A stretch of 64,000 nt of DNA. It comes from Candidatus Roseilinea mizusawaensis. GTDB taxonomy: Bacteria > Chloroflexota > Anaerolineae > J036 > Brachytrichaceae. Shown piece after piece: positions 1 to 64,000 of this stretch (positions are counted from its first letter, which is position 1; the number at the start of each line of letters is the position of its first letter). A program made the position numbers and the translations under genes. Under the pieces are notes generated by a model that ran no database searches, was not told where the DNA came from, and saw nothing but the letters and a program-made list of their open reading frames with translations. The DNA lies in NCBI GenBank assembly GCA_016841965.1, contig JAEANN010000001.1:1-64000 (forward strand), written 5' to 3'.

Positions 1-2
1 TA

Positions 3-62
3 GGCTTGGGCGGCCAGGGCCGGGAGCTGTTCGCGCCGCTGCGCGTGGCCGGATACGGTTGA
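3..62 (+). CDS. C-terminal end of an unidentified protein (partial)
   Basis: An open frame enters from the left edge and stops at TGA 60-62. It encodes about 19 residues ending ...GRELFAPLRVAGYG. Nothing before position 1 is visible and no family can be assigned. The ending loosely recalls the last residues of some aminoacyl-tRNA synthetases (for example an ...LFxPLRVAxxG tail in GltX), but that is too short to support a call. It may also be chance. The gene would lie upstream of and in the same direction as the RRM gene. Confidence 0.35.
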   Translation, partial: GLGGQGRELFAPLRVAGYG

Positions 63-364
63 TGGTTTCATGTCCCCTATGTTGCTCCCGCTGCAGAAAA
101 AGTCGCCCACATTTCTGCGCTACACCCCGGGCGATGCAGCCTATGGACTTTTCGGCAAATTGCCGTACACTTGTATGCTGTCTGTAGAAAGCGCGACATG
201 ATTGTTTTGGGCAGCTGTCCTTCCAGAGGAATCTGCCGCCTCCCAGGCGGCCTTCAGTTGGCAGTGCAATTCCAGGACATCTCAGTTTGGTCTACAGTGG
301 TTTTTTGGTGCGCCGCGCCTGGGTTGCACTCACGGGCCGGCCAAATTGATCTCTAGGAGGATCA
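63..364 (+). other. Non-coding leader region upstream of the RRM gene
   Basis: No convincing gene lies in these 302 bases; the short open frames lack start context and protein-like composition. Two inverted repeats are visible. CGGCAA/TTGCCG with a 1-nt centre lies at 153-165. A 7-bp hairpin, GCCGCCT-CCC-AGGCGGC, lies at 235-251. The second would sit in the 5' leader of the RRM mRNA if transcription starts near 170-200. No near-consensus -35/-10 pair was found. A strong ribosome-binding site (AGGAGG, 355-360) ends the region. Confidence 0.5.
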
Positions 365-721
365 GTGAATACAAAACTGTACGTCGGGAATCTTTCGTTT
401 GACACGAGCGAGTCCCAGTTGCGCGAAATGTTCGGGCAAGCTGGCGCCATCCGCTCTGTCACCATTCCAATGGACCGCGCCACCGACCGTCCGCGCGGCT
501 TCGCCTTCGTTGAGATGGAAACAGGCGCTGATGCCCTGAACGCCATCAAGATGTTCGACGGCAAGGAAGTGGACGGGCGGACGATTCGCGTGAGTGAGGC
601 CCGCCCGCCAGAGCAGCGCAGCGGCGGTGAGCGCCGGGGCGGCGGCGGTGGATTCGGTGGTGGCGGCAGCCGCGATCGGCGTGGCGGTGGGGGCCGCGAT
701 CGGCGCGATCGCCGGTTCTAA
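365..721 (+). CDS. RRM-domain RNA-binding protein with Gly/Arg-rich tail
   Basis: This 118-residue protein binds single-stranded RNA through one RNA-recognition motif. RNP2 (LYVGNL) is at residues 5-10 and RNP1 (RGFAFVEM) at 44-51, with the expected aromatic residues. From about residue 88 the chain becomes a Gly/Arg/Asp-rich low-complexity tail. This is the architecture of bacterial Rbp proteins, which in cyanobacteria are linked to cold response and mRNA localisation. The start is GTG at 365, chosen because AGGAGG lies 4 nt upstream and RNP2 follows almost at once. The gene is monocistronic, with a long structured leader before it and a strong intrinsic terminator after it. The general function is secure; the RNA targets are unknown. 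Confidence 0.93.
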   Translation: MNTKLYVGNLSFDTSESQLREMFGQAGAIRSVTIPMDRATDRPRGFAFVEMETGADALNAIKMFDGKEVDGRTIRVSEARPPEQRSGGERRGGGGGFGGGGSRDRRGGGGRDRRDRRF

Positions 722-746
722 TTCAAGTTTGTGTGATTTGGGCGCA

Positions 747-785
747 ACAGGCGGCTCGCGCGGGTGTGCGAGCCGCCTGTTTTTG
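747..785 (+). terminator. Rho-independent terminator of the RRM gene
   Basis: A perfect 13-bp stem (ACAGGCGGCTCGC at 747-759 pairing with 768-780) closes an 8-nt loop and runs directly into five T residues at 780-784. It lies 26 nt after the RRM stop codon. On the other strand it lies just beyond the stop of the DUF362 gene, although the A-rich side needed for bidirectional action is weak. Confidence 0.9.
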
Positions 786-814
786 CATTCAATCGCCTCA
801 ATTGGCCGGTGCAT

Positions 815-2317
815 TCACACACGCAGCAGTTCGATGCCACTGCCTTTGCCCAGATTGCGCGAATAACGTCGATCTCTGGGGTTGTTCCAGTGCTCGTGAA
901 CGCCCAGGCTGCGCGTGCGATTGGCTGCGCGATAGCGCACGCCAGAAGGCGGATTGCCAAACAAGGCTGCTTCGTGCAGATAGTTGTCGGCGGTGCTGTG
1001 GGCCGGCATCACATCGGGCAGGCGGGTAATGGTCGGCTCGGCGCGCAGAAAGTCCAGGGCAACTGAATCGATAGCTACGCCGTCCTGCGAGGCAAACAGG
1101 CTGGATGTCCAGTGGCCACTGAAAGGCGTAGAGTGCCAGCGGCACGCGTTGGTGATTTCGGCGCTCTGGTGAGGAGCAACATACAGACCATCCATAAGGT
1201 ATAGCAACGTTTTGCCGCCAAGATGTGGGTGGCTCATTAGATCGACAAGCGGGTTGTATGTGCCCATTGGTCGTTGGTGCCACACCCCGTCTGGATGGCC
1301 GGCGTCGGAATCGTGAGCAGCCATATAGCCATACAGGTTGGCTGCCTGAGGCGCATTGATAGTTGGTTTGCCGTCCAGATCGGCGAGAAGACTGCCGAGC
1401 TGGTTGTTGGCGCAGCCGGTCAGGCCGGCCGGCGTGTGACCTTTCAGCGAAGCCAGGTTGATGAGATAGTCAGCGCGCGTGACGCATGTCGGCAGGTAAG
1501 CCGGGTTGCCGCTCATGTCCACCGACCAGGCAATCTGGCTGTCCTTATCGCGCTGAGACCGCTCGCGGCCATCGCCGCCGGCCCAGTCGACAAAATGCGT
1601 TCCTTGCAGGTCGGACGTGTCGCACTTTTCGAAGATGCAGTCGGGCACGTAGCGGGTGGCATCGTAGACCGTAATATCCGACGGTGCGACATTGGCAAAA
1701 GCCACCAGTTGGCGCAACAGCGCATGTACGACCGCCGGCGATACGAACGCACCATTCCCCGCGTAGTCGTGCGACACGCAGGCGTTCAGGTTGACCTTAA
1801 TGGCAATCTGCTGTCCGCGCTCGTAGTTGGCGCCGGGCCGGCCATGCAAGCTGTTGAAGTGGCGGAACAATGCGTGCCATGCCTGGGCATCGCTGGATTG
1901 GCCGGTGACTGCCTGTAACACATTCGACAGCATCCTGTCCACGCGATCCTGATCGATGTTGCCATCTTGCCACCATGCGCCCTGCGTGCCCTCCCAGCGC
2001 GTGGCCCTGGGATCGTGCGCCCACACAACGCGGCCGGGATAAATGCCGCGCGCGATACCAATCGGCGCAAGTGGCAGTTGCGATAGCCCGGCGGCAACAG
2101 CATCTGCGTTGTGCGGTGTGGGCGAGGCGATTGGGTGAAGCAAAGCCATGGGGGGATTGGCCGGCAGCGATGCGCAAGCCCCCAACAACGGCGCCGAGGC
2201 GAGCGCACCCAGGCCGGCCATGTGGCGCAAAAATACGCGCCGCGTGACGCGCCGCGTGACGCGCCGCGTGATGCGCCGCGTGACGCGCCGCGTTGCGCCC
2301 CCAGTCGTGCGTGCCAT
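815..2317 (-). CDS. DUF362-family protein with expanded Tat-type signal
   Basis: This 500-residue secreted protein belongs to the DUF362 family; typical segments are AIKVNLNACVSHDY and LINLASLKGHTPAGLTG. Family members are often iron-sulphur associated, but no CxxC cluster is visible here and the biochemical role is unknown. The N-terminus carries several successive T-R-R-(V/I) units, then RRVFLRH and a hydrophobic stretch ending in an LLGAC-like site, so Tat export, possibly as a lipoprotein, is likely. The start is ATG 2317, with AAGGA about 9 nt upstream. An upstream GTG at 2353 is possible but lacks a site. The repeated Arg pairs are encoded by a DNA tandem repeat. Neighbours do not suggest an operon. 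Confidence 0.8.
   Translation of the reverse strand: MARTTGGATRRVTRRITRRVTRRVTRRVFLRHMAGLGALASAPLLGACASLPANPPMALLHPIASPTPHNADAVAAGLSQLPLAPIGIARGIYPGRVVWAHDPRATRWEGTQGAWWQDGNIDQDRVDRMLSNVLQAVTGQSSDAQAWHALFRHFNSLHGRPGANYERGQQIAIKVNLNACVSHDYAGNGAFVSPAVVHALLRQLVAFANVAPSDITVYDATRYVPDCIFEKCDTSDLQGTHFVDWAGGDGRERSQRDKDSQIAWSVDMSGNPAYLPTCVTRADYLINLASLKGHTPAGLTGCANNQLGSLLADLDGKPTINAPQAANLYGYMAAHDSDAGHPDGVWHQRPMGTYNPLVDLMSHPHLGGKTLLYLMDGLYVAPHQSAEITNACRWHSTPFSGHWTSSLFASQDGVAIDSVALDFLRAEPTITRLPDVMPAHSTADNYLHEAALFGNPPSGVRYRAANRTRSLGVHEHWNNPRDRRYSRNLGKGSGIELLRV
2237..2296. repeat. Five 12-bp tandem repeats inside the Tat signal
   Basis: Five head-to-tail units with consensus GCGCCGCGTGAC occupy 2237-2296; the third has one change and the fifth has drifted at its end. 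On the minus strand each unit reads through as Thr-Arg-Arg-Val (one Ile). The array therefore multiplies the twin-arginine pair ahead of the export signal of the DUF362 protein. A 12-bp unit keeps the frame when copy number changes. Confidence 0.93.
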
Positions 2318-2426
2318 GACGGTCCTTCGAGTCTCCTTGGTTTTCCAGCGCACTCTGATGAATCGGGCTAGCAGTTTTTGGGTTTTTGAATGCCCTCAAG
2401 TATAGATGCGCTGTGTGCGCTTTTCT

Positions 2427-2478
2427 CATGCAGGCATGTCATGCAGGCATCTCATGCAGGCATGTCATGGGGGCATCG
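2427..2478. repeat. Four 13-bp tandem repeats, each an inverted repeat
   Basis: Units CATGCAGGCATGT, CATGCAGGCATCT, CATGCAGGCATGT and a diverged CATGGGGGCATCG lie end to end. Inside the first three units CATGC and GCATG (or GCATC) form a short inverted repeat around AG. The array sits in the 418-bp divergent intergenic space between the DUF362 gene and the peptide transporter operon. That position would suit operator sites, but no regulator can be named. Confidence 0.85.
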
Positions 2479-2635
2479 CGCGCGAACATACCTCCTGTGG
2501 CTGGATGCCGGATCTGAGCGGCCAACAGAGGTCTCGAACCGGTCAGCTTTGTGACCGATGCTGGGCAAACGTTGCCCGCGCAACAAGGCGGCTGGGAGGC
2601 GGCTTGTTTATGCGGAACAGGCGTTAAAATCAACT

Positions 2636-2663
2636 TTGCTTTTTTCATCGATTCGCTTATATT
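2636..2663 (+). promoter_or_regulatory. Candidate promoter of the peptide ABC operon
   Basis: TTGCTT (2636-2641) and TATATT (2658-2663) are separated by 16 bp and lie about 70 nt before the first permease start. Each box matches the sigma-70 consensus at four or five of six positions. The rest of 2318-2735, apart from the 13-bp repeats, shows no gene. Confidence 0.4.
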
Positions 2664-2735
2664 AAGTGCCTGAGTCCTCAGATCGTAGATGGGCCTGCTT
2701 TTAGAAAAGGCACTTGCCCATCAACCAAGGAGTGC

Positions 2736-3653
2736 ATGAGCGCGGTAATATCAAGCGCGAACACAGAACCGCCGGCTGCTGAGCCATTGAGGACTTTTGC
2801 GCCGCGCAGTTTGTGGGCGTCAGCCTGGCGACGCCTCATTCGAGGCTGGAACGGCCGGGTAGGACTGTTTCTGGTGACAATCATTACCCTGATTGCAGTC
2901 GTGACGCCGATTGTTGATCCCTACGATCCGCGCCTGGACAGTGAGCCGGCTCTCTCGCGCAAACCGCCCTCTCTGGAACATCCCTTCGGCAACGACTTCA
3001 TCGGGCGCGACATCTTTCGGCGCGTCATGCACGGGGCGCGCTATTCGCTGGTGGTGGCGCTGTCCACTATCGTGATCGGCACTGTGTTGAGTACGGCCAT
3101 CGGCATGATTGCCGGCTACTTTGGCGGTTGGGTGGATACCCTTATCCAGCGCGTGGCAGAACTAATGCAGGCCTTCCCGAGCATTCCGCTGGCGATTGCG
3201 ATTGTGGCCATTGCCGGGCCAAGCTTGTTTAACACGGTGCTGGCCATCACGATTGTGAGCATCCCGGGCGGGATGCGTGTGGCGCGCGCGATGACACTCA
3301 CGCTGCGCACGCGCGACTACGTCGAAGCTGCGCGGTCGCTTGGCGCATCCGACTTGCACCTGCTGTGGCGACATATCCTGCCCAACCTGCTATCCTACGT
3401 GATCGTGGGCGCCACGCTGGGCGTCGGCGGCGTGATCTTGAACGCCGCCGCTCTGGGCTTCTTGGGCCTGGGGGCGCAGCCGCCCACGCCAGAATGGGGC
3501 GTCATGGTTTCGGATGCAGTCAAGTTCGTGCGGCAGGCGCCCCACATGATCCTGTTTCCAGGCCTGGCTATCATGTTCACCGTGCTAGGATTCAACCTGC
3601 TTGGTGATGGTCTGCGCGATGCGCTAGACCCGTCGCTCAGTGGAACATACTGA
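2736..3653 (+). CDS. Oligopeptide ABC transporter permease (DppC/OppC type)
   Basis: This 305-residue inner-membrane permease is one half of the channel of a dipeptide/oligopeptide (or nickel/glycoside) importer. It has an N-terminal transmembrane helix at about residues 45-65, the extracytoplasmic stretch typical of OppC (RLDSEPALSRKPP, then HPFGNDFIGRDIF), and a five-helix BPD_transp_1 domain. The ATPase-contact EAA loop reads EAARSLGASDLHLLWRHILP near residues 196-215. ATG 2736 follows AAGGAG with normal spacing. It is the first gene of an apparent operon with the binding protein at 3738, the second permease at 5464 and a peptidase. No ATPase gene is in the window, so the nucleotide-binding subunits must come from elsewhere. 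The substrate is not defined by the sequence. Confidence 0.93.
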   Translation: MSAVISSANTEPPAAEPLRTFAPRSLWASAWRRLIRGWNGRVGLFLVTIITLIAVVTPIVDPYDPRLDSEPALSRKPPSLEHPFGNDFIGRDIFRRVMHGARYSLVVALSTIVIGTVLSTAIGMIAGYFGGWVDTLIQRVAELMQAFPSIPLAIAIVAIAGPSLFNTVLAITIVSIPGGMRVARAMTLTLRTRDYVEAARSLGASDLHLLWRHILPNLLSYVIVGATLGVGGVILNAAALGFLGLGAQPPTPEWGVMVSDAVKFVRQAPHMILFPGLAIMFTVLGFNLLGDGLRDALDPSLSGTY

Positions 3654-3737
3654 TGAGACCGGGAATTCGGTGTGTAAAGCGCGATGCGCTTTATCGCTCT
3701 CAAGCGAACAGCTATCAGTTCAGAGGAGGAAGGTAAC

Positions 3738-5405
3738 ATGTCCAGCAAAAAGACACTCGTAACACGTCGCAAGTTCCTGACCCTGGCAGGCGTGTCTGCT
3801 GCGGCCGGCCTAGCGGCAGCCTGCGCGCCGGCTACCCCGCAACCAGCCGCTGCGCCGACCACTGCCCCTGAAGCGCCGGCTGCTCCCGCCGTCGAACAGA
3901 CCCTCATCATTGGGCGCGGCGGTGATAGCGTGGCGCTCGACCCGGCCATCGTCACCGACGGCGAATCGGCCCGCGTGTGCGAGGCGATCTATGACTGTCT
4001 CGTCAAACTGGAAGGCGCCAGCACCAAACCCGTACCCTGGCTGGCCGAGTCGTGGCAAACCCAGGATAGCAAAGTGTGGGACTTCAAGCTGCGCGCCGGC
4101 GTCAAGTTCCATGATGGCGAGCCACTGACTGCCCAGGCTGTCAAATGGAATTTCGACCGCTGGCAGAACCCCGACAACCCCTTCCGCTATCCCAGCCAGA
4201 AGTACGAGTACTGGGACACGGAAATGTCCGAGATCGTTGATTCGACGGAAGTTGTCGATGAGCTAACCTTCCGCATCACGCTGAAGGAACCTACCGTGCT
4301 GATTCTGCCCAAGCTGGCGCTGTTCAACTTCGGCATCGCCAGCCCGAAAGCGGTCGAGGCGCAGGGCGAGAGCTATGCTACCCAGGCCGGCACGCCGGTC
4401 GGCACCGGCCGCTTCAAGTTCGAGAGCTGGGTGCCCAACGACAAGATCACCGTCGTGCGCAACGACGACTGGTGGGGCAGCAAAGTCACACTGCCTTATA
4501 CCCAGATGCCCAAGCTCACCAAGATCATCTGGCGCTCGATCCCCGACAACAATACCCGCTTCGCCGAGTTCCAGGCCGGCACACTCGATCAGGCCGACAT
4601 CGCTCAGACCGACCTGGTGACACTGGAAGGCAACCCCGACTATGTCTTTACCGTCACGCCTTCAACCAGTGTGGGCTACATCGCGTTCAATCATGCTGTG
4701 CCGCCATTTGACAAGCTAGAAGTGCGCAAAGCCTGGGCGCACGCCGTGAATTGGGACGCGCTGATCGAGACGTTCTATAGCAAGTATGCTAAGCGCGCCA
4801 CCTGCTTCCAGCCGCCGGCCATCCTGGGGCACAATCCTAACATCAAGGCCTACGAGTACAATCCTGACCTGGCCAAAGAGTTGCTGGCTCAGGCCGGTCT
4901 GCCCGACGGCTTCGAGACCGACTTCTGGTATGTACCGGTCATTCGCAGCTACTTCCCGGACTCCAAGGCCCTCTCCGAGGCCATGGCAGCCGACCTGGCC
5001 AAGGTGGGCATCCGCCTCAACCTCAAGACGGAGGACTGGGGCGCCTATCTGAGCGACCGCAGAGACGGCAAGTTCCCGGTTTGGGCGCTGGGCTGGGGTT
5101 CCGACAACGGCGACCCCGACAACTTCATCGGTTATCACTTCATCTGGAACGATCCGAAGAAGCCTAACGTCGAAGACGGCTACAACAACCCCAAACTGCA
5201 GGAGCTGCTGCGCGAGGGCCGCATCGTATCCGACCCGGCTGAGCGCGAGAAGATTTATCAGCAAGCAGAGCAGATTGTGCACGACGACGTGGCGCGCATC
5301 CCGATCGCCTGGCCGGCCAACGTAGCCGTTGACCGCAGCTACGTCAAGGGCCGCAAGCAGTGGGTATTCCGCGATCAGTACGAGAACTTCTACATCGAGA
5401 AGTAA
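3738..5405 (+). CDS. Peptide/oligosaccharide ABC transporter substrate-binding lipoprotein (SBP family 5)
   Basis: This 555-residue extracellular receptor has an SBP_bac_5 fold; typical segments are WEFKLR-like DFKLRAGVKFHDGEPL and KAWAHAVNWDALI. The N-terminus carries a twin-arginine motif (TRRKFL, residues 9-14) and a lipobox LAAAC with Cys29, so it is probably exported by Tat and lipid-anchored. A Pro/Ala/Thr-rich linker follows. ATG 3738 is preferred over in-frame starts upstream because GAGGAAGG lies just before it and the signal begins there. The gene sits between the two permease genes, an unusual order for this family. Di- or oligopeptide binding is suggested by the downstream M28 peptidase but is not proven. 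Confidence 0.93.
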   Translation: MSSKKTLVTRRKFLTLAGVSAAAGLAAACAPATPQPAAAPTTAPEAPAAPAVEQTLIIGRGGDSVALDPAIVTDGESARVCEAIYDCLVKLEGASTKPVPWLAESWQTQDSKVWDFKLRAGVKFHDGEPLTAQAVKWNFDRWQNPDNPFRYPSQKYEYWDTEMSEIVDSTEVVDELTFRITLKEPTVLILPKLALFNFGIASPKAVEAQGESYATQAGTPVGTGRFKFESWVPNDKITVVRNDDWWGSKVTLPYTQMPKLTKIIWRSIPDNNTRFAEFQAGTLDQADIAQTDLVTLEGNPDYVFTVTPSTSVGYIAFNHAVPPFDKLEVRKAWAHAVNWDALIETFYSKYAKRATCFQPPAILGHNPNIKAYEYNPDLAKELLAQAGLPDGFETDFWYVPVIRSYFPDSKALSEAMAADLAKVGIRLNLKTEDWGAYLSDRRDGKFPVWALGWGSDNGDPDNFIGYHFIWNDPKKPNVEDGYNNPKLQELLREGRIVSDPAEREKIYQQAEQIVHDDVARIPIAWPANVAVDRSYVKGRKQWVFRDQYENFYIEK

Positions 5406-5463
5406 CCCATTTCAAACCTGGCAGGCCGGGGGCGTGTCTGATCGCGCTCCCGGCAGAACGTTC

Positions 5464-6468
5464 ATGGCCACGTACATCGTCCGTCGCATTCTGATCGTCA
5501 TCCCAACTCTGTTCGCCGTGTCGATCCTGTCTTTCGCCTTTGTGCGATTGATCCCCGGCGACCCAGCTACCGTCATGCTGGGCGAGCGCGCGCGCCCTGC
5601 CGATGTCGAGAAATTCAAAGAGCAGATGGGGTTAAACCAGCCCCTCTACGTGCAGTACATCCGCTACATGGAGCAGGTATTGCAAGGCAATCTCGGTACA
5701 TCTATCGTCACGCGCGTGCCGGTCATCGATCAACTGGCCTACCGGCTGCCGGCCACCATCGAGGCCATCTTTTTTGCGCTGCTGATCGGCATCCTGGTCG
5801 GGGTCGTCACCGGCATCGTTGCCGCGTTGAACCGTAACACCCTGATCGACACAATCGCCAACCTGATCGCGCTCACCGGCGTCTCCATCCCGATCTTCTG
5901 GCTGGCGCTCATCATGATTTACTTCTTTGCCGTCAACCTGAAGATCGTGCCACCTGGCGGTCGCATCGCCGCAGACATTACGGTCGATCGCATCACCGGC
6001 TTTTATCTGATCGACACCCTGCTGATGGGCCGGCTCGACTACTTCGGCAGCGCCATCCGGCACATGATCCTGCCGGCGGTGGTGCTCAGCACCACCGTCA
6101 TGCCACAGATCATGCGCCTCACCCGCGCCTCGATGCTGGAGGTGTTGCGCGCCGATTACATTCGCACGGCCCGCGCCAAAGGCCTGCGCCAGGGCTCGGT
6201 CATCTTCAAGCACACCCTGCGCAACGCCCTGCTGCCCGTCATCACCGTCATCGGGTTGCAAATCGGCAGCCTGCTGGGCGGCGCTATCCTCACCGAAAAC
6301 GCTTTCTCGTGGACGGGCATGGGATCGTGGTTCTACGGCGCAATCTCTGCGCGCGATTACCCCGTGCTGCAGACCGCCATCATGTTCAACGCCATCATCT
6401 TCGTCGTCATGACGATGCTGGTGGATATCTCCTACGCCTTCATCGACCCGCGCATCCGCTATAAATGA
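5464..6468 (+). CDS. Oligopeptide ABC transporter permease (DppB/OppB type)
   Basis: This 334-residue inner-membrane permease is the partner of the permease at 2736. The N-terminus YIVRRILIVIPTLFAVSILS and the following RLIPGDPATVMLGERA segment are characteristic of DppB/OppB. Six transmembrane helices are apparent. The EAA loop reads RTARAKGLRQGSVIFKHTLR. ATG 5464 matches the family N-terminus; earlier in-frame codons overlap the binding-protein gene and are unlikely. No strong ribosome-binding site is visible, which fits translation within a longer mRNA only 58 nt after the previous stop. Confidence 0.92.
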   Translation: MATYIVRRILIVIPTLFAVSILSFAFVRLIPGDPATVMLGERARPADVEKFKEQMGLNQPLYVQYIRYMEQVLQGNLGTSIVTRVPVIDQLAYRLPATIEAIFFALLIGILVGVVTGIVAALNRNTLIDTIANLIALTGVSIPIFWLALIMIYFFAVNLKIVPPGGRIAADITVDRITGFYLIDTLLMGRLDYFGSAIRHMILPAVVLSTTVMPQIMRLTRASMLEVLRADYIRTARAKGLRQGSVIFKHTLRNALLPVITVIGLQIGSLLGGAILTENAFSWTGMGSWFYGAISARDYPVLQTAIMFNAIIFVVMTMLVDISYAFIDPRIRYK

Positions 6469-6478
6469 TCGAGGCATC

Positions 6479-6581
6479 GCGTTATTGGATCATTGCGTCA
6501 TTGAGCCATTTCGGACGATGACACACATCCCCCAGTAGCTCGATCGCCCGCTGGCAGAATCACCCAATGACTCAAACCATT
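6479..6581. repeat. Octamer repeats flanking the start of the M28 gene
   Basis: Four 8-bp units (GCGTTATT, GGATCATT, GCGTCATT, GAGCCATT) run from 6479 to 6510. Three more units of the same family lie in opposite orientation at 6558-6581 (AATCACCC, AATGACTC, AAACCATT). The second set contains the presumed ATG of the peptidase. The family (consensus GAGTCATT) is the same as in the array at 30162-30257. Confidence 0.7.
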
Positions 6582-7934
6582 CTTCACGCCGCCGAACGGT
6601 CGTTGCTCGGCGACATCATGACCTCGCAGACGCTTTGGCCATCGCTGCTGGTCCTGTGCGATGACTGCAATGGCCGTTTCGTCGGCAGCGATGACGAGCA
6701 ACGCGCTGCCGCTTTCATTCAACAATCGCTGGAACAATACGGCCTATCGAACACGCGCATCGAGGAATTCCCCTTGCATGGGTGGCGGCGCGGGCCGGCC
6801 AACCTGATCGTCAACGGGCACGAACTGGCCTGCATCGGCCTGCCCGGAACGCCGCCCTGCGATCTGTCTGCTCCGGTGATTTTCCTCGGCGATGGCGAGC
6901 CGGCCGACTTCGAGAAAGCCGGCGAAGCGCCCAAAGGCAAAATCGCTCTCGTGCGCGGCAAGGGATCGCACCGGCTGGAAAAATTCGCCCGCGCCGTCAA
7001 GGCCGGCTGCGTCGGCTTTATCTTTTCCAGCCCCGAACCTGGCGCGCTGCCTCCCACCGGCAGCCTGGAATTCGGCGGCAACCCCGCCCCCATCCCCGGC
7101 GTCGGCATCGCCTATGAAACCCTGTGCCGGCTGGAGCGCACCGCCGCGCGCAGCCAGATGACCGCTCATTTGCAGGTGCAGGCCGAGTTATTCGACGCCA
7201 CCGGCCACAACGTGATCGCCGATCTGATCCCGCCAGGGGTGGAATCGCCGGACTGGCTGATGATGTGCGCCCACTATGATGGCCACGACATCGCCCAGGG
7301 CGCAGTGGACAACGCCAGCGGCACGGTGGCCGTGCTCGAAGCCGCCCGGGCGCTGAAGGGCGCCTACGACTCACTGGCCGCGCAGGGGGCTACCCCGGCC
7401 CTCGGCATCCGCTTCGCGCTATGGTCCGGCGAGGAAGTCGGCATGCTTGGCTCTAGCCATTACGCCGCCACACACGCCGGCGAACTGGAACGCATCAAGC
7501 TGGTTTTCAACTGCGACATCGTGGGCAACCCGGGCACGTTGTTCCTGGGTGTCAACGGCTACGACACCGATCGCCTGGTGGCCTATTTCAGAGAGCTGGC
7601 CGGCGACCATCTGTTCGACATCCAGACCGGCAACAGCATGGTCATCCCCTACTCCGACCACTTTTCGTTTTATCTGAAGGGCGTGCCGGCGCTGATGGCG
7701 TCAACGGGCGGCGGCAAATCGCCGGGGCCGCACACGCACGGTGACACGCTGGACAAAGTGGATGTGCGCGCCATGCGCGCTGCAACTGCCTTTGCCGCGC
7801 GGGCGTTGTTGCGGCTGGCATGCGACCCGGCCCCGCTGCCCGCACGCCACGCGACTGCCGAGGAAGTGCAGGACGTGTTGCGCAAGGCCGGCTACGAAGA
7901 CCTGCTCAAGGCGCAGGGCCGCTGGAAGTTCTGA
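6567..7934 (+). CDS. M28-family zinc aminopeptidase
   Basis: This 455-residue metallopeptidase releases N-terminal residues from peptides. The two-zinc ligand set of family M28 can be read directly: His236 (HYDGHD), Asp248 (AVDNASG), Glu289/Glu290 (WSGEEVG), Asp317 (CDIVG) and His365 (SDHFSF). A protease-associated-like insertion lies between about residues 75 and 200. No signal peptide is evident, so it may act in the cytoplasm on peptides imported by the transporter encoded just upstream. The ATG at 6567 lies in an octamer repeat and has no ribosome-binding site. Met18 (6618) is a possible alternative. A strong terminator follows, closing the operon. Confidence 0.88.
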   Translation: MTQTILHAAERSLLGDIMTSQTLWPSLLVLCDDCNGRFVGSDDEQRAAAFIQQSLEQYGLSNTRIEEFPLHGWRRGPANLIVNGHELACIGLPGTPPCDLSAPVIFLGDGEPADFEKAGEAPKGKIALVRGKGSHRLEKFARAVKAGCVGFIFSSPEPGALPPTGSLEFGGNPAPIPGVGIAYETLCRLERTAARSQMTAHLQVQAELFDATGHNVIADLIPPGVESPDWLMMCAHYDGHDIAQGAVDNASGTVAVLEAARALKGAYDSLAAQGATPALGIRFALWSGEEVGMLGSSHYAATHAGELERIKLVFNCDIVGNPGTLFLGVNGYDTDRLVAYFRELAGDHLFDIQTGNSMVIPYSDHFSFYLKGVPALMASTGGGKSPGPHTHGDTLDKVDVRAMRAATAFAARALLRLACDPAPLPARHATAEEVQDVLRKAGYEDLLKAQGRWKF

Positions 7935-7943
7935 ATCTGTGCG

Positions 7944-7983
7944 GCCGGGGCAAACGTGTCATGACTTGCCCCGGCGTTTATCT
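7944..7983 (+). terminator. Intrinsic terminator after the peptidase operon
   Basis: A perfect 10-bp stem, GCCGGGGCAA (7944-7953) with TTGCCCCGGC (7966-7975), closes a 12-nt loop. GTTTATCTT follows. It begins 9 nt after the M28 stop codon and ends immediately before the next promoter. Confidence 0.8.
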
Positions 7984-8010
7984 TGACACTCCTTTCCCCA
8001 GGCCTATAAT
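7983..8010 (+). promoter_or_regulatory. Near-consensus sigma-70 promoter of the SET-domain gene
   Basis: TTGACA (7983-7988) and TATAAT (8005-8010) are both exact consensus hexamers separated by 16 bp. Transcription would begin near 8017, leaving a leader of about 110 nt before the SET gene. This is the best-scoring promoter seen in the window, abutting the upstream terminator. Confidence 0.85.
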
Positions 8011-8078
8011 CGCGCGCCAATAACAGGGGTGCATCTGGCCGCTCGCAGGGCGCGATTCTGCCGCACCGCGACCGCCTA

Positions 8079-8119
8079 GAGCACTCACAGGAGCACTCAC
8101 AAGAGCACTCACAGGAGGT
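8079..8119 (+). repeat. Three 12-bp repeats ending in the SET gene ribosome-binding site
   Basis: Three units of GAGCACTCACAG (the second with one change) cover 8079-8114. They run into AGGAGGT (8113-8119), so the ribosome-binding site is the degenerate end of the array. A change in copy number would alter leader length without altering the protein. Confidence 0.85.
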
Positions 8120-8125
8120 ATGGCC

Positions 8126-8605
8126 ATGCTTCGAATCGAGACCGGCGGCAGTCCCTATGGCGCGCGGCTGATCACCGATCAACCCTATAAGCAAGGGGAG
8201 ATGCTGTGCCGCATCGAGAACTACAAGGTGACAGATCAGGCGACTTACCAGACGGTGCAAATCGGCCCCCATGCGCACATTGAGGAGCTCGGCGTTCTGG
8301 CGTATCTGAACCATTCCTGCCAACCCAACGTGATCGTGGACACCCGCGCAATGGCAGTCTACGCCGCGCGCGACATTGCCGCCGGCGAAGAGTTGACCTT
8401 TTTCTACCCCTCCACAGAATGGGAGATGGATCGGCCGTTCATCTGCCTGTGCGGAGCAGCCCAATGCATCCGCCTGGTGGCCGGCGCCAAGTATCTGTCC
8501 ATTGACACCCTGTCGCGTTACTTCATCAACCAGCACATCCGCGACATGGCTCTGGCCGCCCTTGAGCAGGCCGTGCAGCACGAGACCACTCGGACAGTCT
8601 CCTAA
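8126..8605 (+). CDS. SET-domain protein (putative lysine methyltransferase)
   Basis: This 159-residue protein consists almost only of a SET domain. The S-adenosylmethionine/pseudoknot motif YLNHSCQPN and the following GEELTFFYPSTEW are intact, and a post-SET-like Cys cluster FxCxCGxxxC is present (FICLCGAAQC). SET proteins transfer methyl groups to protein lysines; bacterial members are poorly characterised. ATG 8126 is favoured over 8120 because AGGAGGT ends at 8119, giving 6 nt spacing. It has its own promoter and terminator-bounded unit, so it is probably expressed strongly and independently. The substrate cannot be deduced; no histone-like gene is adjacent. Confidence 0.87.
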   Translation: MLRIETGGSPYGARLITDQPYKQGEMLCRIENYKVTDQATYQTVQIGPHAHIEELGVLAYLNHSCQPNVIVDTRAMAVYAARDIAAGEELTFFYPSTEWEMDRPFICLCGAAQCIRLVAGAKYLSIDTLSRYFINQHIRDMALAALEQAVQHETTRTVS

Positions 8606-8640
8606 CCTGACAACGGGCCGCCTGCGTGCCTGCCGTGCGA

Positions 8641-8943
8641 TCATGGCACTGATACTAATCCTTGCAGGAGCGCCACAGCCGCGTCCAGGTCAGGATCGCG
8701 CCCGGCTCGAAAGTCGTCCAGCGTCCACGTCACCATCACATCCGACGTGATGCCGGCTCCCTCAGCCAGGCCCTCGATCTCGATCAAGTCACCGTAGCAG
8801 GCCAGATCGGGCTGCGGACTGGACAGCTCTGTTGTGCCTGCTGCATCGTCGACTACCTGCTGCCAGTCATCGCCATGCGCTGCTTTGTAGAAACCGATCT
8901 GCGCCGCCATCTGCTGCTGGCGCTGCGAAGCCGGCCAGTGCAC
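8641..8943 (-). CDS. Hypothetical acidic protein
   Basis: This is a 100-residue frame convergent with the SET gene, with 35 bp between their stops. Composition is protein-like and acidic (DLIEIEGLAEGAGI, WTLDDFRAGRDPDLDAAVALL), without transmembrane segments or recognisable motifs. It would start at GTG 8943 or ATG 8910; neither has a clear ribosome-binding site. I do not recognise the family. The base composition matches its neighbours and the alternative frames look less plausible, so a real gene is more likely than not. Confidence 0.5.
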   Translation of the reverse strand: MHWPASQRQQQMAAQIGFYKAAHGDDWQQVVDDAAGTTELSSPQPDLACYGDLIEIEGLAEGAGITSDVMVTWTLDDFRAGRDPDLDAAVALLQGLVSVP

Positions 8944-9162
8944 ATCGTTGGATGAGCAACAACAGCCTGTCGCCCTCCGTCCCCGTATTGGCAGTAGGCC
9001 GGCGTGTGGCTGTCACGGTAACATCTGCGAGTTGTCGCACAAGTCAGACTGACTCGGCGTGAGGCTTAAGGCCGAATGTTGCGGGTATACTCGGCGCAGC
9101 TTTACGCTCCCATCACGATGCGATAGCGGCTTCTGACACGAAAAGCCGCGAGGAGTAATCGA

Positions 9163-10368
9163 ATGTCTGGAGATCAGGTTCGTTTCATCGCCAAGCCAGC
9201 GCCCATCTCCTTGCGCCGCCGTCGGTCGCGCATCACGATGGCGCTCGGCATGGCAATTGCGGCAGCAATATGCCTTTCAACGCTCTCGACGTTGCCGACG
9301 CAGGCCCGCGCCGGCATGGAGACCGGCCCCGCGCAGACAGCATCACCGGGCCTGACCGTCACCGTCAACGTGGACAGCACCTTTGCGTACATTGCCCCAG
9401 ACTGGAACGCGGGCCGGGTCGGCCGGTTGATGAAGTGGCAGACAGTCAAGGCGATTGGCCGCAACGCCAACGGCGAGTGGCTGCAAGTCGACTATGGCAA
9501 CAGCCTGGTATGGCTGCACCGCACGATGGTGCGCTTCCCCGGCGATCTAAACGGGGTTGATTCGCCGGTCGTCATGGCCCTGCCGGCCACAGAAAACGCC
9601 AGCCGCCTCTCGCCCAGCCGTATCCGCATGACGCCGATCGGTACGCCGGTGATCTCGGCGCGCGCGCGCCAGATCTACCGGCAGGCAATTGCTGCCGGAC
9701 GCGACGCCACGCTGTTCACTGTTGCCGGCGATTGCAATTCCGAGCCGCCGGTCTACCTGGGCCGCTTTGCCGCCGGCGGATTTGACCTTGCCGCAAACGG
9801 CTTTGCCACATTGCAGCCGGTTGCCAAAAAGTTTGCCCGCTCTTTCAGTTGGACCAGCGTAGCCGTTGACGGCGGCCACAACAGTGCGTCCGTTCTAGAT
9901 CCGCTGTTTGCGAACAGCCGGCAATGCGAGGCGAGCGAAAGCCCGCTGGCGTGCGAACTGCGCCGCTCGAACGCCAGTATCGTGTTCATCGCGCTGGGCA
10001 CCGGCGACACCTTCACCTGGCAAGATTTCGAGGCCAACTATCGCCGCATCATCGACACCGCGCTGGCCTCGAAGGTGCTGCCGGTGCTGGTGACCAAAGC
10101 TGACGATCTGGAATCGACGCAAGGGGGCGCGCCAAGCGGGACCATCAATGCCATCATCCGCCGGCTGGGCACAGAATACCAGTTGCCGGTCATGGACTTT
10201 GGCCTGGCTGCGCGCCGCCTGCCCGACCAGGGTTTGGCCGAAGAAGGCCACGAGGAAGCCGGCCGGGGTGTCGTGTACGCAGCCGCATCGCGCTTCCATC
10301 TGAACGGCTATGGCATGGACATGCGCATGCTGCTAACGCTCACAACCTTGAGCGCCATCGCGCGATAG
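9163..10368 (+). CDS. Secreted SH3/SGNH-like protein, paralogue 1 (GDC variant)
   Basis: This 401-residue exported protein has a hydrophobic signal around residues 27-45, a bacterial SH3-like domain (residues about 65-125: TFAYIAPDWNAGRVGRL then GEWLQVDYGNSLVWL), and an SGNH/GDSL-like domain (about 165-400). Block I reads VAGDCNS, with Cys191 where the family nucleophile Ser is expected. The block III region reads LGTGDT without the usual Asn. Near the C-terminus SRFHLN has Ser three residues before His instead of Asp. Catalysis by the classical mechanism is therefore doubtful. ATG 9163 follows GAGGAG. It is followed by a close paralogue at 10403 and a third convergent paralogue at 11674-13218. 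Confidence 0.8.
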   Translation: MSGDQVRFIAKPAPISLRRRRSRITMALGMAIAAAICLSTLSTLPTQARAGMETGPAQTASPGLTVTVNVDSTFAYIAPDWNAGRVGRLMKWQTVKAIGRNANGEWLQVDYGNSLVWLHRTMVRFPGDLNGVDSPVVMALPATENASRLSPSRIRMTPIGTPVISARARQIYRQAIAAGRDATLFTVAGDCNSEPPVYLGRFAAGGFDLAANGFATLQPVAKKFARSFSWTSVAVDGGHNSASVLDPLFANSRQCEASESPLACELRRSNASIVFIALGTGDTFTWQDFEANYRRIIDTALASKVLPVLVTKADDLESTQGGAPSGTINAIIRRLGTEYQLPVMDFGLAARRLPDQGLAEEGHEEAGRGVVYAAASRFHLNGYGMDMRMLLTLTTLSAIAR

Positions 10369-10402
10369 CGCAGATCACATTATCCTGTTGAGGAGGTTCG
10401 CT

Positions 10403-11470
10403 TTGAACAAACGAATTTCGCTGCCATCGGCACTGCTGTGCGCTGTGCTGGCAGCCACAACACTGCCGGCTGCCACCACCCAGGCGCAAAGTCCCCAGAA
10501 GATCGAATTCGTGGTTACCACACCGGGCGCTTACCTGCGCCAATCGCCAACCTTGCTTTCGGCGAACACCTACCCTGTTTTCAAAAGTGATCGGTTCGAG
10601 GTGGTTGGCCGCACCGCCGACAACTTCTGGCTGCAACTGTCGTACCCGAATGCCATTAGCGGCACGTGGATCATTGCCGGCCTGGGCGAAGTGATCGGCG
10701 ACTTAAAAGAGGTCAAGGCGTTGCCGGCCGGCAAGACGCCGGCGCCGGTGTTAGCCGGACGCGCCGGCCCAATCACCGTGCCCGGCACCCCCATCATCAC
10801 CGCTGCACAGAAGGCGCTGTATCGCAAAGCAGTGGCTGCCGGGCGTGACGCAGGCATGTTTGCCGTGATCGGCGACTGCAATTCACAACCGACTGCCTAT
10901 GTTGGGCGGCTGGCAGCCGGCCTGTTCGGCTACGACCAGTATCGCGCCTACCCGGCCACCGTGTCGCGCTTCACGCGCGCCTTCGCGCGGGTCAGTCTGG
11001 CGGCCTCAGGCGGATTCAACTCCGCCGCCGTGCTCGACCCGACCTGGGCCGATGGCTATTTGTGCAAAGCCGGCGAAACACCCCTCGCCTGCGAACTGCG
11101 CATGTCCAAAGCCAGCATTGCCTTCATCGAGCTGGGCACCGGCGACACACACATCTGGCAAGAGTTCGAGAGCAACTTCCGCACGGTGGTTGAAACAACT
11201 CTGAAGAGCAACGTTTTGCCGGTGCTGATCACCAAAGCCGACTCACTGGAACACGAACAAGCCGACGCCCCACAAGACTACATCAACAAGGTCATTCGCA
11301 AGGTGGGCGCGGAATATGGCGTGCCGGTGATGGATTTCCATCTCGCCACACGCGACCTGCCCAACTTCGGTCTGCTGGACGAAGGCAACGCAGACTTCCA
11401 CCTCAGCCCCGGCGGTTCCTATATCCACCTGCTCCAGACGTTGCAAGTGCTGGATCAGCTCTGGCGCTAA
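10403..11470 (+). CDS. Secreted SH3/SGNH-like protein, paralogue 2 (GDC variant)
   Basis: This 355-residue protein has the same order as its upstream neighbour: signal peptide (residues 1-32, ending TTQAQS), SH3-like domain (GAYLRQSPTLLS, DNFWLQLSYP) and SGNH-like domain. Block I is IGDCNSQ, again with Cys (159) in place of the usual Ser. LGTGDTHIWQ and DFHLSPGG mark later blocks, and Ala stands three residues before the His. The start is TTG 10403, chosen because AGGAGG ends 6 nt before it; an in-frame TTG at 10388 precedes the site. The 34-nt gap to paralogue 1 suggests one operon. The role is probably at the cell surface, perhaps binding rather than cleaving glycan esters. Confidence 0.8.
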   Translation: MNKRISLPSALLCAVLAATTLPAATTQAQSPQKIEFVVTTPGAYLRQSPTLLSANTYPVFKSDRFEVVGRTADNFWLQLSYPNAISGTWIIAGLGEVIGDLKEVKALPAGKTPAPVLAGRAGPITVPGTPIITAAQKALYRKAVAAGRDAGMFAVIGDCNSQPTAYVGRLAAGLFGYDQYRAYPATVSRFTRAFARVSLAASGGFNSAAVLDPTWADGYLCKAGETPLACELRMSKASIAFIELGTGDTHIWQEFESNFRTVVETTLKSNVLPVLITKADSLEHEQADAPQDYINKVIRKVGAEYGVPVMDFHLATRDLPNFGLLDEGNADFHLSPGGSYIHLLQTLQVLDQLWR

Positions 11471-11547
11471 GATGCCTGGCAAAGATCACTGACAGAGAAG
11501 AACACACACGCGGCAGATGAATCTGCTGCTGACTCGCTGGTTGCATT

Positions 11548-11625
11548 GCGCCGCGCGGACGCGGCGCGCGAGCGGATGTAGAGCGGATTGGCGGGGCTCG
11601 CCGGCCTCGAGGACGAGGCCGGCGA
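11548..11625. other. Two strong hairpins between convergent genes
   Basis: The first hairpin is GCGCCGCG (11548-11555), tetraloop CGGA, CGCGGCGC (11560-11567). The second is a perfect 12-bp stem, 11598-11609 with 11614-11625, and a 4-nt loop AGGA. No T tract follows in either direction. The position between convergent stop codons (11470 and 11674) fits transcript-end structures for both strands. No gene is seen in 11471-11673. Confidence 0.65.
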
Positions 11626-11673
11626 CCGCGCGTAGTGGAAATCTTTCTGGCGGCTCGATCTGCTGTCCGTCCC

Positions 11674-13218
11674 TCACTGCCCCATCACCTGCCGGCGGAT
11701 CACATCCAGCGCCCGCAGCGCCGTCAGGTTATACATGTTATAGCCATAGGAGAGGTAGCCGCCGGTGAAGTTAGCGGACTGTCCGTCGGGCGGCTTGTTG
11801 ATATGAAAGCCATCGGCCTCGAAGCCGCGGTTGGGCAGCGCCGCAAACGCCTGACGCAGGTCCAGCAGCGGCACGCTGTACTCGCCGCTGAGCCGGCGGA
11901 TGATGTCGTTGATGTAGCCATACGGCGCCTGGCTATCGGTTGATTCGAGATCATCGCCTTTGGTCATGCACACAGGGATGACGCCCTGGTTGATGAGGTA
12001 CTCGATGATCTGGCGATAGCGCGACTCGAACCCCTGCCAAGTGTGCTGATCGCCCGTGCCGAGCAAGATGAATGCGATGCTGGGCCGGTTGACGCGCACC
12101 TCGCAGACCAGCGGCGACTCACCTGGCCCACAACCGGCCGGCGCATTGGCCGGGTCGAGCGCCTTGGTGGTGTTGAATCCCCCGCGCGCAGCGATGCGCT
12201 CGCGCGAAAACGACCCCCGGAAAAAGTCGATCGTCTGCTGCAAGTAACCATATCCCCCCAGGGTATAGCCGCCCCAGTCGAACGGTGCAAAGAAAGCCAT
12301 GTTGGCCGTGTTGCTATCGCCGATCAACGAAAACACATTTGCCCTGTTTCCCAGCGCTTGCCCGGCCTGATAAATCTCAAACGCGCGGCCCGTCAGATTG
12401 GACAGATTGGGATCATCGGCGACGACGACAGCTAACTGCGCAGCCGGCGCGCTTGCAGCATCCACCATCCCGCCGGCTGCCGGGATCTGCGACATCGCCC
12501 CGGCCAGATCAACGTACTGGCTCATCACCCACCCTTCAGTTCCCTGCGGCGTGACCACCTTCAGCCAGAAGTCATCGGACGTGCGAGCCAGCACCTGCAA
12601 CTGGGTCTGGGGCGCCAGCTTGGTAATGACCTCTGCCTCGGTGCTGGGGCTGCGCCGCAAGCGCAGGCCACCGGCGTCGATGCGCACCTGAGCTGAGGGG
12701 GCTGTTTGGGCAGACGAAACCGCTGGCTCACGAATGGGCGCGGGCGGCAACACCACGCCCGGGGCCGGAATAGTGAGCACTGCGCCGAGCGACAACAAAT
12801 CCGGATTGATCTGCGGATTGGCGGCAATCAGCACATCGAGGCTGAGACCAAAACGCACGGCGATATCCCACAGGGTGTCGCCCTCTACCACAACGTATGT
12901 CGTAAGCGCCGGTGTCGCCGTTGGGAGTTCGACAAACGAGGTGGCCGAGGGCGCAGGTGTGGGGGAATCTGTAGCCGGCGGCGCCGGGGTGATATGCAAC
13001 GTGACCTGGGGAGTGAGGCTGAATGCTGCCGGCCGGCCGGGCGTGCGCGGCACAGAAACCGCCATAACCGCCACAATACCGATCAAGACCGCTGCCCCAG
13101 CTACACCACCCACCAAAACACGGGTTGGTCTACGTAATCGGTTCCCCAACACATCTTTTTGTGGGCTGCCTGTGCGCAAAGTCGGGCGGTTAGAATTGCG
13201 TTGATTCGGTGGACGCAT
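11674..13218 (-). CDS. Membrane-anchored LysM/SH3/SGNH protein, paralogue 3
   Basis: This 514-residue protein has a basic N-terminus, one transmembrane helix (about residues 33-52) and a Pro/Thr-rich spacer. A LysM domain follows (YVVVEGDTLWDIAVRFGLSL), then an SH3-like domain (GGLRLRRSPSTEAEV, WVMSQYVD) and an SGNH domain. Unlike its two paralogues it keeps the nucleophile Ser (LIGDSNT) and an Asp-x-x-His motif (DGFHIN), so it may be an active esterase or transferase anchored to peptidoglycan through LysM. ATG 13218 is preferred; an upstream extension to 13356 would overlap the divergent lipoprotein gene and has no support. A -10-like TACAAT lies 9 nt upstream. Confidence 0.83.
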   Translation of the reverse strand: MRPPNQRNSNRPTLRTGSPQKDVLGNRLRRPTRVLVGGVAGAAVLIGIVAVMAVSVPRTPGRPAAFSLTPQVTLHITPAPPATDSPTPAPSATSFVELPTATPALTTYVVVEGDTLWDIAVRFGLSLDVLIAANPQINPDLLSLGAVLTIPAPGVVLPPAPIREPAVSSAQTAPSAQVRIDAGGLRLRRSPSTEAEVITKLAPQTQLQVLARTSDDFWLKVVTPQGTEGWVMSQYVDLAGAMSQIPAAGGMVDAASAPAAQLAVVVADDPNLSNLTGRAFEIYQAGQALGNRANVFSLIGDSNTANMAFFAPFDWGGYTLGGYGYLQQTIDFFRGSFSRERIAARGGFNTTKALDPANAPAGCGPGESPLVCEVRVNRPSIAFILLGTGDQHTWQGFESRYRQIIEYLINQGVIPVCMTKGDDLESTDSQAPYGYINDIIRRLSGEYSVPLLDLRQAFAALPNRGFEADGFHINKPPDGQSANFTGGYLSYGYNMYNLTALRALDVIRRQVMGQ

Positions 13219-13227
13219 GCAGGCCTG

Positions 13228-13233
13228 ATTGTA
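13228..13233 (-). promoter_or_regulatory. -10-like box just before the LysM/SGNH gene
   Basis: On the minus strand TACAAT occupies 13233-13228 and ends 9 nt before ATG 13218. Transcription would start within a few bases of the start codon, giving a leaderless or near-leaderless mRNA. No good -35 is visible, and no ribosome-binding site is present. Confidence 0.35.
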
Positions 13234-13274
13234 TCTAAGCGACAACGCCGCCGAAAAAAACACAAGGAGCAAGC

Positions 13275-13733
13275 ATGACACGAACAACACGGCAGTGGGC
13301 AGCCAGCCTGATGCTGATAGGAATAGTCGGTCTGACCGGCTGCCAGTCTGCGCCACAAGCTGCCTCGGCTGTTGCCACGCCCGCGCCCGAACAAAACCGG
13401 CCGGCTGCCGGCGTGGTGGGCGATCCTGCCCGCATCATCGAAGACTACCTGAAAGCGCGCATCGAAGCCAACATCGACGCCATGATTAACCTGTCCTGCG
13501 CCGACTGGGAGGGCGAAGCGCGCAAAGAGTCTAATTCGCTGCGCGGCGTGAAAGCCCGGCTGGAAGGCGTGAGCTGCACAGCAAAGAGCGCCGATGCCGC
13601 AACCATGCTGGTGGCGTGCGAGGGCAACATCGTCGCCAACTACAACGGCGAAGATCGCCCGCTGCCGCTGAACAAGCGCAAATTCAAGCTAATCGCCGAC
13701 GGCGGCCAGTGGCGCATGTGCGGGTATGAGTGA
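13275..13733 (+). CDS. Small exported lipoprotein of unknown function
   Basis: This 152-residue protein has a clear lipoprotein signal: a charged start, a hydrophobic core, and lipobox LTGC with Cys23. A Pro/Ala-rich linker precedes a domain of about 100 residues (DYLKARIEANIDAMINLSC ... KLIADGGQWRMCGYE). It contains four further cysteines that could pair after export. The fold resembles small nuclear-transport-factor-2-like lipoprotein domains, but the match is weak. ATG 13275 follows AAGGAG. It is divergent from the LysM/SGNH gene and lies 67 nt upstream of the microprotein and MBOAT genes, so it may belong to the same surface system. Confidence 0.75.
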   Translation: MTRTTRQWAASLMLIGIVGLTGCQSAPQAASAVATPAPEQNRPAAGVVGDPARIIEDYLKARIEANIDAMINLSCADWEGEARKESNSLRGVKARLEGVSCTAKSADAATMLVACEGNIVANYNGEDRPLPLNKRKFKLIADGGQWRMCGYE

Positions 13734-13768
13734 AGTAGCTGCGTGTTGCGTAGTGCGCGCCGCCTTCT

Positions 13769-13803
13769 GACGACTGGCTACCGACGACTGAAGACTGCCA
13801 ATG
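13769..13803. repeat. Heptamer array before the microprotein gene
   Basis: Five 7-bp units in register (GACGACT, GGCTACC, GACGACT, GAAGACT, GCCAATG) run into the start codon of the microprotein; the last unit contains its ATG. Conservation is partial, but the period is kept. Confidence 0.55.
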
Positions 13804-13920
13804 GCACGACGACTCTTCAACCGCGAAAACCTGATCGCGCTGGCAGTGTGCCTGATGCTGATCGCCCTTGTGGTGCTGACTGCCGACAGCGCGCCGCAGT
13901 GGATCTATCAGGGTTTCTGA
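13801..13920 (+). CDS. DltX-like single-helix microprotein, partner of MBOAT
   Basis: This 39-residue frame starts at ATG 13801 and stops at TGA 13918-13920, 16 nt before the MBOAT gene. It has a short basic N-terminus (MARRLF), one transmembrane helix (about residues 10-28) and a C-terminus ending APQWIYQGF. The last six residues, W-I-Y-Q-G-F, match the pattern aromatic-x-Tyr-x-x-Phe found at the very end of DltX. There, as I recall from work on teichoic-acid D-alanylation, the Tyr carries the acyl group across the membrane with the MBOAT DltB. Size, topology, terminal motif and location upstream of an MBOAT gene all agree. No strong ribosome-binding site is present. The function is inferred, not shown. 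Confidence 0.72.
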   Translation: MARRLFNRENLIALAVCLMLIALVVLTADSAPQWIYQGF

Positions 13921-13936
13921 GCCGGCCTGGCGCCGA

Positions 13937-15496
13937 GTGATCACACCCGCGATGAGCCTGACTCAGATTGTGATCTTTGTCGCCGGCGCGCTACTGTTTG
14001 GCACACTGGCTGCACTGGCTGCGCGCGACTCAACAGGCCGGTTGAACGCGCTGGCCCGCCAGATGCGCCCCTGGCTGATGCTGTCGGCCAGCGTGGTGGC
14101 CCTATACTGGCTGCAATCCTCGACCCCCATTCGCCACCTGGACTTCTGGCTGCCAACGGCAACCCTGGGCCTGACGGGGCTGATGTGGGCAGCAACGCGC
14201 ACACCCCGCCCGGCCACAGCGAGCCGGCATTCCGATCAGGCCGCCGTTGCGGCTGCATTCGACCGGCGCACAACACTGCTAACCGCGCTGGTCATAGTCG
14301 GCATCATCGCGCTGATCGCCGCCACGCGCTATGTCGATGCGCTGTGCTGCCTGACCCCCTCGCGCCCGCCCGACATTGGCGCGGTGGCTATAGCGTTGCT
14401 GATATGCGCCGGCCTGTGTGTCACCGTGGGCCGGCTTGCGGGGCAGAGCACTACCGGTGGGGCATGGCTCGATGCCGCGCTCGTCATCGCGTTGCTGGGG
14501 CTGTTCGTGGCGCTTAAGACCGAACCGTTGACCACCGGTGTAAGCGCCATCCTGCGCACGCTCACCGGCCAGTCGGTCAGCCAGGCGGCGGCGCTCGATG
14601 TGCGCTGGCTGGGCTTCTCGTACATCGCCTTTCGGTTGATTCACGTCTTGCGCGACCATGCCAATGGCCGGCTGCCGGCGCTCTCGCTGCGCGAGTTTGT
14701 CACCTACGTGGCGTTTTTTCCAACGCTTGCTGCCGGGCCAATCGATCGGGCCGAACGGTTTGTTAAAGACCTGCGCGGCTGGGATGCCGGCGCAAGCGCA
14801 GCCTCTGCGCGCGTCGAGGATGTGGCTGAGGGACTGCGCCGTATCCTGATCGGCATGTTCAAGAAATTCGCCGTTGCCGACACGCTGGCGTTAATTGCGC
14901 TCAACCCCGTTAACGCCGGGCAGGTTCAGGCCATGCCCTGGGCATGGGTGTTGTTGTACGCCTATGCCTTTCGGCTGTATTTTGACTTCAGCGGCTACAC
15001 CGACATTGCGATCGGTGTGGGCCGGCTGTTTGGCGCGCGGCTGCCGGAAAACTTCGATCGGCCCTACCTGCGTCCGAACCTGACCCTGTTCTGGAATAGC
15101 TGGCACATGACACTGGCCAACTGGTTCAGAGCGTACTGGTTCAACCCATTGACACGCCGGCTAAGGACGGCCCGCCGCGCATCACTCAACCCGGCGGCGA
15201 TCATCTTCATCGGCCAGAGCAGCACCATGCTGTTGATCGGCTTGTGGCACGGCGTAACGTGGAACTTTGCCTTGTGGGGAGCGTGGCATGCGCTGGGTCT
15301 GTTTGTCCACAACCGCTGGACGGCGTTCGTGCGCAGCCGGGGATGGGGCGCGCCCGCCTCGAACTGGCGCGGCCGGGCGCTCAATGCGCTCAACATCGTC
15401 CTGACGTTCCACTTCGTGGCGCTGGGCTGGGTATGGTTCGTGCTGCCTGACGTGGGGCAGGCATTGACACTGTTTGCCCGATTGTTCGGCGGATGA
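13937..15496 (+). CDS. MBOAT-family O-acyltransferase (AlgI/DltB-like)
   Basis: This 519-residue polytopic membrane protein transfers acyl groups to an extracellular acceptor. Family marks are FFPTLAAGPIDRAERF, AFRLYFDFSGYTDIAIG, the FWNSWHMTLANWFRAYWF segment and the essential His in GLWHG (His438), followed by WNFALWGAWHALG. Ten or more hydrophobic helices are visible. The start is GTG 13937, or ATG 13952 five codons later; neither has a strong ribosome-binding site. It lies between the DltX-like microprotein and an SGNH-like protein, the arrangement known for alginate acetylation and D-alanylation loci. No dltA/dltC carrier genes are near, so the donor is probably acetyl-CoA or another acyl-CoA. 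Confidence 0.9.
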   Translation: MITPAMSLTQIVIFVAGALLFGTLAALAARDSTGRLNALARQMRPWLMLSASVVALYWLQSSTPIRHLDFWLPTATLGLTGLMWAATRTPRPATASRHSDQAAVAAAFDRRTTLLTALVIVGIIALIAATRYVDALCCLTPSRPPDIGAVAIALLICAGLCVTVGRLAGQSTTGGAWLDAALVIALLGLFVALKTEPLTTGVSAILRTLTGQSVSQAAALDVRWLGFSYIAFRLIHVLRDHANGRLPALSLREFVTYVAFFPTLAAGPIDRAERFVKDLRGWDAGASAASARVEDVAEGLRRILIGMFKKFAVADTLALIALNPVNAGQVQAMPWAWVLLYAYAFRLYFDFSGYTDIAIGVGRLFGARLPENFDRPYLRPNLTLFWNSWHMTLANWFRAYWFNPLTRRLRTARRASLNPAAIIFIGQSSTMLLIGLWHGVTWNFALWGAWHALGLFVHNRWTAFVRSRGWGAPASNWRGRALNALNIVLTFHFVALGWVWFVLPDVGQALTLFARLFGG

Positions 15497-15517
15497 GCGC
15501 ATCAACGAGGAAAGCAG

Positions 15518-16624
15518 ATGAGCAGTGTTTCAACCCGGCGCATTGTGATCAAAGCATTGCTGTTGTTCGTTGCCGTCAACGCCGTGTTCGCGTTGACCGA
15601 TCCGCTGCCAACAATTGGCTCGCTGTCGGGCTATAACGTCGTGTTTCCCGGCCGGCCGCGCCTGCCCTACAGCGATTTTCCCGATCGCGCCTACAACCTC
15701 AGCCTGTATACCTTGAACGCTCTGTTTGCTTCGCACGAGATCGCCGCAGGCCCCAAACCCGCCGGCGAGTATCGTGTGTTGCTGATTGGCGATTCATCAG
15801 TGTGGGGCTTTTTGCTGCGCCCACAAGACACCCTGGCCGCGCGCATCAACGCCATGCGGCCCACGCTTGCCGATGGGCGCATCGTGCGCGCCTACAACCT
15901 CGGCTACCCCATCATGTCCGTGACCAAAGACCTGCTGTTGTTGCAGCAGGCTATGCGCTATCAACCCGACCTGATCGTGTGGCTGGTGACGCTCGAATCG
16001 CTGCCGGCCGGCCGACAACTGCTGCACCCGATTGTGCAAAACAACGCGGCTGCCGTGCGCGCGTTGATTGCAGACTACGGGCTGCCGCTTGACCCAGCAG
16101 ATGCGCGACTGCTGACGCCCTCTTTGATGGAGCGCACACTGATCGGGCAGCGGCGCAACCTGGCCGATGTGATCCGCTTGCAGATGTATGGCGTGCTGTG
16201 GGCGGCCACCGGCATCGATCAGGATTACCCAGACTATGAGCCGGCGGCAATCGATCTGGAGGCCGACGATTCATTTCACGATCTCAAACCGCCTGCGCTG
16301 CGCGCCGAAGACCTGGCACTGGATGTGCTGCGCGCCGGCCATCAACTGGCCGGCAACATCCCCATCCTGATCGTGAACGAACCAATCCTCATCAGCAACG
16401 GGCAAAACAGCGACATTCGCTACAACTTCTTCTACCCGCGCTGGGCCTATGACCAATATCGCATCATCATGGCCGGCGCGGCGCAGCGCCAGGGCTGGCG
16501 TTATCTCGACTTGTGGGACCTGGTTCCGCTGACCGAGTTCACCAACAGCGCCGTGCATCTGACGCCGCGCGGATCGGCGCTGCTGGCAGAGCGCATCGCA
16601 CAGCACATCGCAGCCGGCGACTGA
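15518..16624 (+). CDS. Membrane-anchored SGNH-like protein (AlgX/DltD-like role)
   Basis: This 368-residue protein has one N-terminal transmembrane segment (about residues 8-27) and an extracellular SGNH-type domain. Block I is IGDSSVWG with Asp92 and Ser93. The C-terminal block reads SAVHLTPRG, keeping the catalytic His but with Ser instead of Asp three residues before it. SGNH partners in MBOAT systems complete acyl transfer to a polysaccharide outside the cell. ATG 15518 is preceded by AACGAGGAAAG. Only 21 nt separate it from the MBOAT gene, so they are probably co-transcribed. The glycan target cannot be read from the sequence. Confidence 0.78.
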   Translation: MSSVSTRRIVIKALLLFVAVNAVFALTDPLPTIGSLSGYNVVFPGRPRLPYSDFPDRAYNLSLYTLNALFASHEIAAGPKPAGEYRVLLIGDSSVWGFLLRPQDTLAARINAMRPTLADGRIVRAYNLGYPIMSVTKDLLLLQQAMRYQPDLIVWLVTLESLPAGRQLLHPIVQNNAAAVRALIADYGLPLDPADARLLTPSLMERTLIGQRRNLADVIRLQMYGVLWAATGIDQDYPDYEPAAIDLEADDSFHDLKPPALRAEDLALDVLRAGHQLAGNIPILIVNEPILISNGQNSDIRYNFFYPRWAYDQYRIIMAGAAQRQGWRYLDLWDLVPLTEFTNSAVHLTPRGSALLAERIAQHIAAGD

Positions 16625-16639
16625 AACAACTTCAGAGGG

Positions 16640-17836
16640 CTATTGCATCACCACGCCATATATGACCTTGAGCAACGTGGCCTGCTTCACAAAGGCTGCG
16701 TCAAAGCGCCCCACATCGGTGGTGGTGACGATGGTCTGGTGAGAATCACTGATATGATCGAGCAGAGAACGCCGGCGATTGGGGTCCAGTTCAGCCAGAA
16801 CTTCATCCAGCAACACTATCGGCTCCTCGCCGACACACTGGCGCATCCAGGCAGCCTCGGCGAGCTTGAGCGACAACACCGCTGTGCGCTGTTGTCCGCG
16901 TGAGCCATAGTCGCCCAGATCGATTGCGTTGGCCACAAAGCGCAGATCATCGCGGTGCGGGCCGGTCAAGGTTGATCCACGCGCAATCTCTTCGCGGCGG
17001 CGATCGACCAGCGCCCTGCGAAATGCCGCCTCAAGATCGACACGATTAAGGCCGTTCGGGGAGTGGAGCAGGTCGAGGCCGATCTGATAGCTGCGGGGCA
17101 GTGAGGCCGGCGCCGCAGCATCAAAGTTGGGCTGATAGATGAGGTCGAGATGTTCAAGGCCGTTGGAGAGCTGGCGATGCACAGGCAGCGCCAGGCGCGC
17201 CAGTTCCGCCACAGCGCGCCGGCGGCGCAGCGCCACATCCACGCCGGCCGGCACAAGCTGATCGTCCCATATCGCAAACTCGTCGGGATCGACCGGACGC
17301 TCTTGGGCTTGGCGCAACAGCGCATTGCGCTGGGTCAATGCGCGCTCGTATTGATCCAGCGCGCGCACGTAATCGGCATCCACCTGCGATAGGGCGGCGT
17401 CGAGATAGCTGCGCCGCAGCGCCGGCGCGCCAGACACCAATTCGACATCGCCGGGCAGAAAAAGCACAACCGCCAACTGGCCCACCAGGTCGATGCCGCG
17501 TCGCGCTATGTGATCGATGCGGATCTCTTTCTTCAGGCGATTGCCCTCTGCGCGCTGAATACCGATCTCCAGCACGTGCGGCCCATCGCGCCGCAACAGG
17601 TCGGCTTTGAGGATGGCAAAGGGATAGGCCGCCTCTTCTGCCGCGCCCCAGCGAATCACTTGCCGATCGGCCGTTGTGTGCGGCGAGTGCGCTGTGGCCA
17701 AGAAGTAGATCGCCTCGAGCAACGAAGTCTTGCCTTGGGCGTTGTCACCCTGCACAATGGTCAGGCCGGGCGACAGATCCAGTTCCAGCCGCGCATACAG
17801 ACGGAAGTTGGTGAGCGATAAATGGCGGACGATCAT
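16640..17836 (-). CDS. recF: DNA replication and repair protein RecF
   Basis: This 398-residue SMC-like ATPase loads RecA at gaps during recombinational repair. The Walker A is GDNAQGKTS (residues about 31-39), the ABC signature region is GSRGQQRTAVLSLKLAE, and Walker B is IVLLDEVLAELD. The N-terminus MIVRHLSLTNFRLYARLELD is typical. ATG 17836 is used because it overlaps the TGA of the upstream gene as ATGA; the frame could extend further but only inside that gene. It is convergent with the SGNH gene (15-bp gap). The usual dnaA-dnaN-recF-gyrB context is absent; translational coupling to a glycoside hydrolase gene is unusual. Confidence 0.95.
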   Translation of the reverse strand: MIVRHLSLTNFRLYARLELDLSPGLTIVQGDNAQGKTSLLEAIYFLATAHSPHTTADRQVIRWGAAEEAAYPFAILKADLLRRDGPHVLEIGIQRAEGNRLKKEIRIDHIARRGIDLVGQLAVVLFLPGDVELVSGAPALRRSYLDAALSQVDADYVRALDQYERALTQRNALLRQAQERPVDPDEFAIWDDQLVPAGVDVALRRRRAVAELARLALPVHRQLSNGLEHLDLIYQPNFDAAAPASLPRSYQIGLDLLHSPNGLNRVDLEAAFRRALVDRRREEIARGSTLTGPHRDDLRFVANAIDLGDYGSRGQQRTAVLSLKLAEAAWMRQCVGEEPIVLLDEVLAELDPNRRRSLLDHISDSHQTIVTTTDVGRFDAAFVKQATLLKVIYGVVMQ

Positions 17837-20800
17837 TGATCTCTGGCCGGCGCGTTCAGCATGTTCAGCAGGCGCTCGACTTGATAGCCAGACGCCTGCC
17901 CGGCGCGTTGCAGCGCCTGAATGACTGCGCTGGCCTGCGCGATCTGCGCGCGCGCCTGGGGTGTATCGGGATCGGCCTGGTCGAGCCATGCCAACACCAT
18001 CAACCAGCCCATCAATCGATCAAAGGACTCTTTGTTGAACCACAGCGTGCCGTTATAGCGGTTAACGCCCAGGTATTGGCGGGCATCTGCGTCAAAGAAC
18101 AACGCCTGCGCAAGCGATTGCGCGCGCGCTGCCGTGTCTGGCGCCGGCAGGTCGAACCAGCGCTGGCGCACCATCAACGTCCTGACCAGCGCAAGCGCAT
18201 ACGCGGTCGCGCCATCATCCAGCCCGATCTGGCGCGCGGTGTCTGCGATCAATGCGCCCAGGCGCCATTCATCGAGCAAGGCGCGGCCGGCTTGGCTCTC
18301 GTCCGTGGTGGACAGGATGACACCGATCCGACTGACAAGTAGCCAGATCAGGCCGGCCATCCACGAGGCGACATCGGATGGCAGGCCGGCGCGCAGCGCG
18401 TCATGATTGTCAACGTCATCTCGTGTTGCAATCTGCAACAACGTCTGTAGTTTGCGATGGATTTCGGCGGCAATGGCCGGTGCGTCTAGGGCGGGTGGCA
18501 CAGCCGCCGACGTCTGTTGTGCGAAGGCAAACGCAGCGACATAGGCCGCCTGAACGCGCGCTGCAATGTGGGCCGCAATGTCATCGAGGAGCGCCGGAGC
18601 AATCTGCGCGGCGGGTGTGTCGCGCAGCTCGATGAGCCGGTAGAGTATCTGCGGATCGAGCGCAGCGCGGAAGGGTTGCAGCACCGGCTGCAACTCCAGC
18701 TCGCGCAGCGCGCCCTCTACGCTGGGCACGCCGCGTCCGTTCAGGTGCGCAGCGATGCGCGCATAACGGCCAGAGTCGTCGCGCACCTGCCGAAAATCGA
18801 GGAAGACATGTCGTTTGTAGGCGGCCAGTTCCACATACAGGCCCTGCTCGGCCAGCGCGCGGTTGTTGCGGATGTACTCTAGGCCGGTGACCAGATCACG
18901 GAACAGGGTGAACCAATTATCTTCGACAACCAACCCCAGTCCTTGCACAAGCGTGGTTTGGGACAGGGTGCGGCCACCGTCGGGTGTGGGGCGCAGCGCC
19001 GCCACAGAGGTGCGAATCCAGCCGCGCGCCTCGGCAAACTTGTTGTGATAGAGCACCAGCGCGCGCGCGTCGCCATGCCGGTTGGAGAAGGCGAATACAT
19101 CTTCGCACACAGCGCCATCGGCTGTGAAGAAATCGTACAGCTCGAACTGCTCGACATCCGAGAACAGATAACGCTGATGCAGAAGCGGAAAGATTTCGCG
19201 CTCGTGCCGGCTGACCAGATGCTCATCCACCTGCTCATCCCACATGGGCCGGCGAAATTCCATGCCATACTTCTCGGCAAATCCCTCGATCTGTCCATGT
19301 CCGAACATGGGCAGGCCGGGCAACGTCGCCATCAGCGTGCAAATGCCGAAATACTTGTCGCCTTTACCAAACTGATCGACTGCCGTGCGCTCATCGGGAT
19401 TATTCATGAAGTTGACGTAGCGCTTCAGAATCTGCGGGTCGAACTCCAGGGTGCTTTTGATGAGGTAACGATATTTGGCGTTATCTTCATCGCGCAGCAT
19501 GTTCATGAACGCGCTGTTGTACACACGGTGCATGCCCAGCGAGCGCACAAAGTAGCCTTCCATCATCCAGAAAGCTTCGGCAAGCAAGAGCGTGTCAGGA
19601 GCTTCACGCGCTACACGGTCAACCACCTCGCGCCAGAACTCTTCGGGCATCGCTTCGTCAAACTGCTGGCGCGTCAGGCCCAGGCCGGCGCGCGAGGCAA
19701 TCGCCCCACCCGTGCCCGGCTCCGGGTACCACAAGCGCTGGAAGTGTCGTTTGGCCAGCGTCATGGCGGCATCGAAACGAATGATGGGGAACTGACGGGC
19801 CACATGCAAAATGGTTTGCATGACCGCCTCGCGCACGGCGGGGTTGAGATAGTTCAACTGGGCCGTGTCGTTCCACGGCATGCTGGTGCCATCGTTGCCG
19901 TGATAGATATACAGCGCGCTGCCGGTCCAGCGGTCGAGTCGCTTGAACACAACAGCAGCGTCGGTGCGGTTGTAGTAATGATCTTCGATGAACACCCCCA
20001 CACGCGGATCGCGGGAGAGGTCCGGCCCGTTGAAGGTGTAGGTGGGAAAGGGCGAATAGGGCAGCGAGATGAACCAGTCGGGATGATTGATGACCCAAGG
20101 CGAATCGATGCCCATGTGGTTGGGCACCATGTCGCTGGCCAGACGGATGCCACGCCGTCCGGCGCGCGCGCGCAGTGTGTCGAGCGCGGCCTGGCCGCCC
20201 AAATCATCGGCGATGCGATAGTCGTACAGTGAATAGGCCGAGGGCAACGCATCGGGGTTGCCACACAATTGTTTGATGCGCTGCGAAGCCGGGCTGCGTT
20301 CCCACACGCCGATCAGCCACAGGCCGGTGATGCCCCAACGCGCCAGTTGATCCAGCGCTTCATCCGGGATTTGGTCCAGCCGGCGTATCTCGCGCCGATA
20401 CATCTTCGATAACTGGGCAAGCCAAACATAGGTGTTCTTGGCCATCAACACCAGGCGCGGCATCCAGTCACGGTCGGGGCTATAGCGCTCGATGTCGGGG
20501 CCTGGCATACCCAGCCCCAGCGCGGCGAGTGTCTGGCGGTCATAGATGGGAATTTGGGCCGGGCCGGGGCCGGTGAAACTGGGCCGGTTCTCTTCGCGGA
20601 TCAGGTCGAGACTAAGCAGCAGCCGGCTGAGATAGTCGCCCAGAATGGTGGCCCAGCGCATGGCAATGAACTGCAACTGCTCCATCAGCGAATGGGGATG
20701 CGCCAGCGCCGGGGCGCGCAACATATCGATCAGATTCTGGTTGTCTGGCCCGAAAGGCGGCTGTGTGTCGAAGAATTCGCGCAAGGCCGGCATGATCTGG

Positions 20801-21330
20801 GCATAGGCGGTGTCGCGCTTCAGCCGGGCATCGTCGAACAACTCGCCGAGCGGCGCATAGGCGGGGTTGAGATTGGCCAGCCACAGCATGATCATCTCTT
20901 CCAGCACAACTTGGCGGTTGGGGATGCCATCTGTCTGGCCCTGAAGATATTCATCTGCGCCGAGGCCGGCGCGATACACCGCAACGGTGGGGAACTCATC
21001 CACGAAGGCGCGCAAGGCTTGTTCGACCCGCTCAGGCCCCAGGTGCGTCTGTAGCCAGTCCAGCGCTTTGGTGAGCGCCAATGGGTTGCGTTGCTTGCGA
21101 TATTGGGCGACGACAACGTGCAGGATTTCATCCAGCAGGCCCATAGCATTGACCTGGCCGGCCTGCACAGCCTGTTCGGGCTGACGCAGCAGATCGCGCT
21201 GCTGGTTGATTGTCTGCGCAAAGCGGCGCGCAGCTTGAAAATCGGCAAAGATCACGTTGCCGGTCAAACTGAACAGGGTGTCCTCAAACTGATAGCGATC
21301 ACGAGATGTGCGTGAGATGTGGAATTCCAT
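17833..21330 (-). CDS. Very long GH13 (alpha-amylase family) protein
   Basis: This 1165-residue protein carries a GH13 catalytic barrel in its middle third. Its marks are SDMVPNHMG, the nucleophile segment IIRFDAAMTLAKRH (Asp near residue 519), the acid/base segment LLLAEAFWMMEG, and FMNNPDERTA for the third carboxylate. About 320 residues precede the barrel (MEFHISRTSRDRYQFEDTLF onward) and about 350 follow, both without a family I recognise. No signal peptide is present, so a cytoplasmic role on glycogen or trehalose-like glucans is likely. The start is ATG 21330, or ATG 21342 four codons earlier. It overlaps recF by 4 bp and is divergent from the peptidase gene. Confidence 0.87.
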   Translation of the reverse strand: MEFHISRTSRDRYQFEDTLFSLTGNVIFADFQAARRFAQTINQQRDLLRQPEQAVQAGQVNAMGLLDEILHVVVAQYRKQRNPLALTKALDWLQTHLGPERVEQALRAFVDEFPTVAVYRAGLGADEYLQGQTDGIPNRQVVLEEMIMLWLANLNPAYAPLGELFDDARLKRDTAYAQIMPALREFFDTQPPFGPDNQNLIDMLRAPALAHPHSLMEQLQFIAMRWATILGDYLSRLLLSLDLIREENRPSFTGPGPAQIPIYDRQTLAALGLGMPGPDIERYSPDRDWMPRLVLMAKNTYVWLAQLSKMYRREIRRLDQIPDEALDQLARWGITGLWLIGVWERSPASQRIKQLCGNPDALPSAYSLYDYRIADDLGGQAALDTLRARAGRRGIRLASDMVPNHMGIDSPWVINHPDWFISLPYSPFPTYTFNGPDLSRDPRVGVFIEDHYYNRTDAAVVFKRLDRWTGSALYIYHGNDGTSMPWNDTAQLNYLNPAVREAVMQTILHVARQFPIIRFDAAMTLAKRHFQRLWYPEPGTGGAIASRAGLGLTRQQFDEAMPEEFWREVVDRVAREAPDTLLLAEAFWMMEGYFVRSLGMHRVYNSAFMNMLRDEDNAKYRYLIKSTLEFDPQILKRYVNFMNNPDERTAVDQFGKGDKYFGICTLMATLPGLPMFGHGQIEGFAEKYGMEFRRPMWDEQVDEHLVSRHEREIFPLLHQRYLFSDVEQFELYDFFTADGAVCEDVFAFSNRHGDARALVLYHNKFAEARGWIRTSVAALRPTPDGGRTLSQTTLVQGLGLVVEDNWFTLFRDLVTGLEYIRNNRALAEQGLYVELAAYKRHVFLDFRQVRDDSGRYARIAAHLNGRGVPSVEGALRELELQPVLQPFRAALDPQILYRLIELRDTPAAQIAPALLDDIAAHIAARVQAAYVAAFAFAQQTSAAVPPALDAPAIAAEIHRKLQTLLQIATRDDVDNHDALRAGLPSDVASWMAGLIWLLVSRIGVILSTTDESQAGRALLDEWRLGALIADTARQIGLDDGATAYALALVRTLMVRQRWFDLPAPDTAARAQSLAQALFFDADARQYLGVNRYNGTLWFNKESFDRLMGWLMVLAWLDQADPDTPQARAQIAQASAVIQALQRAGQASGYQVERLLNMLNAPARDQ

Positions 21331-21432
21331 TGCTGCAATCATAAACTGTCCCGAGAACGCGCAGGGCGCGACCCCGGCTTTACAATACCCGTCGGTGTGT
21401 GCCGCCATCCAACCGCCGGGGATAAACGTGTT

Positions 21433-23037
21433 ATGAGCACATCTTTACAAAGTTTCATTGATGAGCAAATCGCCGAATTGGCGCCGCGCCTGACGCGCGC
21501 CAACGAACTGCAATGGTTGGTCTGCACAACCAGCCGGCCCGACTACGAACAACAATGGGCCGCCGAGATGCTTGCCATCCGTCAGATGGCCGCCGAGCCG
21601 GCCCGCTATCGCAGGCTGACAACCCTGATAGACGAGTCGTGTGACGCACCGCCGCAACTGGCGCGACAAGCCATTTTGCTACGCAACTTCCTACGCGCGC
21701 ACCAGACCACCCCCGATCTGATCGCCCACATCACCGAGCTCGAAACGCGCGTGCAAAGCGCGTTCAATCAGTTTCGCGCCACACTCGGCGGACAGACTGT
21801 TGCCGACAACGATTTGCGCGCCCTGTTGCGCGAATCGAACCAGCCGGCCGCTCGACGCGAGGCGTGGGAAGCCAGCAAGCAGATCGGCGCACAAGTTGCC
21901 GCAGATGTGCGCCAACTGGCGCGCTTGCGCAATCAGGCCGCCCGGCAGGCCGGCTTCGACAACTACTACACCATGCAACTCGAGTTGAACGAACTCGACG
22001 AGACGGAGCTGTTCAGTTTGTTGGACGAGTTGAAGGCCGGCACAGACCCGCTCTGGCGCTCTTACAAAACCGAGCTGGATCGCGGGCTGGCGGCGCGCTT
22101 TCATGTGGCGGTCGAAGACCTGCGCCCCTGGCACTATGCCGATCCCTTCTTCCAGGAGGGCCAACCCTCACAAGTCAATCTCGACCCTTACTTCGCCGAT
22201 AAAAATCTGGAAGCGCTAACCCGCGCCTACTACACCGCGATTGGTCTTGAGATCGACGATATTCTGGCGCGCAGTGATTTGTACGAACGCCCCGGCAAAC
22301 AACAACACGCTTTTTGCACACACATCGACCGGCAGGGCGATGTGCGCGTGTTGTGCAACAACCGTCCGAATGAATACTGGGCCACCACCATGCTGCACGA
22401 GTTCGGCCACGCAGTCTATGACAAATATATCGACCCCGCGCTGCCGTTTCTGCTGCGCGAGCCGGCCCACACACTCACCACCGAGGCGATTGCGATCTTG
22501 GGGGGCAACCTGGTTCACGACAGCGCTTGGCTGGCACGCTATGCCGGCATGTCGGCCGGCCAAGCGCACGCACTCGAAAATGAACTGCAACAGATCGCGC
22601 GCGCATCGGCGCTGATCTTCGCGCGCTGGGTGTTTGTGATGAGCCACTTCGAGCGCGCCCTGTACCGCGACCCAGAACAGGACTTGAACAGCCTATGGTG
22701 GGAACTGGTTGAGCGTTTCCAGTGGCTCCGCCGGCCCGATGGGCGCGCCGCGCCCGACTGGGCGGCCAAGATTCATGTCGCCATCGCGCCGGTGTACTAT
22801 CACAACTACTTGCTGGGCGCGATGATGTCTGTCCAGTTGCGCGACCATCTTGTGGCCGAAGTAGCCAAGGACTCGCGCGAGCGATACGTGTCCGATCCCG
22901 CTGTAGGCGCTTATCTGGTCGAGCGCGCCTTCCGACCCGGCAGTCTGCGCGATTGGCGTGGCTGGCTGCGCCACGTCACCGGACAAGACTTGAACACAGC
23001 CGGCTATGTGCGCTGGCTGAGCGGAGGCGCGGCATGA
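21433..23037 (+). CDS. M3/M2-like zinc metallopeptidase
   Basis: This 534-residue zinc peptidase has a mostly helical fold. The zinc motif HEFGH (in TMLHEFGHAVYDKY) and a downstream Glu in THTLTTEAIA-like context (HTLTTEAIAI) give the gluzincin set HExxH...E. The spacing and the C-terminal segment VYYHNYLLGAMMSVQL resemble peptidyl-dipeptidase (M2) and oligoendopeptidase (M3) families. No signal peptide is seen, so it probably trims peptides in the cytoplasm. ATG 21433 is chosen because upstream codons lack protein-like composition. The stop overlaps the start of the nitrilase gene as ATGA, so the two are translationally coupled. Confidence 0.87.
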   Translation: MSTSLQSFIDEQIAELAPRLTRANELQWLVCTTSRPDYEQQWAAEMLAIRQMAAEPARYRRLTTLIDESCDAPPQLARQAILLRNFLRAHQTTPDLIAHITELETRVQSAFNQFRATLGGQTVADNDLRALLRESNQPAARREAWEASKQIGAQVAADVRQLARLRNQAARQAGFDNYYTMQLELNELDETELFSLLDELKAGTDPLWRSYKTELDRGLAARFHVAVEDLRPWHYADPFFQEGQPSQVNLDPYFADKNLEALTRAYYTAIGLEIDDILARSDLYERPGKQQHAFCTHIDRQGDVRVLCNNRPNEYWATTMLHEFGHAVYDKYIDPALPFLLREPAHTLTTEAIAILGGNLVHDSAWLARYAGMSAGQAHALENELQQIARASALIFARWVFVMSHFERALYRDPEQDLNSLWWELVERFQWLRRPDGRAAPDWAAKIHVAIAPVYYHNYLLGAMMSVQLRDHLVAEVAKDSRERYVSDPAVGAYLVERAFRPGSLRDWRGWLRHVTGQDLNTAGYVRWLSGGAA

Positions 23038-23867
23038 ATGGCCCAGCATCCTCAAACCGCATTCGCGTGGCTGCCGTGCAGTTCGACCCGCATCTGGGCG
23101 ACGTGGCCTATAACCTGGCCGAAATTGAGCGCCGGCTGACACAGGCTGTGGCTGCCGGCGCAGCATTGACGGTGTTCCCGGAATGCGCCGTCGCCGGCTA
23201 CACCGTCGGCTCACTCGATGAAGCGCGCGCCCTGGCACAGCCGCTTGAGGGAAACGCGATTCGCGCCGTGGCGCGCCGGTGTGCTGCCTTGAACACACAT
23301 TGCGTCGTCGGCGCATTGCTGGCGCACGATGACCAGGTGTATAACGCAGCCGTGTTGATCGGGCCGGCAGGCGTAATTGGCGTCTATCACAAAGCGCATC
23401 TGCCCTACTGCGGCGCGGATCGCTTCATCCGCCGAGGCGACACCGGCTTTCAAGTCTTCGATACGCCGGTCGGTCGCATCGGCCTGTTGATCTGCTATGA
23501 CCTGCGTTTTCCTGAAGCGGCGCGCACGCTGGCCTTGCGCAGGGCCGAGATCATCGCGCTGCCCACCAACTGGCCGGCCGGCGCCGAGACTGCGCCCGAT
23601 TTCATGGTGCGCGCGCGGGCGTTCGAGAATCGCGTGTTTGTGATCGCATGCAATCGGGTTGGCGTCGAGCGCGGCGCACGATACATTGGCCGTAGCTGCA
23701 TCGCTGCGCCAAACGGCCAACACCTGGCTGATGCTTCGCCCGACGCGGAAGAGATCATCTGGGCCGATATCGAACTGGCCCAGGCGCGCGCCAAGCGACT
23801 GGTCATTGCCCCCGGCGAGTTCGAGATGGACTTCTTCGGCGACCGTCGACCTGAGTTATACGCATAG
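23034..23867 (+). CDS. Carbon-nitrogen hydrolase (nitrilase superfamily)
   Basis: This 277-residue amidase-type enzyme hydrolyses a C-N bond in a small amide, nitrile or carbamoyl compound. The catalytic triad is visible: Glu in FPECAV, Lys in YHKAHLP and Cys in LICYDLRFPE. A conserved second Glu occurs in RFPEAARTL. ATG 23034 overlaps the peptidase stop by 4 bp. The pairing with a peptidase suggests processing of peptide-derived amides or detoxification, for example omega-amidase or beta-ureidopropionase-like activity, but the substrate is undetermined. Confidence 0.9.
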   Translation: MNGPASSNRIRVAAVQFDPHLGDVAYNLAEIERRLTQAVAAGAALTVFPECAVAGYTVGSLDEARALAQPLEGNAIRAVARRCAALNTHCVVGALLAHDDQVYNAAVLIGPAGVIGVYHKAHLPYCGADRFIRRGDTGFQVFDTPVGRIGLLICYDLRFPEAARTLALRRAEIIALPTNWPAGAETAPDFMVRARAFENRVFVIACNRVGVERGARYIGRSCIAAPNGQHLADASPDAEEIIWADIELAQARAKRLVIAPGEFEMDFFGDRRPELYA

Positions 23868-23883
23868 CCGGCGCATTCATCGC

Positions 23884-23889
23884 TATAAT
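23884..23889 (+). promoter_or_regulatory. Candidate -10 box upstream of rpe
   Basis: An exact TATAAT lies 137 nt before the rpe start, just after the nitrilase stop. No matching -35 is seen at 15-18 bp, so the assignment is weak. The 23868-24025 gap shows no gene. Confidence 0.3.
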
Positions 23890-24025
23890 CCCTGCACGAG
23901 AGCTGAACAACAAGATGGTACGAGCAAAAGCGTGCGAAGCCCCAAGACGACATGAGCCGGCCGACCAGGTTGCGCTGTTGTTCACAGCGCAGAGAGCGTG
24001 GATAAAGAACGGCTGAATCGGTCGC

Positions 24026-24715
24026 ATGAAACTGTCTCCTTCGATCTATACGGCCGATTTTGGCCGGCTGGGCGAGCAGCTACGCGACGCTGAGGCCGCC
24101 GGCGTAGACTGGATTCACCTCGACATCATGGACGGCCATTTCGTGCCCAACATCACCTTTGGGCCGCTGGTGGCCGCTGCGGTGCGTCGGCACACCCGGC
24201 TGCCGTGTGAAGCGCACTTGATGATCAGCGAGCCGGAACGTTACTTCGAGGCTTTCAAAGAGGCCGGCGTATCACGGCTGATCGTGCATGTTGAAACTTG
24301 CCCGCACTTGTACTCAACCATCAACCAGTTGCGTCAGTTGGACTTGCAGGTTGGCATCACGCTCAACCCCCTGACGCCGCTTTCATCAATTGAAGAAGCG
24401 CTGCCGTTGGTTGATCTGGTGCTGATCATGAGCGTCGAACCGGGCTTTGGCGGGCAGAAGTACATTCCGCTTTCTACACAGCGCATCGCTGCTGTGCGCC
24501 GGATGCTCGACCGTATTGGCTCATCGGCCGAGCTGGAAGTAGACGGTGGCATCAACATCCACACGATTTGCGAGGTGCGCGACGCCGGCGCAACCATCGC
24601 AGTGGTGGGGTCAGCGGTGTTCAACGACAAGTACAGCGTGGCCGAAAGCGTGAACATGCTGCGCGCAGCGACGCAGCAATGCCACACAGATGATGAAGCC
24701 GAAGACATTGTGTGA
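24026..24715 (+). CDS. rpe: Ribulose-phosphate 3-epimerase
   Basis: This 229-residue TIM-barrel enzyme interconverts ribulose 5-phosphate and xylulose 5-phosphate in the pentose phosphate pathway. Diagnostic segments are LSPSIYTADFG (usually LSADFxxL), WIHLDIMDGHFVPNITFGP with metal-binding His and Asp, HLMI, MSVEPGFGGQKYI and ELEVDGGIN. The length is normal. ATG 24026 has no clear ribosome-binding site. A xylulokinase gene lies 0.5 kb downstream on the other strand and produces the enzyme's product, so the two may serve pentose use, although they are not in one operon. Confidence 0.96.
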   Translation: MKLSPSIYTADFGRLGEQLRDAEAAGVDWIHLDIMDGHFVPNITFGPLVAAAVRRHTRLPCEAHLMISEPERYFEAFKEAGVSRLIVHVETCPHLYSTINQLRQLDLQVGITLNPLTPLSSIEEALPLVDLVLIMSVEPGFGGQKYIPLSTQRIAAVRRMLDRIGSSAELEVDGGINIHTICEVRDAGATIAVVGSAVFNDKYSVAESVNMLRAATQQCHTDDEAEDIV

Positions 24716-24724
24716 GCGAAGGGG

Positions 24725-25174
24725 TCAACTTTGGCCGGCCATGTTGCGGGTGATGCGCCGGCCAAAACTCCAGGCGGCCGCCGCCAGCGCCATATAAGCC
24801 AGGCCGGCGACGGCAAATTCAGGCCGGCCCAATTCGATCAGCGCAGCGGCGATTTGATATCCCCCCAGCACAACATACATCAGCGTCACGGCAACCCAGC
24901 CATAGCGCAGAGGTGTGCGCCGCCACACGCCCAGGATGGTGGCAGCGCTGCCCAGCGCAATCACCGTGTTGACGAGCATCAGCACAACAGCCCGCACCTG
25001 CGCCGCTTCGACGCCGATCGGCAACAGCGCGGTGCTTGCCGCAGGGTTGATAAAGATCGATGCAGCGTCGGCGATTCCATTGGCGCCCAGATAAATGAAC
25101 GCGCCGAACCACAGCGTGACCAGCAGACGCGCGACAAGCGGAGCGTGCGCCAGGCGGGATTTAATTGACTGCAT
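24725..25174 (-). CDS. Hypothetical four-helix membrane protein
   Basis: This 149-residue integral membrane protein has four predicted helices (about residues 17-35, 57-80, 91-112 and 119-138) and a basic C-terminal tail (FGRRITRNMAGQS). I do not recognise the family. It is convergent with rpe (9-bp gap) and follows the xylulokinase gene by 14 bp on the same strand, so it is probably the second gene of that unit. A transport role is conceivable but unsupported. Confidence 0.72.
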   Translation of the reverse strand: MQSIKSRLAHAPLVARLLVTLWFGAFIYLGANGIADAASIFINPAASTALLPIGVEAAQVRAVVLMLVNTVIALGSAATILGVWRRTPLRYGWVAVTLMYVVLGGYQIAAALIELGRPEFAVAGLAYMALAAAAWSFGRRITRNMAGQS

Positions 25175-25188
25175 CGACCGCTATGCCA

Positions 25189-26727
25189 TCATGCCGCTAG
25201 CTTGCCAAACGTATCTTTGAGAGCAGGATATAGCTCGCGATAGCGCGCGTACATCTCGGCGTAGCGGTCGCGGATGGCAGGGTCCTGAGTTGGCTCGATG
25301 CGCATCGTCACCTTCAGCGTGGCGTCGCACGCTTCGCGCGCGTCTTTCCACACGCCGGTTCCGACGCCGGCCAGCAATGCCACGCCAAACGCGCCGCCCT
25401 CCGATGAGTTGATGAGCGTGATCTCGGTCTGGAACACATCAGCAAGAATCTGACGCCAGATCGCGCTGCGCGCCCCGCCGCCGACAGCGCGCACCTCGTC
25501 GATGCGGATGCCCAGGCCGCGCACCAGGGCCAGTGAATCGGCCAGGCCGAACGTGATGCCTTCCACCACGGCGCGGGTTAGGTGCGCCTGGGTATGCCGA
25601 ATGGTCAGACCGACAAACGCGCCGCGCGCCAGCGGGTCGGGATAAGGACAGCGTTCGCCGGTGAGATAGGGTAGGAATACCAGCCCCTCCGCGCCGGGGG
25701 GCACTTGCGCCGCCTGCGCCAGCATGATGTCGTAGGGGTCGGTATCTGTGCCGAGAGAGCGCCGGCTGGTCAGGTCAGGGTCGCCATAGGCGATCACATC
25801 GCGGTGCCAGCGCAGGCTGCCGCCGGCGGATAGCATGACGCCCATCACGTGCCAGGTGTCGGGCAGCGCATGGCAAAACGCGTGCACATTGCCCTCCGGC
25901 TCCATGACAAAGCGCTCGGACGAGGCGAACACCACGCCAGACGTGCCGATGCTGGCCGAGACGATACCCTCGCGCACCACGCCATTGCCGACTGCGCCGG
26001 CAGCGTTGTCACCGCCGCCGCCCACGATGGGCGTGCCGGCCCGCAAGCCAATTTCTTCGGCGGCAGCCGCCGAGACTGTCGCCGTAACCTCATGCGACTC
26101 GGCGCAGCGCGGCATCCACGCGCGCGGGATGTCCAGCGCAGCCAGCATCTGATCGGACCAGGTTCGGTGACGCACGTCGAACACCGACATGCCACTGGCG
26201 TCGCTGACCTCGGTGGCGAACTCGCCGCTCAACTTGTAACGGATATAGTCCTTCGGGAGCAATACATGCGCGACGCGCGTGTACACGTCCGGCTCGTTCT
26301 CGCGCACCCACACGATCTTGGGGGCGGTAAAGCCAGGCAATACGACGTTGGCGGTGAGTTCGAGCACGCGCTGTTTGCCGCCGGCCAGTCGGGTGATGGT
26401 TTCGCACTGCGGACCGGTGCGCTGATCGTTCCACAGAATGGCCGGGCGCAGCACCTGGCCGGCCTGGTCGAGCAGGGTCAAGCCATGCATCTGGCCGCTG
26501 AGGCCGATGCCGCGCACCTGTGCGCCAGACAAGCCGGCTTTGGTCATCACGGCGCGCACGGCGTCGCAGGTGCCACGCCACCAGTCCGCCGGGTCTTGTT
26601 CACTCCACAGCGGTTTGGGCGCGCTCAGGGGGTATTCCACCGCGGCGCTGGCCAGAGCGTTGCCCCGCTCGTCAATCAGCAGCGCCTTGACGCTCGAGGT
26701 GCCGAGATCGATGCCAAGAAGTGCCAT
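25189..26727 (-). CDS. xylB: Xylulokinase
   Basis: This 512-residue FGGY-family sugar kinase phosphorylates D-xylulose to xylulose 5-phosphate. It starts with the phosphate-binding segment LLGIDLGTSSVKALLID. It has the xylulokinase signature SGQMHG, then AILWNDQRT, DASGMSVFDV, the ATP-site GGGGDNAAGAVG and the C-terminal GGGARSAIWRQILADV. The length is normal. ATG 26727 follows AGGAGA. It is next to a small membrane-protein gene and near rpe. Of the three FGGY kinases in the window this is the clearest xylulokinase. Confidence 0.93.
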   Translation of the reverse strand: MALLGIDLGTSSVKALLIDERGNALASAAVEYPLSAPKPLWSEQDPADWWRGTCDAVRAVMTKAGLSGAQVRGIGLSGQMHGLTLLDQAGQVLRPAILWNDQRTGPQCETITRLAGGKQRVLELTANVVLPGFTAPKIVWVRENEPDVYTRVAHVLLPKDYIRYKLSGEFATEVSDASGMSVFDVRHRTWSDQMLAALDIPRAWMPRCAESHEVTATVSAAAAEEIGLRAGTPIVGGGGDNAAGAVGNGVVREGIVSASIGTSGVVFASSERFVMEPEGNVHAFCHALPDTWHVMGVMLSAGGSLRWHRDVIAYGDPDLTSRRSLGTDTDPYDIMLAQAAQVPPGAEGLVFLPYLTGERCPYPDPLARGAFVGLTIRHTQAHLTRAVVEGITFGLADSLALVRGLGIRIDEVRAVGGGARSAIWRQILADVFQTEITLINSSEGGAFGVALLAGVGTGVWKDAREACDATLKVTMRIEPTQDPAIRDRYAEMYARYRELYPALKDTFGKLAA

Positions 26728-26826
26728 TCGTTCTCCTGATGTTGTGCAAGTGGTTTATGGGGCAAATTTTGCTTAAAAGCCCGATAGGGCGCAAGACAAC
26801 TAAAAGCCGGTGAAAGATATGCCCGC

Positions 26827-27207
26827 TCAGAAGCCAAAGCCATATACGGTCATTTGCGCGCGCCCGCCAAAAATGGACACCAGGAGCAGCGTCGCGGCAT
26901 AGATCAACACCGCGCCACGGTCGTCCCGCCCTTTGGTGAACGCAAACGCTGCCGGCACGCTGAGAGCCACCAGCACGCCGTACAGATAATGCACGGCCCG
27001 CACGCCCACCCCCAGACCCATGAAAACCAGCACCAGCCCCACAACCACCTGGATCACGCCCAGAACCGGGCTGAGCCAGATGGCGCCCCAGAAGTTGCCG
27101 TCCATGCCTTGCCCGCGCAGATATTTCAGAAAGCCCCACAGGCCGAGCACGAGGTTGAAGAGAATGACCGACGTGGCAATACTGGCGTGAATTTGTGGAA
27201 TGGTCAT
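26827..27207 (-). CDS. Hypothetical four-helix membrane protein
   Basis: This 126-residue protein has four hydrophobic helices and little else: QIHASIATSVILFNLVLG, IWLSPVLGVIQVVVGLVLVF, YLYGVLVALSVPAAF and GAVLIYAATLLLVSIFGG. I cannot name the family. ATG 27207 sits at the end of the restriction endonuclease gene (stop 27207-27209), with GTG 27210 just before. The protein has host-like base composition whereas the adjoining genes do not, so the overlap marks the edge of the inserted module. Confidence 0.72.
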   Translation of the reverse strand: MTIPQIHASIATSVILFNLVLGLWGFLKYLRGQGMDGNFWGAIWLSPVLGVIQVVVGLVLVFMGLGVGVRAVHYLYGVLVALSVPAAFAFTKGRDDRGAVLIYAATLLLVSIFGGRAQMTVYGFGF

Positions 27208-27944
27208 CACTTTTGCTTTGTGGCGGCTGAGTTGTACTTCACAAGTTTTTGCCAGTCGATTCGGTAGCCATCACAAAAATCCTGCAGGAACTCTTCCACA
27301 AAACAATCCCGGATGTCGCCATAGGCTTTGAGAAACTGCTCGTTCCTCTCTTTGGCGCGATGTCCGAGAGGTTCGATCACTCGAAGGTAAAAGTCAGGAT
27401 CTCCTGTGATGAATTCCCAGAATTGCTGACCGCAATACTTGAAGTAGTCGCCCTTGTCGGGGCGATTGTCACGGCCATAACAGCAGCCGTTTACCGCTAC
27501 GACGTGACTGTTTGGGTTATTGGTGCGATGTATTCTCTTGGCTCGCCTAAATTCATCTTTCATCCTGGCTATTTGGCTGCTATTCCCCCAGTTCGGCCCC
27601 GATTTGACCGCAACCAGATACAACACATTTCCTTTTTCAAATTCAAGGTCAATTCCCTGAATGGCTGACTTGCGTCCACGTAGAGTGCGCGCGCACACAT
27701 AAATCGCAAGGCCCTCCAGGAACTCACCAAACAGAGTCTCCTCCTGCGAAGACAGGAACGCTTCAAGCAGCCCTTGCACTAGTCCCTCAGGAGTCAGGTC
27801 TTTTGCCTTGAAAAGATACGGATTCTTACGCTTGAGGATATCCTTCAGGCGCAGTTCCCGAAGCTTGCTCAGGCGTCGCTCGTGAAAGGTTCCGATGTGC
27901 TTTTCAACATATTCAACGACTTCTTGGAGATGGATCTTTTCCAT
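27207..27944 (-). CDS. Type II restriction endonuclease, PmeII-like family
   Basis: This 245-residue protein should cleave DNA at a specific site not methylated by the adjacent enzyme. The core has the PD-(D/E)xK form: Asp99 and Glu101 in GIDLEF and Lys114 in VAVKSGPNWGNSSQ. The surrounding text (NPYLFKAKDL, LLEAFLSSQEETLFGEFLE) is what I recognise from PmeII-type endonucleases. ATG 27944 fits the family N-terminus (MEKIHLQEVVEYVEKHIG). A TTG at 27962, overlapping the methyltransferase stop, is the alternative. Base composition is clearly less GC-rich than flanking genes, as expected for a transferred module. Confidence 0.82.
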   Translation of the reverse strand: MEKIHLQEVVEYVEKHIGTFHERRLSKLRELRLKDILKRKNPYLFKAKDLTPEGLVQGLLEAFLSSQEETLFGEFLEGLAIYVCARTLRGRKSAIQGIDLEFEKGNVLYLVAVKSGPNWGNSSQIARMKDEFRRAKRIHRTNNPNSHVVAVNGCCYGRDNRPDKGDYFKYCGQQFWEFITGDPDFYLRVIEPLGHRAKERNEQFLKAYGDIRDCFVEEFLQDFCDGYRIDWQKLVKYNSAATKQK

Positions 27945-27958
27945 AGCCCGGGCTGTGC

Positions 27959-28786
27959 TCAACCAAGGATCAGTTGAGTTGTTTCAGTACTTGCACGCAC
28001 ACGTTCAACGTAATCCGGGATGACTTCAATTCCGATTGCATTTCTGCGCATTCGATAAGCCACGCGAATCGTGGTGCCTGAACCCATGAATGGGTCCAGC
28101 ACCCAGTCGTTCTCCAGCGTAAAAAGCTTGATAAACCATTCAGGTAGTTCCTCTGGAAAAACAGCGCTGTGGTTTTTGTTCGAGCATTCGGTTGCGATAT
28201 GCAAGACATTGTCAGGATAAACCATGTTGCGTTGCAACCAGTTTGATACGTTCTTGCCGAAGCCGCTGCCTACCCTAGATGTGTCACGCATCTTGTCTGT
28301 AGCACTGAGGCTTTTTAAGCGCGATTTGGCCCAGTCTCCCATCGGGATCATCACTGCTTCCTGATACATGTTGAACTTGCGCGACTTGTTGAACTGCAAA
28401 AGCCTCTCCCAGGCGTCTCGGAATCGATTGGGCCACTTGCCGGGATAGCTGTTTTTCTTGTGCCAGATAAATTCTTCGGTCCAAAGCCAGCCCTGCCGTC
28501 GCATGGCAAGAATAAGCTCAAGCACATATGTGTGCCGCTCTCCGTTGACAGCTTTTTCCTTGATATTGAGAATGAATGTACCAGATGGCTTTAGCACTCG
28601 CAGGATTTGCGCGCTGATAGGCAGAAACCATTCCACGTAGGCATCAGGGCTGATACCGCCATATGTGTTTGCACGACTGTCGGCATAAGGTGGTGACGTG
28701 ACAACTAGATCAATGCTGTCACTGTCGATTTCTTTCAATTTCTCACGGCAGTCACCGAGTATGAGACGAACTTCTGGTTGGGACAT
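27959..28786 (-). CDS. Type II DNA methyltransferase (beta-class, N4-cytosine or N6-adenine)
   Basis: This 275-residue enzyme methylates DNA with S-adenosylmethionine and protects the recognition site of its partner endonuclease. The catalytic motif TSPPY is at residues 30-34, and the AdoMet-binding DPFMGSGTT follows near residue 230. This order (motif IV before motif I) defines the beta class. TSPPY leaves N4-cytosine and N6-adenine both possible. The gene precedes the endonuclease gene with its stop 14 nt before that ATG, so protection is made first. AT-rich stretches compared with neighbours suggest transfer. The recognition sequence cannot be inferred. Confidence 0.9.
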   Translation of the reverse strand: MSQPEVRLILGDCREKLKEIDSDSIDLVVTSPPYADSRANTYGGISPDAYVEWFLPISAQILRVLKPSGTFILNIKEKAVNGERHTYVLELILAMRRQGWLWTEEFIWHKKNSYPGKWPNRFRDAWERLLQFNKSRKFNMYQEAVMIPMGDWAKSRLKSLSATDKMRDTSRVGSGFGKNVSNWLQRNMVYPDNVLHIATECSNKNHSAVFPEELPEWFIKLFTLENDWVLDPFMGSGTTIRVAYRMRRNAIGIEVIPDYVERVRASTETTQLILG

Positions 28787-28798
28787 GAAGACGAACCC

Positions 28799-30142
28799 TC
28801 AGAACTGAATAACACCCGTCAGATCATACTCCAGCGCGCCGGTGATCTTCACCGGCGTCATGCGGCCGGCGGGTATTTCGCCCTCGACCAGCACCAACCC
28901 ATCGACCTCCGGCGCGTCGCGGTACGTGCGCCCAAACGAGAGGTTGTTGTCATGGCCCTCGATCAGCGCCGTAAGCGTGCGGCCCACAAATTGCTGGTTG
29001 CGCGCGAGCGAGATTTGTTGTTGCCGGCGCATCAGCGCATCGCGGCGAGCCTGCTTGGTTTCTTCGTCCACCTGATGCGGCAACAACGCCGAGGGCGTGC
29101 CCGGCTCGAATGAGTAGGTAAACACACCCACCCGGTCGAACTGCATCTCATCCACGAACTGCATCAGCGTCTGGAACTCGGCATCGGTCTCGCCGGGAAA
29201 GCCGACAATGAACGTGGTGCGCACACACAGATCGGGCATGGCGGCGCGCATTTTGGCGATGGTGCGATGCACCCACTCGACATTGGCCGGCCGGCGCATG
29301 CGCCGCAGCGTGTCGGGATGCGCATGTTGCAGCGGGATGTCCAGGTAGTGGCAAATCTGTGGATGGGTTGCCATCGTCTCAATCAGTCGGTCGGTGACGG
29401 CGCCGGGATAGGCATACATCAGGCGCACCCAGTCGAGTTGTGGGGCGGTCGCGCAGAGGTCGCGCAACAGCGTCGCCAGGCCATCCTTCAGCCCGATGTC
29501 GTTGCCATAGTCGGTCAGATCCTGCGCGATGAGAATGAGTTCACGCACACCGCGCGCGGCCAGGTCGCGTGCTTCGTCCAGAATGGCCTGTGGGGGGCGG
29601 CTCTTCATGGTGCCTTTGATGTTGGGGATGGAGCAGAAAGCGCAGGGCCGGCGGCAGCCATCGGCAATCTTCAGGTAGGCGCTGGCGCCCTGCACCGCCG
29701 TGCGCGAGACGGCGCGCTCACCGGTTGGATCGTCGCCGACGGTGAGCGCGTCGGTCGGCAGGTGATACAACGGCGCCGGCCTGGGCCGGCCACGCAGGCG
29801 CTCGATAAAGTCAACGATGTCCATCCAGCGGCGCGTGCCGATCACGCCATCCAGGCCGGGCACTTCCTGCGCAAGCTTTGGCCCCCACAACTGCGACAGG
29901 CAGCCCGCCGCGATCAACTGCTGGCGCTTGCGCTTGCCCTGCGCCAGCTCGCGCAAAGCGCGAATGGACTCGTCGCGCGCAGGCCCGATGAACCCGCACG
30001 TGTTCACAATCAACACATCGGCGCGATCGGGGGATTGAACAGCGTGATAGCCGGATGCGTCCAGCATTTGAGCGATGCTGTCTGAATCAACCGTGTTTTT
30101 GGAACATCCCAGAGACAACAAGTAGTAAGACTTTTTCGTCAT
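28799..30142 (-). CDS. rimO: Ribosomal protein S12 methylthiotransferase RimO
   Basis: This 447-residue radical-SAM enzyme adds a methylthio group to the conserved Asp of ribosomal protein S12. The N-terminal MTTase domain has Cys in SLGCSKNTVDS, VNTCGFI and AAGCLSQ. The radical-SAM cluster motif is CRRPCAFCSIP (CxxxCxxC). A TRAM domain ends the protein. SLGCSKN and the overall length favour RimO over MiaB. ATG 30142 is chosen because the frame beyond it runs into a tandem-repeat array. It follows the RodZ-like gene, separated by that array. Confidence 0.93.
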   Translation of the reverse strand: MTKKSYYLLSLGCSKNTVDSDSIAQMLDASGYHAVQSPDRADVLIVNTCGFIGPARDESIRALRELAQGKRKRQQLIAAGCLSQLWGPKLAQEVPGLDGVIGTRRWMDIVDFIERLRGRPRPAPLYHLPTDALTVGDDPTGERAVSRTAVQGASAYLKIADGCRRPCAFCSIPNIKGTMKSRPPQAILDEARDLAARGVRELILIAQDLTDYGNDIGLKDGLATLLRDLCATAPQLDWVRLMYAYPGAVTDRLIETMATHPQICHYLDIPLQHAHPDTLRRMRRPANVEWVHRTIAKMRAAMPDLCVRTTFIVGFPGETDAEFQTLMQFVDEMQFDRVGVFTYSFEPGTPSALLPHQVDEETKQARRDALMRRQQQISLARNQQFVGRTLTALIEGHDNNLSFGRTYRDAPEVDGLVLVEGEIPAGRMTPVKITGALEYDLTGVIQF

Positions 30143-30161
30143 TGAACCATTAGGGCGGATC

Positions 30162-30257
30162 GAGTGATTGAGTCGCTGAGTCATTGAGTCATTGGGCTAG
30201 TCAGTCAGTCACTCAATCACTGAATGGCTCAATCACTCAGTCACGCCATCACTCATT
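30162..30257. repeat. Twelve-unit octamer array with inverted halves
   Basis: Twelve 8-bp units can be laid out in register from 30162. The first four centre on GAGTCATT (GAGTGATT, GAGTCGCT, GAGTCATT twice). Two transitional units follow, then six units centre on CACTCAAT/CACTCAGT, close to the reverse complement of the first set. The array can therefore fold back on itself. It separates the RodZ-like gene, whose stop codon lies inside the last unit, from rimO. Confidence 0.8.
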
Positions 30258-31359
30258 TGATTTCTTGTCCACTAGCATCCCAGGTGCGACTGACAACCTG
30301 GTTGCGTTGGCCGGCTGCTCCCAGCCGTATGCCGTTGATGATGACTTCAAATGCGCCCGCGTTGCCGGTCTCGAAGCCTATCGTGCGATTGGCGCGCCAG
30401 CGGATGTTCGGCCCGATCGCCGGGATGCCTTCATAGACGACGTTCTCATCTACGAGAACGCGCACCCAAGCACGTTCACGTGCGTCGAGCACCATCTCGA
30501 TCCCGCCGCCAGGGAGTGGCTGAATCACAGGCGTGGGTTGTGCCGGCGCGCTTGCCGGGGTGGGTTGATCGCTGGCCGGCTGAGCGGGCATAGCGCCGTC
30601 TACCGCAGGCTGGGGCAACAGCGTCACAGCAAACGGAGTTGGCGGGCCGGCAGCAGATTGACTCGTCGGGGCAGGACGCAAGGCCGGCAGAATCACCAGA
30701 CTCACCAGCAGAATGAGCGCGAGCGCTCCGCCGGCAAGTGCTGCGATCTTCAGCATTTGACCGACCGGCAACATGGCTTCGCCACCCTGATAGCGGGGCA
30801 GCTTCGGCACGCCGGTTATCTCCGGTTCAATATTGCGGCGCGTCTTGAGCGGGCGCAGACTGAATGAAGATTGAAGCGCGCTGCGCGGCATCTGACGGGC
30901 CACAAGCTCGCTCCGGCTGAGCACAAGCGCGCTGGGCCTGGCAATATTATCAGGCCGCACCGGCTCGTCTTCCTGATCGGCCATCAGATCAAGCTCGGTC
31001 TGGGTGGGGGGCGGCAATTCACCCTTCCAGCGCAACTGAGGCAGCTTGACCGTCTGGGTATACCGTGAAACGATTGGCTGGCGCTCCGGTGGTGGGGGCA
31101 CGACGTCGTTGAGCTGGGTGATCGGCACGCCCACTTCGGCCTCGAAGTCGCCCAAAGCCTGTTCGACATCGAGGCCGAGATAGCGGGCATAGATTTTGAT
31201 GAAACCTCGCGCCGGCGGGCCATCGGGCAGGCGCGCAAAGTCGCCGGCATCGATCGCCTCTAGAAACCGGCGGCGAATTTTGGTAGCGCGCTCGGCCTCC
31301 TCGATTGTGATGCCGCGCGCTTCGCGCGTGCTACGCAATCGGCGTGCCAAATCGGACAT
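30253..31359 (-). CDS. RodZ-like helix-turn-helix membrane protein
   Basis: This 368-residue protein has an N-terminal HTH_25 domain (MSDLARRLRSTREARGITIEEAE onward, residues about 1-85), a proline-rich cytoplasmic spacer and one transmembrane helix (IAALAGGALALILLVSLVIL, about residue 210). A Pro/Thr/Ala-rich outer linker leads to a C-terminal DUF4115-like beta domain (AWVRVLVDENVVYEGI). This is the order seen in RodZ, which links MreB to the wall elongation machinery. No mreBCD genes are adjacent. ATG 31359 begins the conserved HTH; a -10-like TAGAAT is centred about 13 nt upstream. rimO follows downstream. Confidence 0.85.
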   Translation of the reverse strand: MSDLARRLRSTREARGITIEEAERATKIRRRFLEAIDAGDFARLPDGPPARGFIKIYARYLGLDVEQALGDFEAEVGVPITQLNDVVPPPPERQPIVSRYTQTVKLPQLRWKGELPPPTQTELDLMADQEDEPVRPDNIARPSALVLSRSELVARQMPRSALQSSFSLRPLKTRRNIEPEITGVPKLPRYQGGEAMLPVGQMLKIAALAGGALALILLVSLVILPALRPAPTSQSAAGPPTPFAVTLLPQPAVDGAMPAQPASDQPTPASAPAQPTPVIQPLPGGGIEMVLDARERAWVRVLVDENVVYEGIPAIGPNIRWRANRTIGFETGNAGAFEVIINGIRLGAAGQRNQVVSRTWDASGQEIK

Positions 31360-31362
31360 AGG

Positions 31363-31375
31363 TAGAATGATTCTA
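31363..31375 (-). promoter_or_regulatory. Palindromic -10-like box before the RodZ-like gene
   Basis: TAGAAT-G-ATTCTA is a perfect 13-bp inverted repeat. On the minus strand TAGAAT (31375-31370) ends 10 nt before ATG 31359. This would put the transcript start three or four bases before the start codon. Confidence 0.35.
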
Positions 31376-31396
31376 GCACGGCGGCTAGACAGCTTG

Positions 31397-31434
31397 AAAA
31401 ACCCCGCACGCAAGTGGCGATTGCTTGCGGGGCG
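31397..31434 (-). terminator. Rho-independent terminator of the L,D-transpeptidase gene
   Basis: On the minus strand a GC-rich hairpin between CCCCGC...AAG and CTTGC...GCGGGG (31432-31402, with a small bulge) is followed by five T residues (31401-31397). It lies about 85 nt beyond the stop codon at 31518 and just before the RodZ-like gene. Confidence 0.75.
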
Positions 31435-31517
31435 CTTGGGGCCGGCTGTGTGTGGCGTGGATCTGGCGGCGCAGGCCGATTCAGGCCGGCATCCTGGGCC
31501 AGCGTGTTAGGTCGGCC

Positions 31518-32600
31518 TCAGAAAACCTCGACCGTGGTTGCATCCGCCCCACGAGGCGTGTAAAAAGTAGCTGCGTCATAGGGCGCAACCGGCGCGGTCC
31601 AGCGCCAGAACCAGCGCGCAACCGGAGACGGAACATTCAGGCAGCCGTGGCTGCGCGGGCGGCCATAGTCGTTATGCCAGTAGGTGCCGTGTATGGCGAC
31701 ACCGCTCCAGGTGATGAAGGTTGGGAATGCAACGCCGGGCAAGTCATAAGCGTCGCTGCCGCTGCCGCCGATCATGCGCGCAGTGGGGTACTTGTAGAGC
31801 ACTTTGTGTGTGCCTTTGGGGGTGAAGAAGGCGCCAAAGCCGCTGGCCACGCGCGTGGTCAACACCGGCTCGCCGTGTTCGAGGGCGGTCATGGTTTGCG
31901 TCTTCAGGTCAACCACGATCTTCTTGTCTTGCACTTGGGGCGAGAGGGGCGTCAACTCCGAGGGGTCGAAGCGGCGAATGTGCGCCGCCGGCACCCACGG
32001 GCCGGGGCTGTATGTCACGCCTTCCTGAAGCCGGTACCACCACTGCTCGTCGGGGCCGGGGGCAGCGTCGATTACCCGGAAGACGCCGGTGTAATACAGC
32101 CGCGTTGATCGGCCGGCTTTTGGATCGGGCAGAACGCGCGAGTCGCTGTAAGGGACGGTCAATTCGCCCCAAAAGCGTTCTTTGGCGCGCTCTGGCTCTG
32201 GTGTGTTGTAGATCTCCTCTACCGGCTGGATCCACGAAGAGTAAGCATAGCCCTCATCCAGTTTGAACCAGAAGATGTTGTGCGGCATGATCGCCTCGCC
32301 GGCCACCTGTTCGCGCAGGGCGAGCACTTCATCACGCCGCGCTGCGCGGACCAACTTAGATTTGCGGCTCGGCAATTCGTGAATTTCTACACTCCAGGTG
32401 GCCACCCGCCCCAGCGAGGCGGAGGGCGGCATTGGAGGCAGCGAGTCTTGATCAAATTCGACCCTGTTTGCGCGCGCAGGACGGGTGCTGGCAAACGGCG
32501 CGAGCAGCGCTGCTCCAGCGACCCCACTAGCGATCTTGAGTATCGCGCGCCGACTGAGGCTTTGAGGCTTATGGTTCATATCCTTCATCGATTTATCCAT
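31518..32600 (-). CDS. L,D-transpeptidase (YkuD domain), exported, copy 1
   Basis: This 360-residue enzyme makes or remodels 3-3 peptidoglycan cross-links or attaches wall proteins. It starts with a Tat-like signal (SRRAILKIASGVAGAALLAPFA) and a middle region with SH3-like character (SLGRVATWSVEIHELPSRKSK). A YkuD domain ends in the catalytic motif HGTYWHND...SHGCLNVP, with the nucleophile Cys. The start is placed at ATG 32600; ATG 32579, preceded by GAAGGAT, is an alternative. A close paralogue lies immediately upstream on the same strand. Both have an unusual W-rich tail after the catalytic Cys (ARWFWRWTAP). Confidence 0.9.
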   Translation of the reverse strand: MDKSMKDMNHKPQSLSRRAILKIASGVAGAALLAPFASTRPARANRVEFDQDSLPPMPPSASLGRVATWSVEIHELPSRKSKLVRAARRDEVLALREQVAGEAIMPHNIFWFKLDEGYAYSSWIQPVEEIYNTPEPERAKERFWGELTVPYSDSRVLPDPKAGRSTRLYYTGVFRVIDAAPGPDEQWWYRLQEGVTYSPGPWVPAAHIRRFDPSELTPLSPQVQDKKIVVDLKTQTMTALEHGEPVLTTRVASGFGAFFTPKGTHKVLYKYPTARMIGGSGSDAYDLPGVAFPTFITWSGVAIHGTYWHNDYGRPRSHGCLNVPSPVARWFWRWTAPVAPYDAATFYTPRGADATTVEVF

Positions 32601-32675
32601 ACGTTCTCGTCACGCACTGTCACGGCTCTATGGCAGTAAGGCTCGATGGTAACCTGCGGTCGCGTGGTCGTCAAC

Positions 32676-32708
32676 CACATGCACATGCTGCACATGCACA
32701 TGCACAGT
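32676..32708. repeat. CACATG hexamer repeats between two L,D-transpeptidase genes
   Basis: Four CACATG units occur as two pairs split by CTG (32676-32687 and 32691-32702), followed by CACAGT. They lie in the 128-bp gap between the two paralogous genes. CATG palindromes within the units would allow local folding. Confidence 0.75.
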
Positions 32709-32728
32709 CTGCGCGCCGGCCAAAAGGT

Positions 32729-33769
32729 TCAGGCGACAATGACGGGTGTGCCTTGCACCCCGTCTGGCGTGAAGTAGCTGGCATTGGCGTAAGGCGCGGG
32801 CGGCGCAGTCCAGCGCCAAACCCACCGCGCAACATGCGCCGGCACATTCAGACAGCCATGACTGCGCGGCCGGCCAAAATCGTTGTGCCAGTATGCGGCA
32901 TGAATCGCCACGCCATTCCACGTCAGGAAAGTGGGGAACGCCACACCGGGCAGATCATAGGAATCGGCGCCTTCGCCGCCTGTCATGCGCACAGTTGGAT
33001 ACTTGAACAACACGGTGTGCCGGCCCACCGGCGTGCCGAAGTTGCCATAGCCGCTGGAAACCCGGCTTGTCAGGACGGGCCGCCCGTTCTCATAGGCTGT
33101 CATTATCTGGCGAGCCAGGTTGATTTCGATGCGCTTGTCTCTGACCTCTGGCGAGAGGGGAGTTAACTCGGCCGGATCGATCGGCCGGATATCGACAGCC
33201 GGGACATAGGGGCCGGGGCCATAGGTCACGCCTTCTTGTAAGCGATACCACCATTGCCCGCCGGCATCCTGCGCTGCGCCAATCACCCGGAAAACGCCGG
33301 TGTAGTACAGACGCAGGAAAAATCTGGCATTGGGGTCCGGGGCCAGACGTGCATCGGTGTACGGCACAGTCACCTCGCCCCAGAACCAGGTGGCCGCGCG
33401 CTTTGGATCCGGCTGATTGCGCGTTGGATTGATCGGTTGCACAAAAGAGGAGTACACATACCCGATATCTGTGCGATACCAGATCGGATTGTGCGCTATC
33501 ACAGCTTGCCCAACAACTTGCTCAATCAACGGCATGATCCCGTCGCGCAGCAGGGTGCGCACCAGCGCCGAATGCGTCGTGGGGGAGCGGCGCACATTGA
33601 GAAAATCGGTCGTCACGCGCCCTAAGGGCGCAGGAGCCGGTTCGGCGCCAAACTGCTGTGTTGTCCCCGCAGCCTCGACCGCGCCAACGCGAATCAACGG
33701 GATGCATGCCGCTGCGGCAAGTCGGCCGGCCCACTTGAGTACTGTGCGTCGCTTCAGTGCTCTGCCCAT
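32729..33769 (-). CDS. L,D-transpeptidase (YkuD domain), exported, copy 2
   Basis: This 346-residue paralogue of the downstream gene shares the same order: a Tat-like signal (KRRTVLKWAGRLAAAACIPL), an SH3-like region (LGRVTTDFLNVRRSPTTHS), and a YkuD domain with HAAYWHNDFGRPRSHGCLN carrying the catalytic Cys. The two proteins are near-collinear after the signal, which points to tandem duplication. ATG 33769 has no marked ribosome-binding site. Cell-wall cross-linking outside the membrane is the expected role; division of labour between the copies is unknown. Confidence 0.9.
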   Translation of the reverse strand: MGRALKRRTVLKWAGRLAAAACIPLIRVGAVEAAGTTQQFGAEPAPAPLGRVTTDFLNVRRSPTTHSALVRTLLRDGIMPLIEQVVGQAVIAHNPIWYRTDIGYVYSSFVQPINPTRNQPDPKRAATWFWGEVTVPYTDARLAPDPNARFFLRLYYTGVFRVIGAAQDAGGQWWYRLQEGVTYGPGPYVPAVDIRPIDPAELTPLSPEVRDKRIEINLARQIMTAYENGRPVLTSRVSSGYGNFGTPVGRHTVLFKYPTVRMTGGEGADSYDLPGVAFPTFLTWNGVAIHAAYWHNDFGRPRSHGCLNVPAHVARWVWRWTAPPAPYANASYFTPDGVQGTPVIVA

Positions 33770-33887
33770 GAATAATCTGTCTGCGCGCTATCGTACCAGC
33801 TTCATACGGCATACCCGGCTTGGGGCAAGCCTGTTTGAGTCGGCCTACCGGCTCGGCCTGCGCGCATATCCACGACTTACCACGACC

Positions 33888-33893
33888 TATAAT
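33888..33893 (+). promoter_or_regulatory. -10 box adjacent to the FAD/2Fe-2S fusion gene
   Basis: An exact TATAAT ends 8 nt before ATG 33902. Transcription would begin at or within about two bases of the ATG, so the mRNA is probably leaderless. No clear -35 was found. Confidence 0.45.
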
Positions 33894-33901
33894 GGCAGCC
33901 G

Positions 33902-35344
33902 ATGTGGAACGCATATCTCGAACCATCGAGTCTGGACGAGGCGCTGGCGCTGCTGGCGCGCCATGCAACGGATGAGGGCGGGGCGCGCCTTATGGCTGGC
34001 GGCACTGATCTGATCATCGAACTTGAACGCGGTGTGCGCCGGGCCGGGACTGTCATCGACATCTCCCGACTGCGCGATCAGAATCACATCTGGTTGGATG
34101 AAGCCGGCTGGATTCATCTGGGGCCGTTGGTCACACACAATGATGTGGTGGCTTCGTCGCTCTGTGTCGAGCGCGCTCTGCCACTGGCGCAGGCTTGCCG
34201 CCAGGTGGGCGCGCCACAGATCCGCAATCGCGGCACACTTGCCGGCAACTTGATCACTGCTTCGCCGGCCAACGATACCATCACGCCGCTGATCGCGCTA
34301 CAGGCGCAGGTCACACTGCGCTCGGTGCGCGGCGCTCGCACTGTCGCATTGCGCGACTTTTATCGTGGGGTGCGCCGCACAGATATGGCTGCGGATGAGA
34401 TGATGACCGATATTGCGTTCCCGGCCCTGGATGCGGGACGACAAGCCGGCACGTTTATCAAGCTGGGATTGCGCCAGGCACAGGCAATCTCGGTTGTGAA
34501 TTGCGCAGTGGTGTGTGGGTTCGACCAGGCCGGCCGCGTGATCGATGCAGCCATCGCGCTGGGCGCTGTCGCGCCGACCATCGTGCGGGCGCCTGAGGCC
34601 GAAGCTGCGCTGATCGGCCAGACGTTGACAGACGAAGTCATCGCGACTGCATCGGCGCTGGCGCAAGACGCCGCCACCCCGATCGATGACATACGCGCCG
34701 GCGCCGCTTATCGCCGGCGCATGGTCAGCGTGCTGACACAGCGGGCGCTCACCCAACTTGCCACCGGCACAGAACGGGAGGGGTGGAATAGCCCGCCGGC
34801 CTTGCTCTGGGCCGGCCAAGCCGATCCTGCCGGCGCGGCATTCCAGCCAGGCCGGCCCATTCAACTGAGCGTGAACGGGCGTGACTATTGCATCGAGGGC
34901 GCACAGCACAAAACGCTGTTGCGATTGCTGCGCGAAGACTGCGGGTTGACCGGAACCAAGGAAGGGTGCGCAGAGGGCGAATGCGGCGCGTGCACGGTCA
35001 TCATGGACGGACAAGCTGTGATGGCGTGCCTGGTGCCGGCGCCCCGCGCACATGGCGCGCGCATTGTGACCGTCGAGGGAATTAGCCAACTGAGCGCCGG
35101 GGCGCTAAATGAGCAACTGCATCCGCTCCAGCAGGCATTCATCGACGAGGGGGCGGTTCAATGCGGCTACTGCACGCCGGGATTCATCGTTGCCGGCGCG
35201 GCGTTGCTGGCCGAACATCCCCATCCTACCGAAACCCAGATCAGGGAGGGTGTCAGCGGCAACCTGTGCCGCTGCACCGGCTACTACAAGATAATCCGTG
35301 CGTTCGATCGCGCGATTGAATCGCGCGATTCAATCGAGGGCTAA
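33902..35344 (+). CDS. Fused FAD-binding and 2Fe-2S subunit of a xanthine-dehydrogenase-family enzyme
   Basis: This 480-residue electron-transfer protein fuses two usually separate subunits. Residues about 1-290 form the FAD-binding (CoxM/XdhB-like) domain, with GARLMAGGTDLI, QIRNRGTLAGNLITASPANDT and TDIAFPAL. Residues about 320-475 form the CoxS/XdhC-like 2Fe-2S domain with CAEGECGACTV and the C-terminal cluster CGYCTPGF...CRCTGYYKI. Together they pass electrons from a molybdenum subunit. No such large subunit is encoded in the window: era follows. The start is ATG 33902. The last codons contain a perfect palindrome. Confidence 0.9.
   Translation: MWNAYLEPSSLDEALALLARHATDEGGARLMAGGTDLIIELERGVRRAGTVIDISRLRDQNHIWLDEAGWIHLGPLVTHNDVVASSLCVERALPLAQACRQVGAPQIRNRGTLAGNLITASPANDTITPLIALQAQVTLRSVRGARTVALRDFYRGVRRTDMAADEMMTDIAFPALDAGRQAGTFIKLGLRQAQAISVVNCAVVCGFDQAGRVIDAAIALGAVAPTIVRAPEAEAALIGQTLTDEVIATASALAQDAATPIDDIRAGAAYRRRMVSVLTQRALTQLATGTEREGWNSPPALLWAGQADPAGAAFQPGRPIQLSVNGRDYCIEGAQHKTLLRLLREDCGLTGTKEGCAEGECGACTVIMDGQAVMACLVPAPRAHGARIVTVEGISQLSAGALNEQLHPLQQAFIDEGAVQCGYCTPGFIVAGAALLAEHPHPTETQIREGVSGNLCRCTGYYKIIRAFDRAIESRDSIEG
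35313..35336. other. Perfect 24-bp palindrome at the end of the fusion gene
   Basis: The 24 bases read identically on both strands (CGATTGAATCGC and its reverse complement). They encode the last residues before the stop codon at 35342-35344. As RNA they would form a hairpin at the 3' end of the message. No T tract follows. Confidence 0.85.
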
Positions 35345-35444
35345 GCAAGACGCAGCCAATCAGACATGAGACAACAGAGCTAGGCCCGCTCAAGCCGGCA
35401 CACACAGCGCACCACACCGACGCGACTAAGCACGAATACGATCC

Positions 35445-36437
35445 ATGACCACAACAACCCACAACGCACCCGATACACATGCGCGCCACGATCTTGCGTC
35501 AGATATCGAGATGCAGGCCGCCGATGCTTCCACGGCCCATCCTCACCGCGCTGGTTACGTAGCGATCGTCGGCAAGCCGAATGTGGGTAAGTCGACGCTT
35601 GTGAACGCGCTCGTCGGGCGCAAGGTGGCAATCACCTCGCCCAAACCCCAGACAACCCGCCGGCGCATCTTGGGTATCCTCAATCGACCCAATGCGCAGG
35701 TGCTGTTTGTCGATACGCCCGGCATCCACATTCCCAAACAAGCGCTGAACGCCTACATGATGCGCGAGGTGGAGCTTGCACTGAGCGACTGCGACGCGAT
35801 CCTGTTTGTGGTGGATATCAGCCGGTCGCCAGATGAAGACGACCGGCGCGTAATGGAACGCATCAGACCGATTGCTGCGCCGAAATTCATGGCGCTGAAC
35901 AAGGCCGATCTGATGGATGCCGCCGACGGGCCGGAGCATGTGCGACAGTTTTTTGAACTGTTCGGCGACGAGAACAACGCGGTGTTCACTTCGGGCGTGA
36001 AAATCAAGCAGGAGAATCTGGACGAACTGCTGGATAAGATTATTGCCGCGCTGCCGCCCGGCCCGCAGTATTTCCCGCCCGATCAATACACCGATCAGCC
36101 CGAACGAATGCTGGCAGCCGAGCTGATCCGCGAACAGGCGTTGCGCTTTCTGGAGCAGGAAGTGCCACACGCTGTGGCTGTGTCGATCAATGAATACGTC
36201 ATCAGGCCGAACAAGACGCTATATCTGGCCGCCACAATCTACGTCGAGCGCGAGTCACACAAAGGCATTCTGATCGGCAAGGGCGGCCAAATGTTAAAGC
36301 GGATTGGGAGTGAGTCGCGGCGAGAGATCGAGCGAGAGCTGGGCCACAAAGTTTACCTGGAACTGTGGGTTAAGGTGCGCGAACACTGGCGACGCGACGA
36401 ACGCTATGTCGAGCGACTGGTGTCGGCCCTGGAATAA
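35445..36437 (+). CDS. era: GTPase Era
   Basis: This 330-residue GTPase assists 16S rRNA maturation and small-subunit assembly. G1 is GKPNVGKST, G2 includes PQTTRRRI, G3 is DTPGIH and G4 is NKAD. A C-terminal KH domain contains GKGGQMLKRIGSESRREIE. The first 36 residues or so, acidic and His/Thr-rich, are an extension beyond the usual Era N-terminus; a later start is possible but no internal Met precedes the G1 region closely except Met23. A small membrane-protein gene and yraN follow on the same strand. Confidence 0.95.
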   Translation: MTTTTHNAPDTHARHDLASDIEMQAADASTAHPHRAGYVAIVGKPNVGKSTLVNALVGRKVAITSPKPQTTRRRILGILNRPNAQVLFVDTPGIHIPKQALNAYMMREVELALSDCDAILFVVDISRSPDEDDRRVMERIRPIAAPKFMALNKADLMDAADGPEHVRQFFELFGDENNAVFTSGVKIKQENLDELLDKIIAALPPGPQYFPPDQYTDQPERMLAAELIREQALRFLEQEVPHAVAVSINEYVIRPNKTLYLAATIYVERESHKGILIGKGGQMLKRIGSESRREIERELGHKVYLELWVKVREHWRRDERYVERLVSALE

Positions 36438-36462
36438 TGTGAATCTGCGACAATCTGCGACA

Positions 36463-36831
36463 ATGAATAAGACGCATGTTCAGTATTTAGTGTTGTCTAC
36501 AGTTGTAGTCGCGCTGGGCGCGAGTGTAGTAGCCGGCTGGGGCAATGTTCTGGCAGCCGGTCTGGTCGGGATTTTGGGCGGTCGGCGGGTCGCCAAATCG
36601 TTCACCGACCCGCGCCTGGGTAAGGTGGCCGGCGCAGCCATCGGACTGTGGATCGGGGCGGGCGCAGTCGTCGGCCAGGTGATTGCATCTATCATCGCCA
36701 GCGCCACCAGCGACGCTGAGATCACACCAGGCGTAGTGCTGCTGCTGGGGTTGATCGGCTTCGCCGTGGCCTGGTTTTCTGCCACAATCGCCGGGCGCGA
36801 AAACGTGCGTGCGCCAGAAGAAGAAGCCTGA
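36463..36831 (+). CDS. Hypothetical membrane protein
   Basis: This 122-residue protein has three or four hydrophobic segments (YLVLSTVVVALGASVVAGWG, VLAAGLVGILGG, VAGAAIGLWIGAGAVVGQVI and VVLLLGLIGFAVAWF) and an acidic tail. Glycine-rich helices recall small DUF5518-like or phage-holin-like membrane proteins, but I cannot assign a family. ATG 36463 lies in a short AATCTGCGAC direct repeat just before the gene. It is 25 nt after era and probably co-transcribed. Confidence 0.7.
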   Translation: MNKTHVQYLVLSTVVVALGASVVAGWGNVLAAGLVGILGGRRVAKSFTDPRLGKVAGAAIGLWIGAGAVVGQVIASIIASATSDAEITPGVVLLLGLIGFAVAWFSATIAGRENVRAPEEEA

Positions 36832-36834
36832 CTG

Positions 36835-36855
36835 GATTTTCGATTTTGGATTTTC
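36835..36855. repeat. Three heptamers before yraN
   Basis: GATTTTC, GATTTTG, GATTTTC occupy 36835-36855 in strict 7-bp register between the membrane-protein stop and the yraN start (36861). The AT-rich unit contrasts with the GC-rich surroundings. Confidence 0.6.
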
Positions 36856-36860
36856 AACTT

Positions 36861-37258
<398 letters not shown>

Positions 37259-37267
37259 GGTGGAAAG

Positions 37268-38140
37268 ATGGGCGTGTTCAGTCACGATCTACAACTGAAG
37301 TATGATTGCCTGCGCGCCATTCTGGCCGAGATGGGCAACGTGATCGTTGCGATGTCAGGCGGCGTGGACAGCGTGCTGCTTGCCAAAGTGGCCGCTGATG
37401 TGCTGGGGGACAAAGCTCTGGCCGTAACAGCCGATTCGCCCTCCTTGCCGCGGCGCGAATTGCGCGAAACTATCGAGTTAACCCGCCTGGCCGGTATTCC
37501 CCATCGCATCATCGCAACCCATGAAGTGAACGACCCGCGCTACGCTGCCAATCCAACCAACCGGTGTTATTTCTGCAAGAGCGAGCTGTTCACACAACTC
37601 GAACGGCTGGCCGATCAACTGGGTTTTTACTGGATTGCATACGGGGAAAATGCGGACGACATAGGCGATCACCGCCCGGGCGCCACAGCAGCCCGCGAAC
37701 ATGGCGTGCGCGCACCGCTGAAAGAGGCGCTATTCCACAAGGCTGACATTCGCGCGCTGGCCAGGCATCTGGGGCTGCCAGTTTGGGATAAGCCAGCCTT
37801 TGCCTGTTTGGGGTCGCGCTTCCCGTATGGCGCCCAGATCACGCCGGAGAAACTGGCGCAGGTGGAAGCCGCCGAAGATGTGTTGTGGGAAATGGGATTC
37901 CGGCAATTCCGCGTCCGGCACCATGGCGAAGTGGCCCGCATCGAGGTAGAGCCGGCAGACATGCCGCGCGTTCTAGAGCGCGCCGGCGAGATCGTGGCGC
38001 GCATCAAACATGACGCCGGATTCGCCTATGTGGCCATGGACCTGCTGGGATACCGGCGTGGGAGCATGAACGAGCCGGTTGCAGACCTGATTCGGGATAG
38101 GCTGATACCGGCGGACGTGATTCCACTCAGCAGCCTGTAA
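37268..38140 (+). CDS. larE: ATP-dependent sacrificial sulfur transferase LarE
   Basis: This 290-residue PP-loop enzyme donates sulfur to the nickel-pincer cofactor precursor used by lactate racemase-type enzymes. The PP-loop SGGVDSVLL is at residues 30-38. A Cys pair occurs in NRCYFCKSE, and the likely donor Cys lies in ACLGSRFPYG. ATG 37268 is preceded by GGTGGAAAG derived from the repeat array. No larA, larB or larC gene is in the window, so the cofactor pathway would have to be completed elsewhere. NAD synthetase-like relatives share the PP-loop, but the Cys-containing segments favour LarE. Confidence 0.9.
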   Translation: MGVFSHDLQLKYDCLRAILAEMGNVIVAMSGGVDSVLLAKVAADVLGDKALAVTADSPSLPRRELRETIELTRLAGIPHRIIATHEVNDPRYAANPTNRCYFCKSELFTQLERLADQLGFYWIAYGENADDIGDHRPGATAAREHGVRAPLKEALFHKADIRALARHLGLPVWDKPAFACLGSRFPYGAQITPEKLAQVEAAEDVLWEMGFRQFRVRHHGEVARIEVEPADMPRVLERAGEIVARIKHDAGFAYVAMDLLGYRRGSMNEPVADLIRDRLIPADVIPLSSL

Positions 38141-38159
38141 AACAGCCTGTAACGGCACT

Positions 38160-39287
38160 TCAGTCAACCGTGTCGGCCAGGCGGGCAATCTGGCGGGCCA
38201 CGTTAAAGGCGGCATCTGGCCGGGCCAACTGCAACGCGGCCTCGCGCATGCGCGCCAGTTGCGCCGGATCATCCAACCAGGCGCGCAGTTGATCGACCAC
38301 CGCGCGCGGAGTTGGGCAAAAGACGCCGGCTCCACCCTGCACGAGATAGTCCACGTTGCCGTCTTCCTGGCCGGGGATGGCGTCGTACATCAGGATCGGC
38401 AGGCCGGCCAGCAACCCCTCGCACAAGGTGAGCGTGCCTGACTTCGATATCAGGATATCTGATGCGCCCATTAGCTCGGGCACATTGTCCACAAAGCCCA
38501 GCACACGCACAGGCAGCATCGCGCGCGTCGCTTCAAGCTGAGCGCGCAACGTCTCATTGCGACCGCACACCACAATCAGTTGCAACGGAAGCCCACTTTG
38601 GAGAATGGCATGCGCTGTAGGCCCAACGGCTCCCATACCATCGCCACCCGCCATCATCAACGCAACTGGCCGATCAACAGACAAACCCAGCGCCGTGCGC
38701 ACAGCAGACCCGGCATTCATGCGCTCACGCAGGTTGGGCCACACCGGCTGGCCGGTGAGAACAATTTTGTCTGCAGGCAATCCGTGCTGTAGCGCCTGGC
38801 GGCGCGCCTGTTCCGTTGGCGTTAGACAGAGATCCAGATCGGGGGCAAAGTGGATGACATGGCCCGATGCCAGATCGGTCACCACATGCGCAACGCGAGC
38901 AGGGTAGCGCAAGCGACGGATAAGTGGCGGCATCAACTGGCTGAACAGTGGATGACACGACACATAGACATGAGCAGGAAAATCCTGAACGAGCCGGACG
39001 GCGCGCGCCCGGCCACTCCAGACCAGCCACGCGCGCAACAGCTTTGCCATGGCCGGGCGATTCAAGGTGTGAAAAAGCCAGGCGTGCAGAAAGCGGGCGC
39101 GGTTCACCACAAGCGGGTAGCTCTTTTCGCCCTGATCAAAGGGAAATGGCAAATACGGCGTTCCATTCACCACCTCGGTGTCGTACTGCTTGGGGTACAG
39201 CAGCGCGATCGCCTGCGCGATTGCCTGCGCTGTGCTGCGATGACCGCCGCCCGTGTCTTCATAAAGGATGACAATGCGTTTCGCCAT
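38160..39287 (-). CDS. Glycosyltransferase of the MGDG synthase/UgtP type
   Basis: This 375-residue GT28-like glycosyltransferase probably transfers a sugar from a nucleotide donor to diacylglycerol. The N-terminal EDTGGGHRSTAQAIAQAI is the MGDG-synthase glycine-rich segment. The C-terminal half has a nucleotide-sugar site (KSGTLTLCEGLLAGLPIL, then IPGQEDGNVDYLVQGG). Membrane association is expected through the basic/aromatic N-domain rather than helices. ATG 39287 has no strong ribosome-binding site. It is convergent with larE (19-bp gap). The sugar (galactose or glucose) cannot be told from the sequence. Confidence 0.87.
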   Translation of the reverse strand: MAKRIVILYEDTGGGHRSTAQAIAQAIALLYPKQYDTEVVNGTPYLPFPFDQGEKSYPLVVNRARFLHAWLFHTLNRPAMAKLLRAWLVWSGRARAVRLVQDFPAHVYVSCHPLFSQLMPPLIRRLRYPARVAHVVTDLASGHVIHFAPDLDLCLTPTEQARRQALQHGLPADKIVLTGQPVWPNLRERMNAGSAVRTALGLSVDRPVALMMAGGDGMGAVGPTAHAILQSGLPLQLIVVCGRNETLRAQLEATRAMLPVRVLGFVDNVPELMGASDILISKSGTLTLCEGLLAGLPILMYDAIPGQEDGNVDYLVQGGAGVFCPTPRAVVDQLRAWLDDPAQLARMREAALQLARPDAAFNVARQIARLADTVD

Positions 39288-39374
39288 GCGCCGGGCAGTA
39301 TATGACGAGACAAGACGTAGAGATGCGGTGGGGAAACAAGAGAAACAAGAGAGAAGGGACGCTCAAAAAGCGCA

Positions 39375-39391
39375 ACAGACGAACGGTCTGT
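39375..39391. promoter_or_regulatory. Inverted repeat upstream of mdh
   Basis: ACAGAC (39375-39380) and GTCTGT (39386-39391) flank a 5-nt centre, about 90 nt before the mdh start. This would suit an operator or a short hairpin. The remaining gap (39288-39479) also has a doubled GAAACAAGA at 39333-39350 and no gene. Confidence 0.35.
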
Positions 39392-39458
39392 GGGATATGA
39401 TTGGGTCGCTTTGGCAAGGACGGGAAAACGCGAACCCGAACCTGAACACCTGGATTAA

Positions 39459-40412
<954 letters not shown>

Positions 40413-40434
40413 ACCGCACGCCTCAGTCGCGCCT

Positions 40435-42156
40435 ATGCGCCTGCTCAAGAGCTGTCTGCTGGATGAGCCATTGCCCAGGCTGTTGGCCATCGCCGACGCC
40501 TGGGACATCACGCCCGAAGTCGCATCGACGCGCGAGATGGCCGAGGCGCTGGCCGGGCAAATGCTGACGCGCGAGGCAGTCGATGCTGCAATCAGGGCGC
40601 TGGCGCCAGAGGCGCAGGCCGGCCTAGGCGCGTTGGTGCTCGCCAATGGCCGGATGCCGGCGGCTGCATTCGAACGCCGCTTCGGCGCCGTTCGCCCAAT
40701 GGGGCCTGGCCGGCTGGAGCGCGAGCGCCCCTGGCTCTCGCCGGCCAATGTCACCGAAACGCTGTGGTATCGCGGCTTCATCTTTCGCGGCTTCGACCGC
40801 AGCGTCAGTAACCCCGTCGAGGTGTTCTATCTGCCCACTGACCTGTTGCCCATCATCACAGAGATCAGAGACTGGCGATCGCAGCAAGCAGAAGCACAAG
40901 CCGGCCCGCTGACATCTGGCGACGTTTCACCCGCAGTCTCGCCGCTGGGCCTGGGGCACCACACGCTCGACGATATCACCACACTGCTGAGCCACATTCA
41001 GAACGCGTCGGTGCGCTTGCAACCGAACGGGCGCTGGCAGGCGCGCAACGCGCAAGCGGTCGCACCGATGATGTGTCAGGCCGGGCTGGACGACGTACAA
41101 TGCAGACGGCGTTTCGCCTTACTCGAACATCTCATCGCGCGCATGGGTTGGTTGCACGCAACACACCCAATCCTGCGGCTGGCTGCCCGGCCGGTGATAG
41201 AGTGGCTGCAACAGCCGCCAGCAGCGCAATTGCGCGCCTTGTGGGACGCCTGGCGCGATGACAGCGAATGGAATGACTTGCGCCAGATCGAACGCCTGTC
41301 CTTCGAGATGGAACATGCGTGGAGCAATCATCCCCTGGCAGAGCGGGCCGCGATATGCCGTCTGCTTGCGGAATGGGCGCAGCAGCACGCCGGCCATTCC
41401 TTCACCCTGACCGAGTTTATCGGCGCCGTCCGAGCAACCCACCCAGACTTTGCGCGCATTGACGGGCGCTACGACACCTGGCATATCCGCGACGCTGTCA
41501 CCGGCAACTTTCTGCACGGATTTGAGCACTGGGACGATGTAGAGGGTGCACTGATTGCCAGCCTGTTGGAAGGGCCGCTGCAATGGCTGGGCGCAATTCA
41601 AATTGACCACGGCGCGGCGCACTTGACCAAGTTTGGCCGGCATGTGTTGCTCAACGAGCCGGCGCCACAGATAGCCGCACACGACACGGGTGGGTTGCGT
41701 GTCGAGTCCGATGGCGAGGTATGGGTGTCGCGAGCGGCACGCTGGCAACGGTTTCAACTGGCGCGCATTGCAGACTGGGCCGGTGTCGAGCAGGGCGGAC
41801 ATGTCTTCCGCCTCTCGCCGGCATCGCTGGCGCGTGGCCGCGGGCAAGGCATCTCTGCGCTGCGCGTAATCGCGTTTCTGCAACGCTATAGCGATACGCC
41901 GGTTCCGGCCAACCTCGCGCGCGCGATTCGTCAGTGGGGCGAGCGCGGGGTCGAAGCGCGCGTCGAGACCACCACTCTGTTGCGCACGAAAGAAGCCGCG
42001 ACGCTGGATGCCCTGTTGGCGCTGCCGGCAGTCAGAGCCGCAACAGCGGAGCGCATATCGCCGACCTGCGCGATTGTGCGCGCCACAGAAATAGACAGTC
42101 TGGCAGCCGAGATCACGCGCAGCGGATTGCTGGTGGAACGCGCCGAGCAGGGCTAA
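40435..42156 (+). CDS. Large protein with helicase-associated (XPB/Ssl2-like) C-terminal domain
   Basis: This 573-residue soluble protein is rich in Ala, Trp and Arg. Its plan resembles actinobacterial and chloroflexal 'helicase-associated' proteins: an N-terminal winged-helix-like region (DITPEVASTREMAEALAGQM) and a C-terminal segment near residues 430-570 (LRVIAFLQRYSDTPVPANLARAI ... SPTCAIVRATEIDSLAAEI) like the Helicase_C_3 domain. No helicase motifs are present. Such proteins often accompany a separate DNA helicase; none is adjacent here. ATG 40435 is the first plausible start, with no strong ribosome-binding site. Its stop shares bases with that of the convergent kinase gene. Confidence 0.6.
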   Translation: MRLLKSCLLDEPLPRLLAIADAWDITPEVASTREMAEALAGQMLTREAVDAAIRALAPEAQAGLGALVLANGRMPAAAFERRFGAVRPMGPGRLERERPWLSPANVTETLWYRGFIFRGFDRSVSNPVEVFYLPTDLLPIITEIRDWRSQQAEAQAGPLTSGDVSPAVSPLGLGHHTLDDITTLLSHIQNASVRLQPNGRWQARNAQAVAPMMCQAGLDDVQCRRRFALLEHLIARMGWLHATHPILRLAARPVIEWLQQPPAAQLRALWDAWRDDSEWNDLRQIERLSFEMEHAWSNHPLAERAAICRLLAEWAQQHAGHSFTLTEFIGAVRATHPDFARIDGRYDTWHIRDAVTGNFLHGFEHWDDVEGALIASLLEGPLQWLGAIQIDHGAAHLTKFGRHVLLNEPAPQIAAHDTGGLRVESDGEVWVSRAARWQRFQLARIADWAGVEQGGHVFRLSPASLARGRGQGISALRVIAFLQRYSDTPVPANLARAIRQWGERGVEARVETTTLLRTKEAATLDALLALPAVRAATAERISPTCAIVRATEIDSLAAEITRSGLLVERAEQG

Positions 42157-43676
42157 TCGCGCCCTCCTGCGGCTGTCAACTGATCGAAGACGGGCTTGAG
42201 GGCGGAATAAGTCTGTTGAAAGAGCAGATAAAGGGCCGCATAGCGCAACACATGGTCAGGCACGGGACTTTCCGCCTGGACCACCTCTATCAGCCGGCCG
42301 ACCACGCTGAAGTCTGCGAAGAGGCCAACCCCAATCCCACCGGCAATCGCCGCGCCTAGCGCCGTCGCCGTCACATCGAGGTGAGGACGCAGCAATGGTA
42401 TTCCGTACAGATCGGCCAGGATCTGCCGCCAGACTGCGCTGCGCGCCCCACCGCCGATCACACACATGCGATGAACACGCGCCCCCTGCGAGCGCAACAC
42501 ATCGAGTATCCAGCGCAGGTTGAACGCCACGCCTTCGAGCACGGCGCGCGCCATCTCGGCCCGGCCATGCGCCATTGATAACCCAACAAACGCAGCGCGC
42601 GCATGTGGATTCCAATGCGGGCTGCGCTCGCCTAGCAGATATGGCAGGCATAGCACACCACCGGCCCCTGGCGCAACTGAAGCAGCCATCTCGTCCAACT
42701 CGCTGTAGGCGGGGCCGGCGTCAGGGCGGCAGTTGAACAGGCGATCTAACCAATCGAATGCCCCCCCGGCCGCCTGCATATTGCCGAGCGAAAAACACAG
42801 GGCTGGGTCGAGGTGAGCAAAGGTCACGATCCGCTGCTCGGGGTCCAGCAATGGATGACGGGCACTCAGGGCAAGCCACGAGGATGAGCCGATGTAGGTG
42901 TAGGCGTCGCCTTCCTGGATCGCACCCGATCCGACTGTAGCGCATGCCCCGTCTCCGCCACCAATGACGACCGGCGTGCCGGCCGTCAGCCCCGTGACAC
43001 GCGCAGCCTCGGGAGTGACACGACCCACCACCGTCGTCGACGGCAGCGCATCCGGCAGTAAATGCGCCGACAAGCCCAGTGCGTCAATCAATTCGCGCGA
43101 CCAGCGCCGATGCTCGAGATCAAACAACTGCGTGCCCGATGCGTCTGAATAGTCGGTAGCAACCTGGCCGGTTAACAAATAAGCGGCGTAATCCTTCGGC
43201 TGCAATACCCAGCGGGCGCGATGATACATTTGCGGCTGATGGTTCTTGATCCACAGCACTTTGGCAGCGGTGTAGGCTGCGCTGACACGATGCCCGGTCA
43301 ATCGATACACTGCATCCTCGCCTCCGCCGGCCTGGGCGATGTGCGCGGCCTCCGCTGTCGCGCGCTGGTCTGCCCAGATGATGGCCGGGCGAAGCGGTCT
43401 GCCCATTTCGTCAACCAGCAACGCACCCTGCATGTGCCCGCTGAAACTGACCACGGCAATCTGCCGTGGGTCGATGGCCGATTGAGTCAACAGACGACGT
43501 GTGCTGTTGATCAACGCACGTTGCCAGTCGTCTGCATCTTGCTCTGCCCAGTTGGGCTGTGGATAAGCTGTTGCGTAACCCTCGAAGGTGCTGGCAACCG
43601 ATCTGCCCGAAACATCAATCAGGGTTGCTTTGTTGCCGGTCGTCCCAAGATCATGTGCCAGGATCAAATCCGCCAT
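42153..43676 (-). CDS. FGGY-family sugar kinase (xylulokinase-like)
   Basis: This 507-residue sugar or polyol kinase begins with LAHDLGTTGNKATLID. It has SFSGHMQGALLVDE where xylulokinase has SGQMHG, IIWADQRAT, DASGTQLFDLEHRRW, GGGDGACATVGSGA and GGGARSAVWRQILADL. Xylulose is a reasonable guess, but the changed Gln-Met-His motif makes other ketoses or polyols possible. ATG 43676 follows AGGAGA; the frame extends further but only into weak sequence. It overlaps the stop of the convergent upstream gene by 4 bp. Confidence 0.85.
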   Translation of the reverse strand: MADLILAHDLGTTGNKATLIDVSGRSVASTFEGYATAYPQPNWAEQDADDWQRALINSTRRLLTQSAIDPRQIAVVSFSGHMQGALLVDEMGRPLRPAIIWADQRATAEAAHIAQAGGGEDAVYRLTGHRVSAAYTAAKVLWIKNHQPQMYHRARWVLQPKDYAAYLLTGQVATDYSDASGTQLFDLEHRRWSRELIDALGLSAHLLPDALPSTTVVGRVTPEAARVTGLTAGTPVVIGGGDGACATVGSGAIQEGDAYTYIGSSSWLALSARHPLLDPEQRIVTFAHLDPALCFSLGNMQAAGGAFDWLDRLFNCRPDAGPAYSELDEMAASVAPGAGGVLCLPYLLGERSPHWNPHARAAFVGLSMAHGRAEMARAVLEGVAFNLRWILDVLRSQGARVHRMCVIGGGARSAVWRQILADLYGIPLLRPHLDVTATALGAAIAGGIGVGLFADFSVVGRLIEVVQAESPVPDHVLRYAALYLLFQQTYSALKPVFDQLTAAGGRD

Positions 43677-43854
43677 AGTTCTCCTGACCGTTGTATTGTT
43701 CGCTGTGGCATCCACGATGCGTTGCTGACTGTATGCACGAGCACCGATCGTGTCAAGTCCGTTAGAAGAATACCACCATCACCTGCATGCGCTGCGACGA
43801 AGTTGTGTCCTCGATGATCTGCGTCCCCAGATCAATGGCATCTTAGAAGGCTGT
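43677..43854. other. Gene-free stretch ahead of the G-rich heptamer array
   Basis: No credible gene is seen between the kinase start and the repeat array. The 302-base stretch up to the transposase remnant consists of this segment, the array at 43855-43945 and about 30 further bases. No near-consensus promoter for the kinase was found. Confidence 0.4.
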
Positions 43855-43945
43855 GGATGAGGGGGGAGGGGGGAGGGGTGAGGGGTCAGTGCTGAGTGGT
43901 GAGGGGTGAGGGGTGAGTGATGAGTGCTGAGGGGTGAGTGATGAG
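43855..43945. repeat. Thirteen-unit GGGTGAG heptamer array, G-rich
   Basis: Thirteen 7-bp units in unbroken register have consensus GGGTGAG; variants include GGATGAG, GGGGGAG, TGCTGAG and TGATGAG. Runs of four or more G at the left end could form G-quadruplex structures on the plus strand. The array lies between the FGGY kinase gene and a transposase remnant. Confidence 0.92.
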
Positions 43946-43978
43946 CATGTGTTTTGAAGTGTCGTGTGCGCCTTTCAC

Positions 43979-44330
43979 ATGGTGCGGTGGGTGAGGCGGG
44001 CGCTGGCAGCCCTGGAGCGGGAGCTAGACGAGTCCGGCTTGGCGCCGGCGCAGCAAGTCTGGGCGAGGGTGCAAGCGCGCGCGCCCGACAGGGGCAAAGC
44101 ATTGTATGGTGTGTATGAGCGCATCGTCAGACCGTTGGGGCGTCGGCAGCGCGGGGCGCCGGGGAAGCTGGCGCAGATCGCGCTGCAGCCGTCGAATTGG
44201 TGGGAGCGGTATGGGCTGGAGCGGAGGCGGGCGGAGGCGCCGGCGACGAATCATCGTGTTGAGCGGATGATTGGGCGGATTCGGCAGTGTGTGATGAAGA
44301 GACGTGCGGTAAAGCGCGTGGCGCGGCATG
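43979..44330 (+). pseudogene. Decayed transposase, C-terminal part
   Basis: A frame of about 117 codons encodes QVWARVQARAPDRGKALYG and SNWWERYGLERR, then ATNHRVERMIGRIRQCVMKRRAVK. The last part matches the tail of transposases that read PATNNxxEQxIGRxKxRxRxxRGxKS. The usual Asn-Asn and Gly-Tyr/Phe-Lys-Ser residues are altered, no N-terminal catalytic region is present and no terminal inverted repeats were found. It is therefore a fragment. It stands at the left edge of a block of genes with fewer GCCGGC motifs. Confidence 0.55.
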
Positions 44331-44628
44331 CTGGACTCAAAAGCAAAGGACAAGCGCGCGGTGAACGACGTGCGCAGCGGCGCCGAGCAAGACGCTGTCA
44401 TCCTCACGGTTGCGCGCTTTGTGCCGAGCGAGGGCAACCTGCTTCGCTCAGGTGACTGGCCACCGGCATGACGGATTCCTGGTGCATTGCCCTGCCGCTG
44501 TTGCCCGTGCCTTTGCTCATCGTCACGCTTTTCCTGCTGCTCCGCGCGGAGACGCGGACGCCACGCAGTAAACCTCAGGTTAAGCTAAGGGGCGGTGAGT
44601 TTGCACAACACGCCGCGCGTGCGAGCTG

Positions 44629-45438
44629 TCACTGCGTCGTCGGGCTGCGCTCCAGTGCGTTCAGGCGGTGATCGAACTGTTCGCCGGCGTAGGTGATGAA
44701 CTCGGCCGGGTCGAGGCCGAAGGGGATGGCATCGCCGTAAGGCGCGAACGTCTCACTCAAGATGTCGAACGCTAACGGCAGCAGCGCGTTCAGCCGAGCC
44801 ATCAGCAGGTCCCGTAAGGTCGGGTCGCTGCGCAGCAACCGCTCCAATGCATACAGGCCGTAGGCGATGTGGCGCGCCTCGTCGCGCTGCACCAATTCGA
44901 TGCCGCGCACTGTGCCGGGCATCAAGCCATGGTCGCGCAGGGCGCGCACGTAGCCCCGATAGCCGGTTTCAGCCAGCACGCCCTCGATGATGAGGTGATA
45001 CGTCGCGATCGCTTCGACCTGTGCGGTCGGCGAAGGGTCGTTGAGCAGCCGGCCCAGCGCAGATGGCAGCTCGTCCTGGAACAGTCGGTGATACGGCGCG
45101 GACAGCCCGGGTAGGGCGGGCACTCCCAGCGCCTGGTGCCAGCGGGCGAACCATTCCACATGCCTGCTCTCCTCAAATAACTGCGTAGTCAGGAACATTT
45201 CCTCTTCGAGCAACCCACCTTGCTGCCGAATGGCTATGAGCAGCGGCGCTAGGTCGTGCGTCACGGCGACTTCGCCGCCGAGGAACTGCGCCGAGAGCCG
45301 CAAGATGATGTCTTGCTCACGTTCGCCCATGCGCTGCCAATCGCGTGCGTCCTGGGCAAGGTCAATATCGCGCGGATCCCAGACGAGCTGCTTAGCTTTG
45401 TGATACAGCGAGAGGGGTAAACGGGAGGCGTCAAGCAT
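44629..45438 (-). CDS. R2-like ligand-binding oxidase (R2lox)
   Basis: This 269-residue ferritin-like protein has a Mn/Fe or diiron site. The six metal ligands can be assigned as Glu56 (GGEVAV), Glu90 and His93 (EESRHVEWF), Glu152 (LIIEG), Glu187 and His190 (DEARHIAYG). Val59 and Tyr147 occupy the positions of the Val-Tyr ether cross-link that distinguishes R2lox from ribonucleotide reductase R2. These proteins oxidise an unknown fatty-acid-like ligand. ATG 45438 has a TATAAT 11 nt upstream on the same strand. The nearest genes are a transposase remnant and a GcvT remnant, so the setting suggests transfer. Confidence 0.88.
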   Translation of the reverse strand: MLDASRLPLSLYHKAKQLVWDPRDIDLAQDARDWQRMGEREQDIILRLSAQFLGGEVAVTHDLAPLLIAIRQQGGLLEEEMFLTTQLFEESRHVEWFARWHQALGVPALPGLSAPYHRLFQDELPSALGRLLNDPSPTAQVEAIATYHLIIEGVLAETGYRGYVRALRDHGLMPGTVRGIELVQRDEARHIAYGLYALERLLRSDPTLRDLLMARLNALLPLAFDILSETFAPYGDAIPFGLDPAEFITYAGEQFDHRLNALERSPTTQ

Positions 45439-45449
45439 AGGTATTGCCC

Positions 45450-45455
45450 ATTATA
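45450..45455 (-). promoter_or_regulatory. -10 box of the R2lox gene
   Basis: On the minus strand an exact TATAAT (45455-45450) ends 11 nt before ATG 45438, so the leader would be about four bases long. No matching -35 hexamer is seen. Confidence 0.4.
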
Positions 45456-45496
45456 ACCACCGCGGCACTCTGATATGGCGCGGGCCGGGGCGCGCG

Positions 45497-45868
45497 TTAT
45501 CCCTTACGCATGGGCAAGCGCGCCGGCACCGTTGCAGCATCTGGCATCAGCAAGCGGATGCCTGGCGGCGAAAACGCCCGGAGCAGTTCAGGCATGGACT
45601 TCGGTAGGGCGACGGTGTAGATGGCGCTGCCCTCTTCAATGCCCGCTGCCTGCTCGACCAGCGCCAAGCCCACCAGGTAGCCTTCGCCATCCGAAGCGCA
45701 CGAGGTAACCGTGCCGATCACTCGCCCGCGGCGATCCAAGACCAGATCGCCGGGTTTGCTCGGCCGCACGCCTTTCTCGTTCATGCGAAAGCGCACCATC
45801 TTCCGGGGGTTGCGCGCGGCTTTCTCCAGATGAGCAGCACCAGCCCAGAGATGTCGGCGTTCACGTCA
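45497..45868 (-). pseudogene. Remnant of a GcvT-like aminomethyltransferase, C-terminal barrel
   Basis: The frame is open from a TGA at 45871-45869 to the stop at 45497. It reads AHLEKAARNPRKMVRF, then RPSKPGDLVLDRRGRVIGTVTS and GYLVGLALVEQAAGIEEG, the pattern of the C-terminal barrel of T-protein-like folate-dependent transferases. The N-terminal folate domain is absent, and bases upstream are interrupted by stops in all frames. If expressed from ATG 45799 it would give a 100-residue protein. A truncated, non-functional gene is the simplest reading. Confidence 0.5.
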
Positions 45869-46126
45869 GCATCGTCGAAGATCACGTAGCCGTCGGAAAG
45901 CGCCCGCAGCCACTGGCGGTGGCTTTGCCGATGCCTGTCGCATCGCCAACGATGGCGATGATTTTGCCTTTATAAGTTCATGTCGCTTGGTTTCCTGAGC
46001 TGAAAGGATTGGGCCGGCCATTTACCCCACAGGCTGCGCAAAACGTCAACTCATCTCAAGCCGGCGTCCACTCCCGTGATTTGGCATAACTCGTGGCAGG
46101 TTGTGCATAAGCGCCGATCGGGCCGT
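45869..46126. other. Gene-free stretch before the DeoR promoter
   Basis: No intact gene is seen. On the minus strand near 45930-45985 a short stretch reads KIIAIVGDATGIGKATASG before stops, perhaps another fragment of a decayed gene. The rest holds no repeat or hairpin that I could support. Confidence 0.4.
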
Positions 46127-46155
46127 TTGACTTTGTTCGATCAAACGTTTATAAT
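46127..46155 (+). promoter_or_regulatory. Promoter overlapping the start of the DeoR-family gene
   Basis: TTGACT (46127-46132) and an exact TATAAT (46150-46155) are 17 bp apart, an optimal sigma-70 arrangement. The -10 box overlaps the ATG at 46154. AAACGTTT (46143-46150) and TTTG-N6-CAAA are inverted repeats inside the spacer and could be the operator for autoregulation. Confidence 0.75.
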
Positions 46156-46939
46156 GTCCGATGTGGACGAGTCAAACATACACGCGAATGCCCGGCAGCA
46201 GGTGATTCTGCAACTCCTGGAAAGGCAGAGTGTGGTGCGCGTCGCTGAGCTATGCGAACGCTTCGGCGTCTCCGACATGACCGTGCGGCGCGACCTACAA
46301 GAGCTGGAGCAGGCCGGGTTGATTCGTCGTACCTACGGTGGCGCGGTAAGCGCGCGCGGGCGCAGCTTCGAGCCGCCCTATCTCGTGCGCGCGGCCACGC
46401 ATCAGGCGCAGAAGCAGCGCATTGGCCAAATGGCCGCGTCCCTGGTGCAAGATGGCGACAGCGTGGCGCTGGATGTCGGCACGACCACGTTGGAGGTGGC
46501 GCGCGCACTGCGCGATAAGCACAACTTGACCGTGGTGACGCATAGCCTGCCCATCGCCCAAGTGCTGGCCAATCATCCGCTCGTTCGCGTCATTGTGGTT
46601 GGCGGGGTGTTGCGCTCGGGTGAGCTTTCGTTGATCGGCCATCTCGCCGAGCGGGCCTATCGCGAGTTCTACGTGGATAAGCTCTTCCTCGGCGTGGGGG
46701 GATTGAGTCTCAAGGCGGGGCTGACCGAGTTCAACCTGGAAGACGCGCTCGTCAAGCAGGCGATGTTGCAATTGGCCAAGGAGCGCATCGTGGTTGCCGA
46801 CGCCAGCAAGCTGGAGCGCGTTGCGTTCGCTTTCATCGGCCCGCTCACTTGCATCAACACCCTAGTGACCGATGCCGATGCCGATGCTCAGGTTGTGCGA
46901 CAGATCGAGGAAGCCGGGGTTCGCGTGATGCTTGCATAA
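46154..46939 (+). CDS. DeoR/GlpR-family transcriptional regulator
   Basis: This 261-residue repressor senses a phosphorylated sugar. The N-terminal helix-turn-helix reads RVAELCERFGVSDMTVRRDLQ, with the family's DM/VSxxTVRRDL signature, then LIRRTYGGAV. The C-terminal DeoRC effector domain has GTTTLEVARAL and VVVADASKLERVAF. ATG 46154 overlaps the TATAAT box; if transcription starts near 46162, translation may begin at GTG 46163 on a leaderless mRNA, shortening the protein by three residues. It heads a run of six catabolic and transport genes and probably controls them. Confidence 0.9.
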   Translation: MSDVDESNIHANARQQVILQLLERQSVVRVAELCERFGVSDMTVRRDLQELEQAGLIRRTYGGAVSARGRSFEPPYLVRAATHQAQKQRIGQMAASLVQDGDSVALDVGTTTLEVARALRDKHNLTVVTHSLPIAQVLANHPLVRVIVVGGVLRSGELSLIGHLAERAYREFYVDKLFLGVGGLSLKAGLTEFNLEDALVKQAMLQLAKERIVVADASKLERVAFAFIGPLTCINTLVTDADADAQVVRQIEEAGVRVMLA

Positions 46940-46966
46940 CGCTTAATCTGAAAGGAGTCATTGAAC

Positions 46967-47782
46967 ATGAGTCACGTGCTGAAAGCGCTCTTTGAAAATC
47001 CCAAACCCGTCATCGCGATGGTGCATTTCCCGCCGTTGCCCGGAACGCCGCTTTACGACGAAGCACAAGGTGTGGCAGGCATCCTTGAGAGCGTGCGCCG
47101 CGACGTGCGCGTGCTCCTGGATGGCGGCGTGGACGGCCTGTTGTTTTGCAATGAAGGCGACCGCCCATACGCCTTGCAAGCGGATTTTGAGGCCATCGCC
47201 GTCATGGCGCGCGTGATCACCGAGACCGCCCCGCGCGACCGCCCCTTCGGCGTGGACTTCCTCTGGGATGCGCGGGCGCCGATCGCGATTGCGCTGGCCA
47301 CCGGCGCGGCGTTCGTGCGCGAAGTGTTCACCGGCGTCTACGAGAGCGACATGGGCTTGTGGAATACCAACCCGGCTGCAGTGCTGCGTTACCGTCGCCA
47401 CATCGGCGCCGGCCACGTGAAGGTCTTCTACAACATCACGCCGGAGTTCGCCTCGCCCATCGGCCGTCGCTCGGTAGGGCAAGTGGCTCGCAGCGCGGTT
47501 GTCTCCTCGCTGGCCGATGCGTTGCTCGTCTCCGGGCCGATGGCCGGCGCTGAACCGGACCTTGAGCACTTGCGCGAGGCCAAGGAGGCCACCGACGGGC
47601 GCGTGCCGGTGCTTCTCAACACGGGCGCACGGGTGGAGAACATTCAACAGTTCCTGTCCGTTGCAGATGGGGTGATCGTGGGATCGGGCTTGAAGGTGGA
47701 CGGCTACACCTGGAATCCGGTGGACCCGGATCGGGTGCGGGCCTTCATGGACGCTGTGCGCGAAGCGCGCAAGCACGCGTAA
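46967..47782 (+). CDS. BtpA/SgcQ family TIM-barrel protein
   Basis: This 271-residue protein of the BtpA family has KPVIAMVHFPPLPGTPLYD at its start, VDGLLFCNEGDRPY, GVDFLWDAR and VIVGSGLKVDGYTWNPVD. BtpA was described as a photosystem I stability factor. SgcQ-type members instead sit in sugar-catabolic operons, as here between a DeoR regulator and an FGGY kinase, so a metabolic aldolase- or epimerase-like role is more likely. The start is ATG 46967, with AAAGGAG 9 nt upstream; a TTG at 46961 is less likely. The following gene begins 2 nt after the stop. Confidence 0.87.
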   Translation: MSHVLKALFENPKPVIAMVHFPPLPGTPLYDEAQGVAGILESVRRDVRVLLDGGVDGLLFCNEGDRPYALQADFEAIAVMARVITETAPRDRPFGVDFLWDARAPIAIALATGAAFVREVFTGVYESDMGLWNTNPAAVLRYRRHIGAGHVKVFYNITPEFASPIGRRSVGQVARSAVVSSLADALLVSGPMAGAEPDLEHLREAKEATDGRVPVLLNTGARVENIQQFLSVADGVIVGSGLKVDGYTWNPVDPDRVRAFMDAVREARKHA

Positions 47783-47784
47783 TC

Positions 47785-49299
47785 ATGGCGCGACAACTGT
47801 TGCTCGGCATTGACATCGGCACCACCGCTACCAAAGCCATCCTCTGTGAGCCGGAGGGGCGCATCGTGGCGGAGGCCGAGGCTGCAGCCGCCCTGTGTGC
47901 GCCGCGCCCAGGGTGGGCCGAAGAAGACGCCGAGGCGTGGTGGCGCAACCTGCCCATCGTCATTCATGCTTGTCTCCAGCAGTCGGCAGCGCAGGCGTCG
48001 GACATCGCGGCAGTAGGGGTGAGCGGCATGGTGCCCACGCTCATCCTCACGGACGACGCCGGGCGCACCCTGCGCCCTTCGATCCAACAAAATGACGCGC
48101 GCGCTCATCGTGAAATTGAGGACTTCAAGGCAGCGTGCGACGAGGGGGAGGTGTTGCGCCGCACCGGCAGCGCCATCACCCAGCAAAGCATCGGTCCGAA
48201 GCTGCTCTGGCTGCGCCGGCATGAACCCGACGTGATGCGCCGTGTGCGCCGCGTGATGGGTTCGTATGACTTCATCGTGTATCGCCTGACCGGCGTCGCC
48301 TCGCTCGAGCGCAACTGGGCCTTGGAGAGTGGTCTGTTTGACCTGCAGCGCGAGGATTGGGATGAGGCGATGTTGACCTTGGCCGGCGCAGACCGGGCAT
48401 GGCTGGGCGAGGTGCACTGGCCAACCGACATCGTGGGCACAGTCACGCGCGAGGCGGCGGCGTTCACCGGCCTGAAGGCGGGCACGCCCGTCGTCGCCGG
48501 CAGCGCCGATCACATTGCCTCGGCGTTCTCGGCAGGCATACGGGCGCCGGGCGACTTGCTGGTGAAGTTGGGCGGCGCGGGAGACATCCTTTACTGCCTC
48601 GACCGGCTAGAGATTGACCCACGCTTGTTCCTGGACTACCACCTCATTCCCGGCAAATTCCTCATCAACGGCTGCATGGCTGCCAGCGGCAGCATCATCA
48701 AATGGTTTCGCCAGGAGTTCGCGCCGCAGATGTCGTATGCGGACTTGGACGCCGAGGCGTCGGAAGTCCCTGCCGGCGCGGAAGGGTTGGTGATGTTGCC
48801 GTATTTCCTCGGCGAGAAGACCCCCATCCATGATCCCCTTGCCCGTGGCCTGTTCCTGGGCCTCACCTTGTCGCATCGCCGCGCACACCTATACCGCGCC
48901 ATCCTGGAGGGCATCGCCATGGGGTTTTATCACCACGTGCAGGTATTGGCGGAGCGTGGGCTGAGCATATCGCGCGTGCGCGTGACGAACGGCGGGGCGC
49001 GGTCGGCGCTCTGGAAGCAGATCGTGGCCGACGTGTTGAACCATCCCTTGGAGCAGATCGCGCATCATCCCGGCTCATCGCTGGGCGCGGCCTTTGTCGC
49101 GGGCAAAGGGACAGGGAGCTTCGCTGCGTGGGATGAGATTGAGCGTTTCATCACCATCACCTCGGTCATTCATCCGGCCGCGGAGCATCATCGGCGCTAC
49201 CGCGATCACTTTGAGGTTTATCGCCAGGCGTATGAACGGTTGCGCCCCTTGTTCGTCCGCTTGTCGCTTGCCGACGAGGACGCGTCGGCGCAGACGTGA
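47785..49299 (+). CDS. FGGY-family carbohydrate kinase
   Basis: This 504-residue kinase of the FGGY fold has LLGIDIGTTATKAILCE, GVSGMVPTLILTDD, SIQQNDARAH, the ATP-site TNGGARSALWKQIVADV and SSLGAAFVAG. It differs from the two xylulokinase-like proteins of the window at the substrate motif (SGMVPT in place of SGQMHG), so its sugar is different and unknown. It starts 2 nt after the BtpA stop and is followed by a dehydrogenase; a polyol or ketose route (oxidise, then phosphorylate) is a fair guess. Confidence 0.88.
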   Translation: MARQLLLGIDIGTTATKAILCEPEGRIVAEAEAAAALCAPRPGWAEEDAEAWWRNLPIVIHACLQQSAAQASDIAAVGVSGMVPTLILTDDAGRTLRPSIQQNDARAHREIEDFKAACDEGEVLRRTGSAITQQSIGPKLLWLRRHEPDVMRRVRRVMGSYDFIVYRLTGVASLERNWALESGLFDLQREDWDEAMLTLAGADRAWLGEVHWPTDIVGTVTREAAAFTGLKAGTPVVAGSADHIASAFSAGIRAPGDLLVKLGGAGDILYCLDRLEIDPRLFLDYHLIPGKFLINGCMAASGSIIKWFRQEFAPQMSYADLDAEASEVPAGAEGLVMLPYFLGEKTPIHDPLARGLFLGLTLSHRRAHLYRAILEGIAMGFYHHVQVLAERGLSISRVRVTNGGARSALWKQIVADVLNHPLEQIAHHPGSSLGAAFVAGKGTGSFAAWDEIERFITITSVIHPAAEHHRRYRDHFEVYRQAYERLRPLFVRLSLADEDASAQT

Positions 49300-49324
49300 A
49301 CGCAGATCAACTGGAGTCAGGACG

Positions 49325-50122
49325 ATGAAACTCACCGACAAAACCATTGTAGTGACCGGCGCGGCAACCGGCATCGGGCGCGCCATCGCGACGCGCTTGG
49401 CCGCCGAAGGCGCCTGGGTCGCGGTCACCGACCGAGATGAAGCCGGCGCCCACCAGGCGGCTGAGTCCATCCGACAGCACGGCGGCCAGGCTGAGGCCGT
49501 GGCATTGGACGTCACGCATCCCCCCGCCATCGCTCAGGCGATCGCCTTTGTCCTCACGCGACGCTCGCGGCTCGACGTGTGGGTGAACAACGCCGGCGTG
49601 AGCACCATGAACCGATTCGTGGAGCTTACCGAGCACGACTGGGACTTCAACATGAACGTCAACGCCAAAGGGACTTTCTTGTGCGCACAGCACGCCGCGC
49701 GACAAATGCTGACGCAGCCGCCCGACGCAGCCGGCTTGCGTGGTCGCATCATCAACATCGCCAGCATGGCCGGCAAGCGCGGCAACGCGCCTTTCCTCGC
49801 CCACTACGTCGCTTCCAAGTTCGCCGTCGTCGGCCTCACCCAAGCCATGGCCGGCGAGTTGGCGCCTCACGGCATCTTGGTGAACGCGGTTTGCCCCGGC
49901 TACGTGCAAACTTCCATGCAAGCGCGCGAACTGGAGTGGGAAGCCCATCTGCGCGGCACCACGGCTGAAGCCGTGCGCCAGCTTTACATTGCCGACACGC
50001 CGTTGGGCCGCTTGGAGTCGCCGGAGGATGTCGCGCGCGTGGTGTGCTTCCTGGCATCGGATGATGCCAACTTCATCACCGGTGAGGCTATCAACGTGAA
50101 CGGAGGTGCATGGATGGATTGA
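49325..50122 (+). CDS. Short-chain dehydrogenase/reductase
   Basis: This 265-residue NAD(P)-dependent oxidoreductase probably acts on a sugar alcohol or ketose. The cofactor motif is TGAATGIG (residues about 11-18), NNAG is intact, and the catalytic Ser-Tyr-Lys set is in NIASMAG and HYVASKFAV. The C-terminus GEAINVNGGAWMD is typical. ATG 49325 follows GGAGTCAGGAC. An Asp after beta-strand 2 (VTDRDEAG) suggests NAD rather than NADP. It lies within the DeoR-regulated cluster. Confidence 0.92.
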   Translation: MKLTDKTIVVTGAATGIGRAIATRLAAEGAWVAVTDRDEAGAHQAAESIRQHGGQAEAVALDVTHPPAIAQAIAFVLTRRSRLDVWVNNAGVSTMNRFVELTEHDWDFNMNVNAKGTFLCAQHAARQMLTQPPDAAGLRGRIINIASMAGKRGNAPFLAHYVASKFAVVGLTQAMAGELAPHGILVNAVCPGYVQTSMQARELEWEAHLRGTTAEAVRQLYIADTPLGRLESPEDVARVVCFLASDDANFITGEAINVNGGAWMD

Positions 50123-50204
50123 CTCAAAACTCTCTCACGACCTGATCGCTCGCCCAAAACTCTTGTTTCGTTTGACCACCAATAACGAGTGAGGTGTTCA
50201 ACTG

Positions 50205-51533
50205 ATGAAAGGCCATCGCTTCTCTTTCCTTCTCGGTGCGGCGGCATTGTTGGCTGCTTGCGCAGCGCCTTCAGCCCCTGCCGCCACGACCGTTCCCACG
50301 CGCCCATCTGAGGCTGCTGCGGCGCCGGTCACGCTCAACATCATCATGGAGCAGGTGCCCGACTACGACATCGTCGCATCGCTGACCCGCCAGTTCGAAG
50401 CAGAGCACCCCAACATCAAGATCACGTTCGACGCCATGCCCTATGACGCCATGCGGGATAAGATTCTGACCTCCGCCTTGGCGCCTTCGGCGAGCTACGA
50501 TGTGATCATCGTGGACAATCCGTGGATGGATGAGTTTGCCCGCGCGGGCTTCTTGCTCCCGCTCGATGATTACATCGCGCGGGCGCCGGACTACGATTTC
50601 AACGATTTTGTCGGGCCGCTGCGCGACATCGGCGTGGTGGACGGCAAGGTCTACGGCGTGCCGTACTACAACTACGCACTTGGCCTGATCGTGCGCCAAG
50701 ACCTGTTCGATAACCCCGACTATCAGGCGAAGTTCCAACAGGAGTTCGGCAAACCGCTTCAGGTCCCTACTACCCTAGAGGACTACGTCGCGGTCGGCAA
50801 GTTCTTCAAGTCGCAAGGCATCTTCGGGGCGGCCATGCAACCCCAACGCGGCTACAAAATCTTCGAGGAGTGGAAGAACTGGCTATACGCGGCCGGCGGC
50901 AATCTCCTCGATGCGGCGGGCAACGTCATCATAGACAATGCCGCCGCACAACAGGCCTTGGAGATGTACATTGACATGTACAAGAACGCCGCTCCGCCCA
51001 ATTCGGTGAACTGGGGCTTCGATGAAGCCCTGCGCTCCATGTCCAGCGGCGAATCGGCCACGATGCTCTCGTATAACTGGATGTTGCCCACGCTGAACAA
51101 GCCCGACGGCCCGGCCGGTGAGCTGGCCGGCAAGTTTGCCTTGCACGAAGTCCCCGGCGGCAAGGCGGTGTTAGGTGCATGGCACTGGGCGATCCCGAAG
51201 AACACGGCCAGCGCGGATGCGGCCTGGACCTACATCGCCTGGATCACCTCGAAGGCGATAGACAAACAGCGCGTGATCGCCGGCGGCGCGCCGACGCGCG
51301 TCAGCGTAATGCAGGATCGCGAGGTGTGGGAGAAGGGCTTCGGACAGCAATACTACGAGACCGTGCTGAAAATCCTGGAGGATGCCGAACCCCTCGCCCG
51401 CGGCGCGCGCGCCGAGGAGATCATCAACGAGGTCGGCACGGAGCTGAACAGCGCTGTGGCCGGCGAGAAGGACGTGGCGGCGGCCCTTGCCGCTGCTGCG
51501 CAAAAGACGCGCGCCATCCTCGCGCGCCCGTGA
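50205..51533 (+). CDS. Sugar ABC transporter substrate-binding lipoprotein (SBP family 1)
   Basis: This 442-residue extracellular sugar receptor has a lipoprotein signal (LLGAAALLAAC, Cys19) and a Pro/Ala/Thr linker. It has an SBP_bac_1 fold with VTLNIIMEQVPDYDIVASL, FEAEHPNIKITFDAMPYD and ALAPSASYDVIIVDNPWMDEFA. ATG 50205 follows GTGAGGTG weakly. Two MalF/MalG-type permeases follow; the cognate ATPase is not in the window, so a shared MsmK-like ATPase probably serves it. The substrate is likely the sugar or polyol handled by the upstream kinase and dehydrogenase. Confidence 0.92.
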   Translation: MKGHRFSFLLGAAALLAACAAPSAPAATTVPTRPSEAAAAPVTLNIIMEQVPDYDIVASLTRQFEAEHPNIKITFDAMPYDAMRDKILTSALAPSASYDVIIVDNPWMDEFARAGFLLPLDDYIARAPDYDFNDFVGPLRDIGVVDGKVYGVPYYNYALGLIVRQDLFDNPDYQAKFQQEFGKPLQVPTTLEDYVAVGKFFKSQGIFGAAMQPQRGYKIFEEWKNWLYAAGGNLLDAAGNVIIDNAAAQQALEMYIDMYKNAAPPNSVNWGFDEALRSMSSGESATMLSYNWMLPTLNKPDGPAGELAGKFALHEVPGGKAVLGAWHWAIPKNTASADAAWTYIAWITSKAIDKQRVIAGGAPTRVSVMQDREVWEKGFGQQYYETVLKILEDAEPLARGARAEEIINEVGTELNSAVAGEKDVAAALAAAAQKTRAILARP

Positions 51534-51628
51534 GGCTTTCCGATGGCGTCGGCGCGCTGTAGGCAAACCACCCTAGCGCCTTGCGCGCCGACGCCACGCC
51601 GCGCACGCCGACGCTGAAAGACTCGCCT

Positions 51629-52507
51629 ATGCTTAAGCCGCCCCTCACGTTCAAGCATCGCCTGGTGCTGCCGCTGCTGCTGTCTTTGGTGCTCATCCTG
51701 GGGTATCCGCTGGCCTTCTCGTTGTGGATCTCCCTCCACGACTACCAACTGACCGCAATCGAACAAGCCCGCTGGGTCGGCTGGGCGCAATATTTCACCA
51801 TCCTCGCCCAGAACGCCTCCTTCTGGAACGCCCTGGGCAACACCGTGCGCTTTGTCGGCATAGCAGTCAGCTTGGAGCTGGTGTTCGGGCTGTTGCTCGC
51901 CCTGCTCCTGCATCGCAAGGCCACGCCGTTTCGTCATTTCTTTCGCGCCGCGTTGCTGGTGCCGATGTTCGTCACCCCCATCGCCGTGGGGTTGATGTTT
52001 CGATTTTTGTTGAACTCTCAGCTCGGCGTTGTGCCCAGCGTGCTGCGCGCGTTGGGCATCACGATAGACTGGTTCAGCGCACAACAGGCGCTGATCACCT
52101 TGGCCCTCATAGACGTGTGGCAATGGACGCCGTTCATGTTGTTGCTGCTGCTGGCCGGCTTGGAGTCACTCCCCGAAGAACCCTTTGAGGCGGCGCGGGT
52201 GGATGGCGCCTCGCCGCTCCAAATCTTCTGGCATCTCACCCTGCCCATGTTGCGGCCCACCATCCTGGCTGCGGTCGTCATTCGCATGTTGGACGCGTTC
52301 AAGGTGTATGAATATGTCTATGCGATCACCCGTGGCGGCCCAGGGGAGAGCACCGAGACGATCCAGTATCACATTTACCGCGTGGGCTTTCTATACTTTC
52401 GACTCGGCGAGGCCTCGGCGATGTCCTACATCCTGATCGCCGTGATCCTGATGCTTGTCGTCCTGTTGTTCTACGCCCTGCGGCGCGAATCACTGAGCCA
52501 GCGATGA
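51629..52507 (+). CDS. Sugar ABC transporter permease (MalF/UgpA type)
   Basis: This 292-residue inner-membrane permease has six helices, the N-terminal RLVLPLLLSLVLILGYPLAF and an EAA loop EAARVDGASPLQIFWHLTLP that binds the ATPase. ATG 51629 matches the family N-terminus; a longer frame from 51581 is unlikely. The stop overlaps the start of the next permease by 4 bp (ATGA). Confidence 0.92.
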   Translation: MLKPPLTFKHRLVLPLLLSLVLILGYPLAFSLWISLHDYQLTAIEQARWVGWAQYFTILAQNASFWNALGNTVRFVGIAVSLELVFGLLLALLLHRKATPFRHFFRAALLVPMFVTPIAVGLMFRFLLNSQLGVVPSVLRALGITIDWFSAQQALITLALIDVWQWTPFMLLLLLAGLESLPEEPFEAARVDGASPLQIFWHLTLPMLRPTILAAVVIRMLDAFKVYEYVYAITRGGPGESTETIQYHIYRVGFLYFRLGEASAMSYILIAVILMLVVLLFYALRRESLSQR

Positions 52508-53319
52508 AACGCCTTCAGCGAGAAGCTCCCATTCTGGTCGTCTTGTTGTTTGCCCTGGGCGTGATGCTCTTTCCCTACCTTTGGACGCTGCTCGCCTCGT
52601 TCAAGACGGAAGCAGCCATCAACCGGCCGCTTGCCCTGGGCTTCACCCCTACCCTTGCCCATTGGCGCGCGGTGGTGCTGGAATCGAGCATCCCGCTCCA
52701 AGCGCGCAATAGCTTGCTGGTCGGCGCGCTGACCGTTGGGATGGCGCTCCTCATCGGCGCGCCGGCCGCCTATGCGTTTGCGCGGTTTAACGTCGGTGGC
52801 CCCGGTCTGCGTTTCAGCATGCTCGCCGCCCAGATGCTCCCGCCGGCGACGCTCATCGTCCCCCTGTTCCTGATCATGTATTCGCTTCAGTTGTTGGATA
52901 GCCTGCTGGCCATTGTCGCGGCGCACCTCACTTTCATCCTGCCTTTGACGACCTGGTTCCTGATCGGCTTCTTCGACGACGTGCCGCGCGACCTGGAGGA
53001 ACAGGCGATGGTGGACGGATGCACGCCGTGGCAGGCGTTCTACAAAGTGGTGTTGCCGACCATCCGCCCCGGCATGACCGCTGCGGCGTTGTTCGGCTTT
53101 GTGCTCTCGTGGAACGACCTGTTCTATGCTTTGTTGCTCAGCGGCAAGAACAGCGCCACCCTGCCGGTGGGCATCGCCGGTTTTTGGACTTTCCGCGGCA
53201 TCGAGATGGGGCGCATGTCCGCGGCGATCATCCTCGCAGTGATTCCGATGGTTGTTGTCTCTTTCTTCGTGCAGAAGTACCTGGTGCGCGGGCTTGGCGG
53301 CGGCGCCATCAAGGGATGA
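52504..53319 (+). CDS. Sugar ABC transporter permease (MalG/UgpE type)
   Basis: This 271-residue permease pairs with the preceding one. It has FPYLWTLLASFKTEAAINRP near the N-terminus, six helices and the EAA loop EEQAMVDGCTPWQAFYKVVLP, followed by the MalG-type SWNDLFYALLLSG. ATG 52504 is translationally coupled to the upstream gene. It is the last gene of the DeoR-led cluster. Confidence 0.93.
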   Translation: MKRLQREAPILVVLLFALGVMLFPYLWTLLASFKTEAAINRPLALGFTPTLAHWRAVVLESSIPLQARNSLLVGALTVGMALLIGAPAAYAFARFNVGGPGLRFSMLAAQMLPPATLIVPLFLIMYSLQLLDSLLAIVAAHLTFILPLTTWFLIGFFDDVPRDLEEQAMVDGCTPWQAFYKVVLPTIRPGMTAAALFGFVLSWNDLFYALLLSGKNSATLPVGIAGFWTFRGIEMGRMSAAIILAVIPMVVVSFFVQKYLVRGLGGGAIKG

Positions 53320-53379
53320 TTCTGCCCGCCGCCGGCCAGTACATCTGCGGGTGCGTTCCCAGACTGCGCAGTCATACAG

Positions 53380-53400
53380 CCCGATCGCAGGCAGATCGGG
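53380..53400 (+). terminator. Hairpin after the sugar transporter operon
   Basis: CCCGATC and GATCGGG (7-bp stem, 7-nt loop) lie 60 nt after the last permease stop and are followed by TTGCTT, a poor T tract. Termination is plausible but not strong. Confidence 0.4.
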
Positions 53401-53438
53401 TTGCTTCGTATAGTGTTGCGCGTTGTGTTTTCTGCGCC

Positions 53439-53501
53439 CTGTCGTCTGTCATCTGTTGTCTGTGCTCTGTTGTCTGTAGTCTGTTGTCTGTGCTCTGCTG
53501 T
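53439..53501. repeat. Nine-unit CTGTNNT heptamer array
   Basis: Nine 7-bp units begin with CTGTCGT, CTGTCAT, CTGTTGT and CTGTGCT; the first four bases are nearly invariant. The array ends 2 nt before the stop codon of the convergent Gfo/Idh gene. The same unit family, in the same orientation, recurs at 63711-63773. Confidence 0.9.
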
Positions 53502-53503
53502 CT

Positions 53504-54559
53504 CTACAGATCCACCCGCACGGGCCGGCCCAGTCGATCCGACATGAAACTGTAGTGCAGGTAAGCCTGAATCTTGACGCCGTTGGCAAAGCTGGATGGG
53601 TCCTGCTTGCCGGTGCGAATGCCTTCGATGAAGCGTTCGTAGTTGCTGGGCGTGGGCGGGCACTTTACCGTTTCCCACCGAAAAGTCTTCATATTTTCCT
53701 CACCGGCGCAGATGCGGTATTCGTCATACGCGCGGTCGAGATCGACTTCGATGGCGCCGGCAGTGCCATACACCCGCGCCCGCAAGCTATTCGAGTGGCC
53801 GACCGCCCAGCGCGAAGAATGGATCGCGCCAATCGCGCCGCCGGCAAACACCACTGTCGAAACAAAGCTGTCATTGGCGTCCAGCACATACTCATCGATC
53901 TGGTTGCCCGGCACGCCTTTGTCGAACGTCATCAGCTTGCAGTAGATCTCGACAATGTCGCCGCACAGAAAACTGGTCAGGTCATAGATGTGCACGCCGA
54001 TGTCGCCCAGGTCGCCGGCGCTGCCGTGTTTGGTCGACAGGCGCCACAACAGGCCCGGCGACTCGCGCCAGTTGCCCCATCCTTTGCTCACCAGCCAGCT
54101 CTGCAAATAGCTGGACTCGACGTGGCGCAGTTCGCCGATCAGGCCGGCGCGCACCGCTTCCGCCGCTGCCTGCAAACCCGACGAGTTGCGATACGAGAAG
54201 TTAATCATGTTGACTACGCCGGCCTTGTCTGCTGCATCCAGCATGCGCCGGGCGTCATCCAGCGTCGTGGCCATGGGCTTCTCGCACAGGATGGGAATGC
54301 GTCTTTCCAACACGGCAATCGAGACTTCAGCGTGCATAGCGTCGGGCGTCACATTCGTCACACCATCGAGCTGCTCTTTTGCCAGCATCTCGCGGTAGTC
54401 GGCATACACAGCCGGCACGTTGAATTTTTGGGCAAACGCCGCCCGTCGCTCGGCCGACACATCACAACATGCCGTGATCTGCACACCGTCGATTTTGCTG
54501 AACTGGCCGGCCTGATGGTTGGCCATGCCGCCGGCGCCGATGAATCCTAATCGAACCAT
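53504..54559 (-). CDS. Gfo/Idh/MocA-family oxidoreductase
   Basis: This 351-residue NAD(P)-dependent sugar or inositol-type dehydrogenase has an N-terminal Rossmann domain with GFIGAGGMANHQA and CCDVSAERR. The family motif is ILCEKPMATTLDDARRM (Glu-Lys-Pro), and a C-terminal alpha/beta domain carries the catalytic GDIGVHIYDL His. ATG 54559 follows GGGAG. It is flanked on both sides by heptamer arrays. It is convergent with the sugar transporter operon and may act on the same type of substrate, though it is not part of that operon. Confidence 0.92.
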   Translation of the reverse strand: MVRLGFIGAGGMANHQAGQFSKIDGVQITACCDVSAERRAAFAQKFNVPAVYADYREMLAKEQLDGVTNVTPDAMHAEVSIAVLERRIPILCEKPMATTLDDARRMLDAADKAGVVNMINFSYRNSSGLQAAAEAVRAGLIGELRHVESSYLQSWLVSKGWGNWRESPGLLWRLSTKHGSAGDLGDIGVHIYDLTSFLCGDIVEIYCKLMTFDKGVPGNQIDEYVLDANDSFVSTVVFAGGAIGAIHSSRWAVGHSNSLRARVYGTAGAIEVDLDRAYDEYRICAGEENMKTFRWETVKCPPTPSNYERFIEGIRTGKQDPSSFANGVKIQAYLHYSFMSDRLGRPVRVDL

Positions 54560-54577
54560 AATGAATGCTCCCTTGTC

Positions 54578-54633
54578 GATTGACGACTGTAGATTGACGA
54601 TAGACGATTGTCGATAAACGATTAGCGATTGGG
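54578..54633. repeat. Eight-unit GATTGAC heptamer array
   Basis: Eight 7-bp units (GATTGAC, GACTGTA, GATTGAC, GATAGAC, GATTGTC, GATAAAC, GATTAGC, GATTGGG) keep exact register between the Gfo/Idh start and the phosphofructokinase stop. Confidence 0.85.
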
Positions 54634-54640
54634 AGGAATC

Positions 54641-55762
54641 TCAATCACCCAGGCAGGTGCCCACTCGGCGGGCGCTGGCAATCCAGGGATGATCGAGTGG
54701 GACACGCTTGAGTTTGCCGGCCACCTCTTCCAGCGGGACTGGTTCGGTGCTATCACCGCGCGCCGCGACCATTACGCCGTATTTGCCCTGATGGATGAGA
54801 TCGGCGCAAGCCGTGCCCAGCCGGGTTGCCAGCAAGCGATCGGCGGCTGATGGCGTGCCGCCGCGCTGCAAATGGCCAAGGATGGTCAGGCGCGATTCCA
54901 GGCGGGTCAGTTGTTCGAGCTGGCCGGCCAGGCGCAACGTATTGCCGGCATGTTGCGCGGCAAGCTGTTCCAGTTCAGCCTCGGCTTTCTGGGCGGCGGC
55001 TTTGGATTTAGCATTGGCCAGTTTCTTCTCCGCCGCGTGAATGGCGGCTGCTTGCTCCTTAGACAGGGCGCCTTCAGCTACAGCCACAATGCTGAAGCGC
55101 TTGCCGCCATGGCTGCGCCGGCGAATGGCCTCGGCCACAATCTCCACATCGTAGGGAATTTCCGGGATGAGGATGACATCTGCGCCGCCCGCCATGCCCG
55201 CCCCCAATGCCAACCAGCCGACACGGTTGCCCATGATCTCGACAACGATGATGCGGTGGTGGCTGTGGGCTGTGCTGTGCAGCCGGTCAATGGCCTCTGT
55301 CGCAACCGTCAACGCCGTGTCGAATCCGAAGGTGATGTCGGTCATAGCCACGTCGTTGTCGATTGTCTTGGGCAGTGTGATGATCGGCAAACCTTTCTGG
55401 GCCAGGCGCAGCGCATTCTTTTGCGTGCCGCCGCCGCCCAGGCACACCAGCACATCCAGATTGTGCTTGTGGAAATTTTCGACCATCACATCGGTCATGT
55501 CGAGCAGCTTGCCGCCAACCGGCATACGATGGGGCTTGTCGCGGCTGGTGCCGAGGATCGTGCCGCCCTGGGTCAGGATGCCCGACAGGGTGTTGCTGTC
55601 CAGCTCCATGGTGCGGTTCTCCATGAAACCGCGAAAGCCATCACGGAACCCGATCACCTGCATGCCATAGAACCCCATCGCCGCCTTGCCAACGCCGCGA
55701 ATGGCTGCATTCAAGCCGGGACTGTCCCCGCCGGCGGTCAAAATACCGATGTATTTGCTCAT
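54641..55762 (-). CDS. pfkA: 6-phosphofructokinase, PfkA family
   Basis: This 373-residue enzyme phosphorylates fructose 6-phosphate. The N-terminal phosphate loop is [18 protein letters not shown] and the catalytic motif is [18 protein letters not shown] stands where GGDGS is usual, and ITFGFDTAL and [14 protein letters not shown] bind substrate. An Ala/Lys/Glu-rich insertion near residues 235-275 looks like a coiled coil. Lys in PKTIDND is typical of pyrophosphate-dependent or mixed enzymes, so the phosphoryl donor is uncertain. ATG 55762 follows AGGAGGG. Aldolase is encoded 0.7 kb upstream on the same strand, giving two successive glycolytic steps. Confidence 0.9.
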
Positions 55763-55848
55763 GCCAGAACCCTCCTGCAGATGAGTGTCACACCTGTGTT
55801 TCAGAGATTGTAGCCTTGCTTCAGGTGGAACAGGGATTGGCAGAGCGA

Positions 55849-56373
55849 CTATTTGCCTTCGATCTCTTCGATGGCCTGCGCCGGCGGCGTGTTGCCGAAG
55901 GCGACAGCCATCAGGCCGGGCATGTAGCGATCCAGCGTGTCAACGGCGGGATAGATGGCGTTCTTGATCCATGCGGGCGTCAACGTCTCGCCCTCGAAAT
56001 CCAGCGCGCTTTTGTAGCGCACTTCGCCATCGCCAAAGTCCAACTCGAAGTTGCCGATGCGCAGGCCATAGTTGGCGCGCGTCAGAAACTCGGCTACAGC
56101 CGGGCGCGCAGCTTGTGGTATCTTGATCGGCGCCACGGCATAGAAGAAAAATTGCTCGAGGTCGACGCGAATCTGGGCAAAACAAACAATGCGCGCATGC
56201 TCGCCGTTGAAGTTTATTCGGCACACGAACTTGTCTTCGATGCGTTGCGGGTGCCAGCCATCTTCTTCCAGGAAAGCCATCATGGTCTGAAAGGCGGCCA
56301 AGCCGTTTAGTCTGGATTCTTCGGGCATCTGTTCGCCTTTGGGCTGGCGCCCGTTCGTCGAGTGTTCTGTCAT
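55849..56373 (-). CDS. YbjN-domain protein
   Basis: This 174-residue soluble protein has a YbjN-like fold ([20 protein letters not shown], then [38 protein letters not shown]). YbjN proteins in enterobacteria affect motility and stress responses without known enzymatic activity. ATG 56373 is the first start; Met16 is an alternative. It lies between the phosphofructokinase and aldolase genes on the same strand and may be co-transcribed with them, although gaps of about 80 nt separate the three. Confidence 0.8.
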
Positions 56374-56454
56374 GTCAGCGTAGATGAAGACCCGAAGGAT
56401 GACGCGCCATCCCTCGGGCCTTGCAAAATCTGCCTTCAGCAGAGCGACGGCAAG

Positions 56455-57405
56455 TTACTTGCCGATCATGGCGCGCACTTCGGCCAGCTTGCCCGCCGAG
56501 CCGAGCATCTCGTTCTTGTGCTTGATGAACGCGGCATATTCCTTCTTGAAGATTTCGCCCGGCTCGCGCAGATCGAACTTCTCCGGATGGTCGCGGAAGA
56601 ACTCGCGGTGCACACGCGTCCAGACCAGACGACCGTCGGTATCGATGTTGACCTTGGTCACACCCAGCAAGGCGGCGCGGGCGAACTCTTTCTCGTTGAC
56701 GCCCTTGGCGCCCTTGATGTTGCCGCCGGCCGCGTTGATGCGCGCGACCTCTTCTTCGGGCACCGAGCTGGAGCCGTGCATGACCAGCGGGAAACCGGGC
56801 AGGCGCTTTTGGATCTCTTCAAGCACGTCGAAACGCAGGGCCTGGGTGCCGCTGAATTTGAACGCGCCGTGGCTGGTGCCGATTGCGCAGGCCAGCGAGT
56901 CGCAGCCGGTGCGCTCGACAAACTCTTTGGCTTGATCGGGGTTGGTCAGCTTGGCATTCGCCTCGTCAACTTTGACATGCTCTTCAACGCCACCCAACAT
57001 GCCCAACTCTGCTTCGACCACCAGCCCTTTGGCGTGGGCGCGCTCGACAACGCGCCGGGTGATCTCGATGTTCTTCTCGAACGGCTCATGCGAGGCGTCG
57101 ATCATCACCGATGAGTAGAAGCCGGAGTCGATGCAGTCATAGCAGGTCTTTTCGTCTCCGTGATCGAGATGGACGGCAAACACCGCGTCGGGAAAAGACT
57201 CGTCGCACGCGCGGATCAGCGCTTCGAGCATTTTGACGCCGGCATATTTGCGCGCGCCCTTCGAGATCTGAATGATGAACGGCGCCTGTGACTCCATGTT
57301 GCCGTTGAACAGGCCGATGGCCTGCTCCAGGTTGTTGATGTTGTACGCGCCAATTGCATATTTGCCATAGGCAGCTTTGAAGAGTTGAGCGGTTGTAACA
57401 ATCAT
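56455..57405 (-). CDS. fba: Class II fructose-bisphosphate aldolase
   Basis: This 316-residue zinc-dependent aldolase splits fructose 1,6-bisphosphate. Zinc and catalytic residues lie in VHLDHGDEKTCYD (Asp and His) and EAELGMLGGVEE (Glu). Phosphate-binding segments are GTSHGAFKF and MHGSSSVPEEEV, followed by KVNIDTDGRLVW. ATG 57405 follows GGAGAA. It lies upstream of the YbjN-like and phosphofructokinase genes on the same strand. Confidence 0.95.
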   Translation of the reverse strand: MIVTTAQLFKAAYGKYAIGAYNINNLEQAIGLFNGNMESQAPFIIQISKGARKYAGVKMLEALIRACDESFPDAVFAVHLDHGDEKTCYDCIDSGFYSSVMIDASHEPFEKNIEITRRVVERAHAKGLVVEAELGMLGGVEEHVKVDEANAKLTNPDQAKEFVERTGCDSLACAIGTSHGAFKFSGTQALRFDVLEEIQKRLPGFPLVMHGSSSVPEEEVARINAAGGNIKGAKGVNEKEFARAALLGVTKVNIDTDGRLVWTRVHREFFRDHPEKFDLREPGEIFKKEYAAFIKHKNEMLGSAGKLAEVRAMIGK

Positions 57406-57547
57406 GGTTGCTATTCTCCAGGTTGCGATTTGCGTTCAAGGCGTGGCGCCCCCGGCGGGGCCGGAAGGGGCCTGAGCATCTTACGGATGAATTGCAATCA
57501 TACACAAGTCGCCGAAAAGCGCGTCCGGTTACGCTAGAATCAGCGTC

Positions 57548-58225
57548 ATGCGCGGGGTGGAAATGCGGGCCATCCTGGCCATCGCTCTGTTAGCCGGGGC
57601 AGGTCTGCTGGTTGTAGTTTTCGTGCTCGGCCGCGTCGGCCCCACAACACCGGTCGCACCCACGGCGACAGTTGCAGCAATGCCCCTGCTTGTACCCGGC
57701 CCAACGCCGGCCACGCCTTCTCCCGCGCCAGCGGCATCCTCGTCGATGCCGGCAGAAAAGCCGGCCAACGTGCCAACCCAGACAACACAACCGACTCCAG
57801 TTGCCATCGCCGCGCGATACATCGTGACAACTGGCGACACGTTGTGGGGCATTGCCGTGCAATACGGCCTACCGCTCGACGCGCTGGTGGCCGCCAATCC
57901 AGGCATCAATCCCGACCGCATACGGCCGGGCGACACGATCAACATTCCTGTGGGCGGGCGACCACCATCGGCGGCACCGAAAGCAACCAGGGGGCCGGAT
58001 GCGCGCGTCGCCCCGAATGCCGGTAACCTACGTCTGCGCCAGACTCCCAGCACATCGGGGCGCATCCTCACTCGCCTGGCAGCCAACACTCCGTTGACTA
58101 TCGTGGCGCGGTCGATCAACAACACCTGGCTTCAGGTCAAAACCCCGGACGGCATGCAGGGCTGGGTGATGGCCCAGTACGTCATCGTGAACATCGACCT
58201 GTCGCAAGTAAAAGTTGCGCGCTGA
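57548..58225 (+). CDS. Membrane-anchored LysM/SH3 protein
   Basis: This 225-residue protein has an N-terminal helix (AILAIALLAGAGLLVVVFVL), a Pro/Thr/Ala-rich spacer, a LysM domain (YIVTTGDTLWGIAVQYGLPL) and a C-terminal SH3-like domain (NLRLRQTPSTSGRI, GWVMAQYV). The last two domains closely resemble those of the LysM/SGNH protein at 11674-13218, but no SGNH domain follows. LysM should hold it to peptidoglycan. Starts at ATG 57548 or Met6 (57563) are both possible. It is divergent from the aldolase gene. Confidence 0.85.
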   Translation: MRGVEMRAILAIALLAGAGLLVVVFVLGRVGPTTPVAPTATVAAMPLLVPGPTPATPSPAPAASSSMPAEKPANVPTQTTQPTPVAIAARYIVTTGDTLWGIAVQYGLPLDALVAANPGINPDRIRPGDTINIPVGGRPPSAAPKATRGPDARVAPNAGNLRLRQTPSTSGRILTRLAANTPLTIVARSINNTWLQVKTPDGMQGWVMAQYVIVNIDLSQVKVAR

Positions 58226-58338
58226 AGCTGCCACGCGCAGCCCGATCCGATCAGGCCGGCGCGTCAGTATGGTATCCTGACACCCTTGAGACCGGCGCCG
58301 GCGCACTCAATGGCGTAGCGCGATAGTTTCTCAGTCTG

Positions 58339-59808
58339 ATGACCCGCTACCTTCGCCAGATACCCGGCCTGCTTGCCAGCGTGGGGCTTGTCGCAGCCGT
58401 GTCCGTCATCCTCGACGGCATCCGACCTACGCCGGGACTGCCGCTGATTGTGATGATGCACCTCTTCCTGATCGGTGCGCTGGCCTATGGAATAGGCTGG
58501 GCGGCCGGCCTTGCTGCTGCACTGGCCGCGGCGGTATTGATCGACCTGCTGTTTATCGGGCCACGCTTCACCTTTGCCATCACCCAGACCGAAGAAGCCA
58601 TGCTCCTCATCCTGTTCCTCGGCCTGTCACTGGTCAGCGTGCCGCTGTTGGGGCGCGCCCAGTCCACCCTGCGTGAAGCGCGCGACCGCCAGCGCGAGCT
58701 GACCCACCTCTACGAACTGATCACCGCATTGGCCGGCCAGCGCCGCGAGAGCGCCATCGCCCGCACGCTAGCCGGCCACCTGCGCGAAGCCATACAGGCG
58801 CAAGCCGTCGAGGTCGTCATCCAGCCCAATCCCAAACGCGAGGCGGTCATCGCCTGCACGCCAGAGGATGCCGCGCCTGCAAGCCGGCCCGACGCCGTCA
58901 TCCCACTCATGACCCCGCGCGGATTGTTGGGCGAGATTCATCTCTGGCACAACCCGGCTGCGCCCCTGTCTGTCTCCGGCGAACAACTCACACGCGCCGC
59001 CGCCGGCCAGGCTGCGCTGGCAATCGAGCGCGTCGCCCTGGCCGAGGCCGAGACACGCGCGCAAGTGCTCGAAGAGAGCGATCGCATGAAGACAGTGCTG
59101 CTCTCCTCCGTGTCGCACGAACTGCGTACCCCACTGGCCACCATCAAGGCCGCCGTCAGTAGTCTGCGCAGCGGGGCCGTGAGCTGGGATGCCGCCGCGC
59201 GGCATGAACTGCTGGCGGCGGTTGAAGAGGAAACAGACCATCTGAACCAACTGGTGGGCAATCTGTTAGAGATGTCGCGCATCGAGGCCGGCGCGCTGAA
59301 ACCCCAACGCCAATGGAACATGCTGGCCGACATTGTTAACCAGGCCCTGCGCCGGCTGCAACGCGCTTCGGCCAACCACCACTTCGAAATCGATGTGTCT
59401 GAAGATTTGCCGCTCGTCCCCGTGGACGACGCCCAGATCAGCCAGGTGCTGATCAACCTGATCGGCAACAGCCTGAAGTACGCCCCACCGGACACTTGCA
59501 TTGCTATCGGCGCGCAGGTCAAATCAGAGCAGTGGCTGCTGGTGCGCGTCGCCAACCAGGGGCCACAAGTGCCAGCAGAGGATATCGCACGCATCTTCGA
59601 TAAGTTTCATCGCGTGACTGCTGCCGACCGCGTCACCGGAGCAGGGCTAGGGCTGTCGATCTGCAAAGGCATCATCGAAGCACATGGCGGTCGCATCTGG
59701 GCCGAGAACCTGCCGGCGTCTGACCGATTTACCTTCGCGTTTTACTTCACCTTGCCGCTTACCCTGAACGGCGCGCGCGGCCCCCGGCTGCCGCACGAAA
59801 CCCTGTAA
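58339..59808 (+). CDS. KdpD-like sensor histidine kinase without the N-terminal KdpD domains
   Basis: This 489-residue membrane kinase has four closely spaced helices (DUF4118-like, residues about 10-110), a GAF-like segment (about 130-230) and a kinase core. The phosphorylated residue is His260 in SSVSHELRTPL, the N box is NLIGNSLKYAPP and the G2-like motif is GAGLGLSICKGI. The G1 position reads NQGPQVP where DxGxG is usual. The N-terminal KdpD and USP domains that bind K+ or c-di-AMP are missing. The regulator gene starts 20 nt downstream. Response to potassium or osmotic stress is inferred from the family. Confidence 0.88.
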   Translation: MTRYLRQIPGLLASVGLVAAVSVILDGIRPTPGLPLIVMMHLFLIGALAYGIGWAAGLAAALAAAVLIDLLFIGPRFTFAITQTEEAMLLILFLGLSLVSVPLLGRAQSTLREARDRQRELTHLYELITALAGQRRESAIARTLAGHLREAIQAQAVEVVIQPNPKREAVIACTPEDAAPASRPDAVIPLMTPRGLLGEIHLWHNPAAPLSVSGEQLTRAAAGQAALAIERVALAEAETRAQVLEESDRMKTVLLSSVSHELRTPLATIKAAVSSLRSGAVSWDAAARHELLAAVEEETDHLNQLVGNLLEMSRIEAGALKPQRQWNMLADIVNQALRRLQRASANHHFEIDVSEDLPLVPVDDAQISQVLINLIGNSLKYAPPDTCIAIGAQVKSEQWLLVRVANQGPQVPAEDIARIFDKFHRVTAADRVTGAGLGLSICKGIIEAHGGRIWAENLPASDRFTFAFYFTLPLTLNGARGPRLPHETL

Positions 59809-59828
59809 GCCAGCTATGGCAACTTGAA

Positions 59829-60530
59829 ATGACGCCCATACACATTCTGGTCATCGATGACGAGCCGCAGATGCTGCGCGCACTGCGCACGATCCTGAGC
59901 GAGAAAAGATTCCGCGTGTCCACTGCGGCGTGTGGCGAAGACGGCTTGGCGCTGGCCGCCGCCGAGCAGCCCGACTTGATTATTCTGGACATGGGCCTGC
60001 CCGACATGGACGGCTTGGAGGTGTGCGCCCGGCTGCGCGAATGGTCTGCCGTGCCAATCATTGTGCTGTCGGTGCGGGATAGCGAGCGCGACAAAGTGGC
60101 TGCTCTGGACAAGGGAGCAGATGACTATCTCACGAAGCCTTTTGGGATCGAGGAATTGCTCGCGCGCATTCGGGTTGCGCTGCGCCATGCCGCCCAGGCC
60201 GGCGGCAAAGAGGCGATCGTCAAAGCCGGCGATATTGTGATCGACCTGGCGCGCCATGTGGTCACACGCGCCGGCGTCGAAGTCAAGCTCACGGCTACCG
60301 AGTACAAGCTACTGGCCTACCTGGCTGCCAATGCCGATCGCGTCCTCACCCATCGCGCCATCCTGACCCATGTGTGGGGGCCGGCGGAAGCCGATCAGGT
60401 TGAATATCTGCGCGTGTACATGCGGCAGTTGCGCAGAAAGCTGGAGCCTGACCCCAGCCGGCCACAGTTTCTGATCAACGAGCCGGGCATCGGCTATCGC
60501 TTTGTCACCCAGCCAAACACGCCGGCCTAG
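59829..60530 (+). CDS. KdpE-like OmpR-family response regulator
   Basis: This 233-residue regulator has a receiver domain with acidic pocket Asp10/Asp11, phospho-acceptor Asp54 (ILDMGLPD) and Lys103 (YLTKPF). A winged-helix output domain follows (LTATEYKLLAYLAANADRVL, VWGPAEADQVEYLRVYMRQLRRKLE), which is the KdpE pattern. ATG 59829 lies 20 nt after the kinase gene, so the pair is one unit. Downstream transport genes are possible targets; no kdpFABC is present. Confidence 0.93.
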   Translation: MTPIHILVIDDEPQMLRALRTILSEKRFRVSTAACGEDGLALAAAEQPDLIILDMGLPDMDGLEVCARLREWSAVPIIVLSVRDSERDKVAALDKGADDYLTKPFGIEELLARIRVALRHAAQAGGKEAIVKAGDIVIDLARHVVTRAGVEVKLTATEYKLLAYLAANADRVLTHRAILTHVWGPAEADQVEYLRVYMRQLRRKLEPDPSRPQFLINEPGIGYRFVTQPNTPA

Positions 60531-60636
60531 CCCTGATTTTTACGGCTTTTTTACGCAGCGCGCCGCGATATCCCCTCTCCTTTTTACACCGGCGCGCTAT
60601 GCTCTGGATGTATTGAAACAGGAGCACACTTGAAAT

Positions 60637-61749
60637 ATGCCTGCTCAATCCCAATCCCGGTCGCCGGCCAGCCACTTGCGCGAGGAATACGACACCTGGC
60701 AGCGCCTGTTCGAGGCCCAACCGGCCATCGTCGAGCGCTTTCTTGAAGGCCAAGCGCGCATACTGGCCGACGCCATCCTGCAACGACAGTCGCAGACCCG
60801 CCTCACTCTGCCCGACGCCGTGGTCATTGACCCGTCAAACAAGGGCGGCGCGGCCGAAAAAGTGCCGGCAGAGTTGCGCGAACAGATGATCGGCGGCCTG
60901 CTCGACCGCATCACCCGCGCTGATATCGGCGTCATCATCCGCGAACGACTGGCCGAGTTGGAGCAATCACCCAACCGGGCCGTGGCGGTGAGCGCCGGCC
61001 TGTTGCGCCACACCACTGCCATTTACATGGTGCGCGGCATGTTACCGTCGGGGCGCTCTGTCACCTACATTCCCGACGATGATGAGGAAACACCCACCCT
61101 GCCGGCGCCGGGCGCGCTCGAAGCAGAGTCGGCCATCACCGCCGCCACAGACGCCATCGCCGAAGAAGACGAGTCGCGCAAAGCCCCAGACGCAGACGGG
61201 CGTGGCGAGCTGCTCGTCCCCTACGTGCCGTACGCGCGCAAGTTCTATCTGCCGCGCTGGGTTGCGTTCGACGATGAAGATCGCCTGCTGGTCAATTCGG
61301 TCGCAGAAGCCGAAGCCCATATAGCCTCGATGCAGCGCTTCATCGGCGTGTTGCATGCCGCCGTGTCGCTGGCGCCCTACATGGTGGCCGACGAGGTGTA
61401 TCAGTCGAAACGCTACGGCATGTTGGGCCAGTTGATCAACCAGGGCCGCGCTCTGGCGCGCTATCAGACGCGCGAAATCATTCGCATCATCAAACAGCGC
61501 GCGGCGGCCAACGATCTCAATCGTGGCCTCAGCCTCAGCCTGCCCTACTTCGACGACCAGGACCTGGTGATGAAAACGCACAACTTCGAGGTCATCCCCG
61601 GCGGGCGCATCATGTTCGTGCCGGCCTTTGTTGTGCGCGCTTCACTGCTCGAACAGGCCAAAGTGGCTCAGGACACCCGCCTCAGCCCCTCCACCCGCAA
61701 GCATCTGTTGGCCGAACTACGCATGCTGGAGCAAGCGTTTGCCGGTTAA
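60637..61749 (+). CDS. Protein of unknown function, soluble
   Basis: This 370-residue protein has no signal peptide, no transmembrane segment and no motif that I recognise. It has an N-terminal helical region (HLREEYDTWQRLFEAQPAIV), a variable acidic spacer (about residues 145-190, DDDEETPTLP to DADGRGE), and a well-conserved-looking C-terminal part (PYARKFYLPRWVAFDDEDRL, NQGRALARYQTREIIRIIK, IPGGRIMFVPAFVVRASLLE). ATG 60637 follows ACAGGAG. It stands between the two-component pair and an APC transporter on the same strand. The role is unknown. Confidence 0.8.
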   Translation: MPAQSQSRSPASHLREEYDTWQRLFEAQPAIVERFLEGQARILADAILQRQSQTRLTLPDAVVIDPSNKGGAAEKVPAELREQMIGGLLDRITRADIGVIIRERLAELEQSPNRAVAVSAGLLRHTTAIYMVRGMLPSGRSVTYIPDDDEETPTLPAPGALEAESAITAATDAIAEEDESRKAPDADGRGELLVPYVPYARKFYLPRWVAFDDEDRLLVNSVAEAEAHIASMQRFIGVLHAAVSLAPYMVADEVYQSKRYGMLGQLINQGRALARYQTREIIRIIKQRAAANDLNRGLSLSLPYFDDQDLVMKTHNFEVIPGGRIMFVPAFVVRASLLEQAKVAQDTRLSPSTRKHLLAELRMLEQAFAG

Positions 61750-61820
61750 CCATTCAACACTTCAGGATTGAGTGAGCGGGCCAATGCCCCGCGCATTCGA
61801 TCAGCAACTCAGCGAATCCC

Positions 61821-63671
61821 ATGATTGTGCCTATCTTGATTTTGGCTGCCATTGTGTTTGTGGCGTGGCGCATTGCGCCGCGTGAAAGCCAGGAAAGCGC
61901 CCACGTGCACGGCGCCGGCCAGATCGGCTTGCTGGCCGCCGTGGCCCTGTTCGGCGTCGATTACTTCACCTCGTTCTACTACGCCACCGGCGAGATGATG
62001 AGCGCCCTGCATCCCTATGGCCTTGAGGGATACGCCTTCGTGCCGGTGGCAGTGGTCATCATCGCCAACTTTGTATTCGGCGCGCTGTATATGTACTCGC
62101 TGGGCGTGTTCGGTGAAGGCGGCGGTTCCTTCACCGCTGCAATGCGATACCTGGGGCCGTCGCTCAGCTTGATCGTGGCCGTGGTGCTGATTCAGGACTA
62201 TGTGTTCACCATCGTCGTGTCCACGCTGTCGGGCGCCGATCAGTTGTTGTCGCTGTGGAATGCCCAGGGCAGCAACTGGGTCTTTAACTTTCTGATCGGC
62301 TCGGCGCTGGTCGGCGTAACCTGGTTTATCACCATCCGCGGGCGCGGAGAATCGGCGCAACTGGTGTTCACCCTGCTCGGCATCTTCTTCATGTTAACCA
62401 TCTTGATGTTTGCCGGCCTGCTGATTGCTAGAGCCAATGGCATGCCGCCGGCGCCGCCCGAAGCGCCCCCCAAAGCAGTCAGCTCTGTGTTTGAAGCGCT
62501 GTATCACCTGCTGACCGCATCGATGAAAGGGCTGGTTGCCCTGACCGGCCTGGAAGCCATGTCCAACGGCATCCAGTTTTTGATTGACGACGACCCCGGC
62601 TTTGTCAAGTGGGGCCGCCGGCGTCTGCCACGTCTCAACCGCATCTGGAATTTCTATGCCGGCAAGCCGGGCATTGGCCGCGCGGTGCAAACCTCCTTCT
62701 TGTTCTACGGCGGCCTGACCACCCTGCTGCTGACAGTGTTCGCCATCACCTTTAATGTATGGGACGGCACAATGGGCCGCAGCCTGGTCGCGAATCTGGC
62801 CGCCATCGGCTTCGACTTCATCCCCAATGGCAACATCCTATACTGGGTGTATCAAATCCTGGCCGTGCTGTTGCTGTCGGCGGCGTCGATGACGGCCTAT
62901 CAGGATATGCAGGCCATCACTTGGCGCAATGTGGCAATCGGCGAAATCCCAGAGATCGTGGTGTACCGCAACATGAAAGGGACATTCACCCGGTCTGTGA
63001 CGGCGGCGGCCATTGCCGCCATCATCATCCAGTTTCTGGTACAAGGGCGCACCAGCCTGGCCGTGCCTTACTACGGCATCGGTGTGTTCCTGCCCATCAC
63101 AGCCATGGGTCTGGCCATTCGACGCCATATTTTGCTGAACTACACCGGCCGCAAGCGGTTATGGGGTAGCGCAGCCACAACCTTCTCTGTGGCATTGTCC
63201 ACTTTTATCTTCCTCGGCCAGATTGTGGGCAAATGGGAAGAAGGGGGATGGGTGGTGCTGATCGTCATGATCGCCCTGATCGTGATGGCGCACATCATTC
63301 TTATCTCGCCGGCCGGCTACCGCGATCCGCAACAAATCCACCGCATTGTGCGCGAGAAGTCGCGCGTATACGGGCCGATGGGCAACATTGTCGAGTGGCA
63401 ATCGCTGAGTGTTCAGGAATACCGCTACCGCATTCTGCATACCATCGCGCGGTTCTGGGAGTTATTCGGCGTGCGCAAGCCGCTGCGCTTCGAGCCGGAT
63501 TTGCCGCCCGTAGCCGCCGGCGACTATGAAGACGCCCTGCGCGTGCAGGAGACCGGCCGCAAAACCCTACTCGATCAATACCTGGAAAGCCAGCCACCAC
63601 CAGAACCGCGACTGGGCGGCAAGCCCAAAGAAAGCGGCGATCCCGGTGTTATCGATCGGGTGGATCAATAA
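61821..63671 (+). CDS. APC-superfamily transporter
   Basis: This 616-residue protein has about twelve hydrophobic helices and a charged cytoplasmic tail of about 110 residues (RDPQQIHRIVREKSRVYG onward). FGVDYFTSFYYATGEMMSAL at the start, GGSFTAAMRYLGP and ALTGLEAMSNGIQFL resemble amino-acid/polyamine permeases and the KimA group of high-affinity K+ importers in the same superfamily. The neighbouring KdpDE-like pair and P-type ATPase make K+ or another cation a reasonable substrate, but this is inference. ATG 61821 has weak ribosome-binding context. Confidence 0.85.
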   Translation: MIVPILILAAIVFVAWRIAPRESQESAHVHGAGQIGLLAAVALFGVDYFTSFYYATGEMMSALHPYGLEGYAFVPVAVVIIANFVFGALYMYSLGVFGEGGGSFTAAMRYLGPSLSLIVAVVLIQDYVFTIVVSTLSGADQLLSLWNAQGSNWVFNFLIGSALVGVTWFITIRGRGESAQLVFTLLGIFFMLTILMFAGLLIARANGMPPAPPEAPPKAVSSVFEALYHLLTASMKGLVALTGLEAMSNGIQFLIDDDPGFVKWGRRRLPRLNRIWNFYAGKPGIGRAVQTSFLFYGGLTTLLLTVFAITFNVWDGTMGRSLVANLAAIGFDFIPNGNILYWVYQILAVLLLSAASMTAYQDMQAITWRNVAIGEIPEIVVYRNMKGTFTRSVTAAAIAAIIIQFLVQGRTSLAVPYYGIGVFLPITAMGLAIRRHILLNYTGRKRLWGSAATTFSVALSTFIFLGQIVGKWEEGGWVVLIVMIALIVMAHIILISPAGYRDPQQIHRIVREKSRVYGPMGNIVEWQSLSVQEYRYRILHTIARFWELFGVRKPLRFEPDLPPVAAGDYEDALRVQETGRKTLLDQYLESQPPPEPRLGGKPKESGDPGVIDRVDQ

Positions 63672-63710
63672 GAGAACGGACGACAGACGACAGAATGCGC
63701 AGCGCACGCG

Positions 63711-63773
63711 ATCTGCAATCTGTGGTCTGCAATCTGTAGTCTGTAATCTGTAATCTGTAATCTGTAATCTGCA
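63711..63773. repeat. Nine-unit CTGTAAT-type heptamer array
   Basis: Nine 7-bp units (ATCTGCA, ATCTGTG, GTCTGCA, ATCTGTA, GTCTGTA, ATCTGTA three times, ATCTGCA) lie between the APC transporter and the ATPase start at 63781. Read from the C, the unit is CTGTAAT, the same family as the array at 53439-53501. Confidence 0.92.
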
Positions 63774-63780
63774 TCCGGCC

Positions 63781-64000
63781 ATGTCCTCACAACCCATCCA
63801 CGCGCTTCGGCCGGCCGAGGTGTTCGAGGCGCTCGATACCACGGCGCGCGGGCTTACATCCCACGACGCCGCGTCGCGGCTGGCGCTGTATGGGCCGAAC
63901 GTCGTGCACGAGCCATCCCCCCCGCCGGTCTGGCGCCGGTTCGCCGGCTTTGTCACCTACCCCATGGCGCTGCTGCTATGGGGCGCCGGGGCATTGGCGC
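63781..64000 (+). CDS. P-type cation-transporting ATPase (partial, N-terminus)
   Basis: The first 73 codons of a gene leave the right edge. The protein starts MSSQPIHALRPAEVFEAL and continues DTTARGLTSHDAASRLALYGPNVV, the cation-ATPase N-terminal domain seen in Ca2+/Na+/K+-type P2 pumps. WRRFAGFVTYPMALLLWGAGALA is the first transmembrane region. The DKTGT phosphorylation site lies beyond the window. ATG 63781 follows the heptamer array by 7 nt. The transported ion is unknown. Confidence 0.85.
   Translation, partial: MSSQPIHALRPAEVFEALDTTARGLTSHDAASRLALYGPNVVHEPSPPPVWRRFAGFVTYPMALLLWGAGALA

Follow-up and report, generated by a model that had tools for sequence, protein, structure and literature searches.

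Does the 39-residue frame that lies just ahead of an MBOAT acyltransferase gene in Candidatus Roseilinea mizusawaensis encode a DltX-like acyl shuttle, and if so, which kind of system does it serve? In both DltX and PatA the acyl group is carried, or is proposed to be carried, on the invariant tyrosine of a hexapeptide, from which it passes to the serine of an SGNH enzyme (PMC12148441). The initial annotation of this locus had proposed that the same logic operates here, without DltA and DltC, on a glycan of the envelope. To address this, we analysed the whole stretch of 64,000 nucleotides (the window), which belongs to contig C31 of a 3.86-Mb genome that is 99% complete and most closely related to Anaerolineae of the Chloroflexota. 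The features discussed below are these:

9163–10368 (+ strand), 10388–11470 (+ strand) and 11674–13356 (− strand): three secreted proteins of GDSL/SGNH-like type, one of them bearing LysM and SH3 domains.
13275–13733, + strand: putative lipoprotein of 152 amino acids with a lipobox-like Cys23, adjoining the cassette on its upstream side in 49 loci.
13801–13920, + strand: DltX-like microprotein of 39 amino acids, MARRLFNRENLIALAVCLMLIALVVLTADSAPQWIYQGF, with a basic N-terminus, one predicted membrane helix and the C-terminus WIYQGF.
13900–13917, + strand: the WIYQGF codons, an acyl-shuttle-like hexapeptide (Tyr36 codon, 13906–13908).
13937–15496, + strand: DltB-like MBOAT acyltransferase (PF03062, E 4e-19), starting at GTG 13937 or, likelier, ATG 13952; His390 at 15104–15106 and His438 (GLWHG) at 15248–15250.
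15518–16624, + strand: SGNH acyltransferase-like protein with one N-terminal membrane helix, a probable partner in the role of DltD; Ser93 (15794–15796) and His347 (16556–16558) are invariant in an alignment of 38.

The frame at 13801–13920 is a real, translated gene, as first proposed. Only one of the 961 start-to-stop frames of at least 20 amino acids in the window has a C-terminus of the form [FWY]xYxx[FWY], and it is this one. Searching upstream of MBOAT genes in Chloroflexota, as the initial annotation had suggested, we examined the best 80 of 179 MBOAT relatives and found the microprotein at 75 of these loci, which together with the window's own copy gives 76 homologues, all of them ending in WIYQGF or a sequence one step away from it. 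In 75 of the 76 (window included) the MBOAT relative is the next gene downstream; in L031, the exception, the microprotein is farther upstream by one gene and precedes the SGNH gene. Among the remaining five of the 80 loci, two are N-masked at the microprotein site and one is ended by a contig edge; in the genomes of L041 and L070 the microprotein gene is present but at another place, apart from the MBOAT. Over 76 codon rows, pN/pS is 0.35 overall (34 codons) and 0.013 in the last six codons. Purifying selection is clear, because the tryptophan, the tyrosine and the final phenylalanine are fixed in every row while synonymous sites vary; both the frame and its terminal hexapeptide are thus conserved, with the low substitution ratio of a translated gene. 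The gene had also been called easily missed, which holds in that it is short and often unannotated, but a copy on a Leptolinea plasmid is annotated, as hypothetical protein BCY19582.1. On that 212-kb plasmid (L100 4748–6347, AP024711.1) the microprotein and the MBOAT are both annotated solely as hypothetical proteins.

In a model of the microprotein fused to the MBOAT with the stop read through (L007, whose microprotein is 95% identical to that of the window), residues 8–27 form the membrane helix. An orientation with the N-terminus inside and the C-terminus outside would fit the basic N-terminus and the acidic segment before the motif, by the positive-inside rule. The model reached a pLDDT of ~90 over the MBOAT and below 50 at the motif. 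At ~30 loci the in-frame ATG of the MBOAT immediately follows the microprotein stop (WIYQGF-stop-M), an abutment that suggests translational coupling. Readthrough of the stop at such junctions (among L007–L086) would yield a microprotein–MBOAT fusion.

The second gene was correctly recognized as an MBOAT with its essential histidine (GLWHG, His438); the start first assigned to it, 16 nt downstream of the microprotein, is less likely than ATG 13952, 31 nt after the microprotein stop, because relatives begin M-x-L. Alignment of 35 rows showed the active-site histidines of the WHM and WHG motifs to be invariant. Several comparisons place this protein beside DltB: its only sequence matches in the PDB are DltB structures, a fold search also ranks DltB first, and its score against the DltB equivalog TIGR04091 is 219 bits, where the cut-off is 375 and the true DltB of L105 reaches 446. 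We built a tree of the window family, PatA/AlgI-type proteins and DltB of both Bacillota and Chloroflexota; three clean groups emerged, and, in this tree whose root is not known, the window family and DltB share one side of a branch with support of 100/100. Each of the eight PatA/AlgI-type rows carries F[IL]YxxF at its C-terminus, where MBOATs of the window family have LFGG or something close to it. The window family is thus supplied with the motif in trans, as in Dlt, and the C-termini and the tree together rule out a PatA-like MBOAT with a fused motif. The genome has a second, very divergent MBOAT (L002 1327–2592, G000:C28), which lies between a FAD-dependent oxidoreductase and a UbiA-like prenyltransferase and for which we found neither a C-terminal motif nor a microprotein.

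The SGNH-like gene said to follow the MBOAT is present at 15518–16624, beyond position 15496 where the annotated feature ended, and its predicted structure (pLDDT 91.3) has an SGNH fold. Of the structures matched, those of DltD align over the greatest number of residues (267–283 of 368, Z 13.7–14.4), but simpler SGNH esterases equal them in Z, and the protein had no match to TIGR04092 (DltD) or to any other NCBIfam model. In most rows the residue three positions before the catalytic histidine is serine or threonine, where SGNH enzymes usually have aspartate. Upstream of the cassette, the 152-residue lipoprotein matched no Pfam family; cysteines C23, C75, C101, C115 and C149 are invariant in its alignment. 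Members of the GDSL/SGNH-like secreted family are found close to the cassette in 52 loci, and two of the three members in the window have GDC, not GDS, at the usual nucleophile site. The linked LysM, SH3 and GDSL proteins make an acceptor in the cell wall plausible.

How would such an MBOAT be supplied with acyl groups? When the neighbouring genes were clustered, two families recurred a few kb downstream, a carrier protein (25 loci) and an AMP ligase (35 loci), with many loci ending sooner. In G241 and G260, which belong to the same family as the window genome, microprotein, MBOAT, SGNH protein, carrier and ligase form one uninterrupted run. Profiles made from the linked genes of relatives identified a ligase at C34:7477–9126 (915 bits) and a carrier at C2:10760–11002 (137 bits) in the window genome, both unlinked from the cassette on C31. 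The proposal that the relay works without DltA and DltC therefore stands only in part: true DltA and DltC were not found, but a dedicated carrier and ligase are encoded, and a relay free of either is ruled out by these two genes and by the linked copies in many relatives. The carrier has a PP-binding domain and an invariant DSF serine motif. The best PDB matches of the ligase are fatty acyl-AMP ligases (FAALs; 3kxw, 340 bits; 3pbk, 312), colinear over the full length, as compared with ~155 bits for 4-coumarate-CoA ligase, and in NCBIfam the top-scoring families are of FAAL type, with scores under their cut-offs. By these matches the enzyme appears to belong with the FAALs and not with DltA or with adenylation domains of the amino-acid type.

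To ask whether the five parts travel together, we sampled 150 genomes of the class, 27 of which carry the microprotein at E <1e-9. The SGNH protein was present in 24 of these 27 and in 2 of the 123 others (Fisher p 2e-22), the ligase in 22 and 3 (p 1e-18), and the carrier in 14 and 0 (p 1e-12), all p-values ignoring shared descent. Under the strict threshold the ligase was not detected in five of the microprotein genomes, and only half of these genomes have a carrier that passes its own threshold. The genomes with the microprotein span seven families, and several (e.g. G037) keep all parts scattered over contigs.

Is this, then, a divergent dlt operon? In the 99% complete genome the best score against DltA (TIGR01734, cut-off 560 bits) is 165 bits, in an unrelated cluster, and the window-system carrier scores about 23–27 bits against DltC (TIGR01688, cut-off 52 bits). 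PF12459 (DltX, cut-off 25 bits) matched nothing in the window genome or among 36 homologues at E values up to 10; canonical DltX of Chloroflexota scores 26–30 bits against it. Every Dlt family cut-off that we applied was missed, and a true dlt operon is ruled out. The gene that scores 165 bits against DltA belongs to a pair of adenylation enzyme and carrier on C16 (L003/L091, G000:C16:103089–104933), beside asparagine-synthetase-like and NAD-epimerase-like genes. We set it aside as a donor, the profile of linked ligases giving 42 bits there as against 915 on C34; the pair is probably part of another biosynthetic cluster.

A true dlt operon does occur in the same class. In G028 it spans 4095–8421 of L105 (G028:C50) in the order DltC, DltD, DltX, DltA, DltB, passes all five Dlt cut-offs, and encodes a DltX ending in FIYQGF; the same contig carries a window-type system at ~53–57 kb, with its SGNH gene elsewhere. 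The coexistence of the two in one genome makes it unlikely that they serve the same function. Further DltX matches occur in other Chloroflexota genomes (L093–L097). The F-x-Y-x-x-F terminus is found in canonical DltX of both Chloroflexota and Limosilactobacillus, and in a profile comparison of the microprotein with DltX only the last 12 columns align (58% identical, probability 92). Upstream of these columns the helices differ, that of DltX reading YYLAIIxxLxxLYG. Given the failure of PF12459, the differing helix and the short match, we make no claim of common descent; the microprotein would do the same job as DltX.

From these data we think it probable that the locus encodes a Dlt-type tyrosine relay with a separate microprotein, fed by its own carrier and FAAL-like ligase. 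The relay would join the observed five-part gene set, with its conservation, co-occurrence and relationships, by chemical steps each of which is modelled on Dlt and PatAB. The ligase (C34) would adenylate a carboxylic acid and load it onto the phosphopantetheine of the carrier (C2), which would dock on the MBOAT from the cytoplasm, in the manner of DltC on DltB; the MBOAT, through His438 and probably His390, would pass the acyl group to Tyr36 of WIYQGF outside the membrane; the acyl-tyrosyl peptide would hand it to Ser93 of the SGNH enzyme; and this enzyme would esterify an acceptor in the envelope, which is probably a lipid or a cell-wall glycan. Judging by the type of ligase, the group moved is probably a fatty or other carboxylic acid and not D-alanine. 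One unlinked microprotein (L129 1300–1614, in the L041 genome) follows a gene with a His-rich, fatty-acid-hydroxylase-like end, a possible hint of a fatty acyl group.

The idea of a DltX-like relay, put forward in the initial annotation, thus draws support from the conserved hexapeptide, from an MBOAT that falls beside DltB and has no FIYxxF of its own, and from a DltD-like SGNH partner; it is favoured further because the microprotein is kept even where it is unlinked from the MBOAT. It is weakened because the motif falls below a pLDDT of 50 in the fusion model, because the residue three before the SGNH histidine is mostly serine or threonine, because at the thresholds used the ligase is missing from five microprotein genomes and the carrier from half, and because the co-occurrence p-values ignore shared descent and the window genome's own ligase and carrier lie on other contigs. 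Some of these points bear on a reading in which the same tyrosine relay draws on an acyl-CoA donor, such as acetyl-CoA, while the FAAL-like ligase and the carrier serve a different pathway and simply accompany the cassette. PatA does use acetyl-CoA (PMC12148441), and the unlinked ligase and carrier and the five genomes with no ligase at threshold fit this; we nevertheless regard it as unlikely, since the MBOAT lies beside the carrier-fed DltB and not with PatA/AlgI, and the contiguous five-gene runs and strong co-occurrence tie carrier and ligase to the cassette. Alternatively, the microprotein could serve the MBOAT as a subunit with a structural or regulatory function, its tyrosine never acylated and its hexapeptide merely docking in the MBOAT funnel. 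A regulatory role for DltX was considered in an earlier structural paper (PMC11035591), and the low pLDDT of the motif could be read in this way, but the tyrosine is invariant in 76 rows and acetylation of its equivalent in PatA has been demonstrated (PMC12148441), which leaves this reading distinctly improbable.

A divergent form of D-alanylation, with D-alanine or another amino acid as the acyl group, would explain why the list of parts is that of dltXABCD and why the MBOAT is nearest to DltB. Against it stand the linked ligase, which is FAAL-like and neither of the DltA type nor an amino-acid adenylation domain, the carrier scores below the DltC cut-offs, and the true dlt operon that accompanies the system in G028; we consider it very unlikely. 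That the short frame arose by chance and is not translated, as its length and frequent lack of annotation might suggest, is refuted by purifying selection, by the 76 homologues and by conservation where the gene is unlinked, and we give this reading next to no weight.

We lean towards the broader conclusion that Chloroflexota possess a second, non-D-alanine system of the DltX type, in which a FAAL-like ligase and a dedicated carrier would feed a fatty or other carboxylic acyl group to a DltB-like MBOAT and, through a separate tyrosine microprotein, to an envelope acceptor. If this is true, tyrosine microproteins act in trans beyond D-alanylation too, and the system would add, from nature, an independent example of a tyrosine shuttle for acyl groups in trans and of an MBOAT that is fed by a carrier but does not serve D-alanylation. 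It would be a sign that the cell envelope of this phylum, about which little is known, bears a modification not yet described. According to a 2025 paper, neither a DltX-like microprotein nor a carrier protein occurs in MBOAT–SGNH pathways outside Dlt (PMC12148441); contrary to this, the window family has both, with a different ligase. Text searches of the literature, with most subscription papers outside their scope, returned no description of the five-part system and no pairing of a FAAL with an MBOAT, and the one paper found to contain both D-alanylation and Chloroflexi terms names each a single time.

How does the window-type system compare with those already known? With Dlt it shares the same five kinds of part: a DltB-like MBOAT with both histidines, a carrier and an AMP ligase, a separate one-helix microprotein ending in aromatic-x-Tyr-x-x-Phe, and an SGNH partner with an N-terminal membrane helix. 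It differs from Dlt in that the first motif position is W in the window microprotein and F in DltX, the window MBOAT is ~100 residues longer at its N-terminus, the carrier has DSF where DltC of L105 has DSL, and the ligase is FAAL-like rather than DltA. With PatA/PatB, AlgI/AlgX-J and WssH/I it has in common the pairing of MBOAT and SGNH protein and the C-terminal aromatic-x-Tyr-x-x-Phe motif; in those systems, however, the MBOAT itself carries this motif at its C-terminus on additional helices and takes its acyl group from acetyl-CoA (PMC12148441), whereas in the window system the motif resides on a separate protein, a carrier is linked, and the MBOAT forms a separate clade of the tree. Finally, the window-type ligase resembles the FAALs that act with acyl carrier proteins in lipid and polyketide pathways, being colinear with them over its full length and adjoining a carrier, but this pair is tied to an MBOAT–SGNH cassette for envelope acylation rather than to a synthase of polyketides or peptides.
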